DNA from: an uncultured bacterium | Lineage (GTDB): Bacteria > Cyanobacteriota > Vampirovibrionia > Gastranaerophilales > Gastranaerophilaceae | Assembly: GCA_949284155.1 (NCBI GenBank) | Contig: CASDVD010000092.1 | Location: 1-35,365 of the forward strand | Direction of reading: 5' to 3' | Length of the DNA: 35,365 bases | In this document: one piece after another, positions 1 to 35,365 of the stretch | How positions within the stretch are numbered: the stretch's first letter is position 1 | Layout: each line of letters starts with the position of its first letter | The notes under the pieces: model-generated | Seen by the model: only the letters and a program-made list of their open reading frames with translations | Databases searched by the model: none | Told to the model about the DNA's origin: nothing | Position numbers and translations under genes: made by a program

Positions 1-599
1 ACAACCGGTCTGTTAATTTCACCGACTTTAGACAAAGCAATAGCAAAAATCATAATAAATACGATAATAGGTATCATATCACCTGTTGCAAGCGCTTCCA
101 TCGGATTAGCAGGGATTAAACTAAGGAATATGTCACCGATATGATTTTTTTGATCTTGAATTGCAGCGCTGACAATTTGCTGCGTTTCTGTGGCGGATTG
201 TGCACTTATAAAGGATTGAACCCCGACACCGGGTTTAACAGCCCAAGCCAAAATTCCTCCTATTGTAACCGCAGCAACTGAAATGATAGTATAGTAAAGA
301 ATCATCCGTCTGCCGAAAGAACTCAGCTGTTTATTATCACCAATGCTGGAAATACCAATTATGATAGCACTGAATATTAAAGGAATAATAACCATCTGAA
401 TTAATCTGATAAAGGCCTGACCTATAAAATTAAGTGCTCCATATATATAATGAAATATCAATGAAGCATCAGATGAGCCGGCATGTTGCGAATGAAGCAA
501 AATACCTACAATTACGCCAGCAATCAAACCAAAAAATATATGTCCGTTGCGTTTTATACCCAGACCAAGAGCTATCAATATTTGCATATGTAATTTCAT
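1..599 (-). CDS. Sodium:dicarboxylate/amino-acid symporter (DAACS family), C-terminal part missing
   Basis: This is the N-terminal part of a gene on the minus strand that runs off the left edge; about 199 codons are present. I translated it by hand. It begins MKLHMQILIALGLG and continues with hydrophobic stretches typical of GltP/DctA-type cation symporters: the first helix (HIFFGLIAGVIVGILLH), the second (FIRLIQMVIIPLIFSAIIIG, with the family-typical 'K/Q-M-[VI]-[VI]-P-L-[IV]F' pattern) and a third ending near 'GRRMILYYTIISVAAVTIGG'. 'IPANPMEALATGDMIPIIVF' matches the family 'NP..A...g.mlpiivF' segment. The start is ATG at 597-599, preceded by the SD GAGAGGA (608-614). Members take up glutamate, aspartate or C4-dicarboxylates with Na+ or H+; the substrate cannot be told here because the discriminating HP2/TM8 region lies outside the window. 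Confidence 0.88.
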   Translation of the reverse strand, partial: MKLHMQILIALGLGIKRNGHIFFGLIAGVIVGILLHSQHAGSSDASLIFHYIYGALNFIGQAFIRLIQMVIIPLIFSAIIIGISSIGDNKQLSSFGRRMILYYTIISVAAVTIGGILAWAVKPGVGVQSFISAQSATETQQIVSAAIQDQKNHIGDIFLSLIPANPMEALATGDMIPIIVFIMIFAIALSKVGEINRPV

Positions 600-714
600 A
601 GATTAAATCCTCTCATCACTTCAGTTTCATTATTTTACTATTTTTTAAAGAATAATACAACAGGTTTTCTTAAGCCAAATAGATGATTCAGGCATAAAAC
701 AAACTAAATATTTT

Positions 715-720
715 TATAAT
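715..720 (+). promoter_or_regulatory. -10 box (TATAAT) of the 732 gene
   Basis: A perfect TATAAT ends 11 bases before the ATG at 732. Transcription would then start about 5 bases before the ATG, giving a nearly leaderless mRNA, which fits the lack of an SD. No good -35 hexamer is seen at 17 bases. Confidence 0.45.
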
Positions 721-731
721 ATAATTAAGAA

Positions 732-1454
732 ATGAAAAAGAACATTATTGGTTTTTGGGGATATCCAGACCCCGAGATTATTAACACAGCCAAAATTCAA
801 TACCCTCAAGCTCAGTGGGTAGATTTAGACATTGATTATTTTTACCCGAGAACAAACATACTCCCCGATTCATATTGCAAAATTATTAAAAATATAATTG
901 ATAATGCAATGCATTTAAAAAACAACATAATAAAAATTATTGCACCAATAGGCAAAGACAAATGCGATTCCGGATGGTTTGCTGCCGCTATACTAAAAGA
1001 TATCGGATTTAACGTGGAAACAACTATTTTTGAAAAACAGGAAATACTGCATGAACAAAAAATTTGTGAATCAAATTTAGGGTTAAAACAAAAATTTGAG
1101 TTAATAACAGATAGAATCATACATCCAACAGAACAGCAACTTGTAAAAACAAAACCCAGATTTGGTTTTTGGGGAGTTCCGCCTAATGATTTATCCATAC
1201 TGGAAATGTTTCCGGATGATACACATATATATGGCTGGACACGATGTGTAGAAGCAGGATGCCCGGCCAATCTGGAACTTGAAATGTATATAGAACCACA
1301 AGTTCCGACAGTATTTTACTCACAATCTTTTTGTTCGAAGTCGCAGCTCGCAAAATATCTTGCTGATAAATACAATGGACTTTTTATCGATGTAGATGAC
1401 TATGCAACAAAATCAACTAAGGCAAAAATAGAAGCGTTTGTGAAATTAAGATGA
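732..1454 (+). CDS. Unknown Cys-containing protein paired with an ATPase activase
   Basis: A 240-residue soluble protein with no signal peptide or membrane segment. I do not recognise the family. It seems to be built from two halves, each opening with the motif GFWG (residues 7-10 and 145-148) at the end of a hydrophobic strand, as in a Rossmann-like fold. It has six cysteines (49, 78, 112, 172, 177, 201); C172-x4-C177 and C201 are candidate metal or Fe-S ligands. Its stop overlaps the start of the BcrAD-like ATPase (ATGA at 1451-1454), so the two are almost surely translated together and probably work together. Activases of that family usually serve 2-hydroxyacyl-CoA dehydratases or double-cubane proteins; this partner is much shorter than either, so a link to those enzymes is only a suggestion. 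There is no clear SD; a TATAAT box lies 12 nt before the start. Confidence 0.8.
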   Translation: MKKNIIGFWGYPDPEIINTAKIQYPQAQWVDLDIDYFYPRTNILPDSYCKIIKNIIDNAMHLKNNIIKIIAPIGKDKCDSGWFAAAILKDIGFNVETTIFEKQEILHEQKICESNLGLKQKFELITDRIIHPTEQQLVKTKPRFGFWGVPPNDLSILEMFPDDTHIYGWTRCVEAGCPANLELEMYIEPQVPTVFYSQSFCSKSQLAKYLADKYNGLFIDVDDYATKSTKAKIEAFVKLR

Positions 1455-2149
1455 AAAAAACAGTGTTAGATGCAGGTACAACCTGGTCAAAAATTATAGA
1501 AAAAAATTCCAACACCCTTAAAACGGTATTTAAAAAATATCTGGTAAAAAGTTGTAATAATATGAATTATTACATATTGCCCTCTGCCGTTATTAAAGAG
1601 CACGAACTAAAATTTGATGCAATGACAGGGCACATGTCTGAAAAATTTATTGATTCAAAAGAGAAATATACAAATGAAATTATTGCGCTGACAAAAGGAG
1701 TCTCAAAATTATGCGAAGAGAACTCTATGATACTGGATTTAGGCAGCCGTGATGCAAAATGGGTAAGGTTTAAAAACGGCAAATTCTCGGATTTGGATTG
1801 GAATTCAGCCTGCGCAAGCTCAACCGGCGCAACAATAGAAATGCTAAAAAAGTTCTATAATGTGAAAGAACTACAACCCAATAAAAACAAATACAATATA
1901 ACCTGCGGAATATTCGGATTCGAAAAAATAATGGATGATATAGCTAACGGTGAAGATGCCTCGGACGCTATCGCAAAATTTGTACATGGAATAGCCTACA
2001 ATGCCTGGAATTTTTGCAAAAAGCCTGAAAAAATATATTTGTCAGGGGGGTTTTGCGAAAGCAGATGTTTTTGCGAATCCTTAGAAAATTATTGCAAAGT
2101 CGAAAAGCTCGGACGTTTTGTTTTATGCTCCGGCATCCTTGAGAATTAG
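1451..2149 (+). CDS. BadF/BadG/BcrA/BcrD-type ATPase (2-hydroxyacyl-CoA dehydratase activase-like)
   Basis: A 232-residue ASKHA-fold ATPase. Visible family marks are the phosphate-1 loop DAGTTWSK (7-14), the phosphate-2 loop LDLGSRDAK (95-103), ACASSTG (120-126) and LSGG (197-200). Cys121 and Cys152 sit where the activase HgdC has the two cysteines that bind one [4Fe-4S] cluster across its dimer, so the protein probably couples ATP hydrolysis to electron injection into a partner. It is somewhat shorter than characterised activases (about 260 residues), with 31 rather than 39 residues between the two Cys. Five further cysteines lie in the last 45 residues (189, 202, 206, 208, 215) plus 226, which is unusual. 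It overlaps the preceding gene by 4 bases; no dehydratase subunits are in the window. Confidence 0.82.
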   Translation: MKKTVLDAGTTWSKIIEKNSNTLKTVFKKYLVKSCNNMNYYILPSAVIKEHELKFDAMTGHMSEKFIDSKEKYTNEIIALTKGVSKLCEENSMILDLGSRDAKWVRFKNGKFSDLDWNSACASSTGATIEMLKKFYNVKELQPNKNKYNITCGIFGFEKIMDDIANGEDASDAIAKFVHGIAYNAWNFCKKPEKIYLSGGFCESRCFCESLENYCKVEKLGRFVLCSGILEN

Positions 2150-2175
2150 CCTTACCGGCTAAAAAAATTTTTTAT
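2146..2175 (+). terminator. Possible terminator after the activase gene
   Basis: TTAGCC (2146-2151) and GGCTAA (2157-2162) form a 6-bp stem with loop TTACC, overlapping the stop codon. A run of A then a run of T (about 2168-2173) follows. The stem is short and the T-run is separated by A residues, so termination is probably partial. Confidence 0.4.
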
Positions 2176-2220
2176 TCGATGTGCTTAAATATCTTATATA
2201 TCAAACAAAAGGAGCACATT

Positions 2221-2760
2221 ATGGAACTAAAAGGTTCAAAAACAGAAGAAAATCTAAAAAAAGCATTTCAAGGTGAGTCTATTGCACGAAATAAATATTT
2301 GATATTTGCTGAAACAGCCAGAAAAAACGGATTTGTACAAATTTCAAAAATTTTTCAAGAAACCTCAGAAAATGAAGCAATGCACGGGAAAATATGGCTC
2401 GAATATTTAATGGGAGACAAATTCAATTCAACTCTTGAAAACTTAATAACTTCAGCGGAAACAGAGCACTATGAATGGACTCAAATGTATGCGGAATTTG
2501 CGCAGGTTGCAAAAAGTGAAGGATTTGATGACATAGCATTTCAGTTCGATAAAATCAGAAATATCGAAGAAATGCATGACACAAGATACACAAAACTAAT
2601 TGCGGACATAAAACAAGGAAATATTTTCAATAAGTCAGAAAAAGTAATCTGGGAATGCGCAAAATGCGGATATACTCACACAGACGAAAAAGCACCCCTG
2701 ATTTGTCCGTTTTGCAAACATCCTCAAGGGTACTTTTTCATAAAATGCTTTAATTATTAA
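2221..2760 (+). CDS. rbr: Rubrerythrin
   Basis: A 179-residue protein with an N-terminal ferritin-like diiron four-helix domain and a C-terminal rubredoxin domain. Diiron ligand candidates are Glu19 (AFQGES), Glu52 with His55 (NEAMH), Glu82 (TEH) and Glu117 with His119 (EEMH). The rubredoxin knuckles are C146-x2-C149 and C162-x2-C165 (CAKCGY and CPFCKHP), binding one Fe. Rubrerythrin reduces hydrogen peroxide in the cytoplasm of anaerobes. I chose the ATG at 2221 because AAGGAG (2209-2214) sits just upstream and the protein then begins MELKGSKTEENL as in other members; an in-frame upstream extension has no SD. It converges with the ABC exporter gene, the two stops sharing 4 bases. Confidence 0.95.
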   Translation: MELKGSKTEENLKKAFQGESIARNKYLIFAETARKNGFVQISKIFQETSENEAMHGKIWLEYLMGDKFNSTLENLITSAETEHYEWTQMYAEFAQVAKSEGFDDIAFQFDKIRNIEEMHDTRYTKLIADIKQGNIFNKSEKVIWECAKCGYTHTDEKAPLICPFCKHPQGYFFIKCFNY

Positions 2761-4541
2761 ACAGAAAGCTGCTCTGCTTTATTAAATTGCATTTCATAAA
2801 GCAGTCTGTATTTACCGTTAGGCAAGTTCATAAGCTCTTCATGAGTACCTATTTCAGCCAGCTCCCCTTCATTAATAACTGCAATTCTATCAGCATTGCT
2901 TATCGTAGAAAGCCTATGAGCAATAACAAAAACCGTTTTATTTTTCATAAGATTTTCAAGTGCTTTTTGTACTATAGCTTCTGATTTATTATCAAGAGCA
3001 GATGTTGCCTCATCTAAAATTATTATCGGAGCATTTTTCAGCATTGCTCTTGCTATAGCTACTCTCTGTCTTTGTCCGCCGGACAAGGAGGTTCCTCTTT
3101 CACCGATATAAGTATCTATACCATCCGGCATTTCATGTAAAAACTCATCCAAATGAGCAGCTCTGACAACTTCTTCTATTTGCTCATCAGTTGCATTAAA
3201 ATTACCCATTAAAAGATTTTCACGTATTGTGCCTGAAAAAAGAAAATTATCTTGGAATACTATTGCAATATTATTTCGCAAAGATTCCAATTTATAATCT
3301 CTAATATCAACACCATCAATCTTAATCGAACCGGATTTTACGTCGTAGAATCTCGGGATAAGATTTGCAATAGTAGATTTTCCGCCGCCGGAATTGCCGA
3401 CAAGAGCGAGAGTTTCACCGAGTTTTACATTTAAATTAATATCCTTTAATACAGGTACATCCTTTTCATATTCAAAAAACACATGCTCAAAAGAAACACC
3501 GTCTTTTATTTGTTCAAGAGCAACAGCATTTTCTTTATCAGCAATATCAGGATTTAAATCAAACAACTCAAAAGTTCTGTCCATTGCAACAAAAAGAGTC
3601 TGCAAACTTGTCAATGTATTCCCCATAGTTTTTATAGGTTTATACAGCAGCAATAAAGAAGTAACAAATGATAATAAACTACCGCTTGACATCTTACCTG
3701 TGATAACAAGGTACGTACCATAACCCAGAACTAATGCAATACCGACAGACGCAATTAAGTACATTATAGGCGACATCCAGCCGGCACGCTTGACCAAAGA
3801 CATGTTAACATCAAACATTGCATTTATATTATTGATAAATTTTTGATGTTGATGTTTAGAAAGATTATACGCCGCAATTATTTTATTTCCCGAATATGTT
3901 TCATTAAAATTAGTTGTTAAATCGCCTCCGAGCACCATATTTTTAGTTGAGGCCGCTTTAATTCTTTTTCTTATCAATGCGACCGGCAAAAATGCAACAC
4001 AAAGCACTAATACGCCAACGAGTGCTAATTGCCAGGAATTATAGAGCATAACACCAATCAATGCAACCGCACCTGTTCCTGCGGCAGTAAAGGCCTTTAT
4101 ATTATCTAAGATTCCCCTTGAAGCAGTATCGGGATCTGAAAGATAACGAGTCAGAACGATACCTGAGGAATTATCATCATAAAATTTGGGATCCATATGA
4201 ACCAGCCTGTCAAATAAAGCTATTTTGACTGAATTAGTAACTTTTTGACCGCACCAGTTTGCCAAATAATCATTTAAATATCTTAAAACACCCTGCAATG
4301 CAGCAAACATAATGATTCCAAACGGAATTAAAAACGCCAGAAGCATATTCTTTTTTATCAATACTTCATCCATATACGGCTTTAGTGCATATGCAACAAC
4401 ACCATCCAAAAGTCCAACAGGTATTGCTATAATAAATCCGATAATAACTCTGCCAAGATAAGGTTTTATAAACACATAAATCCTTTTTAAAAGATAAGCA
4501 TAATTAAATGCTCCTAAAGCTTGTGAATTTTTTAATTTCAT
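2757..4541 (-). CDS. ABC exporter, MsbA-like (fused permease and ATPase)
   Basis: A 594-residue type IV (formerly type I) ABC exporter half-transporter. The membrane domain occupies about residues 15-330, with six hydrophobic segments. The ATPase domain follows: Walker A GNSGGGKST (382-390), Q-loop VFQDNF (near 428), signature LSGGQRQR (486-493), Walker B IIILDE (506-511), D-loop SALD and H-loop AHRLS. Such proteins work as homodimers in the inner membrane. MsbA-type members flip lipid A or other lipids, and others export drugs or peptides; the sequence alone does not decide. I chose ATG at 4539-4541. A TTG six codons upstream overlaps GGAG, which is better read as the SD for the ATG. Confidence 0.9.
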   Translation of the reverse strand: MKLKNSQALGAFNYAYLLKRIYVFIKPYLGRVIIGFIIAIPVGLLDGVVAYALKPYMDEVLIKKNMLLAFLIPFGIIMFAALQGVLRYLNDYLANWCGQKVTNSVKIALFDRLVHMDPKFYDDNSSGIVLTRYLSDPDTASRGILDNIKAFTAAGTGAVALIGVMLYNSWQLALVGVLVLCVAFLPVALIRKRIKAASTKNMVLGGDLTTNFNETYSGNKIIAAYNLSKHQHQKFINNINAMFDVNMSLVKRAGWMSPIMYLIASVGIALVLGYGTYLVITGKMSSGSLLSFVTSLLLLYKPIKTMGNTLTSLQTLFVAMDRTFELFDLNPDIADKENAVALEQIKDGVSFEHVFFEYEKDVPVLKDINLNVKLGETLALVGNSGGGKSTIANLIPRFYDVKSGSIKIDGVDIRDYKLESLRNNIAIVFQDNFLFSGTIRENLLMGNFNATDEQIEEVVRAAHLDEFLHEMPDGIDTYIGERGTSLSGGQRQRVAIARAMLKNAPIIILDEATSALDNKSEAIVQKALENLMKNKTVFVIAHRLSTISNADRIAVINEGELAEIGTHEELMNLPNGKYRLLYEMQFNKAEQLSV

Positions 4542-4647
4542 ATTCTTATAACTCTCCAATATAAATAATAAATATTATACCTCAAACTATTTTATTATTT
4601 TAAAATTTATAGTAGAATCGACACATAAAATTAACAGGGGGCATTTT

Positions 4648-5679
4648 ATGGAATTCAAAAATATTTTTACATTGAAAAATATTATATTTCTTCTTTTTAT
4701 TTTATTTATAATTTTTTGTATAGTAAAAATGACTGATGTTGCCCTCCTTGTTTTTGCCAGTTACGTAATTTCTTGTGCAATAAATCCTCTTATTAACAAA
4801 TTATCCGAAAAAATGCCGCGCACGGCAGCAACGCTGCTTATGATTACGTTAATAACAATTGTTACTCTCGGCGTGTTCATCCCGATTATAGCAATGTCAG
4901 TCAGAGAAATTAAAGATTTTGTTACTCAGCTTCCTCATCAGGTGGAGCATATTGCTGCATATCTGGACAGTTTAAAAATAGGCACGCAAAGCCTGTCTGA
5001 CGTATTTAATTTAGATGACGGATTAACAAATTCAACACAAATTTTTCAGCAAATTATTGACAAATCTATAAACTTTACAGTAGGTGTTGTCGGTGTTTTT
5101 ACAATTATTGTTACTATTGGAATAATTGTATTCTTCTTCTCTAATGACAGAGACAAAATTAAAGAAAGTTCTCTTAAACTTTTTCCTGTACAATTTAGAG
5201 AAAATGCTTCAAGAATTATGGATGACTTAGAAACAAAAGTCGGAGGCTATGTAACAGCACAGATACTATCAATCTCTATAGTCGGCATAGTAGTAGCAGT
5301 TGTTCTCGCAATACTTCATGTTCCTTATGCCGTATTTTTGGGTTTTATATCAGCAATCTTAGACCTTGTGCCGATTGTAGGGCCCATACTTTCCGGAGTT
5401 TTAATACTACTGGTTGCGTTTCCGAAAGGCCTTCTTATTATTATACTATCAATAGGTTCCCTTCTTCTTGGCCAGTTTCTCGAAAACAACTGGGCAAAAC
5501 CTTATTTCTTTTCAAAATATATGGATTTGCACCCGCTGATAGTAATCTTTTCTTTTGTAATTGCTGCTAAAATTTTGGGAGTAATTGGCGTATTGCTCGC
5601 TCCTGCCATAGCCGCAGTCATAGTTACTTTATTTGAAGAACTTTATATAAAAACAATGAATAACGGAAGTATTGACTAA
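4648..5679 (+). CDS. AI-2E transporter family (PerM/YdiK-like) membrane protein
   Basis: A 343-residue polytopic inner-membrane protein. Hydrophobic segments lie at about 9-45, 58-83, 145-166, 205-226, 230-265, 265-280 and 297-330. The signature DLVPIVGPILSG in the second half, and the following LLLGQFLENNWAKPY region, match the AI-2E/PerM family. Between the first helices and the third lies a soluble region with amphipathic helices (about 85-140). Members have been linked to AI-2 export, Na+/H+ exchange and general permease roles, so the substrate is not safely predicted. The SD AGGGGG sits 7 bases before the ATG. The stop and the next start overlap (TAATG at 5677-5681), so it is co-transcribed with the radical SAM gene. 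Confidence 0.85.
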   Translation: MEFKNIFTLKNIIFLLFILFIIFCIVKMTDVALLVFASYVISCAINPLINKLSEKMPRTAATLLMITLITIVTLGVFIPIIAMSVREIKDFVTQLPHQVEHIAAYLDSLKIGTQSLSDVFNLDDGLTNSTQIFQQIIDKSINFTVGVVGVFTIIVTIGIIVFFFSNDRDKIKESSLKLFPVQFRENASRIMDDLETKVGGYVTAQILSISIVGIVVAVVLAILHVPYAVFLGFISAILDLVPIVGPILSGVLILLVAFPKGLLIIILSIGSLLLGQFLENNWAKPYFFSKYMDLHPLIVIFSFVIAAKILGVIGVLLAPAIAAVIVTLFEELYIKTMNNGSID

Positions 5680-7271
5680 TGAGTGAAATATTTTTATATG
5701 ACAGACACATTGATAAAACACCGGAAATAAATATATGGACAGCTTTTCCTGCTATTTATTCTTTCGGAATGTCCTCGTTGGGTTTTATGTCAATATTCAG
5801 AAGGTTAGATGAACATAAAGACTACTTTGTCGAAAGAATTTTCGTGGATACTAAAGAAACAGTACTACCGCTTGAAGCCGTAGATTTAATGTGTTTTTCT
5901 TTTTCTTTTGAAATTGATTTTCTCGGCATGTTTAAAATTATGCAAAAATACAACATTCCATTTAATGCAAAAGACAGAGATGAAAACTTTCCTCTCATTT
6001 TTGCAGGCGGGCCTGTTTTAACAGCAAATCCGGAACCTTTCGCTAATTTCTTTGATTTTATAATAATTGGTGATGCCGAACAGATTGACAAAACTGTTAT
6101 CAATTTTATAAAACAGAATAAAAATTTGCCAAAGAATGAACTGCTCCTTAAATTGTCTGAATTGGACGGAATTTATGTACCATCTGTAACAAGCTTTGAT
6201 GCTAATTCAAACCTTGTGCTAAAGAACGGAAAATTATTCAGTGTGAACAAAATTTCAGCAGAATTGAATGATTGTGTAACAACCCCAATCTTGAGCGAAA
6301 AAAGTTTTTTCTCTAACACTTTTATTATAGAAATCGCCAGAGGTTGTTCTCAAAGATGCGGATTCTGTCTTGCTTCATATTTAAATTTACCGACCAGATT
6401 TGCACCTTATGAAAAGATTATTGAAAGTATTGATACAGCGCTTAAATATACAGATAAAATTGCATTGCTTGGAGCTCTAATCACCGCACACCCGGACTTT
6501 GAAAAAATCTGTGAATACATATTAAAGAAAAAAGAAGAAATTCCGGAACTTGAAATGTCTGTTTCTTCACTTCGGGCTGACGCTATTTCTCCTATTATTA
6601 TCAAAACACTTACGGCCTGCGGTCAAAAACATTCAACTATTGCAATAGAAGCCGGTTCTGAACGCTTAAGAAAATTAATAAATAAAAATTTAACGGAAGA
6701 ACAAATCTTTAATACGGTAAAAACAGCAAAAGAAAACGGCCTTCAGGGTTTAAAAATATATGTAATGATAGGACATCCGACAGAAACCCAACAGGATATA
6801 GATGAACTAATTTCTCTCGCAAAACGTTTGAAGAAGGAATACAAAAATTTTGAGTTTACATATTCATTTGCAACATTTGTACCAAAAGCTCAAACACCTT
6901 TTCAATATTGTAAAAGAGCAAATTCAAAATCACTCGATAAAAAATATAACTATTTGAAAAAACATTTTCATCGCCTTGGAATAAAAATAAGATGCTCCAG
7001 TGTAAACTGGGATTATTTTCAGGCACTTTTATCCAGAGGAGACAGAAGACTCGGCGACTACCTTATTGATGTCTACAACGAAGGCGGAAATCTCGGTGCT
7101 TTTAAACAATCATATAAAAAGTTCAGACAAAAAAAATTACTTCCTCCTTCAGACGACTTTGCTTTAAAAGAAATTTCCGCCGAAAAAAATTCACCCTGGA
7201 ATTTTATTAAACTATGTCCCGGAGAAGAAGCCCTTAAAAATGAGCATAAAAGATTAATGAAAAATGCATAA
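5679..7271 (+). CDS. Radical SAM protein with N-terminal B12-binding-like domain
   Basis: A 530-residue protein. The N-terminal 180 residues resemble the cobalamin-binding-like domain found in many radical SAM proteins (IWTAFPAIYSFGMSSLGFMSIF opens similarly to the 'P..Y..GMS.LG' group; the passage here is given in short pieces only: IWTAFPAIYSFG, then MSSLGFMSIF). The classic DxHxxG cobalamin loop is not obvious, so B12 may not bind. The radical SAM core begins at ARGCSQRCGFC: C223-x3-C227-x2-C230 bind a [4Fe-4S] cluster that cleaves S-adenosylmethionine. 'IAIEAGSERLR' and 'YVMIGHPTET' are the expected SAM-binding barrel motifs. The C-terminal about 130 residues (HRLGIKIRCSSVNWDYFQALLSRGDRRLG) are typical of the YgiQ/TIGR03960-like branch. 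The substrate is unknown. It overlaps the AI-2E-family gene by one base. Confidence 0.85.
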   Translation: MSEIFLYDRHIDKTPEINIWTAFPAIYSFGMSSLGFMSIFRRLDEHKDYFVERIFVDTKETVLPLEAVDLMCFSFSFEIDFLGMFKIMQKYNIPFNAKDRDENFPLIFAGGPVLTANPEPFANFFDFIIIGDAEQIDKTVINFIKQNKNLPKNELLLKLSELDGIYVPSVTSFDANSNLVLKNGKLFSVNKISAELNDCVTTPILSEKSFFSNTFIIEIARGCSQRCGFCLASYLNLPTRFAPYEKIIESIDTALKYTDKIALLGALITAHPDFEKICEYILKKKEEIPELEMSVSSLRADAISPIIIKTLTACGQKHSTIAIEAGSERLRKLINKNLTEEQIFNTVKTAKENGLQGLKIYVMIGHPTETQQDIDELISLAKRLKKEYKNFEFTYSFATFVPKAQTPFQYCKRANSKSLDKKYNYLKKHFHRLGIKIRCSSVNWDYFQALLSRGDRRLGDYLIDVYNEGGNLGAFKQSYKKFRQKKLLPPSDDFALKEISAEKNSPWNFIKLCPGEEALKNEHKRLMKNA

Positions 7272-7304
7272 AAAAAGAGCCTTAAAAAAGGCTCTTTTTT
7301 TATT
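7271..7304. terminator. Bidirectional intrinsic terminator between the radical SAM gene and rpsG
   Basis: AAAAAAGAGCCTT (7271-7283) pairs perfectly with AAGGCTCTTTTTT (7288-7300) around an AAAA loop. T-runs follow the stem on both strands, so it ends the radical SAM transcript on the plus strand and the rpsL-rpsG transcript on the minus strand. Confidence 0.9.
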
Positions 7305-7320
7305 ATTTAAACAAATTATA

Positions 7321-7791
7321 TTAATAACGATAATGAGCAAATGCTTTATTAGCTTCAGCCATTTTATGAGTATCTTCACGCTTCTTACAAGCAGCACCGT
7401 TACCGTTTGAAGCATCAATAAGTTCGGCAGTCAATTTATCAATCATTGATTTACCGTGTCTTTTTTTAGCAGCTTCTATCATCCATATTGAAGCAAGGCC
7501 CATGCCTCTGTCAGGTTTAACTTCAACAGGAACTTGATAAGTTGAACCACCGATTCTTCTAGCTTTAACTTCCAGTAAAGGAGTAGTATTTGTTAACGCT
7601 TTTTTAAATACTTCAGTCGGTTCTTCTTTAGTTTTTTCTTTAATATTTTCCATAGTCATATAGAAAATCTTTTCAGCGATAGATTTTTTGCCTCGTCTCA
7701 TTAATCTGTTAATAAATTTAGCAATATCAACGCTGTTATAAACTGCATCAGGTGCCGGAATACGTTTCGGCGGTTTATTTCTTCTAGACAT
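7321..7791 (-). CDS. rpsG: 30S ribosomal protein S7
   Basis: The full-length 156-residue S7, a primary 16S rRNA-binding protein that nucleates the head of the 30S subunit. MSRRNKPPKR...PDAVYNS at the N terminus, FINRLMRRGKKSIAEKI, the GGSTYQVPVEV beta-hairpin and the C-terminal HKMAEANKAFAHYRY are all as expected. It lies 29 bases downstream of rpsL and ends 21 bases before a terminator. fusA and tuf, which often follow in other bacteria, do not follow here, so the str operon is reduced to rpsL-rpsG. Confidence 0.98.
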   Translation of the reverse strand: MSRRNKPPKRIPAPDAVYNSVDIAKFINRLMRRGKKSIAEKIFYMTMENIKEKTKEEPTEVFKKALTNTTPLLEVKARRIGGSTYQVPVEVKPDRGMGLASIWMIEAAKKRHGKSMIDKLTAELIDASNGNGAACKKREDTHKMAEANKAFAHYRY

Positions 7792-7820
7792 AATTAGATT
7801 CCTTAAATTCCATTAACTAC

Positions 7821-8198
7821 TTATTTCTTTTTAGCTTTTTTAGCACCGTATTTTGATCTGGCTTGTGCTCTGTTTGCAACACCGGCAGTATCAAGTGTGC
7901 CTCTGATAATGTGATATCTTACACCCGGCAAATCTTTAACACGGCCGCCTCTGATTAAAACGACACTGTGTTCTTGAAGATTGTGACCGATACCGGGGAT
8001 ATAAGATGTAACCTCAAAACCGTTTGTCAATCTTACACGGGCAACTTTTCTCAGTGCAGAATTAGGTTTTTTAGGTGTAGTAGTATAAACTCTTGTGCAA
8101 ACGCCTCTTCTTTGGGGGCAGTTTGTAAGAGCCGGTGATTTAGTTTTGTCTTCTAATTTCTTACGTTCTTTTCTAACCAATTGTGCAATTGTTGGCAT
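7821..8198 (-). CDS. rpsL: 30S ribosomal protein S12
   Basis: A 125-residue S12, which lies at the decoding centre. It has [12 protein letters not shown] at the N terminus, [25 protein letters not shown] in two conserved pieces ([12 protein letters not shown] and [12 protein letters not shown]), and [10 protein letters not shown]. The lysines whose change gives streptomycin resistance (in PKKPNS and GGRVKDLPG) are the sensitive type, and the Asp methylthiolated by RimO (in KDLPG) is present. The SD AAGGAGAATT precedes the ATG at 8196-8198. It is the first gene of the operon, with a leader of about 140 bases. Confidence 0.98.
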
Positions 8199-8224
8199 AG
8201 AATTCTCCTTATGTAATTTAAATA

Positions 8225-8287
8225 TTATTCATTCAACAGACATCTTTCAGTGTCCCGGAAAGTGTGCAACGGCGCTTTCTCCGCCAT
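8225..8287 (-). CDS. Possible 20-codon leader ORF before rpsL
   Basis: Within the rpsL leader an ATG at 8285-8287 opens a 20-residue frame ([20 protein letters not shown]) that ends at TAA 8225-8227, 26 bases before the rpsL start. The stretch is clearly GC-richer than the flanking intergenic DNA and contains a short GGCG...CGCC stem. There is no good SD, so it may instead be part of a structured RNA leader, for example a ribosomal-protein binding site. I rate it as a candidate only. Confidence 0.25.
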
Positions 8288-8344
8288 ATCGACCCAAAAA
8301 TTAGAACCTCAGCACAGCCCCTGATTCCAGACCGATACACTTAT

Positions 8345-8373
8345 ATAAAACAACAAGCATACTGCAATGTCAA
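8345..8373 (-). promoter_or_regulatory. Sigma-70-type promoter of rpsL-rpsG
   Basis: On the minus strand, TTGACA (8368-8373) is followed after 17 bases by TTTTAT (8345-8350, part of TTTTATATAAG). The -35 is perfect and the spacing is ideal. Transcription would start near 8338, leaving about 140 bases of leader before rpsL. Confidence 0.7.
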
Positions 8374-8603
8374 TGTTTACAATAGTGATTTGATTTTTTA
8401 ATAAAAATATTTGTAACAATTTAAATTAAGTCATTTTTTAGATTTTTATTAAAGTTTTCGATATTTTTAAATTTATTAATGTAAAGATTTAAACAAGGTA
8501 TTGTATTGAATTGTAAATTTTATGTGATAAGATAACAAATGTAAAAATCTTTAAACTTATACCAAGTGTGAAGAATATCACTCAAGTATAAAAGAAAAAA
8601 AGA

Positions 8604-9578
8604 ATGACAGTTCAAAAGATACAATTTAAATCATTCACCAGTCCTGAAGGGCTGCCAGGGTCAATTAACGGCACCGGCTTTAATAAAGGTAAAAAACTTT
8701 ATAATAAAGACGGATTCAACAATACAGGCTCTCAGCTTATGGAGGCGCAAATAAGCAAAAAGGCGCCGGGGTCTTTGAACAACGAGAAGGGCTATTTGCA
8801 TATTAAAAATGAAGAATTGTATCCTAAATCCCGCAATAATACTATAGTTATAAAATCACACTCTAAGTCTAACTATACGTCTAACAAAAATTTGAATAAG
8901 AGCAACCAAAAGACCGCAGAAATCAGTTTCGGCGGTCTTTTAAATTCTTCACCCAAAGCAGTAAAATCTCTAACAGAAACAAAAGCCTGGAAATTTTCAC
9001 AAAATAAATGGACAAAATGGTTCGTTGATAAAGCAGCAACAAATCAGGCAGTTTTTGAAGCTTTAAATGCGCTTGTTATAACTTGTGCATTGCGCCCGGC
9101 GGCTATACTTGCCCAAAATAATGACAATAACAGAGAAAAAAATAAGAAAGCCGCTTCTCACTCGATTGCTTCAGGAATAATAGGATACGGCTTTGCAGTG
9201 GCATTGTTTACGCCAATTGCACAAGGATTAAAAAAAATTAAAAATAATCCGGAAAAATATGCACAAAAAGCTGCTGAATTTTTCCGAACAAACGGAACTA
9301 AAAAGGTTTCAATGGAAGCATCTAAAAAATTCGCTGCCTATACAATGATTTGCACCTACGGGCCGCAGCTGTTCACCGCAGCAGTACGCTCTGCTGTTAC
9401 AATAGCAATGATACCGGTGATTGACAAATTATTGTTAAATAAAATTTTTGGAACACCTAAAAAACAAGACAAATATGTTCCGCCGACAATTGATCCAATG
9501 TACAACTATTACTATCTCAATTTTTCAAGCAGCCAGTCTAAAAAAGCTTTTCAAAGCTTTACAGGGGTAATAAAATAA
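8604..9578 (+). CDS. Unknown membrane protein with FGG motif (first of a pair)
   Basis: A 324-residue protein I do not recognise. The first about 105 residues are polar, Asn/Lys/Ser-rich and probably disordered, ending in EISFGG (106-111). There follow two hydrophobic regions: about 147-165 with 175-205 (FEALNALVITCALRPAAILA and the SGIIGYGFAVALFTPIAQ stretch), and about 245-275 (YTMICTYGPQLFTAAVRS...MIPVID). No signal peptide is seen at the N terminus. Its stop overlaps the start of the next gene (TAATG), and the two proteins share a layout: a short F-[GK]-G motif, a hydrophobic pair around an Asn/Glu/Lys-rich turn, then a C-terminal hydrophobic segment. They may form one membrane complex. 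The ATG at 8604 has only a purine-rich SD-like stretch. Confidence 0.75.
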   Translation: MTVQKIQFKSFTSPEGLPGSINGTGFNKGKKLYNKDGFNNTGSQLMEAQISKKAPGSLNNEKGYLHIKNEELYPKSRNNTIVIKSHSKSNYTSNKNLNKSNQKTAEISFGGLLNSSPKAVKSLTETKAWKFSQNKWTKWFVDKAATNQAVFEALNALVITCALRPAAILAQNNDNNREKNKKAASHSIASGIIGYGFAVALFTPIAQGLKKIKNNPEKYAQKAAEFFRTNGTKKVSMEASKKFAAYTMICTYGPQLFTAAVRSAVTIAMIPVIDKLLLNKIFGTPKKQDKYVPPTIDPMYNYYYLNFSSSQSKKAFQSFTGVIK

Positions 9579-10537
9579 TGCAAATTCATGCTATCACAAC
9601 ATCTTCTGCAACAAGACACAATGCTCAACTATTTAAAGGCATCAATCCCAATAATGCAAAAAACGGAATAAGCAAAGCCTATGATGCATTAACAGACGTC
9701 ATTGCATATGGAGAAGGAAAACTTGCAAGTACATCTCTAATGAAAAGATTTATAAACTTCATGAAAGATAAAAACTATCAGCAGCACATAGTTGCATCAG
9801 TGGGACTCGTTCTTTCTTTATTTTACATGGCTGATACAGCCCGCTCAAAAAATATTGAAGAAGACCAAAAACTTCCCTTGATAATGAATCAAGGTGTTGT
9901 TTCAGTTGCGTCAACCGTAGGCGGTTACACTCTCGATAACTATCTCACTAAAAAATTGAATAATTTTACAGAAACTTTCAATATTGCAAATATTTCTGAT
10001 GAGCAAATTCAAAAGACTATCCTCGAAATGCACAAAAAGAAAGACAGTCTGGAAAAAACTGATTTCGAAAAGCTTTTCAATATATTAAAAAAATCACAGG
10101 ACAATAAAAATTATACATACGAAAAAAATATAAAAGAAACTTTTGAGGTTGACAGAGGCACTATTAAACAGCTTAAACAGGAACTTAAGAAAAACCCTGA
10201 AAATGCAGTCATCAAAAAAGTGCTTTCCCAAATAGAGGCAATCTCTCAAAGTGATGCAAATAAATCTGCAAAAGTAACAGAGATATATTTTAAACATATT
10301 AATGAAAGTCCTTTAATGAAAAAGATTTTTTCACGTAATGGTTTTACACAATCATTAAAACTCGTTACGGAAAATCAAAAAAGCCTGTCGCAGTTGATGA
10401 CCGGATTGAAGACAGCTAAATCACTTATGGTATTCGGATTAATTTATCGTTTCATAAGCCCTGTTATAGCAACTCCGATTGCAAACAGCATGAGTGAAAG
10501 AATTGAAAAAAAGAAAAGTACTAAAGTATCGGCTTAA
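9578..10537 (+). CDS. Unknown membrane protein (second of the pair)
   Basis: A 319-residue protein of unknown family. LFKGI (18-22) resembles the SFGG motif of its partner. Hydrophobic stretches lie at about 70-90 (IVASVGLVLSLFYMADTA), about 105-122 (MNQGVVSVASTVGGYTLD) and about 288-308 (LMVFGLIYRFISPVIATPIA). Between them (about 135-285) lies a charged, helical, Lys/Glu-rich region that should be soluble. The C terminus is basic (ERIEKKKSTKVSA). It overlaps the 8604 gene by one base, so the two are translationally coupled. AGGGG lies 10 bases before the ATG. The function is unknown. Confidence 0.75.
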   Translation: MQIHAITTSSATRHNAQLFKGINPNNAKNGISKAYDALTDVIAYGEGKLASTSLMKRFINFMKDKNYQQHIVASVGLVLSLFYMADTARSKNIEEDQKLPLIMNQGVVSVASTVGGYTLDNYLTKKLNNFTETFNIANISDEQIQKTILEMHKKKDSLEKTDFEKLFNILKKSQDNKNYTYEKNIKETFEVDRGTIKQLKQELKKNPENAVIKKVLSQIEAISQSDANKSAKVTEIYFKHINESPLMKKIFSRNGFTQSLKLVTENQKSLSQLMTGLKTAKSLMVFGLIYRFISPVIATPIANSMSERIEKKKSTKVSA

Positions 10538-10546
10538 CAAATAAAA

Positions 10547-10584
10547 AAATCCCATCGGGGAAAGAATACCGGATGGGAATTTGT
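10547..10584 (-). terminator. Terminator between convergent genes 9578 and 12032
   Basis: CCCATC-GG (10551-10558) pairs with CCGGATGGG (10569-10577), with AAAT/ATTT extending the stem. On the minus strand the stem is followed by a run of T (complement of 10543-10549), so it is a good terminator for the minus-strand gene ending at 10611 and may also stop the plus-strand transcript. Confidence 0.75.
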
Positions 10585-10610
10585 TAGGTTTTAGTTTGAT
10601 TAATAGGTAA

Positions 10611-12032
10611 TTATTTAATATTGGATTTTACATATTCAATAAGTTGTTTTGCAACATTTTCAGGGAGTTCAATACCACGGGAACGGATAATATCATCGAG
10701 AGATAATGTCTTACCATCGGTTATTGAATGAAATATTTTTTGCTGCGTTTCAACAGGCAATGCTGAAAATGCGGCAGCATAGCTTTCGGGAGTATAAATA
10801 CCTTCAAGGAATGTCTGTTCTGGAGCAGCAGAACCCAAATTAAAACTTGCGGCGTCTTTCTCAGGATTTATAGCAAAGGTTTTATTGAGTTCATTCTGAC
10901 GGATAGCATGTGCTGCTCGTCTGTCTGCTTCTACTACTCCGGAAACTGAATTGTTCGGTGTTGAATAAGCTGTTCTGATATTGTTTGTATTTTTTTGTGA
11001 TATATTTTCAAATTGAGCTTTTATTGCTGCTGCCTCTGCTGTGGGCATAGAAGCAAATGTTTTATTGAGTTCATTCTGACGGATAGCATGTGCAGCCCGT
11101 CTGTCTGCTTCTACTACTCCGGAAACTGAATTGTTCGGTATTGAATAAGCTGTTCTGATATTGTTTGTATTTTTTTGTGATATATTTTCAAATTGAGCTT
11201 TTATTGCTGCTGCCTCTGCTGTGGGTTTCATCGACTGAACCGGAGGTTTAGGACTATTTTTGCCGGCGGCTGCTAAAATTGTATTCATGTTTTGATTAAT
11301 GTTACTCTTGAGTCCGCCTATTATTGAAGCAAGTCCGGCCTTTACTTGAGGGTCAGGCTGGGTTTTAACAGCAGCTGCTGAAGCCTGCGGCGCAACTTGA
11401 GGTTGTATTGGCGGAGCAACTTGAGGTTGAACCGGCGGTGTAACAGGATTAGCTGCCGGTTTTACAGGAGCATACCTCAATGTAGAAGGGTCAACCATAT
11501 AAGTAACAGGTTTTTGTACATATGGTCTAAATTGTTTATAGACTTTTATTTTATTAGACGCATTAGCAGAGTTATTTCCTGATTGCGTAGCAGCAGGATT
11601 TTGATGTTTTAAATTATTTGCCGTATTTTTTGTATTTTTTGCGGCAGTTTTTGCTAAATTCTTATTACGGGTTCTAAAGGCAGCTATTGCAAGAGCTACA
11701 GAGCCAAGAGCCGTACCCAGAATACCAAGAATAGTAGGCATATCATCGCTCGGAACATCTGCCGGAATAGGTCTGCCATGATAATTATTAATATGCTGAT
11801 CATTCTTAATTACAGCCTCACGGGTTCGTTGACTGATTAACGGATCAACGACATTGCCGTATCCTCCGTAGATACCATAGCCATAGCCTGAACCGGGAGC
11901 AATATTGGCATTCATTCCCGATGGATAGCCGGGAAGATAACCGCCGCCAATATTATAATTGGCCTGAATATTACCCATTGGTGAATACAGACTTTCAAAT
12001 CTTGTGTTGAAATTGTCCAAACCTAAAGACAT
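10611..12032 (-). CDS. Unknown Gly/Tyr- and Pro/Gln-rich membrane-anchored protein with a 60-residue tandem repeat
   Basis: A 473-residue protein of unknown family. Residues 28-60 are Gly/Tyr-rich (PGSGYGYGIYGGYGN). One hydrophobic segment (99-119, PTILGILGTALGSVALAIAAF) is followed by Arg/Lys, which suggests a single membrane anchor. Next come an Asn/Lys/Ala-rich stretch and a Pro/Gln/Val linker with the repeated unit QPQVAP (about 195-215). Two nearly identical 60-residue repeats then follow (about 270-329 and 330-387, each with TAEAAAIKAQFENIS and VVEADRRAAHAIRQNELNK), and a C-terminal domain (about 395-473) ending ELPENVAKQLIEYVKSNIK. GGAG lies 8 bases before the ATG. The layout suggests a surface or periplasm-spanning protein, which is inference. 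Confidence 0.75.
   Translation of the reverse strand: MSLGLDNFNTRFESLYSPMGNIQANYNIGGGYLPGYPSGMNANIAPGSGYGYGIYGGYGNVVDPLISQRTREAVIKNDQHINNYHGRPIPADVPSDDMPTILGILGTALGSVALAIAAFRTRNKNLAKTAAKNTKNTANNLKHQNPAATQSGNNSANASNKIKVYKQFRPYVQKPVTYMVDPSTLRYAPVKPAANPVTPPVQPQVAPPIQPQVAPQASAAAVKTQPDPQVKAGLASIIGGLKSNINQNMNTILAAAGKNSPKPPVQSMKPTAEAAAIKAQFENISQKNTNNIRTAYSIPNNSVSGVVEADRRAAHAIRQNELNKTFASMPTAEAAAIKAQFENISQKNTNNIRTAYSTPNNSVSGVVEADRRAAHAIRQNELNKTFAINPEKDAASFNLGSAAPEQTFLEGIYTPESYAAAFSALPVETQQKIFHSITDGKTLSLDDIIRSRGIELPENVAKQLIEYVKSNIK
10872..11225 (-). repeat. Nearly perfect 180-bp tandem duplication inside the 473-residue protein gene
   Basis: Bases 10872-11045 and 11052-11225 are the same apart from about four substitutions, with a period of exactly 180 bases (60 codons). 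The frame is kept. The high identity even at third codon positions points to a recent duplication or ongoing conversion between copies. Confidence 0.95.
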
Positions 12033-12281
12033 AACCTAATCTCCAAACTATTAAACACTACCGTATCTTTATAAAAACAATTAATCTGTACAAATTGCTT
12101 AAACAGTAAAAATTATTAAGAAATATTAAGAATAAAATGGGTAATTTGTCACGAAATTTCAGCAAGGATTAGACTATATACAAAAAATTGTAATAAAAAT
12201 TCCAACTGTCTACTACCATTTTAAATGTCAGCAAGTAGAATATATATAAGGTGTACATAATACATTTAAGAGGAGAAGCAG

Positions 12282-13670
12282 ATGCTGGAATTTAACTGTA
12301 AAAACGTGACCGAAAGCGTTATCGGCTCTGAAAACGGGCTTAACCTTGAGGAAGAGTTTAATAATTATTCTGACAAAATTGCAAGAATAATAAATGAGTT
12401 AAATTCTAAAAAAGATAAACCCGGCCAATGGCTGCAATGGATGAACCTTGGATACAACGAAGAAACCGTCTGGCTGGTAAAAGAATATGCAGCTATGGTT
12501 CAAAATCAGTTTGACAACATACTGGTATTGGGAATAGGCGGGTCTGCACTCGGCGGAATGGCATTATGTGAGGCACTTTTAAAACCATATTGGAATTTGC
12601 TCTCTAATGAACAGCGTAATAATTTGCCTAAAATTTTCTTTCTGGACAATATAGACCCGGATCAGATTAACGGTTTGTTAGACATATTGGACTTGAAAAA
12701 AACACTTGTAAATGTAATAACAAAATCCGGCTCAACCGCAGAAACAATGTCGCAGTTTATGATTGTCAAAAGCAGGTTAGAAGCAGAGCTTGGCGATGAA
12801 TACAGAAAAAATGTAGTCGCAACGACCGACAAAAATGCCGGAATTTTACGCCAAATTTCAAATGAAGAAGGATACAAAACATTTGTCGTTCCTGATGATG
12901 TCGGAGGAAGATTTTCCGTATTTTCAGCCGTCGGCCTTCTTCCCTTTGCACTTGTTGGAATCGACATAGAAGAATTGATTCAGGGTGTAAAAGATATGGA
13001 TTTGGCACTCAAAAATACGGATATCAGACATAATATTGCAGCACAAAATGCATTGATACATTACCTGATGGACACAAAAAAAGGAAAAAATTTATCAGTA
13101 ATGATGCCATATTCCAGCAAATTAAAATATATTTCAGACTGGTATGTTCAACTTTGGGCTGAAAGTTTAGGAAAAAATAAAGATAATGACGGAAACTCCG
13201 TTAACATAGGCCCGACACCAATAAAAGCTCTAGGTGCTACTGACCAGCACTCACAAATCCAACTATACAACGAAGGCCCGAATGATAAGCTGATTAATTT
13301 CATTAGAGTTAAACAGTTTGATACAACTTTGGAAATTCCTAAAATATTTGAATTTACCGGCATAGGATACCTCGGAGGCAAAACTATTAATGACTTGATA
13401 AATGCCGAAGCCGAATCAACAAAAGTTGCTCTTATTGATTATCAAAGACCAAATGTAACTCTGACAATTGACAGAGTTTGCCCTTATGATTTAGGACAAC
13501 TAATCTATATGCTTGAAGTACAAACGGCGATTGCAGGAGAATTATACAATATAAACACCTTTAACCAGCCGGGAGTAGAACAAGCTAAAAATTACACATA
13601 CGCTCTTATGGGACGGGCAGGATATGAAGATTCAGCCAATGCTCTGAGAGAAAAAATGGCGATACAATAA
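12282..13670 (+). CDS. pgi: Glucose-6-phosphate isomerase
   Basis: A 462-residue enzyme interconverting glucose 6-phosphate and fructose 6-phosphate in glycolysis and gluconeogenesis. The length fits the shorter Bacillus-type form rather than the 550-residue enterobacterial form. Two SIS sugar-phosphate-binding domains are visible: VLGIGGSALGG (82-92) and TKSGSTAET near 150, followed by VGGRFSVFSAVGLLP. The family pattern 'D.HSQ.QLY.EGP.D' (DQHSQIQLYNEGPND) carries the catalytic glutamate region, and 'NQPGVEQAKN' near the C terminus carries the active-site lysine. The start has a strong SD (AGAGGAGA). It stands alone, with no clear terminator after it. Confidence 0.97.
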   Translation: MLEFNCKNVTESVIGSENGLNLEEEFNNYSDKIARIINELNSKKDKPGQWLQWMNLGYNEETVWLVKEYAAMVQNQFDNILVLGIGGSALGGMALCEALLKPYWNLLSNEQRNNLPKIFFLDNIDPDQINGLLDILDLKKTLVNVITKSGSTAETMSQFMIVKSRLEAELGDEYRKNVVATTDKNAGILRQISNEEGYKTFVVPDDVGGRFSVFSAVGLLPFALVGIDIEELIQGVKDMDLALKNTDIRHNIAAQNALIHYLMDTKKGKNLSVMMPYSSKLKYISDWYVQLWAESLGKNKDNDGNSVNIGPTPIKALGATDQHSQIQLYNEGPNDKLINFIRVKQFDTTLEIPKIFEFTGIGYLGGKTINDLINAEAESTKVALIDYQRPNVTLTIDRVCPYDLGQLIYMLEVQTAIAGELYNINTFNQPGVEQAKNYTYALMGRAGYEDSANALREKMAIQ

Positions 13671-13852
13671 AAAAATATTTACACACAAAAATATAATATT
13701 AATAAATATCGTCAATATTTTCAGCTATGTAACAATAATTTACAATATTAGGCATGCCGGTATGTGTTTGATAAAATAATTGCAGGAGAATGTCTATTCA
13801 TATATAGATTTAACTTTTTGAAAATGAGAAGATAGAATCAGCGAGTTATTTA

Positions 13853-16321
13853 ATGTCTGACATAAATTATTTTGAAATTATAAAAAATAAACTGGATGCA
13901 GTCGTAGATAAGATTATGCAAAGAGAAGCATCCGATGAAAATTTTCGTATAACTTATGCTCAAATTTTAGAAAAAATTAATACGAAAATGGATCTCTTTT
14001 CATCTACTGATGAAATTCAAAAAATAGAAATATTAGGCTCTGAAGTAAGAAATCTCATTTGTGAAAAAGATGAAAATCTAAATTCAAAACTCACCGGATT
14101 GTGCAAAGATTTTGACGAATTATATGATCAAGTGCAAAATTGCATAAAAACACCGGAAATAGTTCAGGCATTTCAAACACTCCAAAAAAATATTAAATAT
14201 TTCTCTGAAGAAATCGAAAATCAAAGAGCCGCACTAAATAATTTAATCACTAATATAGAAAAATTCGGCAACCTCGATAACACTAACAGATTTCTTGAAA
14301 GTGAATTTAATATTATTAAAAGCCAAAATGCCATAATAAACGATACACTTGTTAATCAGCTGCAAGCTTTAAATAATCATACAAAAGAATATGATACAAA
14401 ATTTATTGAATTAATAAGCACTATCAACCAGGATCTTAATGACGTTATGGAACGTGCAAAAATGCTTCCTGAAAAAAGTGACACAAACATTATTTTCAAT
14501 AAGATAGAAGAACTGACCCTACAGTTTGAAGAATCTAAAAACTTTATTCTCGGTATCAACAATAACATAGTCACTTTAATCGATGTTGTTGACAACATAT
14601 TTTCAAATGACGATTTTGAAAAAACACAAAAAGAAATCTCTGAGGTTTTAGTTAATACCACTCTTTTGTCAGAAGCTGTTAAGCTTCTTTGTACAAAAGA
14701 AGATATTAATTCTTCGCTAAACGAAAGCTCAGATGACATAAAAAAATACACCTCTGATTTAATTGAGCATCTTGAAGAAAAAATTCTGTCAAAACTTGAT
14801 TTTTCAGCTCTTGACAATGTAAAAGACTTTGCGGAAAAAATTCTATTCCAGGGTACTGAAGTCTTAAAAGAAGAAATTTGGTCTATTAAAGATTCTGTCG
14901 GAGAAGTAAAGGGTGATATTGAAAATATCAGTACAAAACTCGATACTTTACGTGATGAAATAGCGGACAATCTTTCAAAAGAAAGTATTGCAAAGGCATA
15001 TCAATTTGAAAACATTGCAGAAACAGTAATAAAAAAACAGGCTAATCAATTAAATGCGGCTAAAGAAGAAATTACAGAAATTATCTCAGAAGAAAGCATT
15101 GCAACTCAAAATCAACTAAATACACTTAAAGATGAAGTAACTGACATAATTTCAGAAGAAAGTACAGCTTCACAAAGTCAAATAAGCAGCCTAAAAAATG
15201 AGCTTTCACAGCTTATTTCAAAAGAAAACATTGCTACGCAGAATGAAATCAAAAATCTAAAAGAAGATAGTAAAGAATCAATAGACTCATTAAAAAAACA
15301 ATTTTTAACGCAGCTTGTTCAGGTTGCGGAAAATATTTCATTTGTCGAAGAAGCAGAAGATATACATGAGCATATCTACACTATCTCAGATGAAATAGCC
15401 GAAAAGATTAATTCTCTGAAAAATACTTCTGAAGTTAATGCACAAGATCTTATTAAACTGCTTGAAAAAATCAATTCAAGAATAACAGGAGATTATGCAG
15501 AAGGCGATTATATCTATACATTGCCGGATGTGGAATCAGATTTAACAAAAATCAGATTGGATTTGAACAATATCTCCAAAACGCTTATTAATACAGAAAA
15601 TATGTCTGATGAAAAAATAGGCGATATTTATTCAAGCTTAAACAACTTAAAAATAAGCATAGAAAGACTTGAAAACAGCAATGTCAATGAAGAAATTGTT
15701 GAAGTAAAAAAACGTTTTGATGAGCTTAACGAAGATATATCAAGTATCAGCAAAAGAACAAATAAGCTGATAATCTCTTCTGATGAAGTTAATAAAACTC
15801 TCCAAAAACATATCGATGAATTTACAAAAATTGTTGAACATTTTGATACAGTTACTAAAAAGTTTACAGACGATGCATTAATACACAACATAAATCAAAG
15901 ACTAGAAATTCTTGTAAACTCTAATAAAGCATTAAATGAAGCATTTATGTATCTAGCCGAATGGATTGATAATACCAGTGAATCATTTAACAGTATAAAA
16001 GAAAACTTTGCTAAAATATCGGAAAAATACGAAGAACCTGATTATACAGCTGATAATTTAAAAATTCTTTCAAAAAAAGTTGAACAACAAGAAGCGAAAC
16101 TTGTTTTAATAAATGAAAAACTTGATACGCTCATGAACGGAGATAATTCTGAAGTAAAATCACTTTTAGAATTTATTGCCTCTCAGGTAAGTGTTGCAAA
16201 TGAAAAGATTATAGAACACGATAAAATGGCTCAGCGTGTTGAATCTATTGAAAGACAGCTTAAAAAAGTCGAAAAAAATATAGGACTGATTACAGCTTAT
16301 CTTGAGGATGATGAAGACTAG
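13853..16321 (+). CDS. Long coiled-coil protein with 22-residue repeats
   Basis: An 822-residue, acidic, almost wholly helical protein with no signal peptide and no membrane segment. I do not recognise a catalytic domain. Heptad-rich coiled coil runs through most of it. Around residues 405-471 three 22-residue repeats stand out, each of the form [ED]-[IVL]-x-x-[IL]-I-S-[EK]-E-x-x-A-x-[QS]-x-[QE]-[IL]-x-x-L-K, and a related unit precedes them (DEIADNLSKESIAKA). Such 22-mers resemble the amphipathic helices of apolipoprotein-like and late-embryogenesis proteins. A conserved-looking C terminus (about 770-822) ends in an acidic tail (LEDDED). A structural, cytoskeletal or chromosome-associated role is possible but unproven. 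The start has only a weak SD. Its stop overlaps that of the small minus-strand gene at 16318. Confidence 0.85.
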   Translation: MSDINYFEIIKNKLDAVVDKIMQREASDENFRITYAQILEKINTKMDLFSSTDEIQKIEILGSEVRNLICEKDENLNSKLTGLCKDFDELYDQVQNCIKTPEIVQAFQTLQKNIKYFSEEIENQRAALNNLITNIEKFGNLDNTNRFLESEFNIIKSQNAIINDTLVNQLQALNNHTKEYDTKFIELISTINQDLNDVMERAKMLPEKSDTNIIFNKIEELTLQFEESKNFILGINNNIVTLIDVVDNIFSNDDFEKTQKEISEVLVNTTLLSEAVKLLCTKEDINSSLNESSDDIKKYTSDLIEHLEEKILSKLDFSALDNVKDFAEKILFQGTEVLKEEIWSIKDSVGEVKGDIENISTKLDTLRDEIADNLSKESIAKAYQFENIAETVIKKQANQLNAAKEEITEIISEESIATQNQLNTLKDEVTDIISEESTASQSQISSLKNELSQLISKENIATQNEIKNLKEDSKESIDSLKKQFLTQLVQVAENISFVEEAEDIHEHIYTISDEIAEKINSLKNTSEVNAQDLIKLLEKINSRITGDYAEGDYIYTLPDVESDLTKIRLDLNNISKTLINTENMSDEKIGDIYSSLNNLKISIERLENSNVNEEIVEVKKRFDELNEDISSISKRTNKLIISSDEVNKTLQKHIDEFTKIVEHFDTVTKKFTDDALIHNINQRLEILVNSNKALNEAFMYLAEWIDNTSESFNSIKENFAKISEKYEEPDYTADNLKILSKKVEQQEAKLVLINEKLDTLMNGDNSEVKSLLEFIASQVSVANEKIIEHDKMAQRVESIERQLKKVEKNIGLITAYLEDDED

Positions 16322-16521
16322 TTATTGCTCATAACCAGTTTAAAAGTTGTCAGATTTTTAAGTGCAAATATTTTATGCTTAAAATTTTGACCTTCGTTGA
16401 TTTTGAATATACGGATTATACGTTGTATTTCTTCCAAATTTTTTCTTGAAGTTATATCATAAACATTTTTAACCGGATCAGAAACAACGCCAATAATTGT
16501 ATTCAATTCATGTTCTTTCAT
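16318..16521 (-). CDS. Small unknown protein, tail to tail with the coiled-coil gene
   Basis: A 67-residue basic protein (MKEHELNTIIGVVSDPVKNV...) of unknown family, with no membrane segment. A helix rich in Ile/Arg/Lys (about 28-42, KNLEEIQRIIRIFKI) may bind a partner or nucleic acid, which is inference. The start at 16519-16521 has AGAGGA 9 bases upstream, a convincing SD. Its stop codon (complement of 16318-16320) shares the CTAG at 16318-16321 with the stop of the 822-residue gene, so there is no room for a terminator between them. Confidence 0.6.
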   Translation of the reverse strand: MKEHELNTIIGVVSDPVKNVYDITSRKNLEEIQRIIRIFKINEGQNFKHKIFALKNLTTFKLVMSNN

Positions 16522-16706
16522 CTGTCAAATTCCTCTAAATCTCTATATTCTTATAAAGTAAATTTGACCAGAATAATTGCCTAATTAAAAAAAAATGGTT
16601 AAGTAATGTTAACGAAAAATTAAATAATAAATATATACATATAATATATAAATAGTTTTAAAGATACTAACTTATGTTACAATACAATAGAATTTTAAAT
16701 AAATAG

Positions 16707-16737
16707 TTGCGAAAATACTAAATCTTTCGTATATAAT
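16707..16737 (+). promoter_or_regulatory. Promoter of the 16773 gene with inverted repeat in the spacer
   Basis: TTGCGA (16707-16712) is followed by TATATA at 17 bases or TATAAT (16732-16737) at 19. The spacer holds CGAAA (16710-16714) and TTTCG (16725-16729) as an inverted repeat with 10 bases between, a plausible operator for a dimeric repressor. The rest of the 16522-16772 gap is very AT-rich without other features. Confidence 0.5.
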
Positions 16738-16772
16738 ATAACACATACAACAGCTATATAAGGAGAGATGCA

Positions 16773-17024
16773 TTGCTGCCTATAATAACAGAAGAACACG
16801 CCAGTCTGGCATTTGCTGAAATTTTTCAGGATGTTCATGCTTGGCGAAAAAAAATGATTCATTATCTAAAAGAAGAGAATCCGGAAATTAATTCAGCAAT
16901 CATTGAAGCAGCAAATAATACGGATTTAGACCCAAAAGCAGTAGCCCTCGGCGCATACATGACATATTTATTGCTGGAAATGGCGGCAAAAGATGAAGCA
17001 GGCATGGATTTTGATGCAGAATAA
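16773..17024 (+). CDS. Small unknown protein, TTG start
   Basis: An 83-residue acidic protein of unknown family. It is helical, with the segment AVALGAYMTYLLLEMAAKDE (about 56-75) as the most hydrophobic part, too short and mixed to be called a clear membrane helix. The start is TTG at 16773, supported by AGGAG (16761-16765) 7 bases upstream. An ATG at 16768 is too close to that SD and opens only a five-codon frame ending in TAA. It converges on the minus-strand gene at 17025 with no gap between the stops. Confidence 0.65.
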   Translation: MLPIITEEHASLAFAEIFQDVHAWRKKMIHYLKEENPEINSAIIEAANNTDLDPKAVALGAYMTYLLLEMAAKDEAGMDFDAE

Positions 17025-17405
17025 TCAATCTACATACAAAAAATCTTCATTTTCGTCTTTATAATCTTCCCAAAGAGGAATTTTATCCAGATTGGATTTT
17101 TCATCATCTGCTTGTTCCTCTTTATTAGAGTGCTTTTTAGCCTTTTTGTTAGCTTTTTTGATAAGATTAGCCACATTCATCATGGCAAGAGAATTCAATG
17201 TAGCATTCAATTGAGCGCTTCTATCAACATACTGAGAAGTTCTGAGAGCCTCTTGCTCTTCTTCCGCACGCTGAGTAGCAAAATATTCAGTTCCCTGACT
17301 CATTTTATCATCAGAGGTTTTTGCTGCAGTACCGGATATGTCGCCGCTTTTAAAATTGAAGCTGCCGCCAATACCGAAAAATCCTGCTGAACGATTATCA
17401 ACCAC
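17025..17405 (-). CDS. Unknown small polar protein, GTG start
   Basis: A 126-residue protein of unknown family. The N terminus (MVDNRSAGFFGIGGSFNFKSGD) is Gly/Phe-rich and is split here as MVDNRSAGFFGIGG and SFNFKSGD. The middle is a Glu/Gln/Asn-rich helix (about 43-80), then a strongly basic patch (LIKKANKKAKKHSNK) and a very acidic, Trp-containing C terminus (LWEDYKDENEDFLYVD). There is no signal or membrane segment. The start is GTG at 17403-17405, with AGGAG 7 bases upstream. It converges with the 16773 gene. Confidence 0.6.
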   Translation of the reverse strand: MVDNRSAGFFGIGGSFNFKSGDISGTAAKTSDDKMSQGTEYFATQRAEEEQEALRTSQYVDRSAQLNATLNSLAMMNVANLIKKANKKAKKHSNKEEQADDEKSNLDKIPLWEDYKDENEDFLYVD

Positions 17406-17545
17406 TCGGGCTCTCCTGCTCTCTTACTTTACCTAACACAATTCAGTATTTATATGAATAAAAACCGAAAATTATATTTTTTGTTAGTTATTTATATTAT
17501 TTTAAAAGATATTAACAATAATTTACATCCACCTGTTAGACCAAA

Positions 17546-18277
17546 TTAAAGATAAAAAACAATATTAATCAAGAAATCAGCAACAAGGAGGTAGACAGTA
17601 GATTTTATTGCTGATTTAGTTGTTGAAATCCCCACATCCTTAGCCCCGCCTGTAGTTTTATAGCCCTGAGTTGCACACACCAGAGTAATTAACACACCGA
17701 AAACAAAGGCCTTAAAGAGACTTATATAAATATCTCTTGTATTAAGCATAAGCCAGACAGTATTAAAAAATCTGTTAGGATGTAAGCCAATAGCAAAATA
17801 CGCAACCATCATCCCGCCGACTATACCAATAAACTCCGCTAATAAAACCACCATCGGCACAGTCACGGCAGCCGCAATTATTCTTGGAGCAAAATAATAT
17901 CCGACAGGACTCACATGAAGAGTTTTTAATGCATCAATCTGTTCTGTTACCTGCATATTTGCGACTTCAGCACAGATAGCCGTACCGGCACGAGCACCAA
18001 TAGCAAGTGCAGCAAAGCCCGGAGCAATTTCTCTTACCAAAGCAACAGCAATAAAGCCGCCTACATAGCTTTCTGCTCCGCTCATAAGAAATTGTTTTGA
18101 TATCTGAAGAGTAATTACTGCCGAAGCTATAAATACAATAATCAAAGAAATCGATAAAGAGTCATAGCTAATCATTGCAGCTTGAGAAATAACAGAACTC
18201 CATTTAGTATTTCTGTTAAATATATACCTAATTGATTCTATTAAGTTTTGTACGCACAAGCCTAAAAAATTAATCAT
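17546..18277 (-). CDS. mlaE: MlaE-family ABC lipid-transport permease
   Basis: A 243-residue inner-membrane permease of the MlaE/YrbE family, which with an MlaF-type ATPase and an MCE (MlaD) protein moves phospholipids between inner and outer membrane. The signature block VREIAPGFAALAIGARAGTA followed by ICAEVANMQVTEQIDALKTL is nearly canonical, as is the spacing of about five hydrophobic segments after it (RIIAAAVTVPMVVLLAEFIG and GVLITLVCATQGYKTTGGAK among them). Its start (ATG 18275-18277) overlaps the end of ilvE by 8 bases, so it is translated from the ilvE mRNA. No MlaF or MlaD gene lies in the window, so its partners are elsewhere, perhaps just downstream of other loci. Its presence argues for an outer membrane. 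Confidence 0.92.
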   Translation of the reverse strand: MINFLGLCVQNLIESIRYIFNRNTKWSSVISQAAMISYDSLSISLIIVFIASAVITLQISKQFLMSGAESYVGGFIAVALVREIAPGFAALAIGARAGTAICAEVANMQVTEQIDALKTLHVSPVGYYFAPRIIAAAVTVPMVVLLAEFIGIVGGMMVAYFAIGLHPNRFFNTVWLMLNTRDIYISLFKAFVFGVLITLVCATQGYKTTGGAKDVGISTTKSAIKSTVYLLVADFLINIVFYL

Positions 18278-19187
18278 AAATAGGTGTACACCATTTTTTA
18301 TATTTTTCTACTCGGCCTTTAACAACATCAAAGTATAATTTTTGAAGTTCTTTAGTATGTTCGCCGACAACGCCGGAACCGAGAGGTCTGTTATCAATTT
18401 TAGTAATAGGGCTGATTTGTGCTCCGGTACCGCAATAAAATGCCTCATCAGCAGTATAAAGCTCGCTTCTTGATATTTCTCTCTCTTCAACTTCAAGCCC
18501 CATAACATTTTTAGCCAGTTCAATCACGGTATTTCTAGTTACGCCGACTAAAATATTATCAGTAGTTTCTGTCGTCACAAGAGTATTTCCATGGATAAGG
18601 AAGAAGTTCATTGCCGAACCTTCAGTAACAAATCCCTGCTGTGAAAGAACAATAGCATCATCAAAACCTGCAAGTCTGGCATCTGTAATAATTAAAGCAG
18701 TATTAGCATAAGAACCGCTAACCTTTGCTCTGGGAGGAATAGCATTATCATCCACTCTGCGCCAGTTTGAGACACAAACGCTTAAACCGTTAGACACATC
18801 TATATAATCACCCATCGCAAAAGAGAAAATCAATGTCGAATCAGGATTATCAATCAAGCCCGGCCCAATTTTACACGCACTTTTAAATATTTGAGGTCTA
18901 ATATATGCATCTGTGCGATAATTGTTCTTTTTTAATAAATCTTTTACAAGCCCGCACCACTCATCAACAGAATATTTTGAATGCATATGCATTATTTTTC
19001 CGCTGTTTATAAGTCTTTCAAAATGTTCTTTCATTCTGAATGCATATAACTGGTCTTCTTCTTTATTATAATAAGCTCTGATTCCCTCAAAAACCGATGT
19101 TCCGTATAAAAAAGCATGCGTTCTGACGGGAATTGAAGCCGTCTTCGCATCTAAGTATTGTCCATCTAAAAATACATATTCTGTCAT
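18270..19187 (-). CDS. ilvE: Branched-chain amino-acid aminotransferase
   Basis: A 305-residue class IV PLP-dependent aminotransferase that makes leucine, isoleucine and valine from their keto acids with glutamate. Seen: FLYGTSVFEGIRAYY (27-40), RMKEHFERLINSGKI (51-65), the PLP lysine Lys155 in PPRAKVSGSYANT, and the cofactor-ring segment GFVTEGSAMNFF (185-196), where Glu189 should hold the pyridine nitrogen. The length and the EGIRAY motif favour IlvE over D-alanine aminotransferase or aminodeoxychorismate lyase. The ATG at 19185-19187 has AAGGA upstream; an in-frame extension of about 60 codons upstream is not like the family. mlaE overlaps its 3' end. Confidence 0.93.
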   Translation of the reverse strand: MTEYVFLDGQYLDAKTASIPVRTHAFLYGTSVFEGIRAYYNKEEDQLYAFRMKEHFERLINSGKIMHMHSKYSVDEWCGLVKDLLKKNNYRTDAYIRPQIFKSACKIGPGLIDNPDSTLIFSFAMGDYIDVSNGLSVCVSNWRRVDDNAIPPRAKVSGSYANTALIITDARLAGFDDAIVLSQQGFVTEGSAMNFFLIHGNTLVTTETTDNILVGVTRNTVIELAKNVMGLEVEEREISRSELYTADEAFYCGTGAQISPITKIDNRPLGSGVVGEHTKELQKLYFDVVKGRVEKYKKWCTPIYD

Positions 19188-19358
19188 GATAAGTCCTTTC
19201 TTTTCATCGGCTTCAATTACAATTATCCTGATTTTTTGAATTTGTGCAAGAGGTTTATACAAAATTTTCATGCAATACATGCAAATACAGAAAATATACA
19301 ACTGCAGCCTGCTATTAAAAATGCTATAATGGTAATTATAATAAGACAGGAGGCATTT

Positions 19359-19763
19359 ATGACCCCAAAGCACCTTTTCACAACATTAATTTTCTGTTTT
19401 ATCACTTTTAATAATTTTTCATGCCAGGCTCATGAGGATTCAAATACCAGACTTTATTCAATAAATTTTTACCAAAATTTAAAATCCTGTTCGCCTTATT
19501 CAGAGAAAAAATTTGATGGAAATGAGATTAAAATTCTGGGACAAAATGAAGAAAATTGCCTAGTATTAAAAATTTCAAAAGAGAATACTCAAGCTTGTGT
19601 GTTTAAACCCGAAGAAATAAGCAAACTTGTAGAAGCAGGCTTTTCAACAGCTCAACCTAAAAGACATTTTTGGGAAAAAGGCAAAAATATCTTTAACAAT
19701 TCTCAAGAAAAAACATACTGGAATTTTTATAAATATAAATGCAAAGAGATTCAACTCGAGTAA
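19359..19763 (+). CDS. Small exported protein with four cysteines, unknown
   Basis: A 134-residue protein of unknown family with a Sec-type signal peptide: MTPKHLF, then a hydrophobic core (TTLIFCFITFNNF), with probable cleavage after about residue 24 (SCQA). Cys22 is close to a lipoprotein position, but the preceding N-F-S is a poor lipobox, so I call it exported rather than lipoprotein. The mature part has four cysteines (44, 67, 80, 128), enough for two disulfides, and is basic at the end. The start at 19359 has a strong SD (CAGGAGG, about 19347-19353). It diverges from ilvE and meets thiC 8 bases after its stop. Confidence 0.7.
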   Translation: MTPKHLFTTLIFCFITFNNFSCQAHEDSNTRLYSINFYQNLKSCSPYSEKKFDGNEIKILGQNEENCLVLKISKENTQACVFKPEEISKLVEAGFSTAQPKRHFWEKGKNIFNNSQEKTYWNFYKYKCKEIQLE

Positions 19764-19771
19764 CGGTCAAA

Positions 19772-21043
19772 CTACACTTCACTAAAATATTTATTATATA
19801 TCTTCATTGAACAGTATTCACCACACATAGTACATGGTTTGCTATCTTTGAGGGATTCAAATACACATTTGTCAATCGCATATTTTTGCTGCTCTGTCCA
19901 ATCCAAATTTTTTCTGGCAACAGACATCAATCTGTCTCTTTCTATTGCCTGTTTATTACCACGGGCCAAATCAGCCGAATGAGCGGCAATCTTACTTGCA
20001 ATAATACCCTCTCTGACCTGACGGGCATCAGGCAGACCTAAATGCTCGCTCGGAGTAACATAACACAAGAAATCAGCCCCATGTAAAGCAGCAAGAGTTC
20101 CGCCAATAGCAGACGTTATATGGTCATACCCGGGAGCAATATCCGTAACCAACGGCCCTAGCACATATAAAGGTGCATAATCAGTCAAAACTTTTATAGT
20201 TTCAATCATTGCCGGAATTTTATTTAAGGGAACATGCCCGGGGCCTTCAACCATAGATTGAACGCCAAAATCTCTGGCACGTTTTACAAGCTCACCCAAT
20301 ACAAGCGTTTCAGCGACCTGCGCTCTGTCGCCGGCATCAGCCGTACAGCCGGGGCGCAATCCATCCCCCAGAGAAAGAGTAACATCATAATCTCTGACAA
20401 TTTCCAATAATTCATCATAATACTCGTACAAAGGATTTTCCTTGCCGGTTTCTTTTACCCAGCAGGCAAGCATTGAACCGCCTCTGCTGACAATATCAGT
20501 TACCCTTCCTTGTTTTTCCAGCTGGTCAACAACAAATTTTGTAACACCACAGTGAACTGTAATAAAGTCAATTCCGTCCTTACACTGTTTTTCAATATCA
20601 GAAAAAAGCTTATCTTTACTGAGTTTTGCAATATCCTGATATTCATCAAGAGCTTCTTTACCTGCCTGATACATAGGCACCGTGCCAATCGGCAGATGTG
20701 TAGCCGCAATTATCTGTTTTCTGGTTTCATCAATATATTTACCCGTAGACAAATCCATCAAAACATCAGCCTCATTGGCCTCTATAACTTTTACTTTTTG
20801 AAGCTCTTCTTCAATTGTACTCTTCTCGTTTGAAGTACCGATATTAGCATTAATCTTTACTGTAAGCCCCTCGCCTACGCCAACAGGAATACAATTTGAA
20901 CGCTGGTTATTTTTGAGAATTACAACCCGTCCTTGAGCAACTTTTTCACGTAAAAGTTCTTTATCAATACCTTCTTTTTGCGCAACATATTCAATTTCTG
21001 CTGTAATATTTCCTTTTTTAGCTTCAATTATTTGTGTAGTCAT
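19772..21043 (-). CDS. thiC: Phosphomethylpyrimidine synthase (thiamine biosynthesis)
   Basis: A 423-residue radical SAM enzyme that turns aminoimidazole ribotide into the pyrimidine part of thiamine. The unusual C-terminal cluster motif CTMCGEYCSM (C-x2-C-x4-C) is present, as are MDLSTG, GTVPMYQA, HCGVTKFV, SRGGSM, LSLGDGLRPG, VEGPGHVP and GPLVTDIAPGYDHI. It belongs to the short form lacking the N-terminal domain of the enterobacterial enzyme. CGGAGA precedes the ATG. The upstream 160 bases show no TPP riboswitch (no CTGAGA and no partner element), unlike many thiC genes. thiL, which acts later in the same pathway, is 9 kb away on the other strand. Confidence 0.97.
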   Translation of the reverse strand: MTTQIIEAKKGNITAEIEYVAQKEGIDKELLREKVAQGRVVILKNNQRSNCIPVGVGEGLTVKINANIGTSNEKSTIEEELQKVKVIEANEADVLMDLSTGKYIDETRKQIIAATHLPIGTVPMYQAGKEALDEYQDIAKLSKDKLFSDIEKQCKDGIDFITVHCGVTKFVVDQLEKQGRVTDIVSRGGSMLACWVKETGKENPLYEYYDELLEIVRDYDVTLSLGDGLRPGCTADAGDRAQVAETLVLGELVKRARDFGVQSMVEGPGHVPLNKIPAMIETIKVLTDYAPLYVLGPLVTDIAPGYDHITSAIGGTLAALHGADFLCYVTPSEHLGLPDARQVREGIIASKIAAHSADLARGNKQAIERDRLMSVARKNLDWTEQQKYAIDKCVFESLKDSKPCTMCGEYCSMKIYNKYFSEV

Positions 21044-21145
21044 TTTTATCTCCGTAATGTTAACAATTATTTACTTAATTATAATATCAAAGAAAATTAG
21101 AAAATACTCAATATTTTACATCTTTACAAAGCAATGTTTCCGTTG

Positions 21146-21166
21146 TTACAATAATTGAAATTGTAA
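21146..21166. promoter_or_regulatory. Inverted repeat TTACAAT-N7-ATTGTAA between thiC and the c-di-GMP gene
   Basis: Two perfect 7-base arms (21146-21152 and 21160-21166) with a 7-base spacer lie in the divergent intergenic region. This is the size and symmetry of a regulator binding site. Similar half-sites (GTTACAATA, TGTAACAAT) occur near 8413, 13729 and 16676, but AT-rich DNA makes such words common. Confidence 0.35.
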
Positions 21167-21240
21167 AAAAAATTAATATTTATGTCAAAAAATAGCACTT
21201 ACATGTTTTGTATAAACATATTTATGGAAGGCATCTCGTT

Positions 21241-23088
21241 TTGAAGTTTAACAGTGAAACAAAAAAATTAGATACGGAATCTCAAGGTATAGAAGGAAAA
21301 CAATCAAACCCGATTATACCCTCAGATTTGGTGTCTAAAATAAATCATTTAAACTCAAGAACCACAGCCAACAGATTTTACGGCGGCTATAACCAGCAGA
21401 ACTGGAAACCTGCGGGAATTGTCGATACAAATGAAATTTTAAGATACATAAATGAAGTAACTAAAGATAAAGAAACCCAGAATGAATTATTTTATTCACT
21501 GCATAATATCTTTATCAATAAAATGAATGCTCTGTTTACGTCTTTTGGAACTTATAATGAACAATCTAAATGCGTAAATCTCAAAATTATAGATAAGATA
21601 GGAAGCACATTTACGAGCAGAGTACTGATTAACGGGCATGGCACGCCGATTGAAACGGCATTTAAGTCCAAAGAACCTGTTTTTGTTGATAACAACAGTT
21701 TTCTTAACATACATTATTTAAGCGCATCTGCAGCTGCGATACTACCGCTGTGCGCCGGTGAAAAATGCCTGGGAGTTATGATTGTAGGAGATAATAATTA
21801 CGAATCTTCTTCTGAAATCTATAAATTGATGTCAAGCTACCTTGCGTTATTTATACAGAATAAAGAACTCTCTGACAAAGTACTGCTCAACACCCATACG
21901 GATGCATTGACAAACCTGAATAACCACAGAAAATTTCAGGAAATTTTAACTCAGGAAATTGACAAGGCAAACCGCACTGACACTAAAACATCAGTAGTAA
22001 TTTTTGACATAAACAATATTTCACAAATTAACAAAGATTTTGGCCCGGCCAAAGGTGATGAAATAATAAAGCTCGTTTCGGACAAGATTAAACAAAATAT
22101 AAGAAATAACGACAGCGCCGCAAGATACGGCGGTGATGAAATCGCAATTGTTCTCCCCGATACAAATACAGATGATGCAAAATACCTTGCAGAATATCTT
22201 ACCTATACATTATCTTGCTGTTTAGTGGACGGAGTAGGCCCGATAAAGGTTTCGGTAGGAATAGCGACATATCCCGATTCAACTAAAGACCAGGAAAAAT
22301 TACTTATTCTCGCAGAACAGGCCATGTATATTTCTAAAAGTAAAGGTTACAAAAACGGAATGTCGACTATTGTCTGCACTAACGATTTTGATTTCTGGGA
22401 TGATATGGCCCTCAGTTCATTTGCTTCCGTAATAGCAAAACGGCACTCCCAAATAGGCATAAACTTTGATGAAGAGCTTGTAAATAAATTCCACAACGAA
22501 GAAATAATATCCCAAAATCACTTAATTGAAGTTGTAACATCATTAGCCTCCGCAATTGATGCAAAAGACGAATATACCAAAGGCCACTCTTCTTCCGTAT
22601 CCAGATACTCCGAAGCACTGGCAAGAAGTTTGAATCTTCCGGAAAAAGATGTTGAACGAATAAAACTGGGTGCAATACTTCATGATATAGGAAAAATCGG
22701 TATTCCTGAAAATGTATTGAAAAAGCCCTCCCGCCTCACAGATGAAGAATGGGAAATAATGAAGCAGCACCCGACAATAGGGGCTGAAAAAGTTCTTCTG
22801 CCAAATGAATCACTTCATGATTTAATACCTATTGTAAAATACCACCATGAACACTGGGACGGCTCAGGATACCCTGAAAAACTCAAAGGTGAAGAAATAC
22901 CATTAGCAGCAAGAATTGTCTCAGTTGCAGACGCATACCATGCATTAATAAGCGATAGACCATACAGAAAAGGTTTATCCGTAGAAAAAGCCTGTGAAAT
23001 TTTGAAACTGGGTGCAGGCATTCAATGGGATAAACGACTTGTTGATGAATTTATTAACATTGCTCCTTCACTTGCAGCTAACATATAA
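21241..23088 (+). CDS. GAF-GGDEF-HD-GYP protein (cyclic-di-GMP synthesis and breakdown)
   Basis: A 615-residue cytoplasmic signalling protein. A GAF-like sensor domain lies at about 65-205, then a GGDEF domain with the active-site signature GGDEI (297-301, Ile in place of the usual Phe) preceded by an intact inhibitory RxxD site (RNND, 288-291). The C-terminal HD-GYP domain is canonical: HDIGKIG (from His481) and HHEHWDGSGYP (from His535). It could both make and break c-di-GMP. The start is chosen as TTG at 21241, with GGAAGG (21226-21231) 9 bases upstream; a TTG at 21208 has no SD. The cpaE-like gene follows 59 bases downstream on the same strand. Confidence 0.88.
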   Translation: MKFNSETKKLDTESQGIEGKQSNPIIPSDLVSKINHLNSRTTANRFYGGYNQQNWKPAGIVDTNEILRYINEVTKDKETQNELFYSLHNIFINKMNALFTSFGTYNEQSKCVNLKIIDKIGSTFTSRVLINGHGTPIETAFKSKEPVFVDNNSFLNIHYLSASAAAILPLCAGEKCLGVMIVGDNNYESSSEIYKLMSSYLALFIQNKELSDKVLLNTHTDALTNLNNHRKFQEILTQEIDKANRTDTKTSVVIFDINNISQINKDFGPAKGDEIIKLVSDKIKQNIRNNDSAARYGGDEIAIVLPDTNTDDAKYLAEYLTYTLSCCLVDGVGPIKVSVGIATYPDSTKDQEKLLILAEQAMYISKSKGYKNGMSTIVCTNDFDFWDDMALSSFASVIAKRHSQIGINFDEELVNKFHNEEIISQNHLIEVVTSLASAIDAKDEYTKGHSSSVSRYSEALARSLNLPEKDVERIKLGAILHDIGKIGIPENVLKKPSRLTDEEWEIMKQHPTIGAEKVLLPNESLHDLIPIVKYHHEHWDGSGYPEKLKGEEIPLAARIVSVADAYHALISDRPYRKGLSVEKACEILKLGAGIQWDKRLVDEFINIAPSLAANI

Positions 23089-23147
23089 GCACTGTCTTTT
23101 TTGCAGCAAGTGTAGTAAAATATATCTAACAAAATGTAAGGAAGTTT

Positions 23148-24308
23148 ATGAGTGAGAAAATAATTATCATCGACTCAGATGAAACATCAAGAACAATTGT
23201 TAAAAATTATCTGCAAAATATTGAGAATGCTGAATTTTTTGCAGAATTTGACAACTATGAAGCCGGCATAGGATTTGCTGCCTCACAAGATTCCTGCATT
23301 GTACTTTTTGATATATCAAATGACGAAGAACTAAAGCTCAACTATCTTTCAAAAATACGCATACAAAATAAAAAAGCTCAAATTATAGCGCTTACAAACA
23401 ATATTTCTACCAATACAATTATTAAAGCAATGAGAGCCGGTGCATCTGAATTTCTCTCAAAGCCATTGACTGAAACAGGCTTTAGAGCTTTGTTAAATGA
23501 ACTGGTAAATACGCAGAATGTTGAAGAAGATTCTTGTAAAATCATTTCTGCTTTTTCAAATAAGGGCGGAATCGGAAAAACTTCAATTGCAGTTAATTTA
23601 GCTGTAGAAATAGCGGAAATGACAAAAGAAAAAGTTGCATTGATTGACCTTAATCTGCAGCTTGGGGATGTTTCGACCTTTTTAGATTTAACGCCGCCTT
23701 TTGATATCTCATATATTGTAAAAAATATTGATAATATGGATGATAATACATTATTACAGAGTTTATGCAGATATAAAAATTCAACCCTTTATGTAGCAGC
23801 TGATCCGATAAATATTGAAAACTCTAAAGAAATAACAGCCGAACAGATACAAAAACTCCTCGGACGGTTAAAAAAGGTGTGCTCGTATATTATTATTGAT
23901 ATAGGAACAAGTATTGATGCAAAAACAATAGCGGCAATGGATATTTCTGATTTAATTCTATTGGTGGCTATTGTCAATCTTCCTGCAATAAGAAATATGC
24001 AAAGATGTATGAACCTTTTTGAACGGTTGAATTATCCGTCTGACAAAATAAAATTGGTTTTAAACAGATACATGGAAAACGAAGACATAAAAACATCCGA
24101 TATTGAAGATGTTGTTAAACAAAAAGTGTACTGGAAAATTCCGAACAATTATCTTACAATGATGTCGGCAGTTAACAAAGGTGTCCCTGTGAACGCAGTG
24201 AACCCTGATTCCAATATTGCCGTAAATTACAAAGATTTTGCCTCAAAACTGTGTGATTACCTTATTACGCAAAAATTAAGAAAAAATAATAAAAAAAATG
24301 ACATGTAA
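23148..24308 (+). CDS. cpaE: CpaE/TadZ-type ATPase with receiver-like domain (pilus assembly localisation)
   Basis: A 386-residue protein. The N-terminal 1-122 form a receiver-like domain with acidic residues (Asp9, Asp11), Asp55 (LFDIS) at the phosphorylation position, Thr83 and Lys105 (SKPL), so phosphorylation looks possible. The rest is a MinD/ParA-type ATPase with the deviant Walker A NKGGIGKTS (138-146), VALIDLNLQLGDVSTFLDL and YIIIDIG. This is the CpaE/TadZ layout; these proteins position Tad (type IVc) pilus machines at the cell pole. No cpaF, tadB or tadC lies next to it here. The SD AAGGAAG precedes the ATG, and the 24332 gene follows 23 bases after. Confidence 0.87.
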   Translation: MSEKIIIIDSDETSRTIVKNYLQNIENAEFFAEFDNYEAGIGFAASQDSCIVLFDISNDEELKLNYLSKIRIQNKKAQIIALTNNISTNTIIKAMRAGASEFLSKPLTETGFRALLNELVNTQNVEEDSCKIISAFSNKGGIGKTSIAVNLAVEIAEMTKEKVALIDLNLQLGDVSTFLDLTPPFDISYIVKNIDNMDDNTLLQSLCRYKNSTLYVAADPINIENSKEITAEQIQKLLGRLKKVCSYIIIDIGTSIDAKTIAAMDISDLILLVAIVNLPAIRNMQRCMNLFERLNYPSDKIKLVLNRYMENEDIKTSDIEDVVKQKVYWKIPNNYLTMMSAVNKGVPVNAVNPDSNIAVNYKDFASKLCDYLITQKLRKNNKKNDM

Positions 24309-24331
24309 CTACATTAACCGGAGATAAAAAA

Positions 24332-24739
24332 GTGCCTCTTAAGGATAGACTAAAATCAAAACAATCAGAAAATTTACCAGAAATAACAGATGTACAACCG
24401 GCGCAGTCCGATACGGTTGAATTCAAAGTGTCAACAGAAAAGCTGACTAAAAAAATATTAAGCGTTAAAGACAACGCTAACCTCGGTGCCATCGTAAAAG
24501 AACTGGCAAAATTTTTAGAAACTTTGACAGACAATAATACAGAACTTGTTTTAAAAGGACGTTTTGATGTCGGTAAAAAAGCGCTTATAGCATGTTTGCT
24601 TTCTAATATTTCGGAAAACAGTGAAATAATCTCTGAAATTTACAATGAAGACAGCGCTTTAAGAAAAAAACGCAGCCTCAAAGAAAAAATAAGAAACGCC
24701 AGAGCAAAAGCCCTGGAGAGCGATGAGCAGACTGAATAG
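24332..24739 (+). CDS. Unknown small protein downstream of cpaE, GTG start
   Basis: A 135-residue protein of unknown family, soluble, with acidic and basic patches. The first residues (MPLKDRLKSKQSEN) recall the N-terminal tail of CpaF-type pilus ATPases, but no ATPase domain follows. The middle (about 55-100, AIVKELAKFLETLTDNN and VGKKALIACLLSNIS) is helical, and the C terminus is highly basic then acidic (KKRSLKEKIRNARAKALESDEQTE, shown here as KKRSLKEKIRNARAK and ALESDEQTE). The start is GTG at 24332 with CGGAGA upstream. It probably shares the cpaE transcript and may assist it, which is inference from position only. Confidence 0.7.
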   Translation: MPLKDRLKSKQSENLPEITDVQPAQSDTVEFKVSTEKLTKKILSVKDNANLGAIVKELAKFLETLTDNNTELVLKGRFDVGKKALIACLLSNISENSEIISEIYNEDSALRKKRSLKEKIRNARAKALESDEQTE

Positions 24740-24786
24740 AAAACTCCTCACCGGCCTTTATTTATGCTTTACAACAGTTAAACTAA

Positions 24787-24815
24787 TTGAACATAATTTT
24801 ATATTGTTGTAATAT
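24787..24815 (+). promoter_or_regulatory. Promoter of the glyA operon
   Basis: TTGAAC (24787-24792), 17 bases, then TAATAT (24810-24815), 31 bases before the glyA start. Both boxes are one to two changes from consensus with ideal spacing. Confidence 0.6.
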
Positions 24816-24846
24816 AAGTGCAACAGCATAGATAAGGGGAATCAGG

Positions 24847-26097
24847 ATGGAATTGGATATAATAAAAAAAGAAGATCCGCAGGTTGCAGAATTAATTGAA
24901 GAAGAATTAAAAAGACAGCAAAACACAATCGAGCTTATTGCCAGTGAAAATTTCACATCGGAAGCAATAATGGCAGCTTGTGGCACTGTTTTGACAAATA
25001 AATATGCAGAAGGAAAACCTTATAAAAGATTTTATAACGGCTGCGAAAATGTAGATAAGATTGAAGAACTGGCGCAAGAAAGATGTAAAAAGCTTTTCAA
25101 AGTTGATCACGCAAATGTCCAGCCTCACAGCGGTGCTCAGGCAAATATGGCAGTATTCCTTTATGCAGTTAAGCCGGGCGATACGGTAATGGGTATGGAT
25201 TTATCTAACGGCGGCCATCTTTCTCACGGCTCACCGGTAAATTTTTCAGGAATGTATTACAACATTGTAAGCTACGGCGTAGATGACAACGGCTGCATAA
25301 ATTATGACGAAGTTGAAAAATTAGCCAAAGAACATAAGCCAAAACTCATAATTGCAGGAGCAAGCAACTATTCAAAAATCATAGATTTTAAAAGATTCAG
25401 AGAAATAGCAGATTCGGTAGGCGCATATTTAATGGCCGATATTGCGCATATTGCAGCGCTTGTTGCAGCCGGCATTCACCCGTCACCAGCAGGTTATGCA
25501 CATTTCATAACTACTACAACACATAAAACTCTTAGAGGCCCCAGAGGCGGAATTATTATGTGTGATGCAGAACATGCTGCCGGTATAGACAAAGCAGTTT
25601 TCCCCGGTCTTCAAGGGGGGCCGCTGGAACATATAATAGCAGCCAAAGCAATCGCACTTAAAGAAGCAATGGAACCGTCCTTCAAAGAATATGCCGCTCA
25701 GGTTGTAAAAAATGCACAGACACTGGCTAACGGCCTTATGGATGAAGGAATGGATATAGTCGGAGGAGGAACAGAAAATCACCTCATGACGCTGGATTTA
25801 AGAAAATTCAACAAAACAGGTAAAGATATTGCTAATGTTCTTGAAAAAGTCGGAATTACGGCAAACAAAAATACAGTTCCGAATGATCCGCAAAGCCCAT
25901 TTGTAACCAGCGGCGTAAGACTTGGCGCTGCAGCTGTTACAACCAGAGGCTTCAAAGAAGATGACATGATTGAAATTGCAAAAATAATTGCTTCCGCAGT
26001 AACAGCATCAGATAATGAAGTTGCATTGAAAAATTTGCGTGAACGTTCTTTGAAACTCTGCCAAAAACATCCGTTATACAAAAATATGAGGCATTAA
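24847..26097 (+). CDS. glyA: Serine hydroxymethyltransferase
   Basis: A 416-residue PLP enzyme that converts serine and tetrahydrofolate to glycine and methylene-THF, the main one-carbon source. The PLP lysine is Lys227 in [14 protein letters not shown]. Other family blocks are [27 protein letters not shown] (split: [16 protein letters not shown]), [32 protein letters not shown] and [11 protein letters not shown]. The SD AGGGGA lies before the ATG at 24847. It heads a tight three-gene unit: a WecA-like transferase begins 3 bases after the stop and ribF follows that by one base. Confidence 0.98.
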
Positions 26098-26100
26098 TAA

Positions 26101-27165
26101 ATGTTTGCTTTTAAATTGACAGACGCTCAGATTTTGGGAGCAGTAATTTCATATCTCTTAGGTGTCTTTATTGTACCCTTTGTCATACAATTTTCAAAGG
26201 AGCATCACCTCATAGACAAGCCCAATGAAAGAAAAATTCACCATGGTCAGATATCACGGCTCGGCGGAATTGCTATCTGGCTAAGTGCAATGATTACATT
26301 TCTTTTGCTTGTATTAATGAGCTATTACCCATATGGCAAACTGCTTTCAGGCATTTTACTCGGCAGTTCGTTAATGTTTTTACTCGGTCTTATAGACGAT
26401 ATTTACGGGCTTGGTGCTAAATTCAAACTTGTTATACAAATTTCTATCGCCACAATCGTCTTTCTGTTAGGTATAAGCGTTGACACAATATACAATCCGT
26501 TCGGAGCCCCAATACATTTAAGTTCCATAGCATCGTACATAATCACAATTCTATGGATAGTTGGTATAAGCAATGCAGTAAACTTTATTGACGGCGTAGA
26601 CGGTCTGGCCGGTTCTATTGTAACAATAAGCGCAGTATCATTAGGGCTTATTGCTACGGCAATGACTCCGACAAGCGCAATAAGCGCTCTTATTGCTTTC
26701 ATATTAGCCGGCTCAATGCTCGCATTTTTAACTTACAACTTTAATCCGGCAAAAATATTTATGGGAGACTCAGGTGCATTGTTTGCAGGATTTTTACTTG
26801 CAACACTTTCTGTGACAGGAGTTATGAAATCTGCTGCATTGACAATGTTTGTACCATTTTTTGTTTTGTCTGTACCTATACTGGATATAACATTTTCATC
26901 ATGCAGGAGGATATTAAAGGGCAAATCACCATTTACGCCTGATGCTGAACATATACACCACAAACTGTTAAAAGCCGGTCTGTCACAAAATAAAACCGTT
27001 CTTATCTTAGCAACAATTGCAGTTGCATCGGGCGCATTCGCATCTATATTTGTAAGCTCTTCCGTTACAAAATATTTATTCTATGCTGTCGGAATAGCTT
27101 TAATCATGCTAATATTAAGCTTTTTCTCCAGCCGAAGCAGAAACAAGGATAAAGCAGAGAATTAA
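26101..27165 (+). CDS. Undecaprenyl-phosphate sugar-1-phosphate transferase (WecA/TagO-like)
   Basis: A 354-residue polytopic membrane enzyme of glycosyltransferase family 4, with about ten hydrophobic segments. The catalytic marks are DD at 99-100 (GLIDD), NFIDGVDGLA (161-170), MGDSGA (221-226) and HIHHKL (284-289), the last typical of WecA/TagO rather than MraY. It would transfer HexNAc-1-phosphate to the lipid carrier as the first step of surface-polysaccharide assembly. It sits between glyA and ribF, separated by 3 and 1 bases, so it is certainly co-transcribed, though no metabolic link explains the grouping. Confidence 0.92.
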   Translation: MFAFKLTDAQILGAVISYLLGVFIVPFVIQFSKEHHLIDKPNERKIHHGQISRLGGIAIWLSAMITFLLLVLMSYYPYGKLLSGILLGSSLMFLLGLIDDIYGLGAKFKLVIQISIATIVFLLGISVDTIYNPFGAPIHLSSIASYIITILWIVGISNAVNFIDGVDGLAGSIVTISAVSLGLIATAMTPTSAISALIAFILAGSMLAFLTYNFNPAKIFMGDSGALFAGFLLATLSVTGVMKSAALTMFVPFFVLSVPILDITFSSCRRILKGKSPFTPDAEHIHHKLLKAGLSQNKTVLILATIAVASGAFASIFVSSSVTKYLFYAVGIALIMLILSFFSSRSRNKDKAEN

Positions 27166-27166
27166 A

Positions 27167-28081
27167 ATGGAAATTTTTAATACACTAAATGAAAATAAAA
27201 ATTTATCAATCTGTTTAGGCTTTTTTGACGGAGTACATGAAGGACACAAGGTTGTGCTGAAAAATACCGTAAACCTTGCAAAACAAAACGGCTTAAAATC
27301 AGCTGTAATTACATTCAAAGACCATCCGCTCTGTTATTTACAAAACAGAACACCTCAATATATTGTGTCATTGGAAGAGCGCATTAAATTAATCGAAACG
27401 CAAGGTATTGATTATGCTTATGTACTGGAATTTGATGACAGCATTGCTGACTATCTGGCAACCGATTATTTAAAAGAAGTTCTCGTTAAAAATTTTGCAC
27501 CGAGATTTATTACAACAGGGTTTAATCACTACTTCGGAGTAAATAAACAGGGAAATGCAGAGCTGTTAAGAAATAATCAAAAAAATTATAATTATAAATT
27601 TTATGAAATTCCGCCAATAACGTTCAACAACACCTTAATTAGCAGTACAAAAATTCGTCAATACATAGGTGAAGGAAATTTGGCTGACATAAAAAATCTT
27701 CTGGGATATGACTTTTATATAAAAGCTCCGGTCATTGAGGGCAAAAAAATAGGCAGAACAATATCCTTTCCCACTGCAAATTTAAAATATCCTAAAGATA
27801 TAATAAAACTTCCCAAAGGAGTATATATAGCAGAAGCTGAGATTGACGGAAAAATATTTTCCGCCGTTGCAAACATCGGGGTTCGTCCTACGGTCTCGGA
27901 TGAAAAAAAATTACTCGCAGAAATACATCTGCTGGATTTTAATAAAGACATATACGGAAAAAATATTAAGGTCATTTTCAGACAAAAAATACGTAATGAA
28001 AAAAAATTTGATTCGCTAAGCGAATTAAAAAGCCGAATAATAGAAGATGCATCTATTGCAAGAAAATTTTTCAATTCATAA
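27167..28081 (+). CDS. ribF: Bifunctional riboflavin kinase / FAD synthetase
   Basis: A 304-residue enzyme making FMN from riboflavin, then FAD. The N-terminal nucleotidyltransferase domain has GFFDGVHEGHK with the HxGH site (24-27) and ISSTKIR (158-164). The C-terminal kinase domain starts near 180 and carries GKKIGRTISFPTAN (192-205) and NIGVRPTV. It begins one base after the stop of the preceding gene. Its last bases overlap a possible 27-codon frame on the minus strand, and a terminator-like hairpin lies about 150 bases downstream. Confidence 0.96.
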   Translation: MEIFNTLNENKNLSICLGFFDGVHEGHKVVLKNTVNLAKQNGLKSAVITFKDHPLCYLQNRTPQYIVSLEERIKLIETQGIDYAYVLEFDDSIADYLATDYLKEVLVKNFAPRFITTGFNHYFGVNKQGNAELLRNNQKNYNYKFYEIPPITFNNTLISSTKIRQYIGEGNLADIKNLLGYDFYIKAPVIEGKKIGRTISFPTANLKYPKDIIKLPKGVYIAEAEIDGKIFSAVANIGVRPTVSDEKKLLAEIHLLDFNKDIYGKNIKVIFRQKIRNEKKFDSLSELKSRIIEDASIARKFFNS

Positions 28082-28159
28082 AAGTTCCATGGTACAAAAT
28101 ATTAAAATAGCATAAATTATCATTATGTAAACTGCGGTAATCTTCGTAATAGTTGGCAT
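28076..28159 (-). CDS. Possible 27-residue membrane microprotein
   Basis: I found this by reading the minus strand in the ribF-ribH gap. An ATG at 28157-28159 opens a 27-codon frame: MPTITKITAVYIMIIYAILI then FCTMELL, ending at TGA 28076-28078. GGAG lies 7 bases before the ATG, a good SD in otherwise AT-rich DNA. The product would be a basic N terminus plus one membrane helix (about residues 9-24) and a short acidic tail, the form of many real microproteins such as small subunits of membrane complexes. No clear promoter is seen. Its last 6 bases overlap the end of ribF. Confidence 0.4.
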   Translation of the reverse strand: MPTITKITAVYIMIIYAILIFCTMELL

Positions 28160-28228
28160 TCTCTTTCTCCATAATATTTCAAATCGGTCTTTCTTGATTA
28201 ATTTTTATACGCTAAAGTTAATGTTCAT

Positions 28229-28261
28229 ATTACCCGATCGGAAAACGGACGGGTAATTTTG
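28229..28261 (+). terminator. Intrinsic terminator downstream of ribF
   Basis: ATTACCCG (28229-28236) pairs with CGGGTAAT (28250-28257), with a GAAAAC-centred loop, followed by a T-run ending near 28260. It is about 150 bases after ribF and likely ends the glyA operon. Confidence 0.65.
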
Positions 28262-28284
28262 TAAAATTGTAGTAATATAGCTTT

Positions 28285-28304
28285 CAATAGACGCTTTTCT
28301 ATTG
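28285..28304 (+). promoter_or_regulatory. Inverted repeat CAATAGA-N6-TCTATTG upstream of ribH
   Basis: Perfect 7-base arms (28285-28291, 28298-28304) lie 38 bases before the ribH start. It could be an operator or a small 5' hairpin. No FMN riboswitch signature is present in the gap. Confidence 0.35.
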
Positions 28305-28341
28305 TAGACTTTTAATATAAATCAACCGGAAAAGAGGCTTT

Positions 28342-28806
28342 ATGACTAACATAATTCAAGGAAATCTTGTTACAAATAATGAAAAATTTTGTATAATTAT
28401 ATCCCGCTTTAATGAATTTATAGGCTCAAAGCTGCTCTCGGGAGCAATAGATGAGCTTGTGCGGCATGGTGTAGCAGAAAATTCAATTGACATAATTTGG
28501 ACACCCGGAGCCTTTGAAATCCCGCTAATCTCTAAAAAAGCGGCAAAAACCGGTAAATACAATGCCATTATAACTTTGGGCGCTGTTATAAGAGGAGCGA
28601 CAGGTCATTATGACTATGTTGCCGGAGAATTAGCAAAAGGAATAGCTCATGTTTCACTTGAAACAGAAATTCCAGTAATATTTGGCGTTTTGACAACAGA
28701 AAATCTGGAACAAGCAATCGAAAGAGCAGGAACAAAAGCCGGAAATAAAGGCGCAGAAGCAGCCAAAGCAGCAATTGAAATGGCTAATCTTTCCAAATTA
28801 ATTTAA
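28342..28806 (+). CDS. ribH: 6,7-dimethyl-8-ribityllumazine synthase
   Basis: A 154-residue enzyme for the penultimate step of riboflavin synthesis. Seen: the SRFNEFI substrate loop (21-27), WTPGAFEIP (53-61), [15 protein letters not shown] (79-93) with catalytic His89, and [16 protein letters not shown] (115-130) with the phosphate-binding Arg128. The last step of the pathway feeds RibF, whose gene lies just upstream but in a separate transcript. ribD, ribE and ribBA are not in the window. The SD is AAAGAGG. Confidence 0.97.
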
Positions 28807-28825
28807 ACACCTTAAATATATAAAA

Positions 28826-28859
28826 AACTCTTTTCACAGTGATAAAAAAGAGTTATAAT
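28826..28859 (+). promoter_or_regulatory. Hairpin overlapping a promoter between ribH and the DUF4013-like genes
   Basis: AACTCTTTT (28826-28834) pairs with AAAAGAGTT (28846-28854). The same bases hold TTTTCA (28831-28836), 17 bases, TATAAT (28854-28859), a good promoter for the gene starting at 28894. The T-run suited to termination is on the minus strand, so as a plus-strand terminator for ribH it is weak. Confidence 0.5.
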
Positions 28860-28893
28860 ATATATGTGTTTATTATTTAACAGGAGCGTTGCT

Positions 28894-29598
28894 GTGAGTA
28901 TTAATTTAAAGCAAGCCTTTACTTTTGCGTGGGATGATTCGGATTTCTTCTCAAAATGGGTTATCGGCTCATTCATACTGGTTTTTCCGACCTTACCCGA
29001 ATGGTTTCCCGGCATCAAAAGAATGTTTGCAAATCCGGCAAATGCTCTATTTTTAGCAATTTTTATTATTTTAGCGCTTATTGTTTACCTGGCAGTCACA
29101 GGATATTTTTATAAAACAGTGCATAACAGAATAGTACACGCAGAAGAAAAACTCCCTGACTGGAAAAATTTCTGGGAATATGTGAAAAACGGAATAAAAG
29201 CATACTGCGGCTCAATTATCTTCGCATTGCCATATGCTGCAGTATTTCTCGCAGCTTGCTATTTTCTTCATCCTGATTTCAAATCACCCGTATTTTTACT
29301 TATCTTAGTAATTTTATATATGATATTTTTTGCATTGTATCTTGTTATGTCACTAAACTTTGCAATAAAATTACGTTTCTGGGCCTTTTTTACATACAGA
29401 AGAGCTTTTAAAAGAATAAAAGGCAGAATTAAAGAATACCTCATTTTCTATGCCTACTGCCTTGCTCTTTCAATAGGAGCGCTTATTATAACGGCTGTTT
29501 TCTCTTTGTCAGGATTAACAACTTTATTGATACCATTTTTTGCTTTTTATATATACATGGTTTTTGCTGATTTATATTCACAATTTTTATTTGAATAA
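28894..29598 (+). CDS. DUF4013-like membrane protein (first of two)
   Basis: A 234-residue polytopic membrane protein of unknown function. It follows the DUF4013 pattern: an N-terminal 'F.W.DSDFF.KW.IGS', a hydrophobic segment, GYFYKTVHNRI, then a short LPDW...F...GIK motif (about 75-95), and three or four more hydrophobic segments to the end. I prefer the GTG start at 28894, with AGGAG 7 bases upstream and a promoter whose start would fall near 28866. An in-frame ATG ten codons earlier at 28864 has no SD. It is clearly related to the next gene, so the two arose by tandem duplication. Confidence 0.78.
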   Translation: MSINLKQAFTFAWDDSDFFSKWVIGSFILVFPTLPEWFPGIKRMFANPANALFLAIFIILALIVYLAVTGYFYKTVHNRIVHAEEKLPDWKNFWEYVKNGIKAYCGSIIFALPYAAVFLAACYFLHPDFKSPVFLLILVILYMIFFALYLVMSLNFAIKLRFWAFFTYRRAFKRIKGRIKEYLIFYAYCLALSIGALIITAVFSLSGLTTLLIPFFAFYIYMVFADLYSQFLFE

Positions 29599-29688
29599 AT
29601 AATGCATAAAATTTGTAATAAGCATCTGTTCAATTTACAAAAAAAATGTTAAAATTCCTTTTGTATATGTATTATAAAAGGAGTTAGT

Positions 29689-30435
29689 ATGAAATTAAAC
29701 ATTTTAAAGGCTTTTTTATTTTTTAAAGAGGACAGCCTATGGGTAAAAAAATTTTTAATCGGCTGTGCATTTATGATATTTCCTGTATTATTCAGTTTTT
29801 TATATTCAACCGTAGGAGTTCATATTACTACATCCAAAGCAGTACTGATATTAATATTAGTATCCGGTCTGATAGCTCTGATTTCATGGCTATTTATTTG
29901 CGGTTACTATTCAACAGCAATTAATTTTCAAATTACGGAAAAGCAAGCAGAACTGCCGGCATGGAAAAATTTTAAGAATATGTTATTCGCAGGAGCAAAA
30001 TATATACTCGGTGTCATATTATGTGCACTGCCTTTCTTCATAATTTTAGCCGTATTTCTCTTGCTATTTTTGTACACAACTATGTCAAAACCAATTATCG
30101 CACCTATATTCGCAATTATTGTAATATTGATGCTTGTCTGCATATTTGCATCTTTGATATTAATGACATCAAATTTCGGAACAGATTTAAAACTCTTATC
30201 ATTTATTAACTACAAACAAGGATTTGAATTAGTTAAAAACAATTGGAAAAATTATTTGTTAATACTGGCAATGGGACTGGTTATTTTATTGATATATTTG
30301 TTAGTGGACTTTATTCTGAGACTGACCAAAGTGGGTATGATTCTAATGCCGTTCATATGGACATATATGATTTTTGTTTCGGCTATTTTACAAGCCCAAT
30401 TTGCACTTTCAAAAAATCAACAAACAGAAAATTAA
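29689..30435 (+). CDS. DUF4013-like membrane protein (second of two)
   Basis: A 248-residue polytopic membrane protein matching the previous one in layout: AFLFFKEDSLWVKKFLIG at the N terminus, GYYSTAINFQI, LPAWKNFKNMLFAGAK (compare LPDWKNFWEYVKNGIK), then paired hydrophobic segments, a charged GFELVKNNWKNYL stretch (compare AFKRIKGRIKEYL), and a C-terminal helix pair. The two differ strongly in detail, so the duplication is old. The SD AAAAGGAG lies just before the ATG. The function is unknown; families with this fold are often envelope proteins of unassigned role. Confidence 0.8.
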   Translation: MKLNILKAFLFFKEDSLWVKKFLIGCAFMIFPVLFSFLYSTVGVHITTSKAVLILILVSGLIALISWLFICGYYSTAINFQITEKQAELPAWKNFKNMLFAGAKYILGVILCALPFFIILAVFLLLFLYTTMSKPIIAPIFAIIVILMLVCIFASLILMTSNFGTDLKLLSFINYKQGFELVKNNWKNYLLILAMGLVILLIYLLVDFILRLTKVGMILMPFIWTYMIFVSAILQAQFALSKNQQTEN

Positions 30436-30450
30436 ACAGACCAATTCTTA

Positions 30451-30459
30451 TGCTAAAAT
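30451..30459 (+). promoter_or_regulatory. Extended -10 box of thiL; leaderless start likely
   Basis: TGCTAAAAT (30451-30459) is an extended -10 (TGn plus TAAAAT). It ends 6 bases before the thiL ATG, so the usual transcription start would be the A of the ATG itself. The only SD-like bases (AAGG) touch the ATG and are too close to work. Confidence 0.45.
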
Positions 30460-30465
30460 TGAAGG

Positions 30466-31401
30466 ATGAAAGAAATTGATTTTTTAAATATTATTTCAGA
30501 TATTCTTCGAGACTCCGAATATATTGGAGATGATTGTGCATATTTAAAGGATTTGGACATCTTCATAACACAAGACACACTTGTAGAAGATGTCCATTTT
30601 TTGTTGAAAACGACATCCGCTTATAATCTGGGAATAAAGGCAGCAGCCGTGAACCTTTCCGATTTGGCATCTTGTGCAGCAGTACCGCTGTATTTGACAA
30701 TCTCATTATCATTGCCGGAAAAGACAGAGGGGTGTTTTGTCAGAGAATTTTATAAAGGAATAAATTACGTTTGCCAAAAATATAAGATTAAAGTTGTAGG
30801 CGGAGACCTCACAAAATCCGAAAAAGTCATGATATCAATTTGTGCAATAGGAAAAAAGAAAAGCAAATATTTAGCCGCACGAAAAATGGCATTGCCGGGA
30901 GACATTGTTATAACAACAGGAACACATGGCGACAGCGCAGCAGGTTTAAGGCTGCTTCCGGAGCATAATAAATTTACTGCTAAACATATTACCCCCATAC
31001 CAAGAATAGAAGAAGGACTTGAACTTGGAAGCATTTGCAGCGGGAATTTTGCAATGATGGACACATCGGACGGACTTGGAGATGCACTGTATAAAATAGC
31101 CAAAGAAAGCAAGGTAAAATTAGAAATTGATTTTTCCAAAATACCCTACACAAAAGAATTGAAAGACAGATTTTCAGAGGAATATAAAAAACTAATATTA
31201 TGGGGCGGAGAAGATTTTGAGCTTGTTGCATGTATCAGAGAGGAGGATTATTGCAAAATTGACAAATCAAAATTTTTCAAAATCGGAAGGGTAATAGAAA
31301 ACACATCAAAAGGATTTGTTATAATAAAAGACAAAGACAGTGACTATTTGATAGATGAAGAAGTACTGAGTCAAAACAGCTACAAGCATTTTGGGGAATA
31401 A
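30466..31401 (+). CDS. thiL: Thiamine-monophosphate kinase
   Basis: A 311-residue kinase making the cofactor thiamine pyrophosphate from thiamine monophosphate. PurM-like fold marks are GDDCAYLK (21-28), QDTLVEDVHF (36-45), KAAAVNLSDLASC (58-70), VVGGDLTKS, GDIVITTGTHGDSAAGL, MDTSDGLGDAL and LWGGEDFELV. The end is close to ispD: the stop TAA (31399-31401) is one base before the ispD ATG, so the two are coupled. The start codon has no spaced SD (see the -10 entry). It completes the pathway fed by ThiC. Confidence 0.94.
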   Translation: MKEIDFLNIISDILRDSEYIGDDCAYLKDLDIFITQDTLVEDVHFLLKTTSAYNLGIKAAAVNLSDLASCAAVPLYLTISLSLPEKTEGCFVREFYKGINYVCQKYKIKVVGGDLTKSEKVMISICAIGKKKSKYLAARKMALPGDIVITTGTHGDSAAGLRLLPEHNKFTAKHITPIPRIEEGLELGSICSGNFAMMDTSDGLGDALYKIAKESKVKLEIDFSKIPYTKELKDRFSEEYKKLILWGGEDFELVACIREEDYCKIDKSKFFKIGRVIENTSKGFVIIKDKDSDYLIDEEVLSQNSYKHFGE

Positions 31402-31402
31402 A

Positions 31403-32062
31403 ATGGAATTATCAGTGATTATAACAGCAGGCGGCTCGTCTACACGCTATGGAAACAGAAATAAATTATTGGAAAAAATCAACGGGAAAGAAGTTATACT
31501 TCACGCTATAGAAGCATTTTTCTCAATAAATCCACGGGAAATCATCATCCCTGCGTCAGAATCACTCGAGCCCGTAATAAAGAGGTTGACAGAAAAAATG
31601 CCGGTAGTAAAGGTTATACGAGGCGGTAAGACCAGACAAGAATCAGTATTTAACGGAATTAAAGCTTGCAAAGGCAAGGGGCTGGTTGCTATTCATGATG
31701 CAGCAAGGCCGCTTGTTAAACCGGAAGATATAAAAAAATGTATAGCAAAAGCAAAAGAAACAAAAGCTGCAATACTGGCAGTAAGAGCAACGGACACAAT
31801 CAAGAAAGTTGATGGAGAAGGAAAGATTATTGAAACTCCGGACAGACAGCAGCTCTGGTGCGTACAAACGCCGCAAATATTTGATTACAAACTTATATAT
31901 TCAGCACATACAAAACTCAGCACAGAGTCATTTTCAGATGATGCAGGTTTGCTTGAACATCTCGGAATACCCGTATATATAGTTGAGGGTTCTTATACAA
32001 ACATAAAAATAACAACAAAGGCTGATTTATCCGTTGCAGAAAATTTGCTTAATATTTCTTAA
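31403..32062 (+). CDS. ispD: 2-C-methyl-D-erythritol 4-phosphate cytidylyltransferase
   Basis: A 219-residue enzyme that attaches CMP to methylerythritol phosphate in the MEP isoprenoid pathway. Seen: ITAGGSSTRYG (7-17) with Arg15 and Lys21 of the CTP site, GGKTRQESVFNG, IHDAARPLV, ATDTIKKV, QTPQIFDY, SDDAGLLE and IKITTKADL. I chose ATG at 31403 over the in-frame TTG at 31391, because GGGGA (31393-31397) serves as its SD and the protein then starts at the nucleotide-binding strand. Confidence 0.95.
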   Translation: MELSVIITAGGSSTRYGNRNKLLEKINGKEVILHAIEAFFSINPREIIIPASESLEPVIKRLTEKMPVVKVIRGGKTRQESVFNGIKACKGKGLVAIHDAARPLVKPEDIKKCIAKAKETKAAILAVRATDTIKKVDGEGKIIETPDRQQLWCVQTPQIFDYKLIYSAHTKLSTESFSDDAGLLEHLGIPVYIVEGSYTNIKITTKADLSVAENLLNIS

Positions 32063-32065
32063 CAA

Positions 32066-32085
32066 AATTTACAAAAAAGTAAATT
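32066..32085. repeat. Inverted repeat AATTTAC-N6-GTAAATT after ispD
   Basis: Perfect 7-base arms (32066-32072 and 32079-32085) around AAAAAA. No T-run follows on the plus strand, so it is not a clear terminator; it may be an operator or part of the promoter region of the 32149 gene. Confidence 0.35.
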
Positions 32086-32148
32086 CTCCCACACCTAATG
32101 TTTTTATCTAAATAAGAGGATTTAAAATTTGGGAAAGGGATAAAAGAG

Positions 32149-33951
32149 ATGGCAATCGGCAACACACTTGCAAACCTTGCAGTTACAAATGACACAGCAC
32201 TTAAAGCAATGGAATTGTGTTTTAAACAAATGGGAGAAACACAAAAAAATCTTGCAGAAATGTATGCAAAACAACAGCAAGCCAGAGAAGAAAAAGTAAC
32301 AGCCGACTACCAAAAAGCTCTTGAATCCTTAGAAATACAAGAAACAAAAGAAAAAGAAGCACTCATAGCCGCAACACAAAAAGTTGAACAAAAACCTCAA
32401 TCAGCAGACGCATTAACAACAGGCGAAAAAGTCAAAGGATTCTTCAGCGGAATCGGAAAAAGCATCAAAGGCATGTTCTGCGATGAAAAAGGATTCAGCT
32501 TAAAAAGAACTTTAACAACAGCAGCAGTAGGAGCTGCAGCAGCAATAGCATGCACAAATCCTATCGGGTTGGCCATAGTAGCAGGCACCGGTATAATTTC
32601 AGGCGGCATACATTTAGTTAAAGGTATTTCAGATGCTAACAGCGCAAAGACAAAAGAAGAAGCATACGCAGCTTATGAAGATATCGGCGGAGCAACTTTT
32701 GAAATAGCAGGCTCAGTCGCAGGTGCTAAAACAGCAGCAGGATTGAAAATCACAAAAGGCGGTTTCACCGGAACATACAGAGCAGCAAAAAGCAGTGTTG
32801 CGAAGGCTTATGAAGCAGTAAGACACCCTCAAAGAACTTACAACACTTACAAAGGCTCTATTTCAAGACTTCAAGATAAATATTCTGTAAATACAGATAT
32901 AGCAAATACAAAAGCCAATGTTAAAGCACAAATTACAGAAAAATATACAACACGCATTGCAAGAATCGAAGCACAAAAAGAAGCTAATCTGGCTAAAATA
33001 GCAGAATTAAAACAAAATTCTAAAAATACAGCTAAAATTGAAAAATTAGAAGCAGAAAACAAAGCGTATGATACACAAATAGCTGAATTAAACAGACAAA
33101 TTAAAAATCTTGATACAGAAACAGCAGGAGCAACACTTCAACAAGATGTTAAAGCACGCAGTCAAAGAATAAATGAACTTAAAAAGCAAATAGAAGAAAA
33201 TGAAGCTGCAATCGCTGAAAAGAAAAAAGTAAGCAGCAAAACAGAAGAACAAAAACAAGAAATAAAAGCTCTTGAAGCAGAAAACCAAGCAGCAGCAACA
33301 GAATTACAAAATCAACAAAAACTGTACGCAGTAGAAATTCAAAACAGAAAAATTCAGGTACGTAAAGAAAGAATTGAAGAATATCAAGCTGAAATTAAAG
33401 AAATTCAGGCAAAAATTGACAGAGCTAAAAAATCAATCGAAACAATGAACGAAAACATTAAAAAAATGCAAAATAAAAATAATTCCGGTAAATATACTGC
33501 CACAATTAAAACAGTCAAAGAAACAATTGCAAAAACTGAAAAACAAATTGCATCCGCTGAAAAGTCAATTGCAGATAAGGAAAGCATAATTGCAAAACAC
33601 AATGCAGCAATAAAAGACGCAGAATTAACACTCAAACTTCAAAATACAAAAGCAACTGCAAATCAAACATTAACAAATCCTGAAACAATACAAGGTATAG
33701 TAACAACAGCAGCAGTAAACGGTGCAGCATACGGAAATGAACCTGGCGAAGCAGAACTGATTGAAGTAACAACAGTAGATCCTGAAAGAGATGAAAAACT
33801 TGCATTACTTGAAGAAGAACAACTCAAAAGAAGACAAGAACTTGAACAAAATTATAAATCAACTATGAATCAAACAATGATTAATCCTTTCCTGACAAAC
33901 GTATTCTCAACAGGCATTGACAACTGGGCATTCTATAAACCGGCATTTTAA
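32149..33951 (+). CDS. Unknown protein with hydrophobic Ala/Gly-rich segment and long coiled coil
   Basis: A 600-residue protein of unknown family and no signal peptide. Layout: a helical N terminus (1-85); a basic GFFSGIGKSIKGMF stretch; a hydrophobic, small-residue-rich region (122-158, LTTAAVGAAAAIACTNPIGL then AIVAGTGIISGG) that could form a membrane hairpin turning at TNPIG; an Ala/Gly-rich region (about 178-200); a coiled coil of Lys/Glu/Ala/Gln heptads (about 245-500); and a C-terminal part ending NPFLTNVFSTGIDNWAFYKP. The layout is reminiscent of pore-forming or translocator proteins, but there is no sequence match I can name. Codon choice is strongly repetitive (gca, aaa, gaa), suggesting high expression. 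The SD-like GGGA lies 8 bases before the ATG, and a strong terminator follows. Confidence 0.78.
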   Translation: MAIGNTLANLAVTNDTALKAMELCFKQMGETQKNLAEMYAKQQQAREEKVTADYQKALESLEIQETKEKEALIAATQKVEQKPQSADALTTGEKVKGFFSGIGKSIKGMFCDEKGFSLKRTLTTAAVGAAAAIACTNPIGLAIVAGTGIISGGIHLVKGISDANSAKTKEEAYAAYEDIGGATFEIAGSVAGAKTAAGLKITKGGFTGTYRAAKSSVAKAYEAVRHPQRTYNTYKGSISRLQDKYSVNTDIANTKANVKAQITEKYTTRIARIEAQKEANLAKIAELKQNSKNTAKIEKLEAENKAYDTQIAELNRQIKNLDTETAGATLQQDVKARSQRINELKKQIEENEAAIAEKKKVSSKTEEQKQEIKALEAENQAAATELQNQQKLYAVEIQNRKIQVRKERIEEYQAEIKEIQAKIDRAKKSIETMNENIKKMQNKNNSGKYTATIKTVKETIAKTEKQIASAEKSIADKESIIAKHNAAIKDAELTLKLQNTKATANQTLTNPETIQGIVTTAAVNGAAYGNEPGEAELIEVTTVDPERDEKLALLEEEQLKRRQELEQNYKSTMNQTMINPFLTNVFSTGIDNWAFYKPAF

Positions 33952-33960
33952 TCAGATTTC

Positions 33961-34016
33961 TGTATACGCCATATACACGATGAAGAGGCAAGCATAACGC
34001 TTGTCTCTTTGTATTT
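33961..34016 (+). terminator. Two hairpins after the 600-residue protein gene, the second an intrinsic terminator
   Basis: TGTATA (33961-33966) and TATACA (33972-33977) form a small stem. Next, AAGAGGCAAGC (33983-33993) pairs with GCTTGTCTCTT (33999-34009) with one G-U pair and loop ATAAC, followed by TGTATTTG. The second is a good terminator. Confidence 0.75.
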
Positions 34017-34097
34017 GTAAATAAGATTTGTTTTATATAATATAGAATTAAATTTAATAATAAACAGACCATAAAAAACTAATAAGAGGACTAAAAA

Positions 34098-35195
34098 TTG
34101 TTACGAGCAGGGATTGTAGGACTACCGAATGTAGGAAAATCAACTTTATTTAATGCATTAACTTCAACAGCAAATGCGCAAAGTGCAAATTACCCATTTT
34201 GCACGATTGAACCTAATATTGGAGTTGTGACGGTTCCTGATGAAAGACTCTATGTACTGCAAAAATTGGTCAAAACGGACAAAGTTGTACCTACAGCTAT
34301 TGAATTTGTTGATATAGCAGGTCTGGTCAAAGGAGCCAGCAAAGGTGAAGGGCTCGGCAACCAGTTTCTTGCCAATATACGTGAAACTGATGCTATCATT
34401 GAAGTAGTAAGATGTTTTGATGACCCTAATACAATTCACGTTACAGGAAAGGTCGACCCTATTGATGATATAGAAACTATAAATACAGAGCTGGCACTTG
34501 CTGACATGGCCAGTCTTGAAAAAAGACAGTTAAGACTTTCTAAAGTTGCCAAAACAGGAGATAAAGATGCGATTGCAGAACTTGCCGTTGTAGAAAAATT
34601 ATTAAAACTTCTTGAAGACGGAAAATTTATTAATGTTAAAGACCACTTCAATGAAGACGAATTACCTTATATAAAATTAATGCACCTGATGACGACAAAA
34701 CCCGTCATATATGCAGCTAATGTTTCCGAATCCGACTTGGCCTCGGGAAATGACTATGTGGAAAAAGTTAAACAGTATGCCAAAACACATAATGCTGATG
34801 TTGTTGTTATTTCTGCAAAAATTGAAGCCGAACTTTCAGAACTAAGTGATGAAGAAAAAAAAGATTACCTTGCTGAACTTGGAGTTGAAAATTCAGGAAT
34901 TGAAAGAATGATTCAGTCGGTATATCATTTGCTGGATTTAAGAACATTTATTACCGCAGGAGAAATCGAAGTAAGAGCATGGACTATTCCGGCAGGTGCA
35001 AAAGCTCCGCAGGCCGCCGGAGTCATCCACACTGATTTCGAAAAAGGCTTTATTCGTGCAGAGGTGACAGGATATGACGATTTTGTTCAATGCGGTTCTT
35101 ATGCCGTTGCGAAAGAAAAAGGACTTACCCGCCTTGAAGGTAAGGATTATGTAGTTCAAGACGGAGATATTGTACATTTTAGATTTGCCGTATAA
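34098..35195 (+). CDS. ychF: Obg-like ATPase YchF
   Basis: A 365-residue P-loop ATPase of the translation-factor class, bound to ribosomes and linked to stress responses. Walker A is GLPNVGKST (8-16). [20 protein letters not shown] (about 73-92) is the switch II region, and ETDAI follows. In place of the GTPase NKxD there is ANVSE (the YchF form), which explains its ATP preference. The C-terminal TGS domain ends in [10 protein letters not shown]. The start is TTG at 34098 with AAGAGGA 7 bases upstream, giving the expected [10 protein letters not shown] beginning. Confidence 0.97.
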
Positions 35196-35239
35196 AAAAA
35201 ATACTGGAAATTTTAAATTGTTCTGGTAAAATTAACATG

Positions 35240-35258
35240 GTTCGCTAAGCAATCGAAC
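35240..35258 (+). other. Small hairpin between ychF and tRNA-Leu
   Basis: GTTCG (35240-35244) and CGAAC (35254-35258) form a 5-bp stem. There is no T-run, so it is not a proper terminator. An extended -10-like TGGTAAAAT (35224-35232) just upstream could start the tRNA transcript, though no matching -35 is clear. Confidence 0.25.
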
Positions 35259-35278
35259 AAATTGACAAAAAATAATAC

Positions 35279-35365
35279 GCCGATGTGATGAAATTGGTAG
35301 ACGTGCTAGACTCAAAATCTTGTGTGGGCAACCACGTGCCGGTTCGACTCCGGCCATCGGCACCA
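35279..35365 (+). tRNA. tRNA-Leu (anticodon CAA)
   Basis: The 7-bp acceptor stem GCCGATG (35279-35285) pairs with CATCGGC (35355-35361), followed by ACCA to the last base of the window, so CCA is encoded. The D arm contains AAATTGGTAGACG; the anticodon loop is CTCAAAA with anticodon CAA (reads UUG). There is a long variable arm (TGTGGGCAACCACG) as in class II tRNAs, and the T arm is GCCGGTTCGACTCCGGC. The anticodon stem has one T-T mismatch (second pair), otherwise normal. Confidence 0.95.

Follow-up and report, generated by a model that had tools for sequence, protein, structure and literature searches.

Gene pair and genomic context

The window, that is, the whole stretch of DNA analysed (35,365 nucleotides), is a contig of a Candidatus Gastranaerophilales genome. 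In the list of its open reading frames we found two genes on the plus strand that overlap by four bases: GF (732..1454), coding for a two-domain protein of 240 residues and predicted Fe-S electron acceptor, and AT (1451..2149), coding for a BcrAD/HgdC-type activase ATPase of 232 residues. The overlap (ATGA, 1451..1454) comprises the stop of GF and the start of AT. Each half of the GF protein opens with a GFWG motif, at residues 7–10 for the N-terminal half (750..761) and at residues 145–148 for the C-terminal one (1164..1175), and profile comparison found the halves to be alike over 26 columns around it (P = 7e-5). The overlap, the length and the two GFWG-opened halves had all been listed in the original prediction and were reproduced here.

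The other side of GF is occupied by a divergent gene of an SDF-family (GltP/DctA-like) symporter (1–599). In many other lineages, its homologue immediately precedes GF in the same orientation: the distance is 0–19 bases in loci L059, L060, L063, L082, L083, L099 and L111, about 10 bases in L164 and L167 and, in another family, about 88 bases in L169. As 91 of the 99 relatives carry a symporter of this family irrespective of GF, the neighbour is a weak substrate hint at most, and a metabolic role read from the neighbours (dicarboxylate/glutamate-type symporter) was rejected.

AT is followed by a rubrerythrin gene (2221–2760), which probably begins with the ATG at position 2221, preceded by AAAGGAG, and not at 2179. 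A rubrerythrin gene follows the pair in the window's congener as well, and in L033 a rubrerythrin-like gene (11899–12459) is found at a greater distance downstream of the two genes. The unlinked AT of genome G040 (L119, 6079–7669) has as its neighbours genes of ferritin and desulfoferrodoxin, likewise connected with oxidative stress. Farther along the window, a radical-SAM protein related to TIGR03960, scoring far below the cut-off (291 vs 462 bits), is encoded at 5679–7271, and proteins with no Pfam family above cut-off are encoded at 8604–10537 (two adjacent ones of about 320 residues) and at 13853–16321 (822 residues).

The activase

AT is a divergent activase of the BcrAD/HgdC type. It passes PF01869 (33.2 bits, cut-off 31.5), while staying under the curated cut-off of TIGR00241 (58.5 vs 125.4 bits), and matches 1hux at 1.3e-9 by sequence; the profile search against PDB gave 7.7e-12. 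The top Foldseek match is DCCP reductase (DCCP-R; 7yyl_E, 2.6e-14), and MbdQ and HadI are matched too. The activase-like protein methanogenesis marker 15 is matched weakly as well. The phosphate and adenosine motifs of the ASKHA fold are conserved (D7–T10, D96–D101, S198–G200). Both cysteines originally assigned to the cluster, Cys121 (1811..1813) and Cys152 (1904..1906), are retained in all 88 aligned sequences, and each precedes a helix in the model (125–135 and 153–165, respectively, by DSSP).

The six cysteines noticed earlier after residue 188 are indeed there (189, 202, 206, 208, 215 and 226), with conservation ranging from 88/88 for Cys202 and 86/88 for Cys206 to 79/88 for Cys215 and 56/88 for Cys226; Cys189 and Cys208 are not conserved. 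Cys202 and Cys206 belong to the adenosine motif GGFCExxC (2054..2068); cysteines at these positions are absent from the canonical activases compared, YjiL having one nearby in the same motif. This cysteine pair, specific to the AT family, may bind a metal or act as a redox switch on nucleotide binding.

The same genome carries, on separate contigs, a gene for a DUF2229 protein (L116, 5811–6863) and one for a full-length canonical activase (L130, 4942–5946). In genome G059, a possible separate activase-related cluster (L122, 1737–6199) comprises two DUF2229-type genes that flank a PHP-like gene (345 residues) and are followed by a radical-SAM/SPASM gene.

Cysteines and homologues of GF

A scan of the genome collection yielded 243 GF loci, the best 80 of which were kept. 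In the alignment of 121 distinct homologues, with identity down to 46%, Cys49 (876..878), Cys78 (963..965) and Cys201 (1332..1334) are invariant (121/121), and Cys172 (1245..1247) is nearly so (117/121, missing in four). The remaining two, Cys112 and Cys177, are not conserved, and hence four of the six cysteines of GF matter: the original count of six was right, but only Cys49, Cys78, Cys172 and Cys201 are conserved.

No Pfam or NCBIfam family scored above cut-off for GF, no PDB chain was found by sequence in either single or profile searches, and the sequence search against plasmids and viral contigs yielded no usable match. Weak shikimate-kinase and serine-kinase matches fell below cut-off, and such a kinship was rejected. 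PF06050 matches neither GF nor its 80 aligned relatives; a PF06050 dehydratase as the conserved partner of AT was discarded as well, since the relatives from the order contain partial C-terminal matches only, and those examined turned out to be DUF2229 proteins. Nor does the Pfam model of DUF2229 match GF, and the idea of a DUF2229 relative was dropped because DUF2229 proteins scored no better than decoys in the profile comparison with GF. The original prediction was exposed to the appearance of a match to an unrelated known family, and none arose in Pfam, NCBIfam or PDB.

Predicted fold and kinship of GF

The AlphaFold (AF2) model of GF, based on 81 sequences, has a mean pLDDT of 90.4 and a pTM of 0.76. 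In the model, which starts at strand 1, each half consists of four strands and helices, and a single helix (118–130) lies between the halves. Cys49 and Cys172 are placed after strand 2, and Cys78 and Cys201 after strand 3, of the respective halves. Subunits of the dehydratase/BCR/DCCP kind are recognized by two alpha/beta domains with four parallel strands each, and GF is predicted to have four strands per half. In the make-up of strands and helices and in the placement of the cysteines, the modelled halves are like the two domains described for BzdNO (PMC11971306).

When the model was compared by Foldseek with 350,542 PDB chains, only four chains had E ≤ 0.001: two of MbdO/N from 3-methylbenzoyl-CoA reductase (9g87_B, 1.3e-6; 9gai_B, 1.8e-5) and two of DCCP (7yyl_A, 1.8e-5; 7yzm_A, 3.7e-5), the fifth match reaching only 2.8e-3. 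All four are subunits served by AT-type activases, and the search was blind to the activase. The TM-scores are low (0.34–0.40) and the rmsd is about 10 Å, so that either the domains are arranged differently or the model departs from these structures, and our claim is limited to local domain similarity.

Alignment of YjiM with eleven diverse relatives revealed two sets of three cysteines, one universal (YjiM 78, 108 and 335) and one conserved in part (40, 273 and 302). The best alignment of GF with the YjiM-type profile extends over 222 columns and puts Cys49 on YjiM Cys78 and Cys78 on Cys108; in the alignment started from the sequence of G108, a genome from outside the class, Cys201 falls on YjiM Cys335 and the C-terminal IAKVEAF on STRVAAF. 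The gap in the profile alignment corresponds to the middle helical domain. The score, 23.5, barely exceeds that of the best of 57 decoys (21.9), with an HH probability of about 2%, but the alignments of the twelve best decoys cover only 11–31 columns. At the level of sequence, it is thus suggested, but not statistically established, that GF is homologous to the dehydratase/BCR/DCCP family.

Both the AF2 model and the profile gap indicate that GF is devoid of the helical middle domain and of the N-terminal helix (CoA channel). In the BCR-type family a four-helix bundle helps to form the CoA channel, and TudS is a one-domain relative (PMC11971306). Having two domains, no bundle and four conserved cysteines, GF is intermediate in build between TudS and DCCP. 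The original prediction had treated GF as an unknown protein and not a dehydratase; the Foldseek matches and the cysteine register revise this, as GF looks like a minimal two-domain relative of the subunits of 2-hydroxyacyl-CoA dehydratase, benzoyl-CoA reductase or DCCP, without the helical CoA-channel domain.

Linkage and co-inheritance of GF and AT

An AT gene was found within the flank in 50 of the 81 GF loci (the best 80 of 243 plus the window), and the four-base overlap recurs in 40 of the 48 directly linked loci. Among 99 relatives, GF is present in 52: 51 genomes have both genes, one has GF only, one has AT only, and 46 have neither (Fisher P = 5e-26, a value that ignores phylogeny). 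In both exceptions, G078 and G063, the gene is situated at a contig end, and hence the missing partner may be simply unassembled. The same tendency was observed over 386 genomes of the phylum, where GF and AT are present in 74 genomes each and 73 are common to both, the exceptions being G406 and G362.

The two genes are often unlinked and yet both kept, as in G059, G025, G040 and G074 and in many genomes of genera g8 and g24. Congeners vary jointly: G001 has both genes and G002 neither; likewise, G048 has both and G011 neither. In G108, GF (2467–3189) is directly followed by AT (3190–3846); the first GFWG reads GFYG, and all key cysteines are kept, including Cys172 of GF and Cys202/Cys206 of AT. 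The conservation of the cysteines in the homologues of both proteins, together with the recurring four-base overlap, indicates that the pattern is more than chance. Neither the cysteines nor the pairing proved to be lost in relatives, a loss on which the original prediction might have foundered. The compact acceptor that it proposed, tied specifically to the activase, is supported by their conservation across classes and by the four best folds, all of them activase acceptors. In the literature searched (most subscription journals lying outside it) we found no mention of Gastranaerophilales with an activase.

Proposed mechanism and alternatives

GF and AT probably constitute a two-component, ATP-driven system of low-potential electron transfer. 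In the AT dimer, one [4Fe-4S] cluster would be held by Cys121 and Cys152 of both subunits, and the dimer would receive an electron from ferredoxin or flavodoxin; in a putative complex of the two proteins, ATP binding and hydrolysis would then push this electron into GF. There, an Fe-S cluster would be situated between the two alpha/beta domains, with Cys49, Cys78 and Cys201 as predicted ligands and Cys172 as a possible fourth one. For comparison, the cluster of BzdO is held by Cys95, Cys128 and Cys380, and the double cubane of BzdN by Cys36, Cys73, Cys100, Cys263, Cys293 and Cys327 (PMC11971306). As GF has no helical CoA-channel domain, its substrate is probably a small molecule other than a CoA thioester, which GF would reduce or activate, being in this respect nearer to DCCP than to a dehydratase.

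The destination of the electron may be different. If GF were a shuttle or a maturation factor, AT would charge GF, and GF would in turn reductively activate a third protein or the metal cofactor of that protein. The small size of GF and its lack of the CoA-channel domain would suit such a role, no enzyme gene constantly adjoins GF, its neighbours varying by lineage, and the resemblance of AT to methanogenesis marker 15 points in the same direction. However, among the two families tested we found no third gene co-inherited with the pair, while the arrangement of three cysteines as in the family points to a cluster that has an open site, so that we regard a shuttle as unlikely, though as deserving some weight.

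It could also be argued that the fold match reflects a generic alpha/beta likeness, the cysteines of GF being catalytic or structural and no Fe-S cluster being bound. The low TM-scores and a profile score hardly above the decoys would agree with this. On the other hand, if the likeness were generic, one would not expect four of four matches at E ≤ 0.001 to be activase acceptors in a search that did not use the activase as information, nor a cysteine register and a full-length alignment to arise unimposed; we thus consider this explanation improbable. Finally, the acceptor served by AT might be a different one, for instance the DUF2229 protein encoded in the same genome along with a canonical activase, the role of GF being unrelated, but this is very improbable, since nearly all relatives possess DUF2229/HGD-D-like genes, whether AT is present or not, whereas GF and AT co-occur almost without exception, even when unlinked.

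Going back to direct electron transfer from AT to GF, the pair might represent a branch of ATP-driven "super-reductases" that is both new and minimal, with the smallest two-domain acceptor known for an HgdC/BcrAD-type activase and a substrate other than a CoA thioester, in non-photosynthetic relatives of cyanobacteria from the gut. This we put forward tentatively, with somewhat more doubt than belief. Most described activase partners act on CoA esters. A 240-residue partner that has only the two domains holding the cluster and four conserved cysteines would reveal the minimal needs of an acceptor, and GF would lend itself well to studying what activase systems do without CoA. The pair also adds to the gut Gastranaerophilales a redox trait that varies between close relatives. 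Activase-driven electron transfer is among the few biological routes to very low potentials (under about −600 mV; PMC11971306).

Comparison with known systems

The DUF2229 proteins share with GF their presence in the same genome and have an HGD-D-like C terminus, but they are longer (about 350–390 residues) and are found in nearly all relatives irrespective of AT. The TudS/DUF523 desulfidases are not known to have an activase. They are compact like GF, have the same fold and a three-cysteine [4Fe-4S] cluster (PMC11971306, PMC10611767), but consist of one domain only and remove sulfur instead of performing an ATP-driven reduction; GF, with two domains and a co-inherited activase, falls outside this pattern.

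In the case of the 2-hydroxyacyl-CoA dehydratases (HgdAB/HgdC, HadBC/HadI), the likeness is on the side of the activase: AT matches HgdC and HadI and has the two conserved cluster cysteines before helices. Unlike the dehydratase components, GF is single and short, has no CoA-channel domain and does not match PF06050. Class I benzoyl-CoA reductases (MbdONPQ, BzdNOPQ) provide the top fold match of GF (9g87_B), MbdQ resembles AT, and the cluster of BzdO is held, as it may be in GF, on three cysteines (PMC11971306). They differ in having two different acceptor subunits of about 380–440 residues, with a four-helix bundle lining the CoA channel, and two activase subunits.

DCCP and DCCP-R (YjiM and YjiL of E. 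coli) differ from the pair in the acceptor: DCCP has 383–422 residues against 240 in GF, contains the N-terminal helix and the helical middle domain that GF is without, and uses six cysteines to hold an [8Fe-9S] double cubane, against four conserved cysteines in GF. In other respects the two systems are alike, as a single acceptor gene stands beside that of a short activase, DCCP-R is the top structural match of AT, GF matches DCCP in predicted fold, and the three universal cysteines are in register.
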